Under the pieces are notes generated by a model. That model made no database searches. It was not told the DNA's origin and saw nothing but the letters and a program-made list of their open reading frames with translations. DNA of 64,000 nucleotides from Eubacteriales bacterium OttesenSCG-928-K08 (GTDB lineage Bacteria; Bacillota; Clostridia; Christensenellales; CAG-138). Within the stretch, counting starts at the first letter, position 1. The number at the start of each line of letters is the position of its first letter. The stretch spans positions 1-64,000 of the forward strand of contig JAJDHH010000004.1 of assembly GCA_030266105.1 (NCBI GenBank), given 5' to 3'. Positions 1-64,000 of this stretch are shown here, one piece after another. A program made the translations under genes and the position numbers.

Positions 1-42
1 ATGGGGCGCGACACAATAACGCTTAATAATAAACCTCGGCCA

Positions 43-867
43 TCATTTGGGCAGGCGCCAAAGCCGCCCGCTTGTGAGCTGGCTTGGCGGGAAGTTTTCG
101 CCATTGAGCGTGTAAAACACCATGCTTTTAATTTCATCGTTAAAAAGCTTTGCAAAAAATATCGGATTATCGCCCGTCATATCAACATAAGCCTGATGCA
201 CTGCGGGAAAATCTTTTGGCAGCACCTCGATTGTTTGCTCCGGGTCATCCGGCATGGGGAAGTACGCCACCGCGTCGTATGCTAAAAGCAGCAGGCGCGG
301 CTCGCCATAATGCATCGGCTCGTTGTTTAAAAAATTGCGCACATGGCCGCCCGCGCCCACAGGGTCAAGCTCGGGGGTTACATTATAAACAAGCGGCTGA
401 ACATATAGCGCCACCCTTGTCCAGCCCGAAACAACCTCCACCACCTGCAGCAGCATTTCGTGCTCCCCATTTGGCTTAGGCGTCGCAGTCGGTGTTGCGG
501 TGGGTGTCGCAGTCGGCGTTGCAGTAGGAGTAGCGGTTGGCGTTGCGGTAGGCGTTGCAGTTGGGGTTGCGGTGGGTGTCGCAGTCGGTGTAGCGGTTGG
601 TGTCGCAGTCGATGTTGCGTTTGGTGTCGCTGTCGGCGTTGCAGTAGGTGTCGCAGTTGGCGGCGCGGAAAGCCACGGCAATACATTATGAGTGCCAAGC
701 GGTTTTACGACGATGAGCGAGGGCGGCTTTGGCGTAAAGCTAAGCGTGGGCGCGGGGGATAGCTCGGGGTAGGGCGTTGCATCTGCCCCGCCGGGATTTT
801 TTCCGCAGGCGCAAAGCACAAGCGCCAAACACAAAAACACATATAATATCTTTAAAGCTTTGCTCAT
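43..867 (-). CDS. Putative lipoprotein with long TATP tandem-repeat linker
   Basis: ORF 43..879; start likely MSKALKIL at 867; N-terminal hydrophobic segment with lipobox-like LALVLCACG; central (TATP)n run, then a unique C-terminal domain. Confidence 0.7.
481..663 (-). repeat. 12-nt tandem repeat array encoding TATP units
   Basis: Imperfect period-12 repeat (ggtgttgcggtg/ggtgtcgcagtc variants) visible on the + strand; encodes about 15 TATP units within the lipoprotein. Confidence 0.9.
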
Positions 868-921
868 AATCCACCTCATGCAATACTTTCTGCAAACAGC
901 AAAAAGAAAATAAAACTATAA

Positions 922-950
922 AGAGAGTCTTTACGACTCTCTTTTGTTTT
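922..950 (-). terminator. Intrinsic terminator (possibly bidirectional) downstream of bipA
   Basis: agagagtc-tttac-gactctct stem flanked by A/T tracts between the two minus-strand genes. Confidence 0.6.
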
Positions 951-970
951 ATGTATATTGTTGTTTTTTG

Positions 971-2806
971 TTATGTTGTTTTATTGCTTGCCTGCCTTAG
1001 CCGCATCTCCTTGTTGAGCACACGCTTGCGCATGCGCACGTTCTGGGGTGTGATTTCAACGAGCTCATCGTCTGCAATAAATTCAAGGCATTGCTCAAGC
1101 GAAAGCAAGGTGTGCGGCGTGAGGCGCAGCGCATCATCGCTGCCCGAAGCGCGAACGTTTGTGACATGCTTTTTTTTGCACACATTCACAACAATGTCGC
1201 CTGATTTTGCGCATTCGCCCACCACCTGGCCGGTGTATACCGGCACGCCCGGGCCGATAAAAAGCCTGCCGCGCTCCTGGGTGTTAAAAAGGCCGTAGGT
1301 TGTGGTTTCACCTGTTTCATGGGCAACGAGGCTGCCGTGCGTGCGCTCGGGAAGATCACCCTTGTAAGGCGCATAACCTTCAAATATGTGGCTCATCACG
1401 CCATTGCCGCGCGTGTCAGTTAAAAGCTCGCTGCGGTAGCCCATCAAACCACGTGCGGGTATTAAAAACTTCAGCCTTGTGTCGCCGGTGCCTGCGGTCA
1501 TATCCACAAGCTCCGCCTTGCGTGAGCCAAGCTTTTCCATCACCGCGCCAACATATTCCTGAGGCACATCAACGGTGAGCTGCTCCATTGGCTCAAGGCG
1601 CGTGCCGTTTTCATCGGTGCGATAAATCACCCTTGGGCGGCTCACGGCAAATTCATAACCCTGCCTGCGCATGGTTTCGATGAGTATTGAAAGGTGCAGC
1701 TCGCCGCGGCCGCAAACCTCAAAAGCATCTGTCGAGCCGGTTTCGTTTACCCGCATTGAAACATTTGTCATCACCTCGCGAAAAAGGCGCTCGCGGATAT
1801 TGCGGGAGGTGACATATTTTCCCTCGCGCCCGGCAAAGGGGCTGTCGTTCACCACAAAAAGCATCGAAACCGTGGGCTCGTCAATGTGCACAAATGGCAA
1901 GGGCTCAACACAATCAGGGTCGCATGCCGTTTCGCCGATTGAAAGATCATCTATGCCCGCCACCGCAACAATATCACCCGCAAACGCCTCTTCGGTTTCC
2001 ACACGCTTGAGGCCCTGAAAATGATAGAGCTTTGCGAGCTTTGCTTCTGTCTGGCGCTCCGCGCCACAAACTGTGACCTGCATGGCGCGCCTTGCTGTGC
2101 CGCGCACAATGCGGCCTACGCCAATGCGCCCGACATATTCATCATAGTCGATTGTGGAAAATAGTATTTGCAGCGGGCCGTCCGCGTCGCATTCGGGCGC
2201 GGGGATCGCTTCGAGTATCGTATCAAAAAGCGGCTGCATATCTTGCGTCATCTCATCGGGCTCAAGGCCCGAAACGCCATCCCTTGAGGAAGCGTAAACA
2301 ACAGGAAAATCGAGCTGCGCGGCCGATGCGCCAAGGTCGATAAACAACTCAAGCACTTCGCTTACAACCTCGGTGGGTCTTGCGCCCGGGCGATCCACCT
2401 TGTTTACAACAACGATGGGGGTTTTGCCAAGCTCCAGCGCCTTGCTTAAAACAAAGCGGGTTTGGGGCATGCAGCCTTCAAAAGCATCCACAAGCAGCAG
2501 TACCCCATCCACCAGCTGCAATATGCGCTCCACCTCGCCGCCAAAGTCGGCGTGGCCGGGGGTATCTACGATGTTGATGCGTGTGTTTTTGTAGGTAACG
2601 GCTGTGTTTTTGCTTAAGATTGTGATGCCGCGCTCGCGCTCGATGTCGTTGCTATCCATCACGCGCTCCTGAACCTGCTCGTGTGCGCGAAAAACGCCGC
2701 TTTGGCGCAGCATTTGATCCACCAGTGTGGTTTTGCCATGGTCTACGTGTGCGATAATCGCGATGTTGCGTATGTTTGTGCTTGTGTTCATATTCATCCT
2801 AACCAT
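971..2806 (-). CDS. typA: Ribosome-associated GTPase BipA/TypA
   Basis: 611 aa; [46 protein letters not shown]; full-length TypA architecture. Confidence 0.95.
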
Positions 2807-2951
2807 TCAATTTGCCGCGCTTTTTGCGCAACACACGATATTATATTCCCCTAAAGCGCGAATTGCAAGGCGTTGGGGGCATATTCAGGGGTTTTTTTGA
2901 ATGTGTGGGGTGAACATAAGCTTAAACTGCTAAAAAGGATGGACGATTCTG

Positions 2952-4076
2952 TCACATATAATAGCGCGGGTTATACGGAATGCCGTCAATCAAAAGCTCC
3001 ATGTGCAAATGCGGCTTTGCCTCCTCATCCACAGGTGCGCCAAGGGAGGCGATGTGCTGGCCCTTTTCCACAACATCGCCAACGTTAACAAGCGTATTTT
3101 CCAACGGAGCAAGCCTTGTTATAAAACCATCGCCATGGTCGATTTCCATCATCAGCCCGTAATTTCCACGCTTGCCAATGTAGCAAACTGTGCCTGCCTC
3201 GGGTGCAAGCACCTCGCCCTTTAGCTCAAGCGCATAATCGAGCCCGTGGTGCATTTCGTTTCGTCGCATGCCAAAGTTGGATGATATATCCGCCTTGCAG
3301 GGGTGCCCAAGGTCAAAGCCCTCAGGAGCGGCCTTGCCCTTTTCGCCCTCGGATCGCCCGGCTTCTTTGTCGGGCTGCGAGCTTTTGTAGGTTCCCACGG
3401 CGACCTGCTCATCGATCGGGCGTTGCGTTAATATTTCGCGCGCATCGGATTGACCTTTCAAAACGCCATTGCGGTAAGTGTATGTATATTCGGTAACAAG
3501 CTCGCCCGCGCGCCCGGAGGAAAGCACCAAACGCGAGCCTTCCAAAAGACGCTCATCCTCTACCTCTTTTGTTTCGTACGCCAGCTTGTCGGTTTCCGAG
3601 AGTTTGGTGGTTACAATAACGGGGCAAAGCTCCGGGTTTTCGCGAATGAGATTTTGAGCCTCCAGTGTGGATGTGGCGTTTTCGCCAAGCACAGCCTCTC
3701 GCACCGTCATTTTCATTTCAAAGGCGGCTCTGATCAAATTCTGCCCGGCGGGGATGTCCTTTCCCGCCTGCTCAAGCCGCCAGTTCAAAAGCGAAACCGC
3801 AAGCGGGCGGCTTGCAACAGTGCAAATGGGCTGCTCATTTGCCAATATGGTGTAGGAGCCTTCCACAAAACCCTCGAGCCAATTTTCAGGCGTGGGTGTG
3901 GGTTCGGGCGTGGGCAAGGGTGCGGCCGCAAAGTCCTCCGGAAGCGCAGGGATTTTAAAAATCAGCACGGCCGCCACGCAGGCCGCAACTATCAGCAGCA
4001 CAAAAAGCACACGGCTAAACGTGCCTAAATTGCTTTCGCGGTTATCTTCTTCAGGTTGTTTTTGCGTATGGGGCAT
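2952..4076 (-). CDS. Membrane-anchored M23 (LytM-like) peptidase
   Basis: Likely start MPHTQKQ at 4076; TM segment, PTPEPTPTPE linker, G5-like middle, C-terminal M23 motifs (ISSNFGMRRNEMHHGLDYA; KPHLHMELLIDG). Confidence 0.8.
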   Translation of the reverse strand: MPHTQKQPEEDNRESNLGTFSRVLFVLLIVAACVAAVLIFKIPALPEDFAAAPLPTPEPTPTPENWLEGFVEGSYTILANEQPICTVASRPLAVSLLNWRLEQAGKDIPAGQNLIRAAFEMKMTVREAVLGENATSTLEAQNLIRENPELCPVIVTTKLSETDKLAYETKEVEDERLLEGSRLVLSSGRAGELVTEYTYTYRNGVLKGQSDAREILTQRPIDEQVAVGTYKSSQPDKEAGRSEGEKGKAAPEGFDLGHPCKADISSNFGMRRNEMHHGLDYALELKGEVLAPEAGTVCYIGKRGNYGLMMEIDHGDGFITRLAPLENTLVNVGDVVEKGQHIASLGAPVDEEAKPHLHMELLIDGIPYNPRYYM

Positions 4077-4183
4077 TTGATTCACTGCCAGTGACTCCTT
4101 TTGTGGTAATGCTTGTAGTATAACATGATTTGCTGGGTGGGAGAATGATTCATTTTTCTTCACAAAAGCGTCAAATTGTGCGC

Positions 4184-4211
4184 TTGAAGATTTTTGCGCG
4201 CCTGCTATACT
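4184..4211 (+). promoter_or_regulatory. Probable sigma-A promoter of ctsR operon
   Basis: TTGAAG (4184-4189), 16 nt, TATACT (4206-4211), immediately upstream of the CtsR box. Confidence 0.5.
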
Positions 4212-4220
4212 ATAATTAAA

Positions 4221-4237
4221 GGTCAAAGATAGTCAAA
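4221..4237 (+). promoter_or_regulatory. CtsR operator heptad repeat
   Basis: GGTCAAA-GAT-AGTCAAA matches consensus RGTCAAANANRGTCAAA exactly, upstream of ctsR. Confidence 0.9.
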
Positions 4238-4359
4238 CACGGCGTCTTGTCGTTTAGCCTTACTTTGGCCGGGGTTATGGTGTTGGCATGAGCATAGGGC
4301 ATTCGTGTCAACACTATACAAGAGCGATTTATAAAATAGGAAAAGAGGCGTGAAAATAA

Positions 4360-4818
4360 ATGTCGGTGCTGGCGGACAGCATAGCGCTGTTCATAAATGA
4401 AATGCTTGAGCTGGAGGATGTTGTGCTTTTGCGGCGCAACGAGCTTGCGCAGCATTTTTCCTGCGCACCCTCGCAGATCAACTATGTGCTTAGCACGCGT
4501 TTTACGCTCGACCAGGGTTATCAGGTTGAGTCGCGCCGGGGCGGCGGCGGATACATACAAATCGTGCGTGTGGATACAGGCAGCACCTTGCATGAATACG
4601 CCTGCAACCGCGTTGGCGAAAGCATTACGCTGCGCGATGCCGAGTGCATCATAGCAAGGCTTTGCGGCGAGGGTTTTATCAGTGAAAGAGAGGCCGGTGT
4701 TATGCAGGGCGCGGTGCGCGCCTGCATGCTGCCCACGCAGGAGCTTACGGATGCTTCGCGTGCAAAGGTGCTCAAGGGTATGCTCGCCATGCTGGTTTAT
4801 ATGGAAAAGGAGGATTAA
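4360..4818 (+). CDS. ctsR: Transcriptional repressor CtsR
   Basis: 152 aa; MSVLADSIALFINEML, RRNELAQHFSCAPSQINYVLSTRFT, ESRRGGGGYIQIVR; first gene of ctsR-mcsA-mcsB-clpC. Confidence 0.95.
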   Translation: MSVLADSIALFINEMLELEDVVLLRRNELAQHFSCAPSQINYVLSTRFTLDQGYQVESRRGGGGYIQIVRVDTGSTLHEYACNRVGESITLRDAECIIARLCGEGFISEREAGVMQGAVRACMLPTQELTDASRAKVLKGMLAMLVYMEKED

Positions 4819-4822
4819 ACAT

Positions 4823-5338
4823 ATGATTTGTGAAAGCTGCAAAAAAAATCAGGCAAGCGTGCACACAATAAATGTGGTTAACGGCGTTAAACAGGAGCAT
4901 TATCTTTGTGAGGAATGCGCAAGGCGGGTGCAGGGCGCAATCCCCTCGCTAATGGGGCTTCTCGCCGGTTTTTATAGTATGCCGCAGCAGGAAATGGAAA
5001 CGGAAAGCTGCTCATGTGGTTACACGCTTGCGCATTTTCAAAAGACAGGACTTCTGGGCTGCCCGGAATGTTACGAAACCTATCGCGAGCAGCTTTTGCC
5101 ATCAATCAAGCGCGTGCAGGGCGGCAGGCTCAAGCATGTCGGCAGGGCGCCGGATTTTGCGCAGGATCAGGCAACACAGGCGCCGGATGAGGCGGCAAAA
5201 AATGTGCAGCAGGCAGAACCCGTTGATGAACGTGTACACCTTAAGCAGGAGCTTGAGCTGGCAATTAAAGAGGAACGCTATGAGCGCGCGGCGGAGCTTA
5301 GGGATCGCCTGAAGGCGCTGGAAGGAGCGGACGCATGA
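4823..5338 (+). CDS. mcsA: McsA (zinc-finger/UVR-motif activator of McsB)
   Basis: Start MICESCKKNQAS at 4823; CxxC pairs; C-terminal UVR motif (LELAIKEERYERAAELRDRLKAL). Confidence 0.9.
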   Translation: MICESCKKNQASVHTINVVNGVKQEHYLCEECARRVQGAIPSLMGLLAGFYSMPQQEMETESCSCGYTLAHFQKTGLLGCPECYETYREQLLPSIKRVQGGRLKHVGRAPDFAQDQATQAPDEAAKNVQQAEPVDERVHLKQELELAIKEERYERAAELRDRLKALEGADA

Positions 5339-6357
5339 TTAAAAATGAAGATATCGCCTTGCGCTCCCGTGTGCGCCTGGCGCGTAATTTGAAGGGATTA
5401 CCCTTCCCCCACATGATGGACGAAAAGCAGATGAAAACGCTCATCGCCGATGTTAACGCCGCGATCAACGGCAACGGAGATTTTCTGCTGCTTGAAATGG
5501 ATAAGCTCCCCGCAAGGGAAAAGCGCCTGCTTATCGAGCGGCACCTTATTAGCCCTGAGCTTGCAAAGGCAGGCCGCGGCGCGGCGCTTATTAACAAGGA
5601 AGAAACGCTATCCATAATGATTGGCGAGGAGGATCATCTTCGCATTCAAAGCATGCAGGATGGTTTAAACCTGCAGGATGCCGATACGCTTTGCTCCGCT
5701 GTTGATCGCCTGCTTGAGCGCAAGCTTGCTTATGCCTTTGATAAGGAGCTGGGCTATTTGACCGCCTGCCCGACAAACCTTGGCTCAGGCATGCGCGCAT
5801 CCGTAATGATGCACCTGCCCGCACTTTCCATGATGGGGGGCGCGGAGCCGCTTTTGAGCATGATCGGCAAGCTTGGTTATGCCGTGCGTGGTTATTATGG
5901 CGAAGGCTCAAAGGCGCCGGGGCATATTTATCAGATAAGCAATCAGATGACATTGGGCATTTTGGAGGAGGACATTTTAAGCAACCTTTCAGGCACTGTG
6001 CTGCGCATACTTGAGCGCGAGGCCGGTGTGCGCGAGCCTTTTTATGAGCAAAACAAGCTGGAGCTGGAGGATAGGCTTTACCGCTCGCTTGGGCTTTTAG
6101 GCTACGCCCGCAAGCTGACGGTGACTGAGGCGATGGAGGCCGTTTGCGACATAAAGCTTGCGTGCGGGTTGGGGCTGATGCCGGAGTTTACGCAGGGGTT
6201 TTTGAACAAACTGCTTGTGGATATTCAGCCCGGCGCGCTTGAGCAGCGGGCCGGTGAGGAAATGAATGCCGCGCAGCAGGAAATGGCGCGCGCGCAATAT
6301 ATACGAGAGCAATTAAAAACAATCAACAACGAGGTGAATAAAGATGAACGTATTTGA
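5335..6357 (+). CDS. mcsB: Protein arginine kinase McsB
   Basis: 340 aa; phosphagen-kinase-like [35 protein letters not shown]; operon context. Confidence 0.95.
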
Positions 6358-8773
6358 CCGCTATACAGAAGGCGCGCGCCGCGCACTTGCGCTTGCGCAG
6401 GAAAGCGCAAAGCAGCTTGGGCATAACTATGTGGGCACAGAGCATTTGCTGCTGGGGCTTTTGCAAACGGAGGATAGCTCCGCCGTGCGTTTATTAAAGC
6501 AGCAGGGTGTGCTTTTTGATGAGGCCGCTTCGCAGACGGAGCGCCTTGTGGGCCGGGGCGACTATCAGTTTACCGATAGCTTTGGTTACACACCGCGCAC
6601 AAAAAAGGTGATTGAGCTAAGCCTATATGAGGCAAAGGCGCTCAACCACAATTACATTGGCACGGAGCATTTGCTGCTTGCGCTTTTAAGGGAGCGCGAA
6701 AGTGTGGCGGCCCGCGTGCTGCAGGACCTGGGCGTGGATTTGGAGGAGCTTAGAAAGCAGCTTATAACCAGCGTTTCGACTGATGGCGGGAGCAAAGGCC
6801 AGGCGGGCCGGGGCGATATTTCGACCCCCACGCTGGATCAATACGGCAAGGATCTGACCAAGATGGCGCGCGATGGCGAGCTTGACCCTGTGATTGGCCG
6901 CGCTGAGGAAATCACACGCATAATCCAGATTTTAAGCCGACGCACAAAAAACAACCCTGTGCTTATCGGCGACCCGGGCGTGGGTAAATCCGCCATTATA
7001 GAAGGGCTTGCCCAGCGCATCGTAGCAGCCGATGTGCCGGAAACGCTTAAGGATAAGCGGGTTGTCACGCTGGATTTGGGCGGCATGCTTGCAGGCACCA
7101 AATACAGGGGCGAATTTGAGGAGCGCATTAAGTCCGCGATCGATGAGCTAAAGAGCAGCGGCAACACCGTGCTTTTTATAGATGAGCTGCACACGATTGT
7201 GGGCGCGGGGGCATCCGAGGGTTCTATCGATGCTTCCAACATATTAAAGCCCGCGCTCGCCAGGGGCGAAATTCAGGTAGTGGGCGCAACAACGCTTGAT
7301 GAATACCGCCGCTATATCGAAAAGGATGCCGCGCTTGAGCGAAGATTCCAGCCGGTGACTGTGGGTGAACCCACGCAGGAGGAGGCCAAGCTCATTTTGT
7401 TCGGCCTGCGCGACAGATACGAAGCGCACCACAAGGCGCGCATCACCGATGAGGCGGTGAATGCCGCTGTGGAGCTTTCAAGCCGATATATTTCGGATCG
7501 TTTCCTTCCTGATAAAGCCATCGACCTTATGGATGAAGCCGCATCCAAGGTGAAGCTGCAGGCATATGTTTCACCACCCGATCTTAAGGAGCTTGAAGCG
7601 AAGATCGAGGCCGTGCGCAAGGAGAAGGAGGAGGCCGTCACCAACCAGAATTATGAGCGCGCCGCACAGGTGCGCGATGAGGAGCTTAACCTCGCCCGCG
7701 AAATGGAAAACAAACGCCGCGAGTGGGAGGAAAGCCGCAAGGCATCCGTCAGCGTGGTTGGCGAGGAGGATGTGGCGCAGGTTGTTGCCGCGTGGACTGG
7801 CGTCCCCGTCAAAAAACTCACTGAGGATGAAAGCGAGCGGCTTTTGCAGCTTGAACAAACGCTGCATAACCGTGTGATCGGGCAGGATGAAGCGGTCGGC
7901 GCGGTTTCACGCGCAATCCGAAGAGCGCGCGCGGGGTTAAAAGACCCAAAACGCCCGATAGGCTCATACATATTCCTCGGCCCCACGGGCGTTGGCAAAA
8001 CTGAGCTTACAAAAGCGCTTGCAGAGGCCATGTTTGGCGATGAAAACGCGATGGTTCGGCTTGATATGTCCGAATATATGGAGCCGCACTCTGTTGCCAA
8101 GCTTGTTGGCTCCCCGCCGGGTTATGTCGGTTATGACGATGGTGGCCAGCTCACCGAAAAGGTGCGCAGAAAACCATATGCCGTTGTGCTTTTTGATGAG
8201 ATTGAAAAGGCGCACCCGGATGTATTTAACGCGCTGCTGCAAATATTGGAGGATGGCCGCTTGACCGACAGCAAGGGGCGCGTGGTGGATTTTCGAAATA
8301 CGATACTTATCATGACCTCCAACGTTGGCGCGGGCAAACTCAACGCGACAAAACGGCTGGGTTTTGGAACGGAGCAAAACGAATCCATCGCCAACTATGA
8401 GCGCATGAAGGAAACCATGATGGATGAGCTAAAGCGCACATTCCGGCCGGAGTTCCTAAACCGTGTGGATGAAATCATACTCTTCCACGCGCTTGAAAAG
8501 GAGCAAACGCGCGCTATTGTAAAGCTGATGCTAAACTCTGTAACAGAGCGGCTTAAGGAGCGGGGGATCGAGCTTGATATAACGGATGAGGTTGAAGAAT
8601 TCCTTGCCGAATCCGGTTTTGATCCTATGTATGGCGCAAGGCCATTGCGCCGCGCAATTCAGCAGCAGGTGGAGGATAGCCTCAGCGAGGAAATTCTTTC
8701 CGGCCGAATACAGCTTGGCAACCGTGTTAAGGCAGTGTTAAACGACGGAAAGCTCGCCTGGGAAAAGGAATAG
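6344..8773 (+). CDS. clpC: ATP-dependent Clp protease ATPase subunit ClpC
   Basis: 809 aa; Clp N repeats, two Walker A motifs ([20 protein letters not shown]), UVR motif; overlaps mcsB. Confidence 0.97.
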
Positions 8774-8826
8774 TATTTAAAAACAGTGATGTGCGGCAAA
8801 GCCGCACATCACTGTTTGAAACTTCG

Positions 8827-8849
8827 GAGCCTCAGCGAGGCTCTTTTTT
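8827..8849 (+). terminator. Intrinsic terminator after clpC
   Basis: gagcct-cagcg-aggctc followed by TTTTTT; preceded by a longer perfect hairpin at 8781-8817 (aaacagtgatgtgcggc-aaa-gccgcacatcactgttt). Confidence 0.8.
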
Positions 8850-8925
8850 GTGCCAAAAACAATGTATAAAATGTAAATTAACAAACGTTACTTATAAAAA
8901 AGTTCATTTTGAGGCCAATTTAAGT

Positions 8926-8953
8926 TTGAATTGAGACTAAAGTGTTGTATAAT
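8926..8953 (+). promoter_or_regulatory. Candidate promoter for the giant repeat protein
   Basis: TTGAAT (8926-8931), 16 nt, TATAAT (8948-8953); implies a ~400-nt 5' UTR. Confidence 0.45.
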
Positions 8954-9364
8954 CCATATTACTGAACATATGTATACAAAAATGTAGGTGGGCGTTTGCG
9001 CGCCATGTTTTTGTTACTGAATAAATGTAATAACCCGAATAAAGTAAGGCTGGGCATCGTGTGCAATCTTAAAACGATCTTAGCTAAGCGGATAAATTCT
9101 GTAGTGGATGGATTTTGTGTTTTTAATAACACTTGAGCGCAGGAAAAAACATGACAAATAGGTTAATTAAAATTTGGATAGATTGGTTCGACATGACCAA
9201 AAGGGTTTATATAGTACTAGAAGGAATGTCATAGCGATATTTTAGTGACCCAATTGGTTGTTTTGGAATGAAAAACGCAAGAAAACGATAAAACGTAGCA
9301 TTTAATAAGACGTTTACCGGAAGCGATACAGGGGTGTGCGCATGCCGGCAGGGAGGAAGAAAAT

Positions 9365-12300
9365 ATGAATAGCAGCAAGAAATCAATGTCAAGCTGGGGG
9401 AAAACAAAAAAAGGCAGGCAGTTTATCTGTCTGGCTCTTGCGTTGCTGCTCGCGGTGGGGGTAAGCATACCCACAATCGCAGAAATTGTAGGAAGCGAGG
9501 AGCCTGTCGAGCCGGTGGGTTCATATGCCGATGGTAGCGAAACGGAAAACCAAAGCTCGCCCGGCGGCACAGACCCAAGCAGCGAGGTTATAACTCCTGA
9601 TCCTGACGAGGAAGAAGAAGAGATAACGGTAATCGTAAATCCGATTGAAAAAGGTGGGCAAACGCAGATTGTTGAAACCCCGCCGGTTTCGCTTGAGCCG
9701 GGTGAAGTTCCCGAAATCGGGGATATGGACGCTATCATGGCGTACACGGGTGCGATGTACCTTAACGATGTGGATCAGGGCCTTGTCGCGGAGTTTGTGA
9801 ATGTCACAACAAACAACGTTGTTGGCGGCATCGGGCAGATGAGGTTATACACAAGCCTGTCGAGCACAAACAACAACGATTATGTAACGGTTAAAGTGGA
9901 TATACCCGATATTCCGGGGATATCTTTTCCGCAATTTGCAACAAGCGATGTAATGCAGATCGCCACACACCAGGGGCGCAACATCGAAATCACGCTGGTG
10001 CGCGGGACAAACGGCAAACCACAGCATTTTGAATATAAGCTTCTTGTTGGCGATACATTCGTTTCGCTAATAAGGGTAATGGTTCCAAACGGCTACAGCA
10101 CAAGCCCAACAGTGGTTACATTTAACGATCCATATATCGACCAAACACGCAGCAACTTCCCGCAGGGCGTGGTAAGTGTGCAGGGTGGTGAACTGACATT
10201 CACAGGCACGTTCGGCTGGAACAATGTAGCAAAGAGTGCAAGCCCCACAAGCGTGTCGGTTGCAGCAAGCAGCACGAGCAGCACGGGGTATGCGTTAAGC
10301 GGCGATATCAGCTACACATTAGGTGCGGCCAACCCGCTGTATGGTTCAACAACAAACACGATATTCACAAAAGAATACACAGCAACGGATGTGCTGACAT
10401 TACCCACAGGGGTCAGCTTCCCGTCGGGCGCAAACGGTGCAACGCTTAATGGCGCCAAAACTGCGCTGACATATGCAGGAAAAACGCTCGCGACATTCTC
10501 CGCGCCTGTTGAAAGCGCGGTGATATCGGGCAAAAAACTGACGGTTGTCTACAAAAACGTAAACAGCACGCTGGATGCAAACGGAAATCAGGCCAGCGGC
10601 AAGGTTGCGGCCGATATTCAATCGATGAACCTGACGACAAAGCTGCATGGGGCAAACCTGGAGGTTTCCTCCAGTTACTCAGGCGTTGCCGGGCAGAAGA
10701 TCACAAACCAGGTGAGCTTTAACGCAAAACCCTGCAAGGGTGATGCTGTTGAGCACAACAGCAGCGCTTCGGCTGAGGTTTCAATCACTGTGCCTCAGGC
10801 TACGTTTACGATCAATAAAACGAACAACCCCGGAAGCTCCACAAAAATCACAAGCACAAACACGGAAATCGAATACACAATAGAGGTCAAAAACACAGGC
10901 CTTGGCACGGAAACGATTACGGTAGCAGACACTGTGCCTACCGGCTCGGTGTATGTTATAGGCTCCGCATCAAGCAATCTGGTGACGCCAACATTCTTTA
11001 ATTCGAACTTAGCCTGGAACAATGTGAGCATAAATGCAGGGCAGACGCTTACATTTAAGTTTAAGGTGCGCTTTGCTCAGGGCACAACAAATGGCACAAC
11101 AATCAGGAACACGGCAAGGTTGATGGGTGGCAGCAAGACATACAACTCCAATACGGTCACAAACACATACGACACAAGCGACAATCTTTCGATTAATAAG
11201 GAACATGGCGTTCCGGGTTCGGTTGTGTATAAGGATAGCATAGTCCCCTACACGATTAAGGTAACAAACTTCAATGCGACCCCCTCGCTGCCCTACAGCG
11301 TTGTGGATACACTTCCTGAGGGCATACGCTTAAGCGCGGCGCAGCTGACGCAGCTTCGCGCGGATTATCCGGGCGTGACATATGATGAAACAACGGGCGT
11401 AATCACATTCCCGGCGGTTTCGTATGCGGCCAACTCATCCGTGACATATTCATTTAACGCCACGGTGGTAAGCTCCATGCCTGACGGCACGTATCTGACC
11501 AACTATGCGCGCATACCAGAGCTTAATCTTTCATCCAGCGCAAGCGTAGTATACCGCACGCGCAAGATTAATATGTCGGTCAACAAGGAAATCGTAAGCG
11601 GGCCAACTCGCGTATCGGAAACCAGCAACGAGGCGGTTTATGAAACGACCTTCCGCATAACTGTTAAAAACGGCAGCGTGCCGCTGGACTTCGATCTTGA
11701 AAATCCGCTCTATTTTGAGGATGTTATGAGCGCGGGCCTGCGGCCAAAGGGCGCTGGCAACGCAGCCTCCGGCACGCTTAGCGGAACGGATAACCGCGGC
11801 CAAACTGTCACCGGTACGTGGACCAGAATAAACGGCTCGGGCTCAGCCTATATCTACACCATAAGGTGGGATATTCCCACACGGCTCGCGGCCAACGAGG
11901 TGTATTGGATACAGTACGTCGGCGAGGTCATCGTGCCGCTCAGGGATGACGGGACATTTGACACCGTAAACGCGTTTAACTATGTAAACGTCAGGGGTGA
12001 CGCAAACGTCACACCCGGCGGCGGTTCAGGCGGCACCGGCGGCTCGGGAACTGAAGTTGAGATCAAGCCCGACATGAGCGTGGAAAAAAAGATAATAAAG
12101 GTCAACAACACAACAGGCTCATGGAAAACATCCGAGCTGTACGCAGGCGATGTAATTACATACCGTCTGACGCTAACCAACACGCAAAACAGCGTCACAA
12201 AGGGATATTTGTACGATATTCTCCCATTCCCGACACCCGGCAGCGGTTTTGTGTGGGAGCTTGACACGAACGTATTTGTAACTGCAACGAACGTTACGCC

Positions 12301-15300
12301 TGTGCTGGCGAGCAACCAGATAATATGGCGCGATTTGGAGATCCCCGCAAATGGTTCTGTTAATGTGGATGTAACGGTTCATTTCCCGCGCGGTGAGTTA
12401 TTCGACACAGCATTTATAGATGCAAACATGCTGGCAGTTAACAACATGCTGTTCCTGCCTGAAAAAACGACAAAGCGCCTTGAGAGTAATGTAACGCACA
12501 CGATTAAGGAAGAAGAGCTTACATTTGGCAAGACGGCCAGCAGGATTTCCATAAACAACTCGGATGAGGCACAATACCAGACCTCTGTGTTTACGCTTAC
12601 CTTCCCCACGATTGCGCATGGCGCAAACGGCGTGATTGTTACGGACGATTTGAGCGAGGTTATCGAAAAGTTTAACGTAACGGCAATCAACTACGGTGCG
12701 TTTGCCGTAACGGACACCAACGGCGCAGCGGCGGGTTATACGCTGGAGCTGACATATAAGGATGGAACGACCAGCACGTTTACTGTTGCGGCGGGCGCAA
12801 GCCCCTCGGTGGTTTACCCTGCGGGTAAGAGCATAACGGATATTGAGAAAATCCGCTGGATATTTGGGGATGTTAACACGCTGACTGCAACAACAGCCCC
12901 CACAATAAGCGTTGCGCTGCAAAACGGTGCGTCCGCAGGGACGGTCACCAACAACATGTATTTGCTGCACAACAACAAAAACGAGCTCCAAACTGTGGAT
13001 ATCAGGGTCAACAACTCTGCAATCCTCATGAAAACGCTTGTTGGCGAGGATGGCGTGCGCATTACAAACTGGAATGGGGATAACCCCGCCCAGGTTGGCG
13101 AATATGTGACCTACCACATCTCATATACGCACAGCAACACACCCACAAACTGGGATGAAACTGTGTCATCCAGGCCGCCGGTAGTGAATGGTGCCACCTG
13201 GACCGATCTGCAAATTGTGGACTATTTGCAGCACCCGGCATTCGGAAAGTACGGCGAAGACATCACAGTCTATGCGAATGTGTACGATGCACAGGGGAAT
13301 CTGGACCCGGTCAGCCCGATCAGTTTTACGTTTGATCTCGACGATGCGGTGATTGATGGCGATAACCGCGTGCTGAATTTGTTCGAAGCGCTCATACAGA
13401 AAGTCTTGGGCAACGGCGGGGGAAGTGTGCGGCCCGGCTCCATTATTGGCGAACAAATTGCGATTCCCGAAGGCATAAAGGTTGAGTTTTCTTACACCTT
13501 GAGGGTTAGCGAGTCGTTTAAAAACTCGGTGCAGGGCTATAGCAACGCAGCCGAAAGAGAAAACGGAAGATACCGCCTGCTGAACAATGTTGAGGTGGGC
13601 TGGGGTGGCACTGATGACTGGCACGTTGCTTCAACCGGGCCTTATGGCCTTACGGACAAAAAGCTTTACATCCACACCCAGCTAAGCGTGGTGGGCACAA
13701 CATACCAGAGCACAAATATAAGCAACTGGAGGAATACGCAGAATACCATAGAGGGCGCGCGCTTTTATGCTACGGGCACACCATACCCCGCTAGCTCATG
13801 GAATGGCGTTGGTAACAACAACTTCCAGTTTACAGGCATGCCCGCGGCGGATGAAACCGAGCAGAAAGTGGCCAACACACTTTATGCTTACTCAACGACC
13901 CGGCACATAATTTACGATTTTACGATCGCAAACTCATATAACTCAGGTCAGGTTATAATGTTTGTGGATCGTGAAGCGTTTGCCTCCATACATTTTTCAA
14001 AAGGCTCGCGTGTTACGGTGTCTAAGTTCCTCTGTAAATTGAGCGAGCTGCCTATTGTGGGAACTGAACCCACAGGAACACAGGATGGCAAGCATTACGT
14101 ATATAACGGTGAAGAGGTTGGCCGGAGATATAATGATGATCCTATCAGCTTGGTGAGGTATGCCAGAAATACCGATCTTATTGACCATGCGGATGAAAAT
14201 GGCGTTTTGTATGAGCACCGAAGGTATCTGGACAATTATCAGAGAATAGCGCAGGAGCATTGGAATAACAACCGCGACATGATTAACTTCTTTGGCATTG
14301 GCGATGCGACAACTAACGTGCTAAAGCCAGGGCAATCGCTCTCATTCATTATGTTCGTTACTCAGGAGTATTATAATCCCTTTAACGGCCATAGCGAGGG
14401 GAGTGAAGAACGTGAAATACCGTTTACAGATATGGAGGCGACGCTTAGGGTCTATCCCCGGAGCATCTATACCAAAGAGCTTTATAATCAGGGGCTATCA
14501 GAAAATTATTATTCGCTTGTGAGCAACCTTAACCCGGTTGAATGGGAGTTTATTGAGGAACCCTTAACTGTGGTGAATACCTTCTCGAACTCGACCGACC
14601 CGTCAGTTTCGAGCAACCCTGCAAACACCGGCAAAGGGGAATGGACAACGGTCCGTTATCCTTCGAGCCTTTCCTCATATCAACGGCCTAAGGGGCTGGT
14701 GACAAATGCGGATCTTATGACATGGGAGCAAAAGGTAACGGTCAAGCGCCCTGAGCAGGAAATCAGCCTGACAAAGCAGGCATCGGGCTTCTACACAAAG
14801 GCCTCGAATTATGGAACATATCAGGCGCTGGATGGATCAAAAACGCCGGATGTGGATGATGCCATCGAGTTTGAGGTGAAAATCACCAACAATGGCAACA
14901 ACAACTTCACCAACTTCTATTTTTCGGAGCAGGTGCCGCTGCCATATGAGGTTCTGTGGATTGAGGCCGGGCTTTCGCGCGATAATAATACCACCACGAA
15001 GATGATTACCGATTTTAGAGATGCTGGCAGCGTAAACATTTATGCTAATAATCTTGATGCATACATTGCCAACACGAAACCATTAAAAGAATACGGAAAA
15101 CTACCGTTGGATGGTTTGTCGGTAGAAGATGCGGATTTGTCAGATGTTGGTTACTACAACACCAATACATATAACGTAACCTACTCGCGTAACAAGGAAC
15201 GTGCGGGTGCGGCAGAGCAAAACTCCTTCAGGGGCGATGTGAGTTCACTTGCAGGCAACACACCGCTTAACACAATTGGCCTGTTTGTGGGGCCAATGGG

Positions 15301-18300
15301 GCTGGGGGATAACTCTCTTAGCCATGATGCAAACCGTGTGGTTTCCGGCAACTATGTGCCGGGTGTTATCAAGCCGGGCGAAACGCTGACAATTAAGGTG
15401 GTTATGGGGCCTGCAAAAGCCGGCAACTTATATAAGCTGGGCGGCCATATACTGACTGTGAGCGATTATGCCGACCAGATTCCTGTAGACTATGCGACAT
15501 ATGACTCAACCTCGTATATCTACCAGCTGACGGATAATTTGATCATCCGCCGCGGCCAGCCTTTGCGTTACTCCGACTATGGCCACGGCAAGCTGCCCAG
15601 TGCGGATGGCCAGATAATCGGCGCGAAGGTAACAGCGCCTGTGACGATTGGCGGCATATTCGCTTCGGTTGCGCAAAAGTCAGTCACATCCTCGGATGGT
15701 GAGCGCACGGCAGTTGGTAACTCCGTGGATAACTCCTTGCAGCTCAAAAACGCAAGTGAGGAGTTCAGCTACGAGCTTAAGGTGACAAACCGTGGTGAGG
15801 TTGTCTTTAGCAACATGGTGCTTATAGACCGCCTGCCAATGATAAACGACGTGGGCGCGGTCAACGTGCAGTCCGATCGTGGATCAGACTTTGCGGTGTC
15901 GTTTGCGGAAAACCCGGATGTTAAGATCGAATGGTCCGCAAACGGCTCAAACGTTTGGAACGTTGTTCCAGGCGCAACAATACAATACAAAAACGTGGCT
16001 GCCGGGCAGGCCTTCAGCACTAATGATTGGTCAACCGTAGCGGGGATCGCCACGGGCTGGAGCGCAACACCCCAGGCAAACAGCAACGCGCTGCGTGTGG
16101 ATACGAACGGATTTGCGCTGCCGATCAACGCAACATTGCGCATAACGTTTAACGCGAAGGTTGCAAACCCCTCCACGCTCAAAGCGGGGCAGATCGCGTG
16201 GAACTCATATGGCTACCGTTACCAGGTGCCGGATAGCTCGCAGCCCGGCGGCACGCGTATGATCGCGGCCGAGCCTGCAAAGGTTGGCGTGCAGCTTGCA
16301 AACGTAAAGCTCAAGATAGATAAAAAGGTGAATGAGCTTGGCAATCCGTTGCAGGGCGCAGTGTTTGGGATCTTCACGGATCTTGCCTGCAACAACGAGG
16401 TCGCAAGGATCACCACCGGCACAAATGGTATCGCAATAAGCTCCAATCTGCCGCTGCAGACCTACTATGTTAAGGAGGTCATCTCCGCGCCGGGTTACAA
16501 ACCGTCGAACACGGTGTACACCGTGCCGGCTTCATCCATGACGCCTGAGGGAACCATCGTTGTAAACACGCAGGGCGACATAGTGAACAGCAAAAAGCCT
16601 GTTAAGCTAACGCTGACAAAGGCGATTGCGGATGGTACGCTCGCGCCCACAAGCAACATTACGATTTCCGTAACAGGTGTGTTTGACGGGCATGATGGCG
16701 TGATGACCCGCTCGCAGACATTTACGCCTGCACAATGTAATGGAAACTATACGTGGACTATAGAAGGCATTATCGTGGGCAACACGTATAAGATTACTGA
16801 AAGCGGCGGCGGGCGCGAATACAACTTCACCGCAGGCGGTGAGGATGTGGATGGCGGCGTTGTGACGGTGGATGCAAACGGCAACTTTACGCTTTCTAAG
16901 GACAGCACGATAGATATCGTTAACAAAACGCCTGAGGCAGGCAAGCTATATCTTAAGAAGGTCGTTAACGGTACGGATGGCGGCGAAACATTCACGATCA
17001 CCGTAACGGGGGTGTTCAGCAACTCGAATGGGCAAAGCGTAACGAGGACGTTTACGTTTAACTCAAGCGAGCGCGACACACCTAAAGAAGTGCCAAACGT
17101 GCTGTATGGCCAGCTTTACACGATCACGGAAACCGTGGGCGGCGAAAACTATGATGTTAGCTACTCGCACACTGTGGTCAACATGAAGCAGCATGATGTG
17201 ACAGTGACAGTCACCAACACGCCAAAAACACCGGGCAAGCTCATAATTAAAAAGACGGTGGACGGCTATGAATACTCTAGCGCAAGCTTCCCTGCAGCAA
17301 GCAAGCTCCATGCGTTTGTGGTGAGCGTAACGGGCATATTCGAAGGCCAGTCGGGCTCGACAACAAAGCAGATCACGCTTAACGCAGGCAATAACTTTGA
17401 GGCGGAGGTGCCGGGAGTAAAGCTGGGCGCTGTCTACCAGGTTGTTGAAACGGGCATACCATCGGGCTATAGCGGCACGCCGACCTACACGGGGCTCAAC
17501 TCAACGGGCATGGTTAATGTTGGCGAAAACGATGTAACGGTGACTGTGAACAACATGAGCAAAAGCTCCGGTGTTGGGCTGGTCGTTAAAAAGACTGTGT
17601 TGGCTAACACCCTTAACATCGCCAAGACATTCCAGTTCGTGCTGTTGGATGCTAACGATAACGAGGTAGCAACGGGCAGCGTAACCACCGCAACCAACGG
17701 CACTGTTGAGTGGAATTACAATGGCGCACAGGTCACAACGCTGACGCTGCAGCCGGGCTATTACTTCATAAAGGAAATAATGGTCAATGAGCCGGACTAT
17801 CAGTTTAACAGGTTTACTGATGACTGGAACAGGGGCACGATGTCCGGCGAGAACACATACAGCATACAGCTCAGGAGCACGGATGCTGCAACCACCGTTA
17901 CAGTAACGGCGGAGAACAAGGTGCGCACCGGCAGTCTCGTGGTTGAGAAGGAAATGCTCACAAGCGCAGGCGCCAGGAATGAAGTGCCTGCGGGCCAGGA
18001 TATCTACTTTGGACTTTACCAATCGGGCACAAGCACAATGGTAGGCACCCCGGTAAAGCTGGTGTGGAATGATGGAGCAAAGGCATACAATAACGTAACG
18101 TTTACCAATGTGCCATATGGCAAATATCAGGTTTACGAGCTGGTGCACAATGGTACGGACTATGTGAGGGCGAACCTTGCATCCTCGGGCTTCCAGTACG
18201 CAGTAAGCGGCGAGGGCCAGGTAATCGAGTTCAACTCGAACAGCCCGGATGGCCCGCTGACGAAGATAACCAACCGCGAGAAAAAGGCGGCGCTGGATAT

Positions 18301-19894
18301 CGATGTGGAAAAGAAGTTCCAGTCGGATGATGATAAGGCGATCCTCGAAAACAAAACGTTTACCGTGCGCTTAAGGCGTGAGGATAACCAGATCATATCC
18401 GGTCAGAGCACGTATGTGGACTTTACGCTGACCAAGAACAACGGCTGGAAGGTCTCTTCAACGGGCGCGATAGAGCTCAAAGAAGGGAACTACATACTCT
18501 ATGAGCTTGGCGAAGTGTCCGGCGGCTGGGAGAACCTGAGCATAACGGGCATAAACGGCGGCACGGTCATGGCAGCGGGAGTAACAGGCGTTACGAACCC
18601 CATAGCGGGCCTCGATAATGGCGTTAGGTATGTTAAGTTCACGGTTGGCTCAACGGAGCTTGGCAGCACGATAAGCTTATCTGTCACGGCGACAAACCGT
18701 GCAACGAGCAAAAAGCTCGCCACATTTAACGTTATAAAGAGCGTGGATGATATAAGCGGGCTTAATGAAACGCAAAGAACGTTTACATTCAACCTATACA
18801 AGGTTGGCAGCCCGGATACGCTGATTGCGACAGGCACGCTTGTTAAGAGCAACACAAGCAGCGAGTCGGTTGTAACGTGGAAGACCCCCGGCGGGGCGGC
18901 ATGGAACAGCGCTGATTATCTATGGGATATAGGCGAGACATACCGTGTGGTGGAAGTTGCCAACAACAACTACACGCTGAAGAACGCGAGCGGCACAAAC
19001 GCAACGCAGTACCGGCCAAACAACGAGTATCTCGCAGGTGTTGACTTTATAATCACCGAGAATACAAATGTTATTAGCCTGCTGTTTGAAAACGTGCGCA
19101 AGGTAGCAAGCGGGATGACGGTCAAAAAGGTTGTTGTGGACAAAAACGGCGTAACGGTGCCTGTGGCAAGCTGGCATGACGACAGCAAGTTTACATTTGG
19201 CATCTACGAGCTGCAGTCGGGCAACATGATAAGCCTTGGCACGCTTATGATAGACAACAGCACGCCGGACCAGACAGTCGCAATAACGGCCAACACGGAG
19301 CTTCGCCCCGGAAACGACTACTACATCCGCGAGTTGACGATTGAACCGCAGGCGGGATACGAGTTTGTAGAGTTTACGAGCCTGACAAAGGAAACCGTAA
19401 ACGGCCAGGATTACTACAAGTTTAAGGCGGCCGACAACCTGCAGATAATCGCAAAGAACAAGCAGCTTGATGTTAAGGGCGACCTGGAGCTGATAATAAC
19501 AAAGAAGCTGTTTGCATCCGATGGAACAACGCCCTATGTTGTCAAGGCAAACGCACAGGAAGGCAAGGGCCATGAAAAGTTTGTGTTTGAGATAACGGAT
19601 AATACGACCGGGCGCGTTTTCCACCAGGTTGTAACGATCAATGCGGGCAGCAGCACAGGCACAGTAAAGGTAACGGGCCTGTATGAAGGCAGCTACACAG
19701 TAAAAGAGCTTGATACCAACTGGCGGTTCAAGCTGATGACGGAAAGATCCATAACGCTGACGGTGACGCAAACTGTAAAAACGTTTGAGTTCAAGAACAA
19801 GTATGTTAATGACCAATGGGTCGATGACAAAATGTCCGTCACCAACAAGCTCGATGGCGATGAGCTGCGGCCAATTCCCGGTAATGTGGCTTGA
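9365..19894 (+). CDS. Giant secreted repeat protein (DUF11-like and Cna-B/prealbumin-like domains)
   Basis: 3509 aa; N-terminal signal peptide (GRQFICLALALLLAVGVSIPTIA); multiple 'INKTNNPGSSTKITSTNTEIEYTIEVKNTG' type segments and C-terminal tandem 'LVVKKTV...VTG' Cna-B-like repeats; ends ...DGDELRPIPGNVA with no LPXTG or C-terminal TM. Confidence 0.85.
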   Translation: MNSSKKSMSSWGKTKKGRQFICLALALLLAVGVSIPTIAEIVGSEEPVEPVGSYADGSETENQSSPGGTDPSSEVITPDPDEEEEEITVIVNPIEKGGQTQIVETPPVSLEPGEVPEIGDMDAIMAYTGAMYLNDVDQGLVAEFVNVTTNNVVGGIGQMRLYTSLSSTNNNDYVTVKVDIPDIPGISFPQFATSDVMQIATHQGRNIEITLVRGTNGKPQHFEYKLLVGDTFVSLIRVMVPNGYSTSPTVVTFNDPYIDQTRSNFPQGVVSVQGGELTFTGTFGWNNVAKSASPTSVSVAASSTSSTGYALSGDISYTLGAANPLYGSTTNTIFTKEYTATDVLTLPTGVSFPSGANGATLNGAKTALTYAGKTLATFSAPVESAVISGKKLTVVYKNVNSTLDANGNQASGKVAADIQSMNLTTKLHGANLEVSSSYSGVAGQKITNQVSFNAKPCKGDAVEHNSSASAEVSITVPQATFTINKTNNPGSSTKITSTNTEIEYTIEVKNTGLGTETITVADTVPTGSVYVIGSASSNLVTPTFFNSNLAWNNVSINAGQTLTFKFKVRFAQGTTNGTTIRNTARLMGGSKTYNSNTVTNTYDTSDNLSINKEHGVPGSVVYKDSIVPYTIKVTNFNATPSLPYSVVDTLPEGIRLSAAQLTQLRADYPGVTYDETTGVITFPAVSYAANSSVTYSFNATVVSSMPDGTYLTNYARIPELNLSSSASVVYRTRKINMSVNKEIVSGPTRVSETSNEAVYETTFRITVKNGSVPLDFDLENPLYFEDVMSAGLRPKGAGNAASGTLSGTDNRGQTVTGTWTRINGSGSAYIYTIRWDIPTRLAANEVYWIQYVGEVIVPLRDDGTFDTVNAFNYVNVRGDANVTPGGGSGGTGGSGTEVEIKPDMSVEKKIIKVNNTTGSWKTSELYAGDVITYRLTLTNTQNSVTKGYLYDILPFPTPGSGFVWELDTNVFVTATNVTPVLASNQIIWRDLEIPANGSVNVDVTVHFPRGELFDTAFIDANMLAVNNMLFLPEKTTKRLESNVTHTIKEEELTFGKTASRISINNSDEAQYQTSVFTLTFPTIAHGANGVIVTDDLSEVIEKFNVTAINYGAFAVTDTNGAAAGYTLELTYKDGTTSTFTVAAGASPSVVYPAGKSITDIEKIRWIFGDVNTLTATTAPTISVALQNGASAGTVTNNMYLLHNNKNELQTVDIRVNNSAILMKTLVGEDGVRITNWNGDNPAQVGEYVTYHISYTHSNTPTNWDETVSSRPPVVNGATWTDLQIVDYLQHPAFGKYGEDITVYANVYDAQGNLDPVSPISFTFDLDDAVIDGDNRVLNLFEALIQKVLGNGGGSVRPGSIIGEQIAIPEGIKVEFSYTLRVSESFKNSVQGYSNAAERENGRYRLLNNVEVGWGGTDDWHVASTGPYGLTDKKLYIHTQLSVVGTTYQSTNISNWRNTQNTIEGARFYATGTPYPASSWNGVGNNNFQFTGMPAADETEQKVANTLYAYSTTRHIIYDFTIANSYNSGQVIMFVDREAFASIHFSKGSRVTVSKFLCKLSELPIVGTEPTGTQDGKHYVYNGEEVGRRYNDDPISLVRYARNTDLIDHADENGVLYEHRRYLDNYQRIAQEHWNNNRDMINFFGIGDATTNVLKPGQSLSFIMFVTQEYYNPFNGHSEGSEEREIPFTDMEATLRVYPRSIYTKELYNQGLSENYYSLVSNLNPVEWEFIEEPLTVVNTFSNSTDPSVSSNPANTGKGEWTTVRYPSSLSSYQRPKGLVTNADLMTWEQKVTVKRPEQEISLTKQASGFYTKASNYGTYQALDGSKTPDVDDAIEFEVKITNNGNNNFTNFYFSEQVPLPYEVLWIEAGLSRDNNTTTKMITDFRDAGSVNIYANNLDAYIANTKPLKEYGKLPLDGLSVEDADLSDVGYYNTNTYNVTYSRNKERAGAAEQNSFRGDVSSLAGNTPLNTIGLFVGPMGLGDNSLSHDANRVVSGNYVPGVIKPGETLTIKVVMGPAKAGNLYKLGGHILTVSDYADQIPVDYATYDSTSYIYQLTDNLIIRRGQPLRYSDYGHGKLPSADGQIIGAKVTAPVTIGGIFASVAQKSVTSSDGERTAVGNSVDNSLQLKNASEEFSYELKVTNRGEVVFSNMVLIDRLPMINDVGAVNVQSDRGSDFAVSFAENPDVKIEWSANGSNVWNVVPGATIQYKNVAAGQAFSTNDWSTVAGIATGWSATPQANSNALRVDTNGFALPINATLRITFNAKVANPSTLKAGQIAWNSYGYRYQVPDSSQPGGTRMIAAEPAKVGVQLANVKLKIDKKVNELGNPLQGAVFGIFTDLACNNEVARITTGTNGIAISSNLPLQTYYVKEVISAPGYKPSNTVYTVPASSMTPEGTIVVNTQGDIVNSKKPVKLTLTKAIADGTLAPTSNITISVTGVFDGHDGVMTRSQTFTPAQCNGNYTWTIEGIIVGNTYKITESGGGREYNFTAGGEDVDGGVVTVDANGNFTLSKDSTIDIVNKTPEAGKLYLKKVVNGTDGGETFTITVTGVFSNSNGQSVTRTFTFNSSERDTPKEVPNVLYGQLYTITETVGGENYDVSYSHTVVNMKQHDVTVTVTNTPKTPGKLIIKKTVDGYEYSSASFPAASKLHAFVVSVTGIFEGQSGSTTKQITLNAGNNFEAEVPGVKLGAVYQVVETGIPSGYSGTPTYTGLNSTGMVNVGENDVTVTVNNMSKSSGVGLVVKKTVLANTLNIAKTFQFVLLDANDNEVATGSVTTATNGTVEWNYNGAQVTTLTLQPGYYFIKEIMVNEPDYQFNRFTDDWNRGTMSGENTYSIQLRSTDAATTVTVTAENKVRTGSLVVEKEMLTSAGARNEVPAGQDIYFGLYQSGTSTMVGTPVKLVWNDGAKAYNNVTFTNVPYGKYQVYELVHNGTDYVRANLASSGFQYAVSGEGQVIEFNSNSPDGPLTKITNREKKAALDIDVEKKFQSDDDKAILENKTFTVRLRREDNQIISGQSTYVDFTLTKNNGWKVSSTGAIELKEGNYILYELGEVSGGWENLSITGINGGTVMAAGVTGVTNPIAGLDNGVRYVKFTVGSTELGSTISLSVTATNRATSKKLATFNVIKSVDDISGLNETQRTFTFNLYKVGSPDTLIATGTLVKSNTSSESVVTWKTPGGAAWNSADYLWDIGETYRVVEVANNNYTLKNASGTNATQYRPNNEYLAGVDFIITENTNVISLLFENVRKVASGMTVKKVVVDKNGVTVPVASWHDDSKFTFGIYELQSGNMISLGTLMIDNSTPDQTVAITANTELRPGNDYYIRELTIEPQAGYEFVEFTSLTKETVNGQDYYKFKAADNLQIIAKNKQLDVKGDLELIITKKLFASDGTTPYVVKANAQEGKGHEKFVFEITDNTTGRVFHQVVTINAGSSTGTVKVTGLYEGSYTVKELDTNWRFKLMTERSITLTVTQTVKTFEFKNKYVNDQWVDDKMSVTNKLDGDELRPIPGNVA

Positions 19895-19910
19895 TGCAAG
19901 CAACTAAATA

Positions 19911-19947
19911 AAAAAAGGTGCGTGAGCCTGGCTCACGCACCTTTTTG
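19911..19947 (+). terminator. Intrinsic terminator after giant repeat protein
   Basis: aaaaaaggtgcgtgagcc-tg-gctcacgcacctttttg. Confidence 0.85.
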
Positions 19948-20067
19948 CATGGCGGCAACGGTCAGAATATTCATTGAACAGTTGAACATTTGTAGATATA
20001 TTTTATAAAACATTTGCGTTTGGCCGTTTTGTGTTATATACTAAATTATACTGTTAGGAGGGTAGCT

Positions 20068-20424
20068 ATGGAAAACGTTAATCACAAATGCAGCTGCGAC
20101 GCCCACCGGGGTATTGTGGGCGAAATTAAGCAAGCCATGCCTGAAGCGCCCTTGCTTTATGATCTGGCCGATTTTTTTAAGGCGATTGGCGATAGCACGC
20201 GCATTCAAATCCTGTGGGCGCTTGAAAAATCGGAGCTTTGTGTGGGGGATCTTGCGGATCTTTTGAATATGACAACCTCGGCAGTATCACACCAGCTAAA
20301 AACATTGCGCACAGCAAAGCTTATTCGCTTTAGAAAGGAAGGCAAAAACGTGTACTATTCGCTGGATGATGCGCATGTGCACGAAATCCTCTCAACAGCG
20401 TTTGCGCATGTAAAAGAAAGATAA
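20068..20424 (+). CDS. ArsR/SmtB-family metal-responsive regulator
   Basis: Start ATG 20068 after ggag SD; HTH ELCVGDLADLLNMTTSAVSHQLKTLR; C-terminal D-x-H-x10-H-x2-E pattern (DDAHVHEILSTAFAHVKE) as in the SmtB alpha5 zinc site. Confidence 0.85.
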   Translation: MENVNHKCSCDAHRGIVGEIKQAMPEAPLLYDLADFFKAIGDSTRIQILWALEKSELCVGDLADLLNMTTSAVSHQLKTLRTAKLIRFRKEGKNVYYSLDDAHVHEILSTAFAHVKER

Positions 20425-20435
20425 ATATAGATAAT

Positions 20436-20463
20436 CAAAAAAGTGGCCTGCGCCACTTTTTTT
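20436..20463 (+). terminator. Intrinsic terminator after ArsR gene
   Basis: aaaaaagtggc-ctgc-gccacttttttt. Confidence 0.8.
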
Positions 20464-20498
20464 AACCTACGAATATTTTTCGCTCATTTGAGAAATTA

Positions 20499-20520
20499 TT
20501 AAGGGGCCGCAGCCCCTTAA
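20499..20520 (-). terminator. Hairpin downstream of ygfK
   Basis: aaggggc-cgca-gcccctt palindrome just 3' of the minus-strand gene. Confidence 0.5.
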
Positions 20521-20531
20521 TGTTGATTATT

Positions 20532-23522
20532 CTACAGCAAATATGAATATTTTTCCTGAACGGCCCAGAGTATCGCTTCGATGTCCTTGGGCAGCCCAAT
20601 CTCGATATCGAGCAGGTTGATTTCACGCACCTCGCCATCGAGCCTTATGCGAATGTGGTTTTCATAATGCACGAGGAAGCCGGAGTTTTCGCTCGCATCC
20701 ATATCCGCCTCGCTGTGGAAAAGCGTAAGCTTTGAGCGGTAGGGCGCATCGTCATATGGGCAGAAAACCGCACAGTTTCCGCATTCGTTGCACATGCGGT
20801 CAATATGGATGATTTGCCTTTGCCCTAAGCCTTCCACCTCAATGGCGATGTTTGCGCGGTTGGGGCAAACCTGCGCGCACACTTCGCAGGATATAGCGCA
20901 GTTAAGGCAGCGCGAGGCTTCGCGCCCGGCGTTTTCATAATCGCCCAGCGTGCCGACATTCTTGCGGCAGGCCTCCGGTTGCGGGTAAGCATTGGGCGGT
21001 ATTGCAAAAGGCATACGCTCGCCGTTTATGCTGTCCGAAACCTTGCGCGCATCGGCAATCGCCTCAACAACTGTTGCGGGGCCTCTGTTTGCATCGCCCA
21101 GCACATATACTCCGGGAATGCCCGTTTCGAGCGTTTGCGGGTTAACGTTTACCTTGCCGTTTTTGCAGTCGATGCCGTTTTGCTCAAAGAAGGCGCAATC
21201 CACACGCTCGCCAACGGCGGCAATAAGCGTATCGCAATCGACAGTTATCTTTTCATCCGTTTCAACGGGGCGGCGGCGGCCGCTTTCATCGGGCGCGCCA
21301 AGCTCCATTTTGCAAAGCGTCAGCTGGCCATCCTTAAGCGATACGGGCGAAACAAGCTCCATAAAGCTCACGCCGTCATTTATCGCAAGCGCCAATTCTT
21401 CGGCGTCTGCAGGCATAAAACGTTTCGTGCGGCGGTATACGATGGATACGCTCTCCACCCCCGGCACGCGTTTAGCTGCGCGCGCGGCATCCATTGCGGT
21501 GTTGCCGCCGCCAACGATGCACACGTTTTTGCCAAGGCTTTCCTGTGTGCCGGCCTTGTAGCGCTCTAAAAACTCGAGCACGGGCATTGCGTTACCTTCC
21601 TCGAGGCGCAGCTGGCCGTGAGACCATGCGCCTGTTGCCAGCAGCACATAATCATAACCCTTTGCCTTTAGCTCGGCAACTGAAGGTGCGGGCGCGCCAA
21701 GCTTAAAGCGCACGCCCATGCGCTCAACAAGCTGCACATCGCGGTCAATCGCGTGGTCGCTTATCCTAAAGCGCGGAATAATGTGGCGCACTACGCCGCC
21801 AAGCTCCTCGCGCTGCTCATATAATGTCACCGGAATACCCTCGCGGCCTAAAAAGAATGCTGCCGCAAGTCCAGCCGGGCCGCCACCAACAACCGCCGCG
21901 CGCTTGCCTGATTTCATCACGGGGGTTTGGGTTTCACCCAGCAGCGCTTCCATGCCGCCGCGCACGGCGTCGGTTTTTGCGTTGCGGATGCGTATGGATT
22001 CCTCATAGTGATCGCGCATGCATTTATCCGCACAGTGGTGGGGGCAAATGCGCCCTGTTATTGAGGGCAGCGGGTTCTTTTCGGTAATCACGCGCATTGC
22101 GTCAAGGTGTTTTCCCTGGCCCACAAGCGCAACATACTCAGGAATATCCTGCCCGATGGGGCAGCCATCCTTACAGGGCGCCGTAAAGCAGTATGTGAGC
22201 GGGAGCTTTTTATCCATCTTGCGCGGGGGAATGGGCTTGATGGGTTTTATGTGGTGGACATCGGTGAGCGCCGATGTTGCCATGCTCTTTACCCGCCCTA
22301 CGCCTACGCCCTCAAACGGGCCAAAATCGTAACCGCGAGTCTTTTCAGCAAGCTGATGGAAGCGGGCGTAACCGCCGGGCTTAAGCGCGGTTGTTGCAAC
22401 GGTGATCGGCCAAATGCCCGCGCCAAAAAGATGCCTTGCGTTAAAAGCATCCACGCCGCCTGCGAAGGATATGCGCATGCGCCCATCAAAAGCGGTGGTG
22501 AAGCGGTTAGCCATTTCGATAGTCAGCGGGTAGAGCGAGCGGCCGCTCATGTACATTTCCTCGCTTGGGAGCTCGCTTGCCTTAACATCAACCGGGAATG
22601 TGTTGGAGAGCTTCAAGCCAAAATCAACATTGGTATCATTCGCAAGCTTCCAAAGCCTCTTGAACATGGGCAGCGCATCCTTAAACTGCAGGTCCTCATT
22701 AAAGTGGCGCTCATCAAAGGCGATGTAATCATAACCCATCTGGTCGAGTATGCTGCGCGCGCTTGTGTAGCCGAGTATTGTGGGGTTGCACTTAACATAT
22801 GTGTGCAGCTTCTTTTCCTCAATGAGGTAGGAGGCGATCTTTTCGATTTCCTGCGGCGGGCAGCCGTGGAGTGTGGAAAGCGTTGCGCTTGAGCAGACAT
22901 TGGGGCTGATGGATTCGATAAACTTTGCGTTAACAAACTCAAAAAGCCGCAGATTGTCGAGCGCCCACTGCTTGCACTCCTTAAATATGGGGGTGTTGGA
23001 GGCATCCTTCATGCCCTCGATAAAGGCATCCACCTTAGGCGAGGTTATGCCCGCGTAATCGTAACCAACGCTCATGTTGAAAACAAAACCATTCTCGCCG
23101 CCAAGCTTAAGCTCGCGCGATAATAGCTTGAGAATAAACCAGGCCTTGACATATTCGTCAAACGCCTGCTGAACGGTCAGCTCTGTGGACCATTCGCAGT
23201 TGTAGCCTTCATCGTCGGTTAGTATGCAGGGCTTGGGCACGCAGGCGGATAGCTCCTCGCCATCCATAATCTGCACGGTTTTAAGCTCAAAAAAGCGTGC
23301 GCCTGCGCAGTATGCCGCCACGATGTTCTGGGCAAGCTGCGTGTGCGGCCCCGCAGCGGGGCCAAATGGGGTTTCGATCTGCTCGTTAAATATCGGCAGA
23401 GCGCGCGCGGGGTCGGCGCAGTAAAAATGCTCAACGCCAAAAACGCTTCCGCTTTCCTGCTGCTCGGTGAGTATCCATTGCATCAGGTTTCCAAAGGGGA
23501 TTGGTGTCATTTTATCAGACAT
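20532..23522 (-). CDS. ygfK: YgfK-like putative selenate reductase/DPD-like Fe-S flavoprotein
   Basis: 996 aa; DPD-like barrel N-terminus, NAD(P)/FAD-binding AVVGGGPAGLAAA, CIVGGGNTAMDAA, C-terminal 4Fe-4S motifs (CAISCEVCAQVCPNR, CNECGNCAVFCP); adjacent ssnA as in E. coli. Confidence 0.85.
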   Translation of the reverse strand: MSDKMTPIPFGNLMQWILTEQQESGSVFGVEHFYCADPARALPIFNEQIETPFGPAAGPHTQLAQNIVAAYCAGARFFELKTVQIMDGEELSACVPKPCILTDDEGYNCEWSTELTVQQAFDEYVKAWFILKLLSRELKLGGENGFVFNMSVGYDYAGITSPKVDAFIEGMKDASNTPIFKECKQWALDNLRLFEFVNAKFIESISPNVCSSATLSTLHGCPPQEIEKIASYLIEEKKLHTYVKCNPTILGYTSARSILDQMGYDYIAFDERHFNEDLQFKDALPMFKRLWKLANDTNVDFGLKLSNTFPVDVKASELPSEEMYMSGRSLYPLTIEMANRFTTAFDGRMRISFAGGVDAFNARHLFGAGIWPITVATTALKPGGYARFHQLAEKTRGYDFGPFEGVGVGRVKSMATSALTDVHHIKPIKPIPPRKMDKKLPLTYCFTAPCKDGCPIGQDIPEYVALVGQGKHLDAMRVITEKNPLPSITGRICPHHCADKCMRDHYEESIRIRNAKTDAVRGGMEALLGETQTPVMKSGKRAAVVGGGPAGLAAAFFLGREGIPVTLYEQREELGGVVRHIIPRFRISDHAIDRDVQLVERMGVRFKLGAPAPSVAELKAKGYDYVLLATGAWSHGQLRLEEGNAMPVLEFLERYKAGTQESLGKNVCIVGGGNTAMDAARAAKRVPGVESVSIVYRRTKRFMPADAEELALAINDGVSFMELVSPVSLKDGQLTLCKMELGAPDESGRRRPVETDEKITVDCDTLIAAVGERVDCAFFEQNGIDCKNGKVNVNPQTLETGIPGVYVLGDANRGPATVVEAIADARKVSDSINGERMPFAIPPNAYPQPEACRKNVGTLGDYENAGREASRCLNCAISCEVCAQVCPNRANIAIEVEGLGQRQIIHIDRMCNECGNCAVFCPYDDAPYRSKLTLFHSEADMDASENSGFLVHYENHIRIRLDGEVREINLLDIEIGLPKDIEAILWAVQEKYSYLL

Positions 23523-23569
23523 TGCTTTGTCTCCTCCAAACGCAATTGTGTAGGGCGGCTACGCGCCGG

Positions 23570-24898
23570 TCAGGAATTGATATTTTTCCAGAACTTTGTT
23601 GTGACTTCGAGCGTTTTTGCGTTGATTTTTTCTTCATCGCAGCAAACAAGCTCACGATCCTTCATTAGTATTTTACCATTACAAACAGTGTTTGTGCACT
23701 GCTTGCCGCTTAAACCAAACAGAATATGCCCATCCGCATTTTGGTCGCTGAAGGGTGTGTAGGTTTTGTAATCGAACACGGCGATATCCGCCGCGGCGCC
23801 GGGGCGGATCACCCCAAGCTCAACGCCAAACTGGCGTGTGGCGATTTGGCTGTTGCCCTTAAAGAGCATGCTGGTGACTTCATTCCAGCCGACATTTGGC
23901 AGGCAGGCATTGTGCCGCTGAATGCAAAGCGCGACCTTGAGGCTCTCGAGCATATCATGCGTGTAGGCATCGGTGCCAAGGCCAAGCAAAATCCCCTTTG
24001 CGAACATTTGCAGCACGGGCGAGCAGCCAACGGCATTGCCCATGTTGCTTTCGGGATTGTTGACAACCATTGTGCCGGTTTGCTTCAAAAGCTCCATTTC
24101 AGCATCGTTTACATGGATGCAATGCCCGGCGATCGTGTCCTCGCCCAATATGCCCATGTCGTGCAGGCGGAAAACCGTGCGCTTGCCATAAGCCTTTAGC
24201 GCGTCGTAAACATCGGCCATGCCTTCTGCAATGTGGATGTGATAACCCACGCCCGGGTTTTCCTGCTGGCATAGCTCAAGGGTTTTGTTTGAGAGTGTAA
24301 ATGAGGCGTGCAGGCCAAACATGGCTTTGACCATGCTGTCGTTTTGCTTTTGTGTGTGGCGGATAAAGTCGGCGTTTTCGCGGATCGCCTCGTTGCATTG
24401 CGCCTCGCCGTTGCGGTCGGAAACCTCATAACAAAGGCTTGTGCGGATCGAAAGCTCACGCGCCACTTCATCAATTGCAAAAAGGCTGCCGGGCGTTTGC
24501 CCATAGCTTGCGTGATGATCGAAAACCGTGGTTACGCCGTTTTTAATGCTGTCGATGTAGGTTTGGTAGGCGCTGTAGCGCGAGCCCTCCACATCAAGCT
24601 GCTTATCGATCTTCCACCACTGGCCATCGAGCACCTCAAGGAAGTTGCTTGGGTTAAAGCCGTTGATGGAAAGCCCGCGCGCAAACGCGCTATATATGTG
24701 GCTGTGCGCGTTTATCAGCCCCGGCATAATCAGGCCGCCCTTTGCGTCGATCCACTCAGCATCCTTATAGCGTTCCTTGAGCGAGGCCGTGCTGCCGACC
24801 TCTTTAACTGTTGAGCCCTCGCATAAAACTGCGCCATTTTCGATGAAAGGCGTTTTAGGGTCCCGTGTGAGCAGCTTGCCGTTGCCAATCAGAAGCAT
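23570..24898 (-). CDS. ssnA: SsnA-type putative aminohydrolase
   Basis: 442 aa amidohydrolase; GLINAHSHIYSAFARG, HIHIAEG, GLGTDAYTHDM; upstream of ygfK. Confidence 0.88.
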   Translation of the reverse strand: MLLIGNGKLLTRDPKTPFIENGAVLCEGSTVKEVGSTASLKERYKDAEWIDAKGGLIMPGLINAHSHIYSAFARGLSINGFNPSNFLEVLDGQWWKIDKQLDVEGSRYSAYQTYIDSIKNGVTTVFDHHASYGQTPGSLFAIDEVARELSIRTSLCYEVSDRNGEAQCNEAIRENADFIRHTQKQNDSMVKAMFGLHASFTLSNKTLELCQQENPGVGYHIHIAEGMADVYDALKAYGKRTVFRLHDMGILGEDTIAGHCIHVNDAEMELLKQTGTMVVNNPESNMGNAVGCSPVLQMFAKGILLGLGTDAYTHDMLESLKVALCIQRHNACLPNVGWNEVTSMLFKGNSQIATRQFGVELGVIRPGAAADIAVFDYKTYTPFSDQNADGHILFGLSGKQCTNTVCNGKILMKDRELVCCDEEKINAKTLEVTTKFWKNINS

Positions 24899-25118
24899 GT
24901 TAAAAATCCTCCCTTGTACATGTGGTGAATAGTAGTAGTATGTTCCGCTGAAAACTTTAATAAAGAAAAATGAGCATTCCCATCGGTTATGGTTCCGATT
25001 TGGGAAACACTCATCGCAAATCCTCTTTGGGAGAAGCTTGAGTGATAGTTACAGCCCGCGCGCATGGCACTTCCTTGCAGCTATCAGTCAATGAATTTGG
25101 TTGTTGAAAGCTCTTTTC
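24899..25118 (-). promoter_or_regulatory. Candidate structured cis-regulatory leader RNA of ssnA-ygfK
   Basis: ~220-nt leader containing P1 stem (25043-25048/25081-25086), antiterminator pairing (25008-25013/25039-25044) and terminator (24961-25012) that are mutually exclusive. Confidence 0.65.
24961..25012 (-). terminator. Intrinsic terminator inside ssnA 5' leader
   Basis: Minus strand: gagtgtttcccaaatcgg-aaccataa-ccgatgggaatgctc then atttttcttta, located between promoter and ssnA start. Confidence 0.7.
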
Positions 25119-25124
25119 GATGCT

Positions 25125-25153
25125 ATTATAACATAGTGAGGGCCCATCCACAA
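25125..25153 (-). promoter_or_regulatory. Sigma-A-like promoter of ssnA leader
   Basis: Minus strand TTGTGG (25148-25153), 17 nt, TATAAT (25125-25130). Confidence 0.6.
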
Positions 25154-25199
25154 TAGCTTTGAGGGCAAAAACTAAAAAATTTTCATGGAGAAATAAATT

Positions 25200-25655
25200 A
25201 TGTTTGCATCGGAATTTTCATTGGGGCCTGGCGGCGCAAAGGATGCGCTATATATACGCAGGCTTGTTTTTGTGGATGAGCTTGGCCTTGACGAGCAGTT
25301 TGTGTTTGACGATAAGGATGCGTTTTGCGCGCACCTGACTGTGAGGATGGATGGCGAGCCCATCGCTTCGGGCAGGATGGCCTCAAACGAGCGCGGCGTC
25401 AATATCGAATTTATTTGCGTGAAAAAAGACTTTCGCGGCCAGGGTTTTGGCGACATGTGCCTGAGGACGATGCTCAACAAGGCGCAAAGCATGGGCGCAA
25501 CAAACGCATATGTCCATGTGCCTGAGCGTTACAAGGCCTATTACGAGGCGTTTGGCTTCCGTGAATTTGGGCGCGGGCAAAATGAATATGTGAATATGGT
25601 TGTGGAGACCGCGCATGTGGATTGGCACCCGAATTGCGGCGGGCACGGGGGATAA
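25200..25655 (+). CDS. GNAT-family N-acetyltransferase
   Basis: 151 aa; VDELGLDEQFVFDDKDAFCAHLTVRMDGEPIASGRM..., KKDFRGQGFGDMCLRTML acetyl-CoA loop. Confidence 0.85.
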   Translation: MFASEFSLGPGGAKDALYIRRLVFVDELGLDEQFVFDDKDAFCAHLTVRMDGEPIASGRMASNERGVNIEFICVKKDFRGQGFGDMCLRTMLNKAQSMGATNAYVHVPERYKAYYEAFGFREFGRGQNEYVNMVVETAHVDWHPNCGGHGG

Positions 25656-25735
25656 TCTGCGTCATCACAAAAAGTTTAAGTTTTTAGCCGCCGCTGCGCC
25701 TACACGAAAAGCGCGGGGTATGGTATATTAGTCTT

Positions 25736-26413
25736 GTGAAACAATCAAAGCAGTTTTTAATATTTTGCCGCCCGCTTATTTGGGCGCTCATTCTTTTGCT
25801 TTTTGCGGCGGGTCTTTGCGGCTGCCTGCGGCAAAATGAAATTGTGCCTGAGCCAACTATAACACCGCAGCTAACGCCGGTGACGCCTGCGCCCACGCCT
25901 GAGCCCACCCCGTTAGCAAGGGTGATTAGCGAGGTGCCGATTTCTTTTTTAAGAACCTACCCCGTTAAGATTATGTTTCCGGGTTATGGTGTTGAGAGTG
26001 AGCTTTTGCCCATGGGGGTGGATTATGAAAACGCCATCGACACCCCGGACGATGCGCTTGTCGCGGGCTGGTTCTGCTATTTTTCAGCGCCCGATGAGGA
26101 GGGCAACTGCATAATGAACGGGCACGACCGCTGGAAGGGCGTGGATGGCCACTTTGCCGTGCTCAAAAAAATGGCCGTGGGCGATGAGGTGCAGGTGCTT
26201 TTAGAGGATGGGCGTTTGGTGCGCTACGAGGTGGAGGTTCTTGAAGAATACCGCGTGGATGATCACCCTGAGGAGCTTGTGGCGCGCGGCGGCGAAACGC
26301 GGCTCACGCTTATCACCTGCAAGGGTGATTATGATGTGCTGCTTGGCACATCAAGAACGCGGGTTGTGGCGGTGTGCAGGCGCACGGGCATAGATGAGGC
26401 GGCAAATGGCTGA
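25736..26413 (+). CDS. Sortase with lipobox-like N-terminus
   Basis: 225 aa; NGHDRWKG..., LTLITCKG, TSRTRVVAVCRR (His/Cys/Arg triad); N-terminal LLLFAAGLCGC and TP-rich linker. Confidence 0.8.
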   Translation: MKQSKQFLIFCRPLIWALILLLFAAGLCGCLRQNEIVPEPTITPQLTPVTPAPTPEPTPLARVISEVPISFLRTYPVKIMFPGYGVESELLPMGVDYENAIDTPDDALVAGWFCYFSAPDEEGNCIMNGHDRWKGVDGHFAVLKKMAVGDEVQVLLEDGRLVRYEVEVLEEYRVDDHPEELVARGGETRLTLITCKGDYDVLLGTSRTRVVAVCRRTGIDEAANG

Positions 26414-26490
26414 TGTGATTGTGTTTACGCTTTGCTAAAGCAGGTTAATAAAGTAAGAGAGGCCCAAAATATAGTTTAAGGAAAAGGAAA

Positions 26491-27279
26491 TTGAGTCAGG
26501 TGCAAACGGCGGCAAAGCTGCCGGCGGAAAAAAAGCATAAAGGCAAAAATTGGTATAAACTGACCCGGGTGCTCTGGGTTGTTAACTATGCTTTGATGGT
26601 TGTGACGCTCGTTGTTGCATCCCTTATAATGGTGCGCCAGAACACCATCCCCAAGGATATTGAGTATGTCGCGCCGCCATCAAAAGTGCAGGCGCCAACG
26701 CTGCCCGGTGAGGATGGGGAGCCGCCAAACCCCTTCCTTGCGATGCTCCCGCCATTGGATAAAGAATACGATAAGGATAAACCCATTGGCACGCTACTGT
26801 TCATCGGCTCGCAGCAGGCGAGCGAGGTTTATCCTGTAGATATTAAACGCAACGGAACGATAGGAACAATGCCCTCAGCGACAAAATCCGCATGGTATGA
26901 AAAGAGCGCCTTCCCCGGGCAGGCGGGCAATTGCGTTATGAACGGGCATGTGAGCTACAAAAAGCAAAAGGGCATTTTCTCATACCTGAAGCAGATTGAG
27001 GTTGGCGAGGAAATTGTTTTCCACAGCCTTATTGAAGGTTACGACTATTATGTTTATTATGAGGTGGAGAGCGTTGAGGAGCACCCATACAACGACTATC
27101 CCGCACAGCTTATCGCGCTTGGCGGGGAGGACAGGCTCACGCTGATCACATGCCTGGGCGATTTTAACCGCAGGATCGGCACATCCGAAACCCGCGTTGT
27201 GGCGATTTGCAGGCCAATCGCCAGCTTTAACGCAAATGAGAGCGCGGATGCGGCTTTTGCTCAGGAGTCGGAAGCTTAA
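26491..27279 (+). CDS. Sortase (TM-anchored), paralogue of the preceding gene
   Basis: 262 aa, TTG start; TM helix; CVMNGHVSYKKQKG, LTLITCLGD, TSETRVVAICRP. Confidence 0.83.
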   Translation: MSQVQTAAKLPAEKKHKGKNWYKLTRVLWVVNYALMVVTLVVASLIMVRQNTIPKDIEYVAPPSKVQAPTLPGEDGEPPNPFLAMLPPLDKEYDKDKPIGTLLFIGSQQASEVYPVDIKRNGTIGTMPSATKSAWYEKSAFPGQAGNCVMNGHVSYKKQKGIFSYLKQIEVGEEIVFHSLIEGYDYYVYYEVESVEEHPYNDYPAQLIALGGEDRLTLITCLGDFNRRIGTSETRVVAICRPIASFNANESADAAFAQESEA

Positions 27280-27315
27280 CACATTAGAATAGTAACCAAT
27301 CAGGAGGGCGGGCCA

Positions 27316-29046
27316 ATGGTCAGTCAGGTGCAAAAAAAGAAAGGCACTTCGCTTAAGTGGGGCCTAATTGGGCTGATTTGCGCTTGTTGGATAATGCCTA
27401 TAGTTTTGATACTGCTAATTTCCAGCGCCATGATAAGGAGCAACCTTGAGCGGCAGATTGCGGATGTCGTTTCAGCGAGCGCTCAAAACGCAATCGAGCT
27501 TTCGCAGCGGCGCATCGAAAGCATAATGGAGGCCTCCAAAAAAACCTCCTATGATACCACAATTCGTGATGCTTACAATAAATATCAAAAAGATGGCGAT
27601 CATGTCATGCTTTATGATACCGTCACAAAATATCTTTTGAACCAATATCGTTATGAGGATCATTTTAAGGCATCCTGCCTGTTTTTTGTGGATCAGCCGG
27701 ATGTGACTTATTATGTGCCGCAGCGCGCTTATGCAGGCGCTGTTAACATGTCCTATATTTATCGCGAGCAGGTGCAGCCCGTTGTGCTGGAGCTTTATAA
27801 AAGCATGGGCACGGAAATCCGCTTTTTTACCGTTGAGGACGATGTATATATGATCCGCAACATTGTGGACAGGAACTATAAAACATACGCCGTGTTTGTA
27901 AACGAGCTTAGCACGGATGCTATTTTCCAAAATCTGTCGAGCGTTGTGTGGCTTGAAACCGTTGCCGTTGGGCTTGATAATGTTGTGACCGGCCTTGCCG
28001 ATTATGATCGCTCATTGTTTTACAACACCGAATATGAGCAATATGATAAGCAGACGGGGCGCTACACAATCAACACGGTTCGCCGTGTGGAGGGGCACAC
28101 CGTTTGGTATTCGCTCGTTTCAAACGGCACGCAGCTTCTTGATGAAATGCCAGATTTTAGAAGGATAGCACTTTTGATTGTGCTTTTAAGCGTACCCTTG
28201 CTCATTTTGATGATCGGCATGTTCACCCGCCATGTGACCCGTCCTGTGGAAATGCTCATTGGCGCATCGCGCAGGGTGACCGAAGGTGAAATGGGCTACC
28301 AAATGGAAAAGCTGCCCTCAAGCCGCGAATTTCATTCGCTGACGGAGCAGTTTAACCTGATGTCCTCAAGGCTTAAGCAGCAGTTTGAGCGGATTTTTAT
28401 GGAGCAGCGCGCTTTGCAGGATTCGCGGATTAAAGCGCTGCAATCCCAAATCAACCCGCACTTTTTGAACAATACGCTGGAAATTATAAATTGGGAAGCG
28501 CGCATGTGCGGCAACAAAAACATTTCGGATATGATCGAAGCGCTTTCCACAATGCTAAACGCCGCCATGGCAAGGGACGATCAGCCGACGGTGCCGCTTG
28601 AAGAAGAGCTTGCGTATGTGGATGCCTACCTTTACATAATAGCCATGCGTTATGGCAAGCGCCTTAAGGTGGAACGCGAGCTTGATGAAAGCTTGCTGGG
28701 CGCGATGGTGCCAAGGCTGATTATGCAGCCCATCGTGGAAAATGCGATTGAGCATGGTGTTGCCTCACACTCAAGCGGGGCGATCGTGCTGCGCGTTTAT
28801 AGCGAGAACGGCCTTTTGTGCCTTGAGGTTGAAAACGACAGCCCGCTTGAAGCTGCCGATGAGCAGGCGATAAACGAGCTGCTTGACTGGAGCGGCGGGG
28901 CTTATTCGCAGGAGCAAAGCCCGGGCAGCATTGGCATACGCAATGTGAATGAGCGCATTAAGATATTATATGGGCCGGATTGTGGTTTGAGCGTTTCAAG
29001 CAGTGAAATGGGCACGCTTGCCAAGATTGTGTTGCCGGATCAATAA
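27316..29046 (+). CDS. YesM-type membrane sensor histidine kinase (HAMP, His_kinase, HATPase)
   Basis: 576 aa; two TM segments, QSQINPHFLNNTLEIINWEAR, PRLIMQPIVENAIEHG, GSIGIRNVNERIKILYG. Confidence 0.9.
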   Translation: MVSQVQKKKGTSLKWGLIGLICACWIMPIVLILLISSAMIRSNLERQIADVVSASAQNAIELSQRRIESIMEASKKTSYDTTIRDAYNKYQKDGDHVMLYDTVTKYLLNQYRYEDHFKASCLFFVDQPDVTYYVPQRAYAGAVNMSYIYREQVQPVVLELYKSMGTEIRFFTVEDDVYMIRNIVDRNYKTYAVFVNELSTDAIFQNLSSVVWLETVAVGLDNVVTGLADYDRSLFYNTEYEQYDKQTGRYTINTVRRVEGHTVWYSLVSNGTQLLDEMPDFRRIALLIVLLSVPLLILMIGMFTRHVTRPVEMLIGASRRVTEGEMGYQMEKLPSSREFHSLTEQFNLMSSRLKQQFERIFMEQRALQDSRIKALQSQINPHFLNNTLEIINWEARMCGNKNISDMIEALSTMLNAAMARDDQPTVPLEEELAYVDAYLYIIAMRYGKRLKVERELDESLLGAMVPRLIMQPIVENAIEHGVASHSSGAIVLRVYSENGLLCLEVENDSPLEAADEQAINELLDWSGGAYSQEQSPGSIGIRNVNERIKILYGPDCGLSVSSSEMGTLAKIVLPDQ

Positions 29047-29082
29047 ACAATTGAGGCATTTGCGATTTTTTCCTACAAAGGA

Positions 29083-29160
29083 TGGGGGCGTCGGGGGAAA
29101 CGTAGTTTCCCCGACTTAGAATAAAAAGATTCTTCGTCGATCCCGGAGGGATCGATACCC
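29083..29160. repeat. Palindromic intergenic repeat, family 1 copy A (short form)
   Basis: gtcgggggaaac-gta-gtttccccgac hairpin, aataaaa spacer, cgtcgatccc-gga-gggatcgatac hairpin; between convergent genes. Confidence 0.7.
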
Positions 29161-29173
29161 TGTTTAACCGCAT

Positions 29174-30382
29174 CTATTTTTCAGCCATCAACCTTTTTTC
29201 AAAATAATCCTCCAGCTGTTTAAGGGCCTCGTTTATGCCGCCCGTCAGCTTTGCGCTTCCCTGCGCAAGCGCCTGCCTGCCGCCGCCGCGTGCATTTAGC
29301 GCAGCGTTAACGATCGGCGCAAATTCGCCCATATCATGCTTCAGGTTTTCTGAGCGGCAAAGCACATAATTAACATTTTCGCCCTCGCTTGCAAGCAGCA
29401 GCGAAAAAACAGAGGGCTGCTTGCAAAGCGCAAGCGCAAGCGGCCTAAGCTGGCTTGCCGCCGTATCAAGCTGCTTGACTATGAGCCTGACGCGGCCAGC
29501 CTGCCTTGCGTTTTCGCTAAGCTCCTCCATTATGTAAGCGTTAAGCTTTGCGTTTAGTATGCCGTTTTCGCGCTTTAGCGCGGCCATTTGCTGCTGCTGC
29601 TTTTGGATCGCGGCGATCAAATCCCCCGCCTGGCATGAATAAGACCTTGCAAGCTCGGATACGATGTTTTGAATGCTCCGGCTGTGGGCGTTGGCGCGTT
29701 TGCCGCAAACGAATGTGAGGCGCTCGCCGCCCTTGTAATGGTCGGCGGCGGTTATTAAAATGGAGCCTATCTCTCCCGTGTTTTTAACATGTGTGCCGCA
29801 GCATGTGCAGCTATCCCCGCCGGGCATGTAAACAATGCGGATTATGCCCTCAAGGCCCGCAGCGCGTTTTCGCAGCGGAATATCATCAAGTTCGTCAGGC
29901 TGCGCGTAGCGTATAAACACGGGCAGGTTTTCAAGTATCAGCTCATTTGTGCGCTCTTCGAGCGTTTTTACCTGTGAAGCATCCAGCGGAATGTCGATAT
30001 CGATCGTGCAATATGTTGCCGCCATGTGAAAGCCCACATTTATTGCGCCAAAAAGCTCCTTTGCCGCAAACGAAAGCAGGTGTTCTCCCGCATGCTGGCG
30101 CATGTGGTCTAGCCTTCGTGGCCAATCGATCTTTGCTGTTACAATATCGCCAACGTTAAGGGGCTTTTGCGTAATGTGCAGCACGCGCTCGTTTTCCTCG
30201 CGCACATCAATCACGGGGATATCCCCTAAAAAACCCGTGTCGTGAGGCTGCCCGCCGCCCGTGGGGTAAAAAACTGTTTCGTTAAGCTCCACAGCGTAAT
30301 TATCCTCAAAAGCAGCGCAAGCGGTTACAACCGCTTCGATTTGGGTCAGGTAGCTATCATCAAGATATAATTTTTTTGTCAT
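29174..30382 (-). CDS. AlaX-type alanyl-tRNA editing protein with DHHA1 domain
   Basis: 402 aa; FYPTGGGQPHDTG, HMRQHAGEHLLSFAAKELFG, CTCCGTHVKNTGEIGSI, C-terminal GGGRQALAQGSA. Confidence 0.88.
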   Translation of the reverse strand: MTKKLYLDDSYLTQIEAVVTACAAFEDNYAVELNETVFYPTGGGQPHDTGFLGDIPVIDVREENERVLHITQKPLNVGDIVTAKIDWPRRLDHMRQHAGEHLLSFAAKELFGAINVGFHMAATYCTIDIDIPLDASQVKTLEERTNELILENLPVFIRYAQPDELDDIPLRKRAAGLEGIIRIVYMPGGDSCTCCGTHVKNTGEIGSILITAADHYKGGERLTFVCGKRANAHSRSIQNIVSELARSYSCQAGDLIAAIQKQQQQMAALKRENGILNAKLNAYIMEELSENARQAGRVRLIVKQLDTAASQLRPLALALCKQPSVFSLLLASEGENVNYVLCRSENLKHDMGEFAPIVNAALNARGGGRQALAQGSAKLTGGINEALKQLEDYFEKRLMAEK

Positions 30383-30421
30383 ATCAAAAACTCCTTCGAG
30401 GCGGTCGCGTGCGGGGTATGC

Positions 30422-31369
30422 CTACAAAAGGCCCAAAAAGCCAAGGCCGCTCAAAAACAAAAATATGGTGATTAAGGAAAACACCGATGTAAACACAACA
30501 ATTTCGCTTGCAAGCTCTGCATCGGCGCCCACCGCCTGCGCCATGGGGAAGCTGCTCACAGCAGTGGGCGGTGCAAACGTGATGAGCACCGCAACAAGCA
30601 TCGCCCCGCGAAAGCCCATGCCAACAGCTATGGATAAAAACACAACTGGAATAATAACAAGCTTTGTTAAAACACACCAAAGCAACACCTTGCGGTTGCT
30701 CGCCGCCGCACTGAATGAAAACGATGCGCCCAGAATAAAAAACGAGAGCGGGGTTGTGCAATCCGCCAGCGCCCAAGCCGCGCTTTTAACAAACCCGGGC
30801 AGGTTTATGTTCAAAAGATTAAATGCTATACCCAGCACGATGCTTATTAGCGGCGGGTTTGTGGCGATGTTTTTTAGTATTTTGCGCCATTGCGGTTTCC
30901 CATCACGGTGCATCTCCAGCACGATTACGCTTAGTATGTTGATTGTGGGTACGGCAAACGCCAGCGCCATAGCTACCGGCGTAATCGCGCTTTCTTCATA
31001 GAGCGCCAGCGCGATTGGGATGCCAAATATCGCCGTGTTGGCGCGATACGCGCCCTGTATGATTACGCCGCGCCGCTCCGGCTTTTTTTCCAGCCGGGGA
31101 ACTATTATGCACAGCACCAAAAAGGATAATACTAACCCGCCACTTGAAAGCAGGCACATTTTCAACATATCCGGCGTAAACGCATAAGTAAAATCGCTCG
31201 AATACATGCTGCGAAAAAGCAACATCGGCAGCATTATGCGAAAAAGCATCTTGTTGGTGGTTTGAACCCAGCCTGAGCTTAGCTTGAGAATGTTGCGGCA
31301 CAAATGCCCCAGCGTCATAATGGTGAAAAGTGGAAGTATTATACCCGCGGAAAGTAAAAGATTTTGCAT
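30422..31369 (-). CDS. AEC-family (auxin efflux carrier-like) transporter
   Basis: 315 aa, ~10 TM; GAYRANTAIFGIPIALALY, NPPLISIVLGIAFNLL. Confidence 0.85.
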   Translation of the reverse strand: MQNLLLSAGIILPLFTIMTLGHLCRNILKLSSGWVQTTNKMLFRIMLPMLLFRSMYSSDFTYAFTPDMLKMCLLSSGGLVLSFLVLCIIVPRLEKKPERRGVIIQGAYRANTAIFGIPIALALYEESAITPVAMALAFAVPTINILSVIVLEMHRDGKPQWRKILKNIATNPPLISIVLGIAFNLLNINLPGFVKSAAWALADCTTPLSFFILGASFSFSAAASNRKVLLWCVLTKLVIIPVVFLSIAVGMGFRGAMLVAVLITFAPPTAVSSFPMAQAVGADAELASEIVVFTSVFSLITIFLFLSGLGFLGLL

Positions 31370-31565
31370 AGTTTTTGTCCTTTAAGGCATTCCACTGAAG
31401 TATAGCACAGTTGCCCGGTTTTTCACAGAAATCTTTCACAAAAAAACCGATGCGCCGCTGAATTTTCCCCAAATACGCCCGCGTTTAGCCGGGCTATACT
31501 TTAATGGATAAATCAGGTATAATGCACTTAATCGTATCCCCCATTACATACTAAGGAGAATAAAA

Positions 31566-32474
31566 TTGAAAAAGCTCACACTTGTGATACTCGCTGCAGG
31601 CATGAGCAGCCGCTATGGCAGCCTTAAACAGATTGTGCCGGTGGATGAATACGGCAACCTGCTTATCGACTATTCGATATTCGATGCACTAAGCGCAGGC
31701 TTTTCGCGTGTGCTTTTTATAATCAAGCATGAATTTGAGAAGGAGTTTCGCGAGCTAATTGGCGACCGCATCGCAAAACAAGCACAGGTTGATTACGCCT
31801 TTCAGGAGCTTTCGATGCTGCCTGAAGGTTTTAGCTTGCCGCAGGGCCGCACAAAACCCTGGGGCACAACGCATGCGCTTTTGTGCTGCAAGGGTCAGCT
31901 AAACGAGCCATTCGCCGTTATAAATGCCGATGATTATTATGGGCCCGATGCTTATGTGGAGCTTGCCAATTACCTTAACGCGCCTCGCGGCAAAAACGAG
32001 CACACGATGGTTGGCTACTCAGTCAAAAACACATTAAGCGGGCACGGTGCGCTTACACGCGGGCTTTGTGAGATTGATGAGCATGGCTATCTTTTGAGCA
32101 TAGATGAGCTGCGCGGCGTTTCAAAGCTTGGGGATGGCGGAGTTTACGAGCGAAATGGCGAGCGCATCGTGCTGGAGCCCGATGCGCCCATATCCATGAA
32201 CATTTGGGGTTTTCATCCGGATATTATGCCGCTTATTGAGGATGGTTTTCCCCGCTTTTTAGAGCGTGCGCTTGAAGAAAACCCGCTTACCTGCGAATAC
32301 CTGCTGCCAACAACCATGTGCGGCTTTGTTGAAAGCGGGGCTGTGCGCGTGCGTGTGCTTCGCGCAAGCGAGCGTTGGTTTGGCATGACATTTAAAGAGG
32401 ATCTGCCCGTTGTTCGCGCAGCGCTTCGCAAGCTCAAAGATGACGGCGCGTATAAAGAAAAACTATGGAACTAA
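31566..32474 (+). CDS. NTP_transferase-family sugar nucleotidyltransferase
   Basis: 302 aa, TTG start; VILAAGMSSRYGSLKQIVPVDEYG, WGTTHALLCC, VINADDYYGPD. Confidence 0.85.
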   Translation: MKKLTLVILAAGMSSRYGSLKQIVPVDEYGNLLIDYSIFDALSAGFSRVLFIIKHEFEKEFRELIGDRIAKQAQVDYAFQELSMLPEGFSLPQGRTKPWGTTHALLCCKGQLNEPFAVINADDYYGPDAYVELANYLNAPRGKNEHTMVGYSVKNTLSGHGALTRGLCEIDEHGYLLSIDELRGVSKLGDGGVYERNGERIVLEPDAPISMNIWGFHPDIMPLIEDGFPRFLERALEENPLTCEYLLPTTMCGFVESGAVRVRVLRASERWFGMTFKEDLPVVRAALRKLKDDGAYKEKLWN

Positions 32475-32481
32475 CAAGTTT

Positions 32482-32516
32482 CAAAAAAGTGCGGCGAAGC
32501 CGCCGCACTTTTTTGA
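32482..32516 (+). terminator. Intrinsic terminator after nucleotidyltransferase
   Basis: caaaaaagtgcggcg-aagc-cgccgcacttttttg. Confidence 0.85.
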
Positions 32517-32520
32517 AAAT

Positions 32521-32545
32521 AAAAAAGGGCCTAGCCCTTTTTTAT
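32521..32545 (-). terminator. Intrinsic terminator downstream of E2-like gene
   Basis: aaaaaagggc-cta-gcccttttttata palindrome at 3' end of minus-strand gene. Confidence 0.75.
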
Positions 32546-32548
32546 ATT

Positions 32549-33451
32549 TTATATATCTATTCGTGGTTTATCCACTCCATCGTCAATAATCACCTGCGCG
32601 GGCGGCTCAAGCAGCTGCTCGGGGTTTGCAAGGAAGCGGCGCAGCAGTTTCATCGATGCCGCGTAATAATGCCCATCGCACACGCGCTCATCAGTCACAA
32701 ACTTCAGGCCGATAAATCTTTTGACCTCCCGCTCGCCGGTGCCGCTAACGGTGTGGATGCGGGTTTTGTTGCCCATTGCAACAAACACGCTGCATGTGCC
32801 AAACTCATACAGGTGGTGATATATCGGGCCGATGCCAAGCGAACCAAGGTTTGTTAAAAACAGGCCGCAATGCCAGGGGCTCGCTTTGTTGATGGCCTTT
32901 GGCAGCAGGCCGACCTTATCCAGGTTGTGCATTAAAAAGGCCGCAAAACGCACAACAAACGAAGGCAGCATCCTGAAAATGCGCGATAGTTTGTCGGATG
33001 AGTTTTGTGTGCCCACGGGAATATTATCTTCTATTATTTTTGTCATGCGCTCCACAACATCATAGACTGTGTCGGTGGGCTCAAATTCGGGCTTTACGAG
33101 CGTTTCCTCGCCACGATCGCTTACGGTGCGCTTTATCACCAGCGACATTGAAATGCTGTTGCGCGCATAAATTTTGTTCCATACAACAAAGCGGTTGAGG
33201 TATGGCCTGTGCGCATACATGCGTATGAGCGCGGCGATTATAACATGCATAAATGTAAGATCGGGAATTTCGGATTTATATTTGCGCACAAATGCTTCTA
33301 TGTTTTCAATGGGAATGTTTTCCTCGAAAAAGTTCTGTGAATCTATGCGGGTACGAAGTATGAAAGGTATGATGCCAAAAACAGCGTCCACATTACGCAC
33401 ACGCCAGCCATCGTATCTGTCGAATAACCCCTTTTTGAATGTATTCTGCAA
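32549..33451 (-). CDS. 2-oxoacid dehydrogenase acyltransferase (E2/CAT)-fold protein, standalone
   Basis: 300 aa; LTFMHVIIAALIRMYAHRPYLNR, GLFLTNLGSLGIGPIYHHLYEFGTCSVFVAMG, TDERVCDGHYYAASMKLLRRFL resembling the E2 DHRxxDG region. Confidence 0.7.
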   Translation of the reverse strand: MQNTFKKGLFDRYDGWRVRNVDAVFGIIPFILRTRIDSQNFFEENIPIENIEAFVRKYKSEIPDLTFMHVIIAALIRMYAHRPYLNRFVVWNKIYARNSISMSLVIKRTVSDRGEETLVKPEFEPTDTVYDVVERMTKIIEDNIPVGTQNSSDKLSRIFRMLPSFVVRFAAFLMHNLDKVGLLPKAINKASPWHCGLFLTNLGSLGIGPIYHHLYEFGTCSVFVAMGNKTRIHTVSGTGEREVKRFIGLKFVTDERVCDGHYYAASMKLLRRFLANPEQLLEPPAQVIIDDGVDKPRIDI

Positions 33452-33570
33452 TCCCTCACCCTCCCCTATAGTCTATGACTGATGATAACATACATGCTAT
33501 AAAAAACTCAAGGGAAAGCATTGGTAAGGCAATTAGTGGGGCGATGATGATTTCTTTGTGAATAAAAAAA

Positions 33571-33726
33571 GGGGGTGCAGGAGTCGAAGCTGAGCGCTGC
33601 CAGTGACAGAGGCAGCGAAGCGAAAGACCAGTGAGGCAAGGAGCGGCTTAGCGCGACTATGCCGAACTGGAAACGCCCCTGCTATTAAATAAAATAATCA
33701 TTCGTCGACGCCGTAGGCGGCGATAC
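33571..33726. repeat. Palindromic intergenic repeat, family 1 copy B (long form)
   Basis: gggggtgcaggagtcg...cgcccctgctattaaataaaataa...gtcgacgccgtaggcggcgatac; shares exact 29-, 16- and 22-nt blocks with 61561-61816. Confidence 0.8.
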
Positions 33727-33729
33727 AAA

Positions 33730-35307
33730 TTATTCGCTTGTTGATCTTAACTCCCTTGGCGAAACCCCCATGTGCTTTTTGAAAAGGAAACGGAAATAGT
33801 TCGCATCCTGATAACCAACTGCAAACGCCACATCCGCCGAGCGTTTGTCCGTTTCAAGCAGCAGCTTTTTTGCCTGCTCCATACGCACACGCGTTAAAAA
33901 GCCAATGAAAGTTTCGCCTGTGTGCAGCGAAAACATTGAGCTGAAGTGGTTGGGGCTAAAACCGCAATAGGCGGCAACGGAGTTTAGTGAAAGGTCGCTC
34001 TCACCATAATGCTCGTATAGATATTCTTTTGCGCGCGCTATAACGCTGCCATAATGGTCGTCCTGCGCGCCGCCGCGAAAGGCGAGGAAACGCTCAAGCA
34101 TATCACGCGCGATCGAAATGAGCGCCTGCTCGGAGCTTGAAGCGCGAAGCAATGCGCCCGCATCATCAAGCTCAGGAAAAACAGCGTGCGCATCCCCGCC
34201 AAGCTCCTCAACAACACGCGCTGCGGCCATTAAAAGATCCATCAGCCAATAGTAACCATAAAGCACACTGTTCAGGTGAACATCGGAAAACCTGCTGCGC
34301 AGATCCAGCAAAATATCGTCAACATCCTGCGGTGTCGCATGCCGTAGGCGCTGGCTCACCGGCGCGCTAAGCGGCACAAAGCTTGCCGCGCCGCTTTGAA
34401 CATCCCCAAAGTTGATTACCGTGCCTGCGGGCAGGCCGCTCACACCACGCAAAAGGCCAAAAGCATTTTGGTAGGAGGAGGCGATTGCGCCCACACGCTC
34501 CACAACAGAACCAATCGCACTGACGATTGGCAGGTTGAGTGTGCGCTTTAACCGCTCCTGCAAAATTATCAAAAGCTCGTAGGTGATATCGTCAAGCTGC
34601 TCGTTTGTTTCGCCCTTTATGATTAGCGCCAGCCTGTCGCTCCCCCTAAGGCACCACAAAACATCGTTTCGCTCTGCAAGCGCCTCTTCAATTTCATCAC
34701 GCAAACGTGCGGAAACGCCGGGTGCGCTGTCAATTTGCAGATCAACAGCCACAGCAAGGTATTTTTTTGCGGGCAGGTCAATTTCATAGCTTGCCGCAAG
34801 CTCCATCGCGTCCGCTGTGTCGTGCGCGCCTGTTAAAAGCGAGTCGAGGAACGCATCCTTTAGCACCTGCTCATCCCTGTGCTCGCGCAGCCGTGTTGTG
34901 TTTGCCTGCATGGTTTGCACACGCTCGGCTTCAATCTGCTCCTCGATTTTGCGCAATGTATCCAGCAGCATTTTAGCATCAAAAGGTTTAAGCAGGTATT
35001 CAGCAACGCCTATGGAAATGGCCTGCTTTGCAAAATCGAACTCATCATAACCGCTGATGATCAGTATTTTCACCCAAGGCAGTGCGCGGCGAACCGCACG
35101 CGAAAGCGAAAGCCCATCCATAAAAGGCATTTTGATGTCGGTCACCAAAATGTCCGGCTTAAGCTCAAGTATGGCTGAAAGCGCCATCTCGCCATCCTCC
35201 GCCTCTCCGCACAGGGAGAAGCTTTCTGAATTTTCAAGGCAGTTTCTTATGCCTTCGCGGACGATCATTTCATCCTCCGCCACAAATACCTGATAGGGGC
35301 TTGGCAA
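33730..35307 (-). CDS. YesN-type response regulator (REC + AraC HTH)
   Basis: 525 aa; VFVAEDEMIVREGIRNCL, DILVTDIKMPFMDGLSLSR, C-terminal AraC HTH (YCGFSPNHFSSMFSLHTGETFIGFLTRVRMEQAKKLLLET). Confidence 0.93.
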   Translation of the reverse strand: MPSPYQVFVAEDEMIVREGIRNCLENSESFSLCGEAEDGEMALSAILELKPDILVTDIKMPFMDGLSLSRAVRRALPWVKILIISGYDEFDFAKQAISIGVAEYLLKPFDAKMLLDTLRKIEEQIEAERVQTMQANTTRLREHRDEQVLKDAFLDSLLTGAHDTADAMELAASYEIDLPAKKYLAVAVDLQIDSAPGVSARLRDEIEEALAERNDVLWCLRGSDRLALIIKGETNEQLDDITYELLIILQERLKRTLNLPIVSAIGSVVERVGAIASSYQNAFGLLRGVSGLPAGTVINFGDVQSGAASFVPLSAPVSQRLRHATPQDVDDILLDLRSRFSDVHLNSVLYGYYWLMDLLMAAARVVEELGGDAHAVFPELDDAGALLRASSSEQALISIARDMLERFLAFRGGAQDDHYGSVIARAKEYLYEHYGESDLSLNSVAAYCGFSPNHFSSMFSLHTGETFIGFLTRVRMEQAKKLLLETDKRSADVAFAVGYQDANYFRFLFKKHMGVSPRELRSTSE

Positions 35308-35328
35308 GTTGCACCCTCCTTGCTTTTG

Positions 35329-36768
35329 TTATTCTTCCTGCTGGCGGGCGGGCAGCCGGAAAGAGATTTTTGTGCCCTTCTTAAATTCGCTTTCGATTTT
35401 TAAGCCGCCCGTACCGTAATAAAGACGTATGCGCCTGTTAACATTGTAAAGCCCGTAACCGCTCGTTTCGGGCGGATCCTCTCGCAAGATGGAACGCTCA
35501 AGCTGCTCCACCTGCAATTCGCTCATGCCTATGCCATCATCCTCCACAGCAAAGAGCATGCCTTTAGGGGTATCTTCACCCGTGATGCGGATGAGCCCGC
35601 CGCCGCGTTTGTTTTTGAGGCCGTGGTAGAGCGCGTTTTCAACAAGCGGCTGCAGCAAAAGCTTAAGCATTGAGCGCTCGAGCAAACCTTCCTCAACATT
35701 TATCTCATAGCGCAGTATGTTTTGATAGCGTACGCTTTGAATAACAAGATAATCCTCAATATGCTTAACCTCTTCTGCAACGCGGATAAAATCGCGCCCG
35801 CTGGATAATGCCACGCGGTAAAAATGCGAAAAAGCCATCGTGACCTCAACAACCTTTTCGTTGTAGCCGCCCTCGGCCAGCCAAACGATTGTGTCGAGCG
35901 TGTTGTAAAGAAAATGCGGGGTGATTTGCGCCTGCAGCGTGCGGATTTCCGCCTTTTTGAGGTTCTGCTGCTCATATATGCGCTCATCAAGCAGCGTGCG
36001 TATGCGCCCGCCCATGAGGTTGATGCTTTCTGTCACGCGGTTTAGCTCCTCAAGCCCGGGTGGAGGCACCTGGGTTTCAAGATCCCCGCGCAAAATGCGC
36101 TCAGCCATTGCCGCAAGCTCCGTGGCGGGGCGATCCGCAGCGCGCTTGAGCGTGCCATATGCAAAAAGCACAAGCACAATTATGCCCGCGGATAATATTG
36201 CGATAAACGCAAGCATCCACTTTGTGGTGCTTTGCATTGCGTTGTTTGCGGCCGCTATTGATTTTGTCTGCAGATATATGAACTCCTGCAGCGCATCATA
36301 TATGTTTGTCGCCACCTGGTTGATTTCATCCAGTGTGCGCTGCGCCGCAAAAACGGATTCCTGCGTGGCGGTCTGCTCGTGCAGCCTTTCAACATATTGG
36401 CGTAGTGTGCCGCTGCCCCTTAGCGCCGCCTCAATAAATTCCCAGCCCGCATCACCTGCCGCGCGAAGGTAAAGCACATTGAGCTCCGATTCGATGCTTT
36501 CGAGCACCTCCATGCTTTTGCTCTGCTCAAGCGTTACCCGGCCTGAAAGCAGCCGGAAGCTTTCCCTGCCGATTTCCTCCTTAGCGATCTGGCTCACATC
36601 GTTTGCGCGTTCGATATTGTTAATCTGCCTGTCATACTCGCTCGAAACGCTGTGCAGGTATAAAAGGCTCATGCCTGAAACGAGCGCAAAGCTAACAATT
36701 ATGGTGGTGAACACCATTTTCATAAGGTAGCGTATGCTTCGGCTTTGGAAGCGCTCAAATGGTTTCAT
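35329..36768 (-). CDS. YesM-type sensor histidine kinase
   Basis: 479 aa; TM segments + HAMP; QAQITPHFLYNTLDTIVWLAE, LLLQPLVENALYHGLKNKRGGG. Confidence 0.92.
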   Translation of the reverse strand: MKPFERFQSRSIRYLMKMVFTTIIVSFALVSGMSLLYLHSVSSEYDRQINNIERANDVSQIAKEEIGRESFRLLSGRVTLEQSKSMEVLESIESELNVLYLRAAGDAGWEFIEAALRGSGTLRQYVERLHEQTATQESVFAAQRTLDEINQVATNIYDALQEFIYLQTKSIAAANNAMQSTTKWMLAFIAILSAGIIVLVLFAYGTLKRAADRPATELAAMAERILRGDLETQVPPPGLEELNRVTESINLMGGRIRTLLDERIYEQQNLKKAEIRTLQAQITPHFLYNTLDTIVWLAEGGYNEKVVEVTMAFSHFYRVALSSGRDFIRVAEEVKHIEDYLVIQSVRYQNILRYEINVEEGLLERSMLKLLLQPLVENALYHGLKNKRGGGLIRITGEDTPKGMLFAVEDDGIGMSELQVEQLERSILREDPPETSGYGLYNVNRRIRLYYGTGGLKIESEFKKGTKISFRLPARQQEE

Positions 36769-36770
36769 GG

Positions 36771-37742
36771 CTAGTACCCCTGGGGCGCAAGGGCGCTAAA
36801 ATCGAGCGTATTATCGAATAGGCGGCTCTCGAGGTAAATATCCTGCGTCGCCTGGCCCGAAACGAGCTTCATAACACAATCCATAACGGCCGAACCTACA
36901 TTGGGGTCGTTTTCGATTATGCAGTTGATTTTACCCTGCTCTAAAAGCTCGATTGCGTCCTGCTGGCCATCGTAGGATAAAATGAATATGTCATCACCCG
37001 GCGCGATGCCCGCCTCCTCCATCGCGGCGATTGCGCCAAGCGTCATGCTATCGCTATAGGATATTAAAATATCAGGCAGCCGCCCCGTAAGCAAATGCGC
37101 CGCCATGGCCTCGCGCGCGCGCGAATACATATAGTTGCAGCTCACTGTGTGATATATTTCATAACTGCCGCCGTAGGTAAAAATGCCGCGGATGCCGCGG
37201 CTGCGCTCCACGGTGTCGCTTGTTCCCACATTGCCGTGCAGCTCCATCACAAGTAGCTGTTCGGATTGGGGCGGCCTTTGCTCGCGCACATAAAATGCGG
37301 CCATGCGGCCCTGCTCAACATAATCTGCGCCGATGTAGGCGGCAACAACATCCTCAAGGTCGGTCTGCACATTGCGGTGCACCATCAAAACAGGCACGCC
37401 CGCCGCCTTGGCGTCGCGCAGCACATTATCCCAGCCGCGCAGCACAAGCGGGGAAACAACAATCGCATCCACCTGATAGGTGATAAGCGCGCGCATGGCC
37501 TGAATTTGCGCATCCAGCGTGCGATCCGTTTCGATTGTGATCAGTTGCACATCAAGCTCGTTTGCAGCCTCCACAATCGAGGCATGCACCCTGTCCCGCC
37601 AGGAGCTTTCGCTCAGGTGCTCAACAACACCAACAACAATTTGCCTGCTGGGGGGAGTTTGTTCGCTCACGGGCCTGCATGCGCAGCAAAGGAATAAAAG
37701 CAGCGTTAGCAAAACAGTCAGCGAAAATATTCTTTTTGCCAT
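36771..37742 (-). CDS. Periplasmic-binding-protein-like (RbsB/LacI-type) sugar-sensor lipoprotein
   Basis: 323 aa; lipobox LLFLCCAC; QIVVGVVEHLSESSWRDRVHASIVEAANELDVQL, DAIVVSPLV; immediately upstream of the kinase gene. Confidence 0.88.
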   Translation of the reverse strand: MAKRIFSLTVLLTLLLFLCCACRPVSEQTPPSRQIVVGVVEHLSESSWRDRVHASIVEAANELDVQLITIETDRTLDAQIQAMRALITYQVDAIVVSPLVLRGWDNVLRDAKAAGVPVLMVHRNVQTDLEDVVAAYIGADYVEQGRMAAFYVREQRPPQSEQLLVMELHGNVGTSDTVERSRGIRGIFTYGGSYEIYHTVSCNYMYSRAREAMAAHLLTGRLPDILISYSDSMTLGAIAAMEEAGIAPGDDIFILSYDGQQDAIELLEQGKINCIIENDPNVGSAVMDCVMKLVSGQATQDIYLESRLFDNTLDFSALAPQGY

Positions 37743-37966
37743 AGACCCACCCCTTACTTCAGGTGTTGATATGTCACCTTAAATTATAGTATACGCAAAA
37801 CGCGGGGAATGCAAAGTTGATTTTTAATATGGTGGCGGAGTCTAATAAAATCGTTAAATGTAGAATTCTGTATAAAATGCAAACATTTCATTGGAAAAGC
37901 TGGCATTTAGAGGTATCATAGTATGCAGGCAAACAAGCCGCTTCATAACCGGCCGGAGGTAAGTTA

Positions 37967-38875
37967 GTGCAGCCGACCCAAAAGAGCAAAAGGCGCTTTG
38001 TGCCATATAAACTTATTTCGCCTGCGTTTTTAGTGGTTTTTACGCTAAGCGCGTATTGCCTGTTTTGGTTAATAAGCATCAGCATGAGCAGCTGGCGTTT
38101 TGGCGCGCCAATCGAAAGCGCCGCCTTTGTGGGCCTGGGAAATTACAAATGGCTGCTTTTTTCTAAAGATTCACTCTTTTGGGTTTCGCTCAAAACCACC
38201 ACGATATACACCCTTGGCACGGTAACGGCGCAGCTTTTGCTGGGCTTGCTCATTGCGCTTTTGTTCAACCGCATCCGCTATGGCCGCGCGTTGTATACGG
38301 CGCTTTTGCTTATCCCAATGGTGCTCATGCCTTCAATGGTGGGGCTTGTTGCAAGGATGTATTTTTATGATAAGGGGCTCGTTAACTATTTTGTCGAGCT
38401 AATAGCGGGCATGCGGGTTAACTGGGCAAGCACAAACTATGCGCTTATTTCCGCAATGCTGGTGGATATTTGGGAATACACGCCTTTTTTTATTGTGATT
38501 TTATCCGCAGGAATGCAGGCTTTGCCGCAGGATGTTTATGAGGCCGCGAGGATGGATGGCTCGGGCGGCGCGCATCTTTTTTTTTGCATCACATTGCCGC
38601 TTTTGCGCCCGCTTATAATTACTGCGCTTGTGCTTAGGCTGATGGAGAGCCTGCGCATTTTTGACGTGATATACACGATGTATGCCGGTGGCCCGGGCAC
38701 GGCAACAACCACATTGCCGCTTTTAATTTATCGGCAGACTATGGTTGCCCACAACGCGGGGACAGGCTCTGCGATAAGCATTTTGCTGATATTGATTATA
38801 TTTGTGCTCTCGCTTGTGCTCATGTTCATGTTTGAGCGCGCGAGAAAAACACTAAGCGAAGGGGAAGGCCAATGA
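37967..38875 (+). CDS. ABC sugar transporter permease (MalF/UgpA-like)
   Basis: 302 aa, GTG start with ggaggt SD; EAARMDGSGGAHLFFCITLPLLRP EAA motif. Confidence 0.92.
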   Translation: MQPTQKSKRRFVPYKLISPAFLVVFTLSAYCLFWLISISMSSWRFGAPIESAAFVGLGNYKWLLFSKDSLFWVSLKTTTIYTLGTVTAQLLLGLLIALLFNRIRYGRALYTALLLIPMVLMPSMVGLVARMYFYDKGLVNYFVELIAGMRVNWASTNYALISAMLVDIWEYTPFFIVILSAGMQALPQDVYEAARMDGSGGAHLFFCITLPLLRPLIITALVLRLMESLRIFDVIYTMYAGGPGTATTTLPLLIYRQTMVAHNAGTGSAISILLILIIFVLSLVLMFMFERARKTLSEGEGQ

Positions 38876-39708
38876 AGCGCAAGCCATTCAGGAAAAAAGC
38901 TGCACAGCTTATGCTGGAGCTGATTGCCTTTGTGGTGGTGGCTCTGTTTTTGTTCCCCTACCTTTATATGGTGGCCTCCGCATTTAAAACGAGGATGGAT
39001 GCTTTTGCATACCCGCCAAAGTGGTTTTTTACGCCAACGCTCGAAAACTTCCGCATTGTGCTCAGGGATATCCGCATACTCGACTTTATGGAAAACAGCG
39101 CTGTTGTGGCAGTCTTTTCAGTTTTGCTGACATTGCTAATTGCAGTCCCCGCAACATATGCGCTTGCCCGTTATGAGTTTAAGGGCAAAACGTTTATCGC
39201 CTACAGTTTTTTGTTCATGCAGCTTTTGCCCGCGATATCGATCGTGTTTGCTTTGTTTTTTGTTGCGAGGCAGCTTAACCTTTATGATACGCACTTTTAC
39301 TTAATCGTCTGCAATCTTTTGTGGAATGTGCCATATGCAATCTGGATGTTGCGCGGTTTTGTCGAAGGCGTGCCAAAGTCGCTTGAGGAGGCCGCGATTA
39401 TGGATGGCTGCAGCCGCTTTGGCGCCTTTTTGCGGGTTACGCTGCCGTTGATTTCGGGCGGTGTGGCGGCAACGGCCATTTTGGTTTTTATATTCGTGTG
39501 GAATGAGTTCCCGCTTGCGTTTTTCCTGACATCGGTTAACGCAAAAACATTACCCACAACAATCGGCTTTTTTATGACGCACTCGGGCGTGCAGTGGGGG
39601 CCGATGTTTGCTGCGGCAACGCTTGGCACGCTGCCATCGGTTGTGTTTGTGCTGCTTGTTCGCAAATATTTTGTGTCGGCGCTAACATTGGGCGCAGTTA
39701 AAGAATGA
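38872..39708 (+). CDS. ABC sugar transporter permease (MalG/UgpE-like)
   Basis: 278 aa; EEAAIMDGCSRFGAFLRVTLPL; overlaps previous gene by 4 nt. Confidence 0.92.
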   Translation: MKRKPFRKKAAQLMLELIAFVVVALFLFPYLYMVASAFKTRMDAFAYPPKWFFTPTLENFRIVLRDIRILDFMENSAVVAVFSVLLTLLIAVPATYALARYEFKGKTFIAYSFLFMQLLPAISIVFALFFVARQLNLYDTHFYLIVCNLLWNVPYAIWMLRGFVEGVPKSLEEAAIMDGCSRFGAFLRVTLPLISGGVAATAILVFIFVWNEFPLAFFLTSVNAKTLPTTIGFFMTHSGVQWGPMFAAATLGTLPSVVFVLLVRKYFVSALTLGAVKE

Positions 39709-39722
39709 TTGGGGGGAGCATT

Positions 39723-41015
39723 ATGGCAACGGAAAAACAAAAGAAGCTGCTGCATAGCTACATCGATAAAAACAAGGACTATCTGCTCGATATGCTTAGG
39801 CGCTTTGTGCGCCTGCCATCGCTTGAGGGCGATGAAGCCCCCATGCAGCAGGCCGTTGTGGACGAGCTGAATAAAATGGGCGCTTCGCTCACGCTGGATG
39901 TTTTTGAGCCGGATATTACCTTGCTCAAGGCCCACCCGGCCTATGTGCCGGTTGAGCTTGATTATGCGGGCCGCCCGAATGTGGTGGCCACAAGGCGCGG
40001 GGCAGGGGGCGGCAAATCGCTCATACTCAACGGGCATGTGGATGTTGTGCCCACCGGGCGGGATGAACTGTGGAAGCACAAAACCCCGTGGAGCGGGGCT
40101 TATGAAGATGGAAGGGTATATGGCCGGGGCGCATGCGACATGAAGGCGGGCCTTGCTGTAAACATTTTTATGCTCAAAATGCTTAACGAGCTTGGCCTTA
40201 GCACATTGGGCGATCTTACGGTTGAATCCGTTGTGGATGAGGAAACCGGCGGCAATGGAACGCTTGCCTGCGTTTTGAGAGGATACCGCGCGGATGGAAT
40301 GATATATACAGAACCAAGCGGCCTTGAGGAAATAAACATCTCAAACAGGGGCGCGCAATATTTTCGGATTATAGTTGAGGGGCAGGAGGGTGGCACGGAA
40401 TACGCGCATGAGCTGATTAACCCAATCGATAAAGCATTCGAGCTTATGCAGGCTGTGCGCGCCTACTCGATTTATCGCGAGGCGGCGGCTTCCCACCCGC
40501 TTTATGATGGTTTCCACAGCACAAAGGTGCCGCTGGCGATTGCTAAAATCCGCGCGGGGGAGTGGCCCTCCACAATTGCGGGCGAATGTGTGATGGAAGG
40601 CACGATTGAATGCCTGCCCGGCGAGGATATTCATGAGGTTAAGGAAGCTTTCAGGCAGTATCTTGTTAAGTGGTGTGAAAAGGATAGCTGGCTAAAGGAG
40701 CACCCCATAAGGCTTGAATGGTTCGGCCTGTGGTTCGAGGCTGCGGATCAGGACCCGCAGGCGCCATTTATTCAGGCTTTCAAAAGCTCCGCCTCGGGTT
40801 ACCGTGGCAAAAACCTGCCGCTTGTTGGCGCGGGGGGTTGCGATCTTCGCATTTCGATACTTTATGGGGATACCCCTTCAATCATGTTCGGGCCATCGGG
40901 CGGGTTAATACATTCCACCGATGAGTATGTGGAGTTTTTTGAGGTTGTGGAGTGCGCGCACATACTTGCCGAGTTTATTGCGGATTGGTGCGGGCTTGCG
41001 GAGGAAACAGCATGA
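39723..41015 (+). CDS. M20-family metallopeptidase/deacylase (ArgE/DapE-like)
   Basis: Likely start MATEKQKK at 39723; LILNGHVDVVPTG, GRGACDMKAGLAVNIF, SVVDEETGGNGTLAC. Confidence 0.87.
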   Translation: MATEKQKKLLHSYIDKNKDYLLDMLRRFVRLPSLEGDEAPMQQAVVDELNKMGASLTLDVFEPDITLLKAHPAYVPVELDYAGRPNVVATRRGAGGGKSLILNGHVDVVPTGRDELWKHKTPWSGAYEDGRVYGRGACDMKAGLAVNIFMLKMLNELGLSTLGDLTVESVVDEETGGNGTLACVLRGYRADGMIYTEPSGLEEINISNRGAQYFRIIVEGQEGGTEYAHELINPIDKAFELMQAVRAYSIYREAAASHPLYDGFHSTKVPLAIAKIRAGEWPSTIAGECVMEGTIECLPGEDIHEVKEAFRQYLVKWCEKDSWLKEHPIRLEWFGLWFEAADQDPQAPFIQAFKSSASGYRGKNLPLVGAGGCDLRISILYGDTPSIMFGPSGGLIHSTDEYVEFFEVVECAHILAEFIADWCGLAEETA

Positions 41016-43141
41016 CAAAATCTTGGTGGGAAAATCAGCTTCGCGCAGTAACGCTGGAGTTTCCCGCGGCGGATATACCCACGATCGATGTTGCATCAAT
41101 CGTGGATGAATGCAACGCCGGCGGAGTAAACACGCTTGTTGTGTTTGCCGTGGGGTATTATCCGGGCGGCGCGACTTTTTACCAAAGCGCAATAGCGCCC
41201 CATTACCCAACGCTTGGTGGGCGGGATTTGCTTTTGGAGGCTATAACCCATGCGCACAAAAACGGCCAGAAGGCGCTCGCGTTTGTTTCGGCCATATGGG
41301 GGGATAGCGCATTATATAATGCGCATCCGGATTGGGCGCAGAAAAAGCGGGATGGTTCGCTCAACAGCTGGGATGAGGAAAACAACACGGTTGCCATGTG
41401 CCCAAATAGCGGCTATGCGGAGTATCTTTCTTCAGTGGTGCTGGAAATTGCAAACAATTACGATGTGGATGGTTTTTATTTTGATGAGGCTTCCTTCCAA
41501 AGCTGGTGCGCCTGCGAGAATTGCCAACGCGCCTTTTTGAAGGAAACGGGGCTTAAAATTCCACTGGAGGATAATTTCGAAAACCCGGAGTTTATCGAAT
41601 TTTTGCGCTGGCGTGAGAGGAAAATTACGGATTGGCGGCAATCGTTATATGCGCTTTGCAAAACGCCGACCCGCTGCGTGGTTTTTCAGGGAGCGTTTAC
41701 GCTTTCGATGCTGCCGCCGGTGGAGGAGCATGTGTTTGGATACACGACCTCCAACCACTATGTGAGCCGTTTTTCGAGCGTGAACTGGTATGCGCCCACC
41801 GCGCACGGTTTTAGCCCGCATGCGGATGCCCAATATGCCGATGTGCTGCACATGGAACTTTATCGCCGCATGGCGAGGTTGCCGCTATGGTGGTATTCTC
41901 TTGCGCTCAAGTATGCTAACGCGCTTGCCCCCAAAAAGCAAAAGCTGGTGCTGCACATGCTCAACCAAAGCCCGTTTGATGCCTGCGGCCTGCCTGAGGA
42001 TGAGGTCAGGGTTTCATTTGGGGAGCTTATGGCAAATGGCGGTTCGTCCCTTATCGCACGCTATTATCCCGATCAGGCGGATGAAAGCTCATGGGCCGTT
42101 GCCTATGATTGCCTTAAGCAAATGCAGCGTATGGAACCTTACCTTAATGGCCGCCAAACGATAAAATACGCAGCGCTGCTTGTGTCGCAAACTTCTTTGC
42201 TGATGCAAGGGCCAAATGATGGCCCCCGGCATTTGGATTGCGCTTTTGGTTTTGCCAAAGCGCTTTTGCAGCAGCATATCCCGTTTGATATTGTAACAGA
42301 GCGTGAGCTGGAGGCCGGGCTTGAGGATTATGCGCTGCTTATCATCCCAAACGCCGTTTTCCTTCCAAACGAAAGCGTAAGTGCGCTTTATCGGCTGCAA
42401 AACGGCGGGCTTAATATAGTGGCAAGCCATCAATCCGGCCGCTTTGACGAAAACGGAAAACTTTACCCTGAGCGCATGGATGAGCTTTTAGGGCTGCACC
42501 TTGAAAAAAGCGAACCGGAGTTTCGTGGCACGGATGTTTACATGAAACAAATGCCAAATATACCTTTTGCAAATTGTCCGCCCGAAAAACGGATATTGCC
42601 TGCGGGGGTTTTGCTTGCGCCCGTTAAAACGGTTGAGGCGATAAGCATATATAAAGAGCTTGGCGCAAGCGAGGTTCATTACGGCCCGCTTTCCAAAAAC
42701 ACAGGCGCTCCGGCAATTGCCGCGCTTGATAAAAATGGCGCGCGCGCCGTTTATTTTGCAATGCCCGCAGGCGCGTTTTATCTTGAATATGGCGTGAAGG
42801 AATACTCAACCCTTATTTGTGAGGCCGTGCTGTGGGCTGCGCAAAAAGCGCCGCCAATCACAGCCAAGCTTCCTAAAACAGTGGCGCTCACGGCATACAC
42901 GCAAGGCAAAAGCAGAATGATATTGCACATGAATGAAAGCCTGTTTTGCGATTGGCAGCAGCCTATTGACGGCTTGCAGCCCATACACAACGCAAGCCTT
43001 AACCTGCAGGCGGCAAAAAAAGCAACTCGCGTTTTTGCACCCGAGGTCGGGGAGATAGATTTTACGCAGCAAAAGGAAACGCTGCACATCCACCTGCCGG
43101 AGTTTACGGGGCATTTGATGGCGGTTGTGGATTTTGAATGA
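41012..43141 (+). CDS. Glycoside-hydrolase-like protein (GHL6-like barrel + beta-galactosidase trimerisation-like domain)
   Basis: ATG at 41012 overlaps M20 stop; HPDWAQKKRDG, MCPNSGYAEYLSSVVLEIANNYDVDGFYFDEASFQSWCACENC; Rossmann-like domain around residues 370-480. Confidence 0.7.
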   Translation: MTKSWWENQLRAVTLEFPAADIPTIDVASIVDECNAGGVNTLVVFAVGYYPGGATFYQSAIAPHYPTLGGRDLLLEAITHAHKNGQKALAFVSAIWGDSALYNAHPDWAQKKRDGSLNSWDEENNTVAMCPNSGYAEYLSSVVLEIANNYDVDGFYFDEASFQSWCACENCQRAFLKETGLKIPLEDNFENPEFIEFLRWRERKITDWRQSLYALCKTPTRCVVFQGAFTLSMLPPVEEHVFGYTTSNHYVSRFSSVNWYAPTAHGFSPHADAQYADVLHMELYRRMARLPLWWYSLALKYANALAPKKQKLVLHMLNQSPFDACGLPEDEVRVSFGELMANGGSSLIARYYPDQADESSWAVAYDCLKQMQRMEPYLNGRQTIKYAALLVSQTSLLMQGPNDGPRHLDCAFGFAKALLQQHIPFDIVTERELEAGLEDYALLIIPNAVFLPNESVSALYRLQNGGLNIVASHQSGRFDENGKLYPERMDELLGLHLEKSEPEFRGTDVYMKQMPNIPFANCPPEKRILPAGVLLAPVKTVEAISIYKELGASEVHYGPLSKNTGAPAIAALDKNGARAVYFAMPAGAFYLEYGVKEYSTLICEAVLWAAQKAPPITAKLPKTVALTAYTQGKSRMILHMNESLFCDWQQPIDGLQPIHNASLNLQAAKKATRVFAPEVGEIDFTQQKETLHIHLPEFTGHLMAVVDFE

Positions 43142-43217
43142 GTAATTGGCGCGAATGGGGGAGCGCGCCTTAAATAAAACTTATCAACAAAAGAAAAAAT
43201 AGGAGGAAAAGGGGTCT

Positions 43218-44582
43218 ATGAAACGGATACTTAGTCTTTGCCTGGCGGCGATGCTGCTGCTTGGTACGCTGGTTGGCTGCGCGCCAAAAGAGGTCGCGCC
43301 CGTGGGGAATGAGGCCGACATCAGCGGCTACGATCTTAACGATTTTGATCAGTGGTGTGAGGCTATGAAAAAGCTCTATAGTGGGAGCAGCGTAACAATC
43401 GCGGCCGCGTCACACCCTTCGACAACGGCATTCAGGGCCATCAGCGCCGAGTTTACGGAAAAGACCGGCATCGAGATCGTGTGGGATGAAATGCAGGAGG
43501 GTTCATTGCAGCAAAAGCTGCTTATGGAAGGCGGAGCGAGCGCCTATGATGTTGTGATGACCTGCCCGGAGTTTATCCCTTCGCAGGTTGAAATGGGCGG
43601 ACTATTGGAGCTTGATGATTTTATCAACGATAAAAGCCTCGTGCCCGCCTGGTTTGATTATGAGGATTTGATGGAAGCATACCGCCTTATGCTGACATAT
43701 GGCGGCAAACAATATGCAGTGCCATTCGCTGGAGAAACCGTGTTTTTAATGTATAGGGCCGATGTGTTTGAGGAACTCAACCTCACCGTGCCTGAAACGA
43801 TGGAGCAAATGCGGCAAACCGCAATGGAGCTAAAGCAGCTTAAGCCCGATAGCGCGGGCATGTCCATGCGGCTGCAGCTTGGCTGGGAATTCTGCTATAT
43901 GTATAGCTGCTTTATGTTCCCGTTTGGCGGGAGGTTTATGGATCCTGAAACAAACAAAATGGATATGAACTCCAATGGCAACCGTGATGCGCTGGAGTAC
44001 ATCAACTCTTTGCTTCCATATGGGCCAGCGGGCATAGAAAACTACAGCTTTGAAGAAGCCTGGAGCGCCTTTATGTCGGGCGATGCGCTTATGATGGTCG
44101 AGGCCTCCGCTGCCGCGCCTGAAATTGAAAACGCAGAAAAATCCGTTGCGGCTGGGAAAACCGGCTATGCGAAAATGCCCGCCGGGCCTGCGGGCGCCTA
44201 CTCAGGCGTGTGGGGCTGGGGTTTTGGCATAACAAGCAGCAGCAAAAATAAGGATGCCGCCTGGGCGGTGATTGCGTACCTGACATCAAAACAAAAGCAA
44301 AATGAGTATGTTGCAAACGGCGGCATCGTCTCACGAGCATCCATGCTGATGGATGAAGGCGAGCAGGCGAAGTATCCTTACTATTCCGCGATAATCGAAA
44401 CGCTTGAGCAGGCGGCGGCCTTGCAGGCTCAGGGCTATGGCGTTGTGCTCCCCCTGCCGGAGTGGGCCGGCATATCCGATGTTGTGGGGACTGTTGGCGC
44501 ACGCGCGCTTGTGGGCGAAATCAGCGTGGATGAAGCGCTTGAGAGCATGCAGTCACAAACCGAAAGCATGTTTGCGAACTAA
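43218..44582 (+). CDS. ABC sugar transporter extracellular solute-binding lipoprotein
   Basis: 454 aa; lipobox LLLGTLVGCAPKE; SBP_bac_1-like body; transporter operon context. Confidence 0.9.
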   Translation: MKRILSLCLAAMLLLGTLVGCAPKEVAPVGNEADISGYDLNDFDQWCEAMKKLYSGSSVTIAAASHPSTTAFRAISAEFTEKTGIEIVWDEMQEGSLQQKLLMEGGASAYDVVMTCPEFIPSQVEMGGLLELDDFINDKSLVPAWFDYEDLMEAYRLMLTYGGKQYAVPFAGETVFLMYRADVFEELNLTVPETMEQMRQTAMELKQLKPDSAGMSMRLQLGWEFCYMYSCFMFPFGGRFMDPETNKMDMNSNGNRDALEYINSLLPYGPAGIENYSFEEAWSAFMSGDALMMVEASAAAPEIENAEKSVAAGKTGYAKMPAGPAGAYSGVWGWGFGITSSSKNKDAAWAVIAYLTSKQKQNEYVANGGIVSRASMLMDEGEQAKYPYYSAIIETLEQAAALQAQGYGVVLPLPEWAGISDVVGTVGARALVGEISVDEALESMQSQTESMFAN

Positions 44583-44594
44583 CAGGTAAAAACC

Positions 44595-44630
44595 AAAAAA
44601 GTGCTGCGGCTTTGCTGCGGCACTTTTTTT
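44595..44630 (+). terminator. Intrinsic terminator after solute-binding protein
   Basis: aaaaaagtgctgcggc-ttt-gctgcggcacttttttt. Confidence 0.8.
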
Positions 44631-44742
44631 AACGCTCAAAGATTGTTGACCCGCTTAAACTATGGATGATTATATGAGTATTTATGGTATAATTCTTATG
44701 TTATAATTATGGAGTCTATCAAACCGAGAGCGAGGGTTTTTA

Positions 44743-45975
44743 ATGTTTAGAGCAACAGGAAATTATGGATTGTTACAGGGCAACTATCTTTTTAGCGAAA
44801 TCGCAAAAAGAATCGAAGCATACGTAGCCAAAAATCCGGATGCGGATATTATCCGTATGGGCATTGGCGATGTTACCCGCCCGCTTGTGCCTGCGGTTGT
44901 AAGCGCAATGCACAAAGCGGTGGATGAAATGGGCGCAAAAGAAACCTTCCGTGGTTATGGCCCTGAGCAGGGTTATGCTTTTTTGCGCGAGGCGATCGCA
45001 GCGGGCGACTATCACGCGCGGGGCGTGGAAGTTGCCGCCGATGAAATTTTTGTATCCGACGGCGCAAAATGTGATGTTGGCAGCATACAGGAGCTGTTTG
45101 GCGAAAACACCGTTGTGGCGGTGACCGACCCTGTTTACCCCGTTTATGTCGATACTAATGTTATGGCAGGGCGCGCAGGCAAGTATGACGCTAAAAAAGG
45201 CGGCTACGAAAAAATCGTATACCTTCCCTGCACGCAGGAAAACGGCTTTGTGCCGGAGCTTCCCGCAACGCCTGTGGATGTGATCTACCTTTGTTACCCC
45301 AACAACCCAACAGGCACGACGCTCACTAAAGCGCAGCTAAAGGTGTTTGTGGATTATGCAAACAAAAACGGAGCGCTGTTGCTTTACGATTCGGCATATG
45401 AGGTGTTTATTTCCGACCCGGATGTGCCGCACAGCATATTCGAGGTTGAAGGCGCAAAAACCTGCGCGATCGAATTTCGCTCGTTCAGCAAAACGGCGGG
45501 CTTTACAGGCACGCGCTGCGCCTACGCCGTTGTACCCAAAACGCTTGAATATAAGGATGACACGGGCAGTACGGTTTCACTCAACGCCATGTGGAATCGC
45601 AGGCACTGCACGCGCTTTAATGGCGTGCCATACATCACCCAAATGGGTGCGCTGGCGACATACTCTGCCGAGGGCAGAGCGCAGGTGCTTGAATCCGCAA
45701 ACTATTATATGGAAAACGCCCGCATAATCAAAGCGGGGCTTGAGCAGGCGGGTTACGCTGTGTTTGGCGGGGAAAACGCCCCATATATCTGGCTGAAGGT
45801 GCCGGGTGGGGATAGTTGGGCCTTCTTTGATGAGCTGCTGAAAACGAAGCAGATTGTCGGCACACCCGGCGCTGGTTTTGGCAATGCGGGCGAGGGCTAT
45901 TTTAGAATGACGGCATTTGCCTCACGCGAAAACACAAAGCGCGCCGTAGAAAGAATACTGACATCCACACGCTAA
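44743..45975 (+). CDS. dapL: LL-diaminopimelate aminotransferase
   Basis: 410 aa; [67 protein letters not shown]. Confidence 0.93.
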
Positions 45976-46018
45976 GGAAACACCCTAAGAAGTGAAAAAC
46001 CTTTCTAATGGAGGAAGC

Positions 46019-48568
46019 GTGAATAAAAGCGTAATTGGAACATTCAATGGCCAGCCGGTGTATAGCTTTCAGCTCAAAAACAGGCAAAACGTCTCTGTTG
46101 AGCTGATATCGCTGGGCGCAAGGGTCACACGCATATTGGTTCCTGACGCAAATGGGAAAATTGCAAACGTTGTGCTGGGTTATGATAATCTTGAAGGTTA
46201 CATAAACGACACCGCCTATTTGGGCGCGACATGCGGGCGTGTTTGCAACCGCATACGCAACGCATCCTTTACGCTGGATGGAAAGATTTATTCACTTGAT
46301 GCTAACGATGGCCCGCACCAGCTGCATGGCGGGCCTGTTGGTTTTGCTGGCAGGCTTTGGCAGGGCACGCCTTATGGAAACGATGGCGTGAGCTTCCAGC
46401 TTTTTTCGCAGGATAATGAAAACGGTTACCCCGGCGATTTGCAGGTTTATGTAGTTTATCGCCTGCTGGATGATAACTCGCTTTATATCGAGCACAAGGT
46501 CAGCGCAAAATCCACCAAAACAGTGGCGTCGCTCACGAATCACAGCTATTTTAACCTTGCCGGGCATGATCAGGGTGATATACTTGGCCATGAGCTTTCC
46601 ATAAGTGCGGATTTTTACACCCCGGCTGATGAAACGAGGGTTGTCACCGGCGAGGTTAGGCCTGTCAGGGGCACACCGCTTGACTTTCGCGAGGCAAAAC
46701 CCGTTGGCAGGGATATCCGTGAAAATTATGAAAACCTCCGCGCCTTTGGCGGTTACGACCATAACTTTGCGCTCAACTGGAACGAAATGCGCCTTAGGGT
46801 GGCCGCCGAACTAAAAGACCCCAAAAGCGGCAGGAGTTTGCTCGTTAAAACAAGCTATCCCGGCTTGCAGCTTTACACGGCAAACGAAGCCATTAATGGC
46901 TTAAACGGCGCGAAATACGCGTCCCACCAGGGCATTTGCCTAGAGGCGCAGTATTTTCCAAACAGCATTAACATCCCGCATTTTGCGTCGCCTGTGCTGC
47001 GTGAATGGGAAACCTCGCAAAATGTGACCATATATCAGTTTGGCTTTTCGAAACATGAACAAAGAACAGGAACATTTTACATGCAGGATAGACCCGGCAC
47101 ATTAAACAAAATGGATATTGAAGCGCTGCTAAATAAAGTGGGGGAGGATTCCCACCAGGCGCTATCCGAGCTTTGCGCACTCGCAAAACAGAAAAAAAAC
47201 AGCGAGCATATCGACGCTAACATCAACCGCAAAAAGCTCCACATGGCGCTGCACTATGGCACGCCCAAAACGCGCAAAAACGCCGCCAGGCTTATTGGCG
47301 CGCTTGGCAATTCCGATGATGAGGCCACGCTGCTTGAAGCCTACAAGCACGAGCAGGTGCGCCTTGTGCGGCCATCGCTTTTGCTTGCAATAGGCGCTGT
47401 GGGAGGGAAACCCTCAGTCGTTGCTTTGCAGGGGGCGACAGTTGCGCCGGCTGCCGATGAAACCGAGGAAAAGCATGTGCGCGAGGAAACCGAGGCGCTG
47501 CGCCTTGCGCTCGCCAAGCTTGCGCCACATGTCAAAAAGCACAGCTTTATTGGGTTCCAAACGCAATATAGCGTGTTCCTGCGCGCACCGGCGGGTTTTG
47601 CGCCGATTTTAGGCGAGGAGCTGGCTGAAATGAAGATCCCCTTCCAAATGGCCGGGGGGGATACTGTGCTTTGCTCTGCGCCGGATATTCCGGCGATTAT
47701 GCGGGCGCGAACATTTATCGAGATGGTGTTCCCACTCGCCCAAAATGTGGAGGCTTCGCCACATGCGCTTGCAAAGGCCGTGGGCAGGGACTTTTTTAAC
47801 CTGATGCACGAATCGCATGAAGGTGAGCCGCCATTTAACTACCGCGTGGAATACGTAGGCACCGGGGATCGCGCAAAGTTTGTATCCATGCTGGTGAACG
47901 GGCTTGATAGCAACCTTGGTTTGAAGAATAATCCGTTTAACTATGAGGCGGAGCTGCGCCTTTTGCAACGTGCTGATGGCGCGATCGATGTTCTGTGCCG
48001 CCTGTTTACACTGGAGGATAGGCGCTTTGCTTATCGCCTGCATGCGCTGCCAGCGTCAATTTCGCCTGTAACAGCCGCGTGCATCGCCATGCTTGCAAAA
48101 AAACTTTCGCCTCATGCGCTAACAGCGCTTGATCCATGCTGCGGCAGCGGCACGCTGCTAATAGAATGGGGCAAACGCCGCCCGGGCGCAAGGCTTGATG
48201 GGCTGGATATTTCAAATGCCGCGATAAACGCCGCAAGAATAAATACTGAAGCTGCCGGGCTTAACGCAAGCTACATCACAAAGGATTGCACCCGCTATAA
48301 AGCCCGCTTTGGTTATGATCTTGTGCTTTGTAATTTACCCTTTGGCAACCGGGTCGGCACGCACAATTCAAACATGGAGCTTTACGCTGGCTTTTGCGCC
48401 AACCTTCCAGGTTGGCTGGCAAAAGATGGCATCGCGCTTTTGTATACGATGGAGTATAAGCTTTTGTGCATGCTGCTGGATAAACAGCCAATGCTAAAAA
48501 GGGTGGGCAACCAGCGCACGGAAGCGGGCGGCCTGCTGCCGCATATCGTTATTGTGCAGCGGGCATAA
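46019..48568 (+). CDS. Fused aldose 1-epimerase (GalM) - HEAT-like - THUMP/RNA methyltransferase-like protein
   Basis: Continuous ORF; probable GTG start 46019 after ggagga SD. N-half GalM (GATCGRVCNRI, LTNHSYFNLAGH, CLEAQYFPNSIN); C-half HEAT-like helices, then LDPCCGSGTLLIEW, LCNLPFGNRVG methyltransferase motifs. Confidence 0.8.
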   Translation: MNKSVIGTFNGQPVYSFQLKNRQNVSVELISLGARVTRILVPDANGKIANVVLGYDNLEGYINDTAYLGATCGRVCNRIRNASFTLDGKIYSLDANDGPHQLHGGPVGFAGRLWQGTPYGNDGVSFQLFSQDNENGYPGDLQVYVVYRLLDDNSLYIEHKVSAKSTKTVASLTNHSYFNLAGHDQGDILGHELSISADFYTPADETRVVTGEVRPVRGTPLDFREAKPVGRDIRENYENLRAFGGYDHNFALNWNEMRLRVAAELKDPKSGRSLLVKTSYPGLQLYTANEAINGLNGAKYASHQGICLEAQYFPNSINIPHFASPVLREWETSQNVTIYQFGFSKHEQRTGTFYMQDRPGTLNKMDIEALLNKVGEDSHQALSELCALAKQKKNSEHIDANINRKKLHMALHYGTPKTRKNAARLIGALGNSDDEATLLEAYKHEQVRLVRPSLLLAIGAVGGKPSVVALQGATVAPAADETEEKHVREETEALRLALAKLAPHVKKHSFIGFQTQYSVFLRAPAGFAPILGEELAEMKIPFQMAGGDTVLCSAPDIPAIMRARTFIEMVFPLAQNVEASPHALAKAVGRDFFNLMHESHEGEPPFNYRVEYVGTGDRAKFVSMLVNGLDSNLGLKNNPFNYEAELRLLQRADGAIDVLCRLFTLEDRRFAYRLHALPASISPVTAACIAMLAKKLSPHALTALDPCCGSGTLLIEWGKRRPGARLDGLDISNAAINAARINTEAAGLNASYITKDCTRYKARFGYDLVLCNLPFGNRVGTHNSNMELYAGFCANLPGWLAKDGIALLYTMEYKLLCMLLDKQPMLKRVGNQRTEAGGLLPHIVIVQRA

Positions 48569-48627
48569 TCCATTAGCATATTCGCGCGTTTAAGGCGCAA
48601 TTAAAAATACATTTGGAGGAACACACA

Positions 48628-49860
48628 ATGAACATCACAGGCTACACATGCACGCTGTGCGGCGGGGAATTCCCTTATGAGGAGGATATGCTCACCTGCC
48701 CAGATTGTGGGGAAAAGGGCATTTTGGATATCAACTTCGATTATGAAACGATCAAAAAGCAGCTCAACCGCGATACGCTTGCTGCCGATCCAACAAACAG
48801 CCTGTGGCGTTACCGTGCGCTGTTGCCCGTGGAGGGTAAGGATTGGGAGCGCTTTTTGCGCGTAGGCTGGTCACCGCTTTATCGCTCAAACCGTTTGGAG
48901 CGTGAGCTTAACGTAAAAGCGCTCTATATAAAGGACGATGGCATTAACCCCACAGGCTCGCTTAAGGATAGAGCCTCAGCCGTTGCTGTCATGCGAGCAA
49001 AAGAGCTTGGCTTTGAAACCATCGCCTGCTCATCAACGGGCAACGCTGCCTCCTCGGTTGCGGGTAATGCCGCGAGGATGGGGCTAAAAACAGTCATTTT
49101 TGTGCCCAGCCGCGCGCCCAAGGGTAAGGTCGCGCAGCTTTTGATATTTGGCGCAAATGTGATAAGCGTTGAGGGGGATTACAGGCAAACATTCGAGCTT
49201 TCACGCGCAGCGATAGATAAATGGGGCTTTTATAACCGCAACGCGGGCATCAACCCCATTATGATCGAAGGCAAAAAGACGGTTTCGCTGGAAATTGCCG
49301 AGCAGATGATGTTCCGCCCGAGCGACTGGGTGGCAGTATCCGTAGGCGATGGCTGCACGGTTGGCGGTGTATACAACGGCTTTAACGATCTTGTTAAGCT
49401 TGGCCTCATCGAGCGTGTGCCTAAAATTTTGGGCGTGCAATCGACCGGCTGCTGCCCCTTTGTGGATGCCGGAAACGCTAACCGCCCACTTTCGCCCGCC
49501 GAGGAAAATACGATTGCCGACAGCATCGCCGTTGGTGTGCCACGCAACCCCGAAAAGGCGCTTCGCGCTGTGCGCGAAAGCGGCGGCAGGTGGATTGCTG
49601 TGAGCGATGAGGATATTCTGGACGCTATGCGCGTTTTGGGCCGCACCGAGGGCGTTTTTGGCGAGCCCGCCGGGGTGACTGCAACTGCGGGCGTGCGCGC
49701 AGCTGTTAGCGCGGGGATTATTTCGCCCGATGAATCCGTCACAGTCATTAGCACCGGCAGCGGATTAAAGGATGTTGTTAACGCAATGAAGGCCGCAGGC
49801 GAGCCTTTCAGCTGCCCGCCGGATATTGAATTTCTCGCCAATAGCGGGCGCATACGCTAG
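48628..49860 (+). CDS. thrC: Threonine synthase
   Basis: Start ATG 48628 after ggagg SD; N-terminal CxxC zinc-ribbon; KDDGINPTGSLKDRAS (PLP Lys), SSTGNAASSVAGNAARMG. Confidence 0.9.
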   Translation: MNITGYTCTLCGGEFPYEEDMLTCPDCGEKGILDINFDYETIKKQLNRDTLAADPTNSLWRYRALLPVEGKDWERFLRVGWSPLYRSNRLERELNVKALYIKDDGINPTGSLKDRASAVAVMRAKELGFETIACSSTGNAASSVAGNAARMGLKTVIFVPSRAPKGKVAQLLIFGANVISVEGDYRQTFELSRAAIDKWGFYNRNAGINPIMIEGKKTVSLEIAEQMMFRPSDWVAVSVGDGCTVGGVYNGFNDLVKLGLIERVPKILGVQSTGCCPFVDAGNANRPLSPAEENTIADSIAVGVPRNPEKALRAVRESGGRWIAVSDEDILDAMRVLGRTEGVFGEPAGVTATAGVRAAVSAGIISPDESVTVISTGSGLKDVVNAMKAAGEPFSCPPDIEFLANSGRIR

Positions 49861-49890
49861 CGCTTAAGAAAACGCGAAGCCTGCAGCGCA

Positions 49891-50028
49891 TTTGCTTTTT
49901 GGGCTTTTGCCTGCAGTTGCGCTGTCGGCAGCAAAATGTTAAAGAAGTGGGCGGCGCGCGGAAATGTCGCGCTTGCCCACATATTTATTATTAAGGGGTT
50001 TGTTCCTTTAATACCCCACGGGGATTGA
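49891..50028 (+). repeat. Structured intergenic repeat, family 2 copy a
   Basis: Three hairpins incl. gtgggc..gcgcg..cgcgc..gcccac and attaagg..cctttaat; exact 22-nt match to 59226-59247 (inverted). Confidence 0.75.
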
Positions 50029-50058
50029 TTTAATAAATACCACAGGAAAACTGTTGCA

Positions 50059-50547
50059 ATGAAAATTCTTGTTTTATCGGATTCTCATAATGATGTAAAA
50101 ACCATGCGCCTGCTTGTTGAAAAAATCGAGCCGGATTGCATTTTCCACCTTGGTGATTTAATCACCGATGCGCTTGAATTGAAGCAAAGCTTCCCAAACA
50201 CCCCGCTGCATTGCGTGCGGGGGAATTGTGACGATCCTTTTTATGATCGTTTTGAGCAGCTTATTTCGCTCAATGGCAAGCTCTTTTACATCACCCATGG
50301 GGATAGGTTTGGTGTAAAAACGGGGCTAACCTCCTTGCTGAAGCGGGCGGAAGGTTTTGGCGCAAATGCTGTGCTTTTTGGCCACACGCACAGGCCATTG
50401 CTTAAAAACGAAAACGGGCTGTGGGTCATGAACCCCGGCTGCGTGAGCAGGCAAATTTCTGCGCATGCGGCCGCAAGCTATGGTATCGTTGAAATAAGCG
50501 GCAGCGAAATTGCCTGCAAGCTTCATACGGTAGACAGCGCGCTTTAG
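50059..50547 (+). CDS. YfcE/MJ0936-type metallophosphodiesterase
   Basis: 162 aa; VLSDSHNDVKTM, FHLGDLITDA, VRGNCDDP, HGDRFGV, FGHTHRPL. Confidence 0.88.
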   Translation: MKILVLSDSHNDVKTMRLLVEKIEPDCIFHLGDLITDALELKQSFPNTPLHCVRGNCDDPFYDRFEQLISLNGKLFYITHGDRFGVKTGLTSLLKRAEGFGANAVLFGHTHRPLLKNENGLWVMNPGCVSRQISAHAAASYGIVEISGSEIACKLHTVDSAL

Positions 50548-50555
50548 CACACTAC

Positions 50556-50584
50556 TTGACTACCGCGTGAAAGTGATCTATAAT
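50556..50584 (+). promoter_or_regulatory. Sigma-A promoter of his operon
   Basis: TTGACT - 17 nt - TATAAT, ~60 nt upstream of hisZ. Confidence 0.75.
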
Positions 50585-50642
50585 GATACTCGCAAGTTTA
50601 TAAGCTTGCGCAAATTTGTGTTAGCGGGAAAAGGAAAAGCGA

Positions 50643-51758
50643 ATGGAAATACACTTGGATACAATGCGCAAAAGCGAGCAGATCGCATTTGAGTTGCGCG
50701 ATATTTATGAGCAATATGGCTATCGTAAGTTCCGCATGGCTAAATTCGAGGAATACGATTTTTATCAGGCGAACCGCGATTTTGTGGGCTCAGGGCAAAT
50801 TCTGGCGTTCACCGGCATTAACGGCAAGCTAATGGCGCTAAAGCCCGATGTCACTATGAGCATTGTCAAAAACACAAGGGCAACGCTTGAAGCCCCCGAA
50901 AAGGCATATTACACCGAAAGCGTATACCGCGCATCGCTTGAAGCGGGCGAGTTTAGGGAAATTACGCAGATTGGCGTGGAATTTATCGGCGAGGTTACGC
51001 TTTACACCCAAAGCGAGCTTGTGTCGCTTGCGCTAAAAAGCCTTGCGTGCCTTGATAAAAACTATATTTTAGATATTTCCCACATGGGTATGTTGACCGG
51101 CTTGTTAAACGAGCTTGCTTTGCCGGGAGGCGGCAAGCGGGCAATTTTAAGCTGTGTGGAAAAAAAGAACCAGCATGAGCTTGCCGCGCTTATTGAAAGC
51201 TTTGGCATAAACGGCGCATGCAAGCCTGCGCTTTTGAAGCTTGCCGCGCTTTGCGGCCCGCTAAAAAGCTCGCTTAAAGAGCTTGAGCCTTTTGTTTTAA
51301 ATGAGCAAATGCGCGAAGCGTTTAATGAGCTTTGTGCGCTATCCAGCATATTTGAAGATGTTTCCGCGCTCAGGCTGGATTTTTCGATTACCGGCGCATC
51401 GCACTATTATAATGGGCTTATGCTGCGTGGTTACATCGCGAGCCTGCCGCGCGCGCTTTTAGTGGGCGGGCGATACGATCCGCTTTTGAAGCGCATGGGC
51501 AAACCCGAGCTTCAGGCGATGGGTTACGCCATCCACTTTGATGAGATCGAGCGCTATTTAACGCCGCCCGTCGCTTTTGAATATGACGCTGTTGTGTTAT
51601 ATGATGAAAAAACAGACCCGGCGCTAACCCACAAAATTGTTGAAGCGCTTGTAAGCCTCGGCAACCGGGTTTATGCAGGCAAAACAAAACCGCCGCGCGC
51701 GGAGCGCGCCAAGGTTTACGATGCGAGTGAAAAAACCCTTCGGGAGGTGCTGCCATGA
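50643..51758 (+). CDS. hisZ: ATP phosphoribosyltransferase regulatory subunit HisZ
   Basis: 371 aa HisRS-like; LMALKPDVTMSIVKNTR, YTESVYRAS; directly upstream of short-form hisG. Confidence 0.88.
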   Translation: MEIHLDTMRKSEQIAFELRDIYEQYGYRKFRMAKFEEYDFYQANRDFVGSGQILAFTGINGKLMALKPDVTMSIVKNTRATLEAPEKAYYTESVYRASLEAGEFREITQIGVEFIGEVTLYTQSELVSLALKSLACLDKNYILDISHMGMLTGLLNELALPGGGKRAILSCVEKKNQHELAALIESFGINGACKPALLKLAALCGPLKSSLKELEPFVLNEQMREAFNELCALSSIFEDVSALRLDFSITGASHYYNGLMLRGYIASLPRALLVGGRYDPLLKRMGKPELQAMGYAIHFDEIERYLTPPVAFEYDAVVLYDEKTDPALTHKIVEALVSLGNRVYAGKTKPPRAERAKVYDASEKTLREVLP

Positions 51759-52384
51759 GTTTGGATTATCTTGATATCGCTTTGCCAAAGGGCAGGCTTG
51801 GCGACAAGGTGTATAAATTATTTGCTTCTGTGGGTTACGATTGTAAGGGCCTTTTAGAGGATAGCCGCAAACTTATATTTCAGGATGATAATACACGCGT
51901 GCGCTATTTTCTGATTAAACCCTCTGATGTTGCGGTTTATGTTGAGCGGGGCGCTGCGGATGTTGGCGTTGTGGGTAAGGATATCCTTTTAGAAACCGAG
52001 CCGCGTGTTTACGAGCTGCAGGATTTGAAGCTTGGCCGCTGCGCGCTTTGTGTTGCCGCCCAAAACGGCTATGAGGAGGAGTATGGCTCCATGCTGCGTG
52101 TCGCCACAAAATACCCCAATGTGGCGCGTGAATATTACCGCAAGCAGGATAGGGATATTGAAATTATCAAGCTGAATGGTTCGATTGAGCTTGCGCCGAT
52201 AATCGGCCTGACGGATGTAATCGTCGATATCGTGGAAACAGGCACCACACTAAAGGAAAACGGGCTTAGCGTTTATCGGGAGATTGCCCCGTGCAGCGCA
52301 AGGTTAATCGCAAACGAAACGAGCTATAAATTTAAGCAGGCCCGCATAGAGGAGCTTATTAAGAAGCTCTCGGAGGTACTATGA
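51755..52384 (+). CDS. hisG: ATP phosphoribosyltransferase (short form)
   Basis: 209 aa; IALPKGRLGDKVYKL, GAADVGVVGKDILLE, DVIVDIVETGTTLKENGL. Confidence 0.96.
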   Translation: MSLDYLDIALPKGRLGDKVYKLFASVGYDCKGLLEDSRKLIFQDDNTRVRYFLIKPSDVAVYVERGAADVGVVGKDILLETEPRVYELQDLKLGRCALCVAAQNGYEEEYGSMLRVATKYPNVAREYYRKQDRDIEIIKLNGSIELAPIIGLTDVIVDIVETGTTLKENGLSVYREIAPCSARLIANETSYKFKQARIEELIKKLSEVL

Positions 52385-53673
52385 TCAAGCTTTTAATGGC
52401 GGGGGATATTGACCCGCAGGCGATCAGGGATCGCCAGCCGGCAAGCAAAATCGGCCCCGCCGTTGAGGAAATTTTGGGGGATGTGAAAAAGAACGGCGAT
52501 GAAGCCCTCTTTCGTTATGCGTTGCGTTTTGATAAGGCAGCGCTAACAAACCTCGAGGTCACTCAGGAAGAAATTGAAGCGGCCGTTAAAAAAACGGACC
52601 CTGAGTTTATGTCCGTGCTAAAAGCTGCCGCAAAAAATATCGAAGCCTACCACCAGCACCAAAAAAGCAATGGTTTTATCGTTGCGGACAAGCCCGGCAT
52701 TGTGATGGGCCAGCGGGTGATCCCGCTCGATCGTGTGGGCATTTACATCCCCGGCGGCACGGCAAGCTACCCCAGCACTGTGCTTATGAATGCAATCCCC
52801 GCAAGGCTTGCGGGCGTAAAAGAAATCATAATGGTTACACCAACGGATAAGGATGGTTCAATATCGCCCGAGCGGCTTGCTGCGGCATATGTTTGCGGGG
52901 TAAACCGCATTTTTAAGGTTGGCGGCGCGCAGGCGATAGCCGCACTTGCCTATGGCACACAGACTATACCCAAAGTTGATAAAATCGTAGGCCCCGGCAA
53001 CGCATATGTTGCCGAGGCTAAGCGCCTTGTGTATGGCCTTGTTGATATTGACATGATCGCGGGGCCAAGCGAGGTGTTAATAATTGCGGATGATAGCGCA
53101 AACCCCGCATTTGTTGCGGCGGATATGCTTGCGCAGGCCGAGCATGATGTTGAGGCAGCAAGCATATTGCTCACCGCAAGCAAAAAAATCGCGGATGCTG
53201 TTAACAAAGAGCTAAAGCTTCAGCTAACAAAACTGCCCCGCAAGGAGATTGCAGGGCAATCCCTCGAAAAGAACGGACGCATCATTTTGGTGGAAAGCCT
53301 GGAAAAAGCGGTGGAGCTTTCAAACATAATCGCGCCTGAGCATTTGGAGCTTTGTGTGGAGGAGCCCTTTGCGCTCTTGGGCATTGTGCGCCATGCGGGC
53401 AGTGTCTTTTTAGGGAATTATTCACCCGAGGCGCTGGGGGACTATTTTGCAGGCCCCAACCACACGCTGCCAACACATGGCGCGGCGCGGTTTTCCTCGC
53501 CCTTGGGTGTGGAAGCGTTCGTCAAAAAATCCTCGTACCTTTATTATTCCAAAGAAGCCCTTGAAAAAGTGCAGGCGCAGGTCGCCCTTTTTGCGAAAAA
53601 GGAGGGCCTTACAGCGCACGCCAACAGCGCCACGATACGCTTTGAAAACCCAACCAGGGAGGAAGATGTATGA
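52381..53673 (+). CDS. hisD: Histidinol dehydrogenase
   Basis: 430 aa; [54 protein letters not shown]. Confidence 0.97.
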
Positions 53674-54734
53674 GCCGTTTTTTATCCCCACGCTTTTCCG
53701 CAATGGAACCATATGTTCCCGGAGAGCAGCCAAAAGAGCGCGAGTTTATCAAGCTCAACACAAACGAAAGCCCATTTGCGCCCGCACCAGGGGTGGCTTT
53801 GGCGCTTAATAGCGAGCGAATAAGCAAGCTGAACCTATACCCGGATCCTGTTGCAAAGGAGGCAACGCTGCTCATTGCAGAATACTTTGGGCTTAAACCC
53901 GATCAGGTGCTTTTGGGCAATGGCTCGGATGAAATACTCGCGTTTGCTTTTCAGGCGTTTTGTGATGTGAGGCGGCCCGCTTCGTTTGCCGACATCACAT
54001 ATGGGCTTTATAGCGTTTTAAGCGGGCTCTATAGCCTGCCAACACGCGTTGCGCCGCTGATGCAGGATTTATCGCTTGAGCCGGATTATTATTATGCGAC
54101 CGAGGCGACAGTTTTTTTAGCTAACCCCAACGCGCCAACAGGGCTGGCGCTCACATTGGAGCAGATTGAGCAAATATTAAAGCGCAACCCCAACAATGTT
54201 GTTGTTGTGGATGAAGCGTATGTAGATTTTGGCGCTCAAAGCGCAGTGAGCTTAATCAATAGCTATGAAAACCTGCTCGTTGTGCAGACAATGTCAAAAT
54301 CCCGCAATCTTGCGGGGGCGCGCCTAGGTTATGCGCTTGGAAACGCGGAGTTAATTTCGGACTTAAACAAAATGAAATTTTCGTTTAATCCCTATAATGT
54401 CAACAGCCTATCTTTGCTTGCCGCCGCAGAAGCCATCAAGGATGAAAGCTATTTTAAGCGCTGCACGGATGAGATCATCCGCGTGCGTGAGATTACGCGA
54501 TCAGCTTTATTGGAGCGTGGTTTTGAGCTGACTAACTCAAAGGCGAATTTCCTTTTTGCCAAACCGCCCAAGCTTGGCGGCGGGGAATATTACCAAAAGC
54601 TGCGTCAGCTTGGCGTGCTTGTGCGTCATTTTGATAAGGAGCGCATTAGCGATTATGTGCGCATCACGATAGGCACGCAGGAGCAAATGGAAGCTCTGCT
54701 TGAAAAAACGGATCGAATTCTGGAGGGATTATGA
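53670..54734 (+). CDS. hisC: Histidinol-phosphate aminotransferase
   Basis: 354 aa; KLNTNESPFAP, NGSDEILAFAFQAF, VVVDEAYVDF, TMSKSRNLAGARLGYA. Confidence 0.95.
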   Translation: MSRFLSPRFSAMEPYVPGEQPKEREFIKLNTNESPFAPAPGVALALNSERISKLNLYPDPVAKEATLLIAEYFGLKPDQVLLGNGSDEILAFAFQAFCDVRRPASFADITYGLYSVLSGLYSLPTRVAPLMQDLSLEPDYYYATEATVFLANPNAPTGLALTLEQIEQILKRNPNNVVVVDEAYVDFGAQSAVSLINSYENLLVVQTMSKSRNLAGARLGYALGNAELISDLNKMKFSFNPYNVNSLSLLAAAEAIKDESYFKRCTDEIIRVREITRSALLERGFELTNSKANFLFAKPPKLGGGEYYQKLRQLGVLVRHFDKERISDYVRITIGTQEQMEALLEKTDRILEGL

Positions 54735-55321
54735 AAGAGGCAACATTAAGCCGCAAAACAAACGAAACGGATATTAACCTGACGCTTAAGCTTGATGGCG
54801 CGGGGCAATCAAAAATCAACAGTGGCAGCGGCTTTTTCGACCATATGCTTACCCTTTTTGCAAAGCATGGTTTGTTTGATATTGAGCTAAGCTGCAAGGG
54901 TGATGTTGATGTTGATTACCACCACAGCGTGGAGGATATTGGCATAGTGCTTGGCGCGGCATTTAGTGAGGCGCTAGGTGATGGGCGCGGCATTCGCCGC
55001 TATGGCAATTGCACATTGCCGATGGATGAGGCGCTTGTGGATGTGGCGCTGGATATTTCCGGGCGGGCATATTTAAATTGCGATTTATCAATCCCATCGC
55101 CAACCGTTGGCAATTTTGACACCGAGCTTGTCGAAGAATTTCTGCTCGCATTTTGCCGCAGCTTGAAATTGACGCTGCATGTGCGCCAGCTTGCGGGGAA
55201 AAACGCGCACCATATTATCGAGGCGGTGTTTAAGGGGCTTGGGCGTGCGCTAAGAAAAGCGGTGGAGCAGGATGAAAGGCTTATGGGCCAGCTCCCCTCA
55301 ACAAAAGGGCTGCTGCTCTAA
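54731..55321 (+). CDS. hisB: Imidazoleglycerol-phosphate dehydratase
   Basis: 196 aa; SGSGFFDHML, DVDYHHSVEDIGIVLG, NAHHIIEAVFKGLGRALR. Confidence 0.96.
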   Translation: MKEATLSRKTNETDINLTLKLDGAGQSKINSGSGFFDHMLTLFAKHGLFDIELSCKGDVDVDYHHSVEDIGIVLGAAFSEALGDGRGIRRYGNCTLPMDEALVDVALDISGRAYLNCDLSIPSPTVGNFDTELVEEFLLAFCRSLKLTLHVRQLAGKNAHHIIEAVFKGLGRALRKAVEQDERLMGQLPSTKGLLL

Positions 55322-55329
55322 AGGACTTC

Positions 55330-55366
55330 AAAAAAGTGCTGCGGCTGCGCTGCACATCACTTTTTT
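55330..55366 (+). terminator. Terminator-like hairpin between hisB and hisH
   Basis: aaaaaagtg...cactttttt inverted repeat 9 nt after the hisB stop. Confidence 0.5.
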
Positions 55367-55374
55367 GAGTTTTC

Positions 55375-55500
55375 CACGTTTTGCTTGTTCGGCAATGCCT
55401 CACGGCCAGCAAAACGTGAAAGGTGTGGGCTTGCGAGCGTGCACGCCGCTCTTGCCCACTTATTAAAAATCAAGGGGCTGCGACCCCTTGATAATCCCCA
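55375..55500 (+). repeat. Structured intergenic repeat, family 2 copy b
   Basis: cacgttttgc/gcaaaacgtg stem, gtgggc...gcccac stem, tcaagggg/ccccttga stem; exact 19- and 15-nt matches to copy c (inverted). Confidence 0.8.
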
Positions 55501-55551
55501 AAGGTTTTTGGGTCAGTTGGTATTATAAAACCTACTAAAGAAAGGCAGAAT

Positions 55552-56163
55552 ATGCTTGCGGTTATAGATTATGGGGTGGGCAATCTTTTTTCGCTCTCCT
55601 GCGCGCTGGAAGCGCTGGGGGTGAATTTTTGCATCACGGATGACCAGAATAAGCTTATTAAGGCGGATAGAATAATTTTGCCCGGCGTGGGTGCATTTGG
55701 GGATGCCATTAGACAATTTCGCGCAAGCGGGCTTGAAGCGCCGCTTGCAAAAGCGGCGAGCCAGGGTAAACCAATATTGGGCATTTGCGTGGGCATGCAG
55801 CTTTTGTTTGAGGCGGGTTACGAGTTTGGCGAGCATGAGGGGCTGGGTTTTATAAAAGGCAGCATTCATTCGCTCAGGGATGATATTCCCCCCGAGCTTA
55901 AAATTCCCCACATAGGCTGGAACAGCCTGAAAATTCAGAAGCCGGATGACCCCATTTTCCGCTACATAAAACAAAATGATTACGCCTATTATGTCCACTC
56001 CTTTTACGCGAAGGGTTGTGAAAAATCCGTGCTTGCCTGCTCGCAATATGGTGTGGAAATTCCCGGCGTTGTTAAAAACAAAAACGTGTATGGCACGCAG
56101 TTCCACCCCGAAAAGAGCGGTGAGGTGGGGCAGGGAATACTAAAGGCGTTTTGTGAGCTATAG
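55552..56163 (+). CDS. hisH: Imidazole glycerol phosphate synthase subunit HisH
   Basis: 203 aa; IDYGVGNLFSL, PILGICVGMQLLFE, YGTQFHPEKSGEVG. Confidence 0.96.
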   Translation: MLAVIDYGVGNLFSLSCALEALGVNFCITDDQNKLIKADRIILPGVGAFGDAIRQFRASGLEAPLAKAASQGKPILGICVGMQLLFEAGYEFGEHEGLGFIKGSIHSLRDDIPPELKIPHIGWNSLKIQKPDDPIFRYIKQNDYAYYVHSFYAKGCEKSVLACSQYGVEIPGVVKNKNVYGTQFHPEKSGEVGQGILKAFCEL

Positions 56164-56169
56164 GAGGAT

Positions 56170-56892
56170 ATGATGGAGCTTTTTCCGGCGGTGGATATTC
56201 GCGGCGGTCAGGTAGTGCGCCTTTTTCAGGGCGACTATGATCAGATGCAGGTGTATGGCAACTCCCCAAGGCAGGCGGCTGAAAATTTCAAAGAGCAAAA
56301 AGCGCGCAACCTGCACGTTGTTGATCTGGATGGCGCAAAGGACGGCACGCAGGTAAACCTAAACGCAATAAAAGAAATTTGTGAAATCGGCGGCCTTTTT
56401 GTGGAGGTTGGCGGTGGCATAAGGGATGAAAACGCCATAAACCGCTATTTGGATATTGGCGTCGGCCGTGTCATTTTAGGCACAGTCGCTGTGCGCGACT
56501 TTCCCTTTGTGGAAAAAATGGTGGCCAAATATGGCGATAAAATCGCCGTTGGTGTGGATGCAAGGGATGGTAAGGTTGCTGTTTCCGGCTGGCTGGAAAC
56601 GACGGATATAAGCTCGCTTGAGTTTTGCCGCCGAATTAGCGGCGCGGGCGTTAAGACCGTGATTTATACGGATATCGCAAAGGATGGCGGGCTAAATGGC
56701 ACCAACCTGGATGCTTACCGTGCGCTTCGCGAAATCGACATCAATGTAATCGCCTCGGGCGGCATAAGCTTCGAGCATGAAATTACCGCCCTGCGGGATA
56801 TGGGCACCTATGGCGCGATTGTCGGCAAGGCGATTTATGTAAACAGGCTCGATTTATCAAAACTGATTTTACTTGCAGACGGGGAGGAATAG
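56170..56892 (+). CDS. hisA: ProFAR isomerase HisA
   Basis: 240 aa; LFPAVDIRGGQVVRLFQGDYD, LHVVDLDGAKDG, VEVGGGIRDE. Confidence 0.96.
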   Translation: MMELFPAVDIRGGQVVRLFQGDYDQMQVYGNSPRQAAENFKEQKARNLHVVDLDGAKDGTQVNLNAIKEICEIGGLFVEVGGGIRDENAINRYLDIGVGRVILGTVAVRDFPFVEKMVAKYGDKIAVGVDARDGKVAVSGWLETTDISSLEFCRRISGAGVKTVIYTDIAKDGGLNGTNLDAYRALREIDINVIASGGISFEHEITALRDMGTYGAIVGKAIYVNRLDLSKLILLADGEE

Positions 56893-56893
56893 C

Positions 56894-57652
56894 ATGATTA
56901 CAAAAAGAATTATCCCCTGCCTGGACATTCGGGATGGCAGGGTGGTTAAGGGCGTTAACTTTGAAGGCGTGCGCGATGTGGAGGATCCTGTTGCGCTTGC
57001 CCGCCTTTATAACACAAGCGGCGCGGATGAGCTTGTGTTTTACGATATTACGGCAAGCGTGGAGGGGCGCTCGCTCTTTACTGATGTGCTCGTTAGAACG
57101 GCAAAAGAGGTCTTTATCCCGCTCACGGTGGGCGGCAGCATAAACACAGTTGAGGATTTTGACCGTGTGCTAAAATGCGGGGCGGACAAGGTCAGCGTCA
57201 ACACCGGCGCATTAAAGGACCCCACGCTCCTTGAGCGCGCGGCGTTAAAATATGGCGCGCAGTGCGTTGTGCTTTCTATGGATGTTAAGCGTGTGAACGG
57301 CAAGTTCCATGTTTTTCAAAAGGGCGGCCGGGAGGATACCGGGCGCGATGCGCTCGAGTGGGCGGCCTATGGCGAGGAGCATGGCGCGGGCGAGCTTGTT
57401 GTAAACTCAATCGATACCGATGGGGTGAGGAACGGCTTTGATGTTGAGCTTTTAAGCGCAATATGCGATGTTGTGAGCCTGCCGGTCATCGCAAGCGGCG
57501 GTGCGGGCAACATGCAGCACTTTGCGGAGCTTTTTAAGAAGGTGCCCAAGGTGGATGCAGGGCTTGCGGCCTCGATTTTCCACTTTAGGGAGGTTGCCGT
57601 TAAGGACTTGAAGGAATATCTGCGCGAGCAGGGTATTGAAGTAAGATTATAA
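56894..57652 (+). CDS. hisF: Imidazole glycerol phosphate synthase subunit HisF
   Basis: Start MITKRIIPCLDIRDGRVVKGVNF; PLTVGGSINTVEDF, VIASGGAGNMQHF. Confidence 0.96.
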   Translation: MITKRIIPCLDIRDGRVVKGVNFEGVRDVEDPVALARLYNTSGADELVFYDITASVEGRSLFTDVLVRTAKEVFIPLTVGGSINTVEDFDRVLKCGADKVSVNTGALKDPTLLERAALKYGAQCVVLSMDVKRVNGKFHVFQKGGREDTGRDALEWAAYGEEHGAGELVVNSIDTDGVRNGFDVELLSAICDVVSLPVIASGGAGNMQHFAELFKKVPKVDAGLAASIFHFREVAVKDLKEYLREQGIEVRL

Positions 57653-57670
57653 AAGCAAAGGACAGTAACG

Positions 57671-58315
57671 ATGGATTTTCAGCTCAAGTTTGATGAAAAG
57701 GGCCTCATACCCGCAATAGTGCAGGATTATTTTAGCCGTGAGGTGCTCACGCTTGCTTACATGAACGAGCAAAGCCTGCGCATAAGCATGGATGAAGGCT
57801 ACACCTGCTTTTATTCGCGCTCAAGGCAGCAGCTTTGGCGCAAGGGCGAAACGAGCGGCAACAGGCAAAAGATAATCCGCATAACGGCGGATTGTGATTT
57901 TGATGCGCTTGTGGTGGAGGTCGTTAAGGATGGGCCTGCCTGCCACACCGGCAAGGAAAGCTGCTTTTTTAATCCCACGCACTGCGCAAAGGAAATCCCC
58001 GAGCGTTTTTCATTAACCTCGCTTTATGAATTGATCGCCGGCCGAAAGGATAGCATGCCCGAAGGCTCATACACAACATATCTTTTTGAAAGCGGTCGCG
58101 AAAAAATACTCAAAAAGGTGGGCGAGGAGTGCACTGAGGTAATCATCGCCGCCATGAAGCGGGATAAAAAAGAGACGATTTATGAGGTTTCTGATCTGGC
58201 ATACCATGTGCTGGTGCTGCTTTGTGAAATGGGGATCACCCCCAAGGAGGTGCTCGATGAGCTTCAAAAACGACACATTATCGACCACAAGGTTAAGCAG
58301 GAGTCAGGGAAATAG
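57671..58315 (+). CDS. hisIE: Bifunctional PR-AMP cyclohydrolase/PR-ATP pyrophosphatase HisIE
   Basis: 214 aa; AYMNEQSLRISMDEGYTCFYSRSRQQLWRKGETSGN, C-terminal HisE KVGEECTEVIIAA. Confidence 0.95.
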   Translation: MDFQLKFDEKGLIPAIVQDYFSREVLTLAYMNEQSLRISMDEGYTCFYSRSRQQLWRKGETSGNRQKIIRITADCDFDALVVEVVKDGPACHTGKESCFFNPTHCAKEIPERFSLTSLYELIAGRKDSMPEGSYTTYLFESGREKILKKVGEECTEVIIAAMKRDKKETIYEVSDLAYHVLVLLCEMGITPKEVLDELQKRHIIDHKVKQESGK

Positions 58316-59135
58316 CAAAGCGGGCTCGCTTTGCAATTTCCACACCCACACAAGCTTTTGCGATGGCGCGGATACCCCGCGTGAGCTTGTGGAGGTTGCG
58401 CTTCAAAAAGGCATGCGCGCCTTGGGTTTTTCGGGCCACACGCCCCTTTGTTATGGCGACCCCGGCACGATGACGCTTGATGGGGAAAATGAATATAAGC
58501 AAGAGGTGCTAAGGCTTAGGGACGAGTACGAAGGGCGGATTGAAATTTATTTGGGGCTGGAGAACGACGCGATCGACCCACACGATAGAGACGATTATGA
58601 ATATATCGTTGGCGCTGTGCATTTTGTTGTTAAGGATGGCGAGCGTTATTGTGTGGATATGAGCATGGCCGAAATGGATCGTGCGCTCAGGGATGGTTTT
58701 TCGGGCGATGGTCTAGCGCTTATCCGCAACTATTTTGAGCAGATGGTGCATTTTACAAAAAACACCCGGCCTGATATACTCGCGCATTTTGACCTGCCCG
58801 TTAAGTTTAATTCGGGCAACCGCTATTTTGACGAAGAAAGTCCGGCCTACCAAAAGCTTGCGCTTGAGGCGCTTGAGGCTGCAAGCGCTTATTGTCAGGT
58901 TGTGGAGCTAAACACGGGTGGCATGGCAAGGGGCTATAGGGATACCCCGTACCCCGCGCCGTTTATATTAAAGCGGCTTCATGAGCTAAAGTGCCCCGTC
59001 ATTTTGAGCGCCGACGCGCATCAGGCGCAAAACCTCGATTTTGCGTTTGATAATGCAACGGAGCTTTTGCGCCAAACAGGCTTTAGTGAGCGGGCGCAGT
59101 TCGGCAAAAACGGATTTTATATGGTGGAATTGTAG
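58257..59135 (+). CDS. hisK: PHP-family histidinol-phosphatase
   Basis: NFHTHTSFCDGADTPRELVEVAL, FSGHTPLCYGDPGTM, PVILSADAHQAQNL; only in-frame ATG is 58257, overlapping hisIE by 59 nt. Confidence 0.85.
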   Translation: MSFKNDTLSTTRLSRSQGNSKAGSLCNFHTHTSFCDGADTPRELVEVALQKGMRALGFSGHTPLCYGDPGTMTLDGENEYKQEVLRLRDEYEGRIEIYLGLENDAIDPHDRDDYEYIVGAVHFVVKDGERYCVDMSMAEMDRALRDGFSGDGLALIRNYFEQMVHFTKNTRPDILAHFDLPVKFNSGNRYFDEESPAYQKLALEALEAASAYCQVVELNTGGMARGYRDTPYPAPFILKRLHELKCPVILSADAHQAQNLDFAFDNATELLRQTGFSERAQFGKNGFYMVEL

Positions 59136-59140
59136 GCAAT

Positions 59141-59167
59141 AAAAAAAGCGGCATAGCCGCTTTTTTT
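59141..59167 (+). terminator. Intrinsic terminator at end of his operon
   Basis: aaaaaaagcggc-ata-gccgcttttttt. Confidence 0.85.
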
Positions 59168-59174
59168 ATGTGTC

Positions 59175-59314
59175 AAGGAATCATTCCGGGGGTTTATCAA
59201 GGGGGCCGTAGCTCCCTTGATTTTTAATATGTGGGCAAGCGCGACATGTGCGTGCGCAGCCCACACCTTGGAACATTTGCTGGCCGTGAGGCATGGCCGA
59301 ACAAGCAAATGTGG
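59175..59314 (-). repeat. Structured intergenic repeat, family 2 copy c (inverted)
   Basis: Reverse complement carries acatttgc/gcaaatgt, gtgggc-gcgc/gcgc-gcccac and tcaaggg/cccttga stems in the same order as copies a and b. Confidence 0.8.
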
Positions 59315-59320
59315 TGATCC

Positions 59321-59347
59321 TCAAAAAAGTACGAAGTGCTTTTTTGA
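59321..59347 (-). terminator. Terminator-like hairpin at 3' end of DUF975 gene
   Basis: tcaaaaaag-tacgaagtg-cttttttga. Confidence 0.5.
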
Positions 59348-59352
59348 AGATA

Positions 59353-60108
59353 CTATATGCTTTCAGGATTGTTACTGTATGCCTGCGACTCCTGCGAATC
59401 CGCTGCCGGTGGGGGCTGCTCACCAAACGCAAGGCCACACGGGCGGCCTGTGCGGTTAAGATAGAACGCGGCGTTTGCTGCCTGCATATATGGGTTGAGC
59501 CAGAGATAGCCTATGCCCAGCGTAAACAGGCACAAAAATGACCAGCCGATAAAGCTGAGGTTCATCGCAAAAAGATCGCCCTTGTGGCCCTGCATCAGCT
59601 CCTTGGAGCGGTTGACCGCCTCGCGGATGCCAATATCCGGATACTCGGCCATTATGTAGGGCGCGAGCGCGTAGCGGTAGGATGCTACAATGCCGGGGAT
59701 TATCAGCAGAAGCGACCAGAGCATAATGAACAGATTCATGAACAGCCTAAGGCCAAGCGCCTTGCCAAAGATGGAGAAGCGGCTGAATAAATCCTTAAAT
59801 TCCGGGCGTTCGCCTAAGTTTAGCCGGGAGAACACCGTGCACACGCCAAGCTCCGTTGCGCCGCCAATGAACAGATAGACGATCGAAAGCACAAACATGA
59901 CGGACATGAACCTTGTGTAAAACGAATAGAGGCCGGGCATATAGTATTGCATATCCTGCAGGGTTTGAATATCCATATTGCTTGAAAAGTTAACGCCGCC
60001 GCCATCAAGCCCGCCAAGCAACCCGGCTACAAGGCAGATCGCCAGAGCAACGCCCCAATAGCCGCTCAGGCTCCGGCGTGCCGCCGCGCGAAAATCAGAT
60101 GAATTCAT
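59353..60108 (-). CDS. DUF975-family membrane protein
   Basis: Start MNSSDFRAAARRSLSGYWG at 60108; multi-TM; YRYALAPYIMAEYPDIGIREAVNRSKELMQGHKGDLFAMNLSFIGW. Confidence 0.88.
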   Translation of the reverse strand: MNSSDFRAAARRSLSGYWGVALAICLVAGLLGGLDGGGVNFSSNMDIQTLQDMQYYMPGLYSFYTRFMSVMFVLSIVYLFIGGATELGVCTVFSRLNLGERPEFKDLFSRFSIFGKALGLRLFMNLFIMLWSLLLIIPGIVASYRYALAPYIMAEYPDIGIREAVNRSKELMQGHKGDLFAMNLSFIGWSFLCLFTLGIGYLWLNPYMQAANAAFYLNRTGRPCGLAFGEQPPPAADSQESQAYSNNPESI

Positions 60109-60372
60109 AAGGTGACCCCCTTTTCTAAGGCACAATATTAGTATGCTGCTTGTTATTAGAATACCGCATTTTTGCGGCTGATGCAATTGAAGGCGCTCAA
60201 TATTAAATCATATGCGAAAAAATTCACAATGTAATTGTAAAAAATCATGTTTATGCGTTAGAAAAGTTGACTCGCGGGTTAAAAATGCATATGATGATAC
60301 GGTATATAATTTAGCGCAAATGTGACGCGAGCGTGTCCATTTTGCAAATGACTTTGGAAGGACAGACACGAA

Positions 60373-61485
60373 TTGTACGCTCTAGAAAAATCAAAGCGTA
60401 ATACCCTTTTAATTTTTTTAATAACGCTTACAGCATATTTTTCTCTCCGGCTGCACCGCCTGCTCATGCACACGCAAAATCTGCAAATGAGCATATGGCT
60501 CGTTTCGGGGCTGATTTCGGTCATTTTTGTGATAAGCGCACTGTGCTTTAAGGGCGTGCTGCTGGGGTATATGATGTATCTTGGCGGGCTGTTTATCGCG
60601 ACGGATATAATCCGGGGAATAATCTGGCTTGTTTGCAGGCAAACGGTAGTCGCCCGCGCGTGGGACCGGCTTTATAGCGGCGGGCTTTTGCCGCTCATGC
60701 TCGCGTTTGCATTTTGCGTGTATGCTTATTATAACGCGAAAAAAATACGCATCACCAACTATTACATTCGTGAGGAGCAATTCACAAAAGCGCAGAATAA
60801 CCTTCGAATAGTCATGCTATCCGATATTCACCTGGGCGCGGGCGTAAAGCCCGGCTCGCTCGAAAAAATACTCGAGCGCGTGCAGCAGCAAAAGCCGGAC
60901 ATTGTGCTGCTTTGCGGCGATGTATATGAAGAAAACACAACGCCCGCGCAATACGATGCTTCGTTTAACGCATTCTCGCGCATCAGCGCAAGGTTAGGCA
61001 TTTATTATGTGCCGGGCAACCATGAGTATGGCGCTCAACAAAAAAACAAGCTCGATATTGAGCAGCTTGCGTGCAAGCTCAAAAACGTGGGTGTGACCAT
61101 GCTTCGCGATGCGGCAAAGCTAATCGACAACAGCTTTTATCTTGTCGGCAGGGATGATACTGCCGCGGGTGAACGCAAGCCGCTAAGCGCGCTCATGGAG
61201 GACATTGGCGCAAAGCTGCCTGTTGTGCTGATGGGCCACAGGCCCGTTGGCCTGAAGGAGGGCGAAGCGCAGGCTGTGCGCCTGCAGCTTTTTGGCCACA
61301 CGCATGCGGGCCAGCTTTTCCCCACGGGTAAGCTTAGGGAGCGCCTTGGCCGCTGCGAAATGCTTTATGGCCACCGTGTTTCCGGTTGCGGCAGCCACAC
61401 GATAGTCAGCTCCGGTGTGGGCACATGGGGTTTTTCAATGCGGATTGGCAGCCCATGCGAGATTGTTGTGGTAGATATGTATTGA
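60373..61485 (+). CDS. Membrane metallophosphoesterase
   Basis: 370 aa, TTG start; several TM, then VMLSDIHLGAG, LLCGDVYEENT, VPGNHEYGA, LFGHTHAGQLFP. Confidence 0.88.
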   Translation: MYALEKSKRNTLLIFLITLTAYFSLRLHRLLMHTQNLQMSIWLVSGLISVIFVISALCFKGVLLGYMMYLGGLFIATDIIRGIIWLVCRQTVVARAWDRLYSGGLLPLMLAFAFCVYAYYNAKKIRITNYYIREEQFTKAQNNLRIVMLSDIHLGAGVKPGSLEKILERVQQQKPDIVLLCGDVYEENTTPAQYDASFNAFSRISARLGIYYVPGNHEYGAQQKNKLDIEQLACKLKNVGVTMLRDAAKLIDNSFYLVGRDDTAAGERKPLSALMEDIGAKLPVVLMGHRPVGLKEGEAQAVRLQLFGHTHAGQLFPTGKLRERLGRCEMLYGHRVSGCGSHTIVSSGVGTWGFSMRIGSPCEIVVVDMY

Positions 61486-61490
61486 TGTTT

Positions 61491-61533
61491 AAAAAAAGTG
61501 AGGTGCGGCGGTTTTGCCGCACCTCACTTTTTT
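61491..61533 (+). terminator. Intrinsic terminator after metallophosphoesterase
   Basis: aaaaaaagtgaggtgcggc-ggtttt-gccgcacctcactttttt. Confidence 0.85.
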
Positions 61534-61560
61534 GAATTAACCACATTTTCTTGCAGCTAT

Positions 61561-61684
61561 GTTGCTTCTTGCCTCACTGGTCTTTCGCTTCGCTGCATTC
61601 GCGACGCCCCGCAGGGCTAGTGGCGAGGCCGTCTCCCGGCCGAGGCCCCACCGGGCGCGCTCAGCTCCGACTCCTGCACCCCCT
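61561..61684 (-). repeat. Family 1 element, left-half module (inverted)
   Basis: 61568-61596 is an exact inverted 29-nt match to 33612-33640; 61668-61683 an exact inverted 16-nt match to 33571-33586. Confidence 0.75.
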
Positions 61685-61747
61685 TGCATTATGGGAAGCA
61701 GAGAGATAGACTCTCACATTTTTAGGTGTGGGTGCTTTTTTTATGAC

Positions 61748-61816
61748 AGGGGGTGCAGGGGATCTCCCCTGCTATTAAATAAAATAAACTCTCGTCGGCG
61801 CTGTAAGCGCCGATAC
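61748..61816. repeat. Palindromic intergenic repeat, family 1 copy C (short form)
   Basis: gcaggggatctcccctgc hairpin, tattaaataaaataa, tcggcgc-tgtaa-gcgccgatac hairpin; 61766-61787 matches 33676-33697 exactly. Confidence 0.8.
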
Positions 61817-61823
61817 CTATGTT

Positions 61824-62597
61824 CTACAACAAATCTTTTACCTCAAGCATATTTTCCCAATAACGCTTTGGCATGTGCGTCATGCGGCACTTATGATTTG
61901 TGCGCGCTTCAATGGCAATCGTATTGTAAAACTGCTTCCAAAGCGCACGATAGCTTTGCTCTTCCTCAGAGGGCTCGCGTATATCCGCGTTTTCAAGCGA
62001 AACGATGCTCCAGTTGCGGTTTTCATAAATGAGCGCAGCGCCGTGCGTTTTATCGTAAATCATAAAATTCTCGTTGGAAAATCGGTTTATAAAATGTGTT
62101 TTTAGGAACGGAAGAATGTAGTTTTTAGGCGTGATTGTCGAAAAAAGGAAACCATCGTAATCCGAAAAACGAATAAAACCAAGCAGCAAATGCCGCTCCC
62201 CTAAAAGATGCTTTTCCGCCTTTATGAGCGGGTCAACAAGCGGATGGTGCCACATATCCGCCGCGTTTTTTCCATGCCGATATGCAAAAAGCAAAAAACG
62301 TAAAATCGCCATTTCTTTTTTTTCGAGGCAGCTTAAAAACACGGTTTCGATAAGCTCCATCGCGCGCGCAGATATTTTCTTTGGGATGGAGGCGCGCACG
62401 CGCTTTGCCTTTTCCATATCGGTTAAAATAAGGCGGCGCTCCAACAGCGATGGCGGAGCATCGGCTTCCGCCAAAATATCAAGCGGGATTTCCTTTTCAT
62501 AAACACTTTCATAAACGCAACAATATAACCCCGGCAGGCTGCCGTCGTATAAATATTCCACATTAACTGGGTTTGCTAAAGGCTTGCTTTGAGACAT
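61824..62597 (-). CDS. DUF4130/TIGR03915-type putative DNA repair protein
   Basis: 257 aa; VEYLYDGSLPGLYCCVYESV, DPLIKAEKHLLGERHLLLGFIRFSDYDGFLFSTITPKNYILPFLKTHF, HKCRMTHMPKRYWENMLE. Confidence 0.85.
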   Translation of the reverse strand: MSQSKPLANPVNVEYLYDGSLPGLYCCVYESVYEKEIPLDILAEADAPPSLLERRLILTDMEKAKRVRASIPKKISARAMELIETVFLSCLEKKEMAILRFLLFAYRHGKNAADMWHHPLVDPLIKAEKHLLGERHLLLGFIRFSDYDGFLFSTITPKNYILPFLKTHFINRFSNENFMIYDKTHGAALIYENRNWSIVSLENADIREPSEEEQSYRALWKQFYNTIAIEARTNHKCRMTHMPKRYWENMLEVKDLL

Positions 62598-63907
62598 AAC
62601 ACAGCCTCCTCCACGGCTTCATCCACCTGCTTAACATCCGAAGCACCGGGCAGCGCACGCCCCGAGGGGCCAAAAAGGCTGATCTGCTCCATGCCATGCT
62701 TAAAAACCCCCGGGTCGATAAGCGCGCGTAGCGTGGTTTCGCGGCCCATGTTTATGCCGCGCGGATGATCCTTTGTTGTGATAAAATACTGCGCGCGCTT
62801 TAGCACCACCCCCAACCGCTTGAGCGCGGGAAAATCGAGCCGCGCACTTCTTCGCACATGCACAATGCGCTGTGCGCTTTTTGGGCCAAGCCCGGGCACA
62901 CGAAGCAGCATTTCGTATGGGGCGCGGTTAACATCCACCGGGAAAAGATGCATGTTGTTGATTGCCCAGTTGCATTTAGGGTCGAGGTAGGGGTTAAAGT
63001 TGGGCGTGCTTTCGCTCAATATTTCACAGGCTTCGAATTTGTACTGCCGCATGAGAAAATCCGCCTGATAGAGCCGGTGCTCCCTCAAAAGCGGCGGGTT
63101 AGTGTCCACCGAGGGTAAAAGGCTATCCTGCACGGCGGGGATGTAGGCTGAGTAGAACACGCGCTTTAGCCCATAACCCTTATAAAGCCCTGACGCAAGG
63201 TTGATTATCTGATAGTCGCTTTCCGGGCTTGCGCCAATTATCATCTGCGTGGCCTGCCCTGCAGGCGCAAAGCGTGGCGCGTTTTTGTAAAGCGCAAGCT
63301 CCTGCTTGTTTTGTGTAAGGCCGGAGCTAATCTGCGCCATTGGTTTTAGTATGGCGCTTTTAGTCTTGCCGGGCGCAAGCAGCTTTAGGCTTTTTTCGCT
63401 GGGCATTTCGATGTTGATGCTCAGCCTGTCCGCCACCAGGCCTAAACGGCGCACAAGCTCGGGCGATGCGCCGGGTATTGTTTTTGCGTGAATGTAGCCC
63501 CAAAAATCGTATTTATAGCGCAGCAGTTCAAGCGCCTTTATCATGCGCTCCATGGTATAATCAGCATTTTTCATGACGCCGCTGGATAAAAACAGCCCTT
63601 CGATATAGTTACGGCGGTAAAATTGAATTGTGAGCTCGGCAAGCTCCTCAGGCGTGAACGCCGTGCGCTGAGTGTCGTTTGAGTTTCGGTTAACGCAATA
63701 TTTACAATCATGAATGCAATGGTTTGAAAGCAGCACCTTTAAAAGCGACACGCAGCGCCCATCCGCCGAAAAAGTGTGGCAGCAGCCTGCGGCAATTGTG
63801 CTGCCAAGGCCACGGCCGCCCGATTCCCTGTCCCCACCTGAGGAAGTGCAGGCGGCATCGTACTTTGCGCCATCGGCCAATATTGTGAGTTTTTGCATAA
63901 GATCCAT
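62576..63907 (-). CDS. Putative DNA modification/repair radical SAM protein (TIGR03916-type)
   Basis: 443 aa; radical SAM CIHDCKYC (CxxxCxxC), C-terminal helix-hairpin-helix LLRVPGLGPKSAQRIVHVRR; overlaps downstream gene by 22 nt. Confidence 0.87.
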   Translation of the reverse strand: MDLMQKLTILADGAKYDAACTSSGGDRESGGRGLGSTIAAGCCHTFSADGRCVSLLKVLLSNHCIHDCKYCVNRNSNDTQRTAFTPEELAELTIQFYRRNYIEGLFLSSGVMKNADYTMERMIKALELLRYKYDFWGYIHAKTIPGASPELVRRLGLVADRLSINIEMPSEKSLKLLAPGKTKSAILKPMAQISSGLTQNKQELALYKNAPRFAPAGQATQMIIGASPESDYQIINLASGLYKGYGLKRVFYSAYIPAVQDSLLPSVDTNPPLLREHRLYQADFLMRQYKFEACEILSESTPNFNPYLDPKCNWAINNMHLFPVDVNRAPYEMLLRVPGLGPKSAQRIVHVRRSARLDFPALKRLGVVLKRAQYFITTKDHPRGINMGRETTLRALIDPGVFKHGMEQISLFGPSGRALPGASDVKQVDEAVEEAVLCLKASL

Positions 63908-63943
63908 AAAGGTCGCCTTTCAGGTGCCAAAAATACGAGCACA

Positions 63944-63955
63944 GAACAAATGTTC
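63944..63955 (-). promoter_or_regulatory. LexA/SOS box
   Basis: GAACAAATGTTC matches the Gram-positive GAACNNNNGTTC LexA core, just downstream of a minus-strand TTTACT-16-TATACT promoter (63964-63991). Confidence 0.75.
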
Positions 63956-64000
63956 TTATACGTAGTATACCACAGCTTTTCCAAAAGTAAAGCCATAATC

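Follow-up and report, generated by a model that had tools for sequence, protein, structure and literature searches.

The leader of ssnA-ygfK in a Christensenellales genome: a candidate transcriptional ON riboswitch of the ssnA RNA class

How would a bacterium that breaks down urate reductively sense that there is something to break down? The question is raised by a leader (24899-25153, minus strand) that, in the 64-kb stretch of DNA analysed here (the window), separates the ssnA-ygfK genes from a GNAT acetyltransferase gene on the plus strand (25200-25655). Our preferred reading, held with moderate confidence, is that this leader acts on transcription as a riboswitch of the ssnA class, one that would turn ssnA-ygfK ON and whose ligand is most likely an oxidised purine from the point where reductive urate breakdown begins.

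The genes downstream are clear in their identity. The first, ssnA (23570-24898, minus strand), encodes a 442-aa aminohydrolase, SsnA, that scores above the curated cut-offs of both NF005540 (643 bits) and TIGR03314 (581 bits), and its ribosome-binding site is AAGGGAGGA (24907-24915, minus strand). Directly 3' of it, ygfK (20532-23522, minus strand) encodes the 996-aa flavin/Fe-S reductase YgfK (TIGR03315, 1363 bits, above the curated cut-off). When the same genome was searched by family, it was found also to encode a TIGR03311 xanthine dehydrogenase and a diaminopropionate ammonia-lyase. The urate genes are flanked on one side by the gene for a surface protein of 3509 aa (9365-19894), which has SpaA and DUF11 domains, and on the opposite side by two sortase genes (25736-27279). 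Viral contigs, in which a relative of SsnA was looked for, yielded none.

Membership and distribution of the ssnA RNA

The minus strand from 25043 to 25090 matches the ssnA RNA (Rfam RF03031) along its full length, model positions 1-48 of 48, at 54.6 bits (E = 2.7e-12; gathering threshold 37.3), and this is the sole gathering-level Rfam match within the window. The consensus stems 8-12/35-39 and 21-24/30-33 can both form, the alignment flags no non-standard pair, and the 3' end of the motif (25043) lies 145 nt upstream of the ssnA start codon (24898). The Xanthine-I (NMT1), purine and Moco/Tuco families gave no match at the locus, either in a scan of the window at gathering thresholds or in a permissive scan of the leader, and the latter returned no relevant family besides RF03031. 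A reading of the sequence alone had mentioned an ssnA-associated candidate RNA motif, and had proposed that the leader be compared with ssnA-named, purine or xanthine, and Moco/Tuco models; the motif does exist, and the window copy is an above-threshold member of it. The ssnA RNA is reportedly among the candidate RNAs of Weinberg et al. 2017. Judged by its sequence, the window leader genuinely belongs to a known family of orphan riboswitch candidates, with which it shares both a full-length, above-cut-off match and the downstream gene; in addition to what the Rfam model describes, it has a platform of P1, antiterminator and terminator that lies mostly outside that model.

The literature that we searched reports no ligand for RF03031. 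Nor did we find a publication on its function, but since the scope of this search did not take in the 2017 discovery paper, we do not assert that the ON assignment made below is new.

The assembly of the window genome, which is 59% complete, holds one copy of RF03031. Of the 103 genomes of the window's family, 28 carry the RNA; the figures are 10 of 297 for its order (nine of these ten within the window's family) and 78 of 301 for the family around an Intestinimonas genome (G750), and elsewhere in the phylum the RNA is scarcely present. When 84,980 species genomes were scanned with a pattern, at least 119 loci matched; among the matches listed, these fall mostly in Oscillospiraceae, Flavonifractor, Intestinimonas, Gemmiger and Oscillibacter. 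Sixteen pattern matches, mostly in unrelated genomes (e.g., L035, L040, L041, L114), were dropped as chance, leaving 138 copies from all searches, nearly all of them upstream of ssnA, and weak matches at order, class and phylum level (L029-L034, L244, L245; 23-26 bits) were omitted as likely chance. Conservation of the leader upstream of ssnA in relatives, on which the sequence-only reading had staked its proposal, was thus found in many of them. Across the 103 family genomes, an ssnA-like gene is present in 78 and the RNA in 28; two whole genera (g22, g24) have ssnA without the RNA, and must either control it by other means or carry a variant that the model misses.

Conserved core and competing folds

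Transcription of the leader is expected to start near 25115-25118, downstream of a putative promoter whose -10 box (TATAAT, 25125-25130) is perfect and whose -35 box (TTGTGG, 25148-25153) is weak, agreeing with TTGACA at 3 of 6 positions, with a spacer of 17 as first read from the minus strand. A strict consensus scan of the leader called neither a promoter nor a terminator. Relatives are enriched in -10 boxes ahead of the core: 114 of 137 have one, against 62 in shuffles, and 44 have one accompanied by a -35 box, against 9.

Of 200 shuffles, 196 fold less well than the leader as a whole (z = -2.2), and the pieces from which a switch could be built were located on the minus strand as the sequence-only reading had described them. 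An intrinsic terminator hairpin, AUGAGUGUUUCCC...GGGAAUGCUCAU (24970-25014; about -19 kcal/mol alone), is followed by the U-rich tract UUUUUCUUUAUU (24959-24970). The antiterminator pairs CACUCA (25039-25044) with UGAGUG (25008-25013), and its 3' arm lies wholly within the 5' arm of the terminator. The helix named P1 in that reading, UGAUAG (25081-25086) with CUAUCA (25043-25048), is also present, and the last two nucleotides of its 3' strand (25044-25043), but no more, are shared with the antiterminator. What did not stand is the place given to P1: this helix does not belong to the core that the family conserves, with which it competes.

That core (25052-25083, minus strand), which is the predicted ligand-binding, or ON, fold, consists of a 5-bp helix P2 (25083-25079 with 25056-25052), a conserved 8-nt internal loop (25078-25071) and a 4-bp helix P3 (25070-25067 with 25061-25058), plus G25057. 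Among the matches listed, the 5-bp and 4-bp helices are common to 138 relatives from Christensenellales- and Oscillospiraceae-type genomes. Pair 9-38 is formed in all 95 distinct sequences, by five pair types, and in all 81 sequences of the covariation set, as A-U, G-U, G-C, U-A or U-G. In the covariation set the core pairs show 17 changes on both sides, against 4.7 in shuffles, with none of 500 shuffles reaching 17; and 96% of cells are paired, falling to at most 56% when partners are slid by up to three columns. The search pattern fixed many core positions, so that invariance there is partly imposed, but positions 7-9 and 38-40 lay outside the pattern. The internal loop is invariant at G13, A15, A16, G18 and A20, positions that the pattern partly fixed. 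The otherwise invariant pair G10-C37 is A-U in a tandem copy from Gemmiger, which the pattern had missed and the covariance model detected.

In the window, an ATG in the loop of P3 (CAUGC) opens a frame that runs through the leader, and could suggest attenuation by a leader peptide, in which a short reading frame starting inside the motif governs termination. We rejected this attenuator, which is highly improbable: there is no conserved short reading frame, and the start codon sits in a loop that varies, most relatives having UUCGC or other loops without ATG between flanking structures that are conserved.

Positions 8-10 can pair either with 37-39, in the core, or with 43-45, in P1. In an equilibrium energy model, which leaves out kinetics, Mg2+ and tertiary contacts, the unconstrained window RNA forms P1 with probability 0.99, the terminator with 0.895 and the antiterminator with 0.03; with the core imposed, P1 falls to 0.001 and the terminator to 0.008 while the antiterminator rises to 0.96; and with P1 imposed, the terminator stands at 0.92 and the antiterminator at 0.005. 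Within this energy model, the aptamer and terminator folds are mutually exclusive in the window and its relatives, which bears out the exclusion among P1, antiterminator and terminator that had been read from their shared nucleotides.

The same test extends to other leaders. Across 65 of the same layout, imposing the core lowers the mean terminator probability from 0.58 to 0.37, whereas with a shuffled linker it does not change (0.72, 0.72). A decrease of over 0.3 is seen in 23 leaders, and an increase of over 0.1 in two. These figures come from a different base-pair measure, on which the window value goes from 0.59 to 0.01. In some leaders of this layout (L002, L003 and L107), the full-length terminator is still favoured with the core imposed: L002 and L003 switch in a truncated transcript only, and in L107 the antiterminator forms early even when no core is imposed. 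Because the core fold releases the antiterminator, the predicted logic is that ligand means ON; and because P1 competes with the core and is absent from many relatives, it is, according to the folding model, the OFF-state helix and not part of the family core.

Other terminators and the direction of switching

If P1 were instead the ligand-stabilised closing helix of the aptamer, the direction would be reversed, and ligand would bring about termination. Such an OFF riboswitch is suggested by L107-type leaders, where the antiterminator (CACCUAUCA/UGAUAGGUG) has six nucleotides in common with P1 (GAAUGAUAG/CUAUCAUUC), a classic OFF layout; moreover, when P1 and the inner core were imposed together, terminator probabilities of 0.82-0.996 resulted in the six leaders tested. 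We nonetheless consider this reading unlikely. Many relatives keep the core intact yet lack P1, and the helix takes up positions 8-10, whose covariation is with 37-39. An OFF switch on a degradative pathway would also require an unusual signal.

Direction can also be read from terminators that consume the core, which allow ON only. In many relatives that lack P1, the 5' arm of the terminator is the core's own 3' strand, as in GCGCGGGC...GCCCGCGC followed by a U-tract. Terminators of this kind, at or below -16 kcal/mol, occur in 29 of 69 other leaders, against 3.95 in shuffles (maximum 6). The core's 5' strand (GCUGUAAC or CUGUAAC) serves as the terminator arm in the two units of the Gemmiger tandem and in leaders before nfnAB (L085, L201), and the three examples that were folded gave z of -2.9, -6.9 and -4.2. 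A rough sort of the 138 leaders, for which the 3'-strand list was curated by eye, gave 73 with P1 and antiterminator, 32 with a 3'-strand terminator, 4 with a 5'-strand terminator and 29 that fit none of these three. In the 3'- and 5'-strand leaders the formed core excludes the terminator, so that a ligand bound to the core can only mean ON; and since these leaders and the window share the ancestry of the core, the same sign is expected for the window, with which the window's own modelled fold agrees. All of the architectures, as modelled, suggest a transcriptional ON switch.

The ON riboswitch that we prefer would then work as follows. With no ligand, the decoy hairpin (UGAUAG/CUAUCA and its inner pairs) would pull the conserved core apart and tie up the 5' arm of the antiterminator, allowing the terminator to form. 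Ligand bound directly to the core (P2, the 8-nt internal loop and P3) would break the decoy and free CUAUCACUCA; the freed strand would form the antiterminator CACUCA/UGAGUG, and polymerase would enter ssnA-ygfK.

Two Gemmiger leaders carry two complete ssnA RNA units in series before ssnA (Gemmiger sp. An87, G754, L235:7121-7318; Gemmiger sp. An194, L092). Each unit has its own terminator consuming the 5' strand of its core, the A10-U37 pair being in the upstream unit, and the arrangement is expected to sharpen the response. Tandem pseudo-cooperative riboswitches are likewise built of two aptamer-terminator units in series, and ssnA is absent from the main text of the survey that describes them (PMC9481103).

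Regulon and candidate ligands

To name a signal, we turn to the genes that the RNA precedes. One Intestinimonas genome (G749) has three copies, before the ssnA operon, hyuA and nfnAB-like genes. Its ssnA operon comprises ssnA, ygfK and genes for a YczE-like membrane protein, a selenium-dependent xanthine dehydrogenase and diaminopropionate ammonia-lyase, with ygeY and ygeW, and adjoins an NCS2 xanthine-type permease and a divergent YheO-like regulator; the product of the hyuA behind the second copy (L058) belongs to the D-hydantoinase family. The ssnA and nfnAB copies are seen again in G750 (the nfnAB-like copies being L201 in G749 and L085 in G750), and in the genomes with these extra copies the ssnA operon, with ygfK, xanthine dehydrogenase, ygeX, ygeY and ygeW, lies beside an NCS2 xanthine-type permease. 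A further copy (L134, L238:1485-1841, in G751) precedes a short frame that looks like the remnant of a deletion, in which the beginning of a YczE-like gene runs into the last part of a short-chain dehydrogenase.

In the reductive pathway, urate is converted to yanthine by XdhD and yanthine to ureidomethyl-hydantoin by YgfK and SsnA, after which HyuA, YgeW, YgeY and YgeX act (PMC12507026). Redox and membrane proteins aside, the enzymes linked to the RNA make up this pathway, and the positions of the copies suggest that they mark a urate-catabolism regulon. Published RNA-seq reports that urate induces ssnA and ygfK in gut bacteria in general, none of them known to carry the ssnA RNA, and the induction reported could act through a protein regulator instead.

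A protein might also act on the RNA itself, the core being the site of a regulator, such as an antiterminator protein, and not a small-molecule aptamer. The small size of the core would suit such a site, and a gene for a YheO-like regulator, with PAS_6 and HTH domains, adjoins several ssnA loci, yet these domains suggest binding to DNA. Copies of RF03031 stand at separate loci, before hyuA and nfnAB, and the window ssnA has no adjoining YheO-like gene; the 8-nt internal loop, invariant at five positions that the search pattern partly fixed, is typical of an aptamer, though compatible with a protein site. We rate protein-responsive antitermination as improbable, if anything slightly more so than the OFF switch. 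At three loci upstream of ssnA (L089, L097 and L090, the last from Flavonifractor plautii), the divergent YheO-like PAS/HTH regulator and the NCS2 xanthine-type permease adjoin the RNA-controlled operon, which may there be under both protein and RNA control.

Taking the core as an aptamer, as we prefer, the regulon narrows the choice of ligand: since ssnA and hyuA share the reductive urate pathway, with nfnAB a plausible supplier of reductant, uric acid, xanthine and 2,8-dioxopurine (yanthine) are the first candidates, and the ligand is probably one of them. To our knowledge, neither hyuA nor nfnAB needs molybdenum or selenium. For that reason, and because no Moco/Tuco model matches, sensing of either element fits poorly. 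The signal for the ON switch could instead be no early purine intermediate but, for example, a late product, a nucleotide or a redox metabolite; one copy does precede nfnAB, a redox enzyme, but ssnA and hyuA are steps of one pathway and genes of the ssnA type are reported to be urate-induced, and we place this reading at the low end of the unlikely ones.

Known riboswitches offer partial parallels. Xanthine-I (NMT1) senses xanthine and uric acid, and the window RNA, lying near purine-degradation genes, is predicted to sense oxidised purines related to these; but NMT1, a hairpin with a bulge inside it, switches genes OFF, probably at translation (PMC7373994), whereas the window RNA is predicted to act ON and on transcription. 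The xanthine-sensing variants of the guanine class are likewise purine sensors tied to purine metabolism, though the window locus has no guanine-class match (PMC9295807).

What the analysis would add to the known family is an ON sign, a regulon, a short list of ligands and the reassignment of P1 to the OFF state. Chemistry published in 2025 is what yields the list of candidates, and it makes an orphan class directly testable; the comparative evidence predicts ON and singles out leaders whose termination has to be lost on binding. More specifically, though we think it doubtful, in nature the ssnA class may be an ON riboswitch that senses yanthine, or else some other intermediate peculiar to the reductive breakdown of urate. 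We know of no riboswitch described for 2,8-dioxopurine or for such an intermediate. A positive result with any of these ligands would also provide a biosensor for urate or yanthine. Urate-degrading gut bacteria affect the urate levels of their hosts, and the regulation of the pathway has been described as poorly understood (PMC12507026). If a yanthine-type ON switch proved true, urate breakdown, ring opening and the supply of reductant would be coordinated across gut Clostridia.
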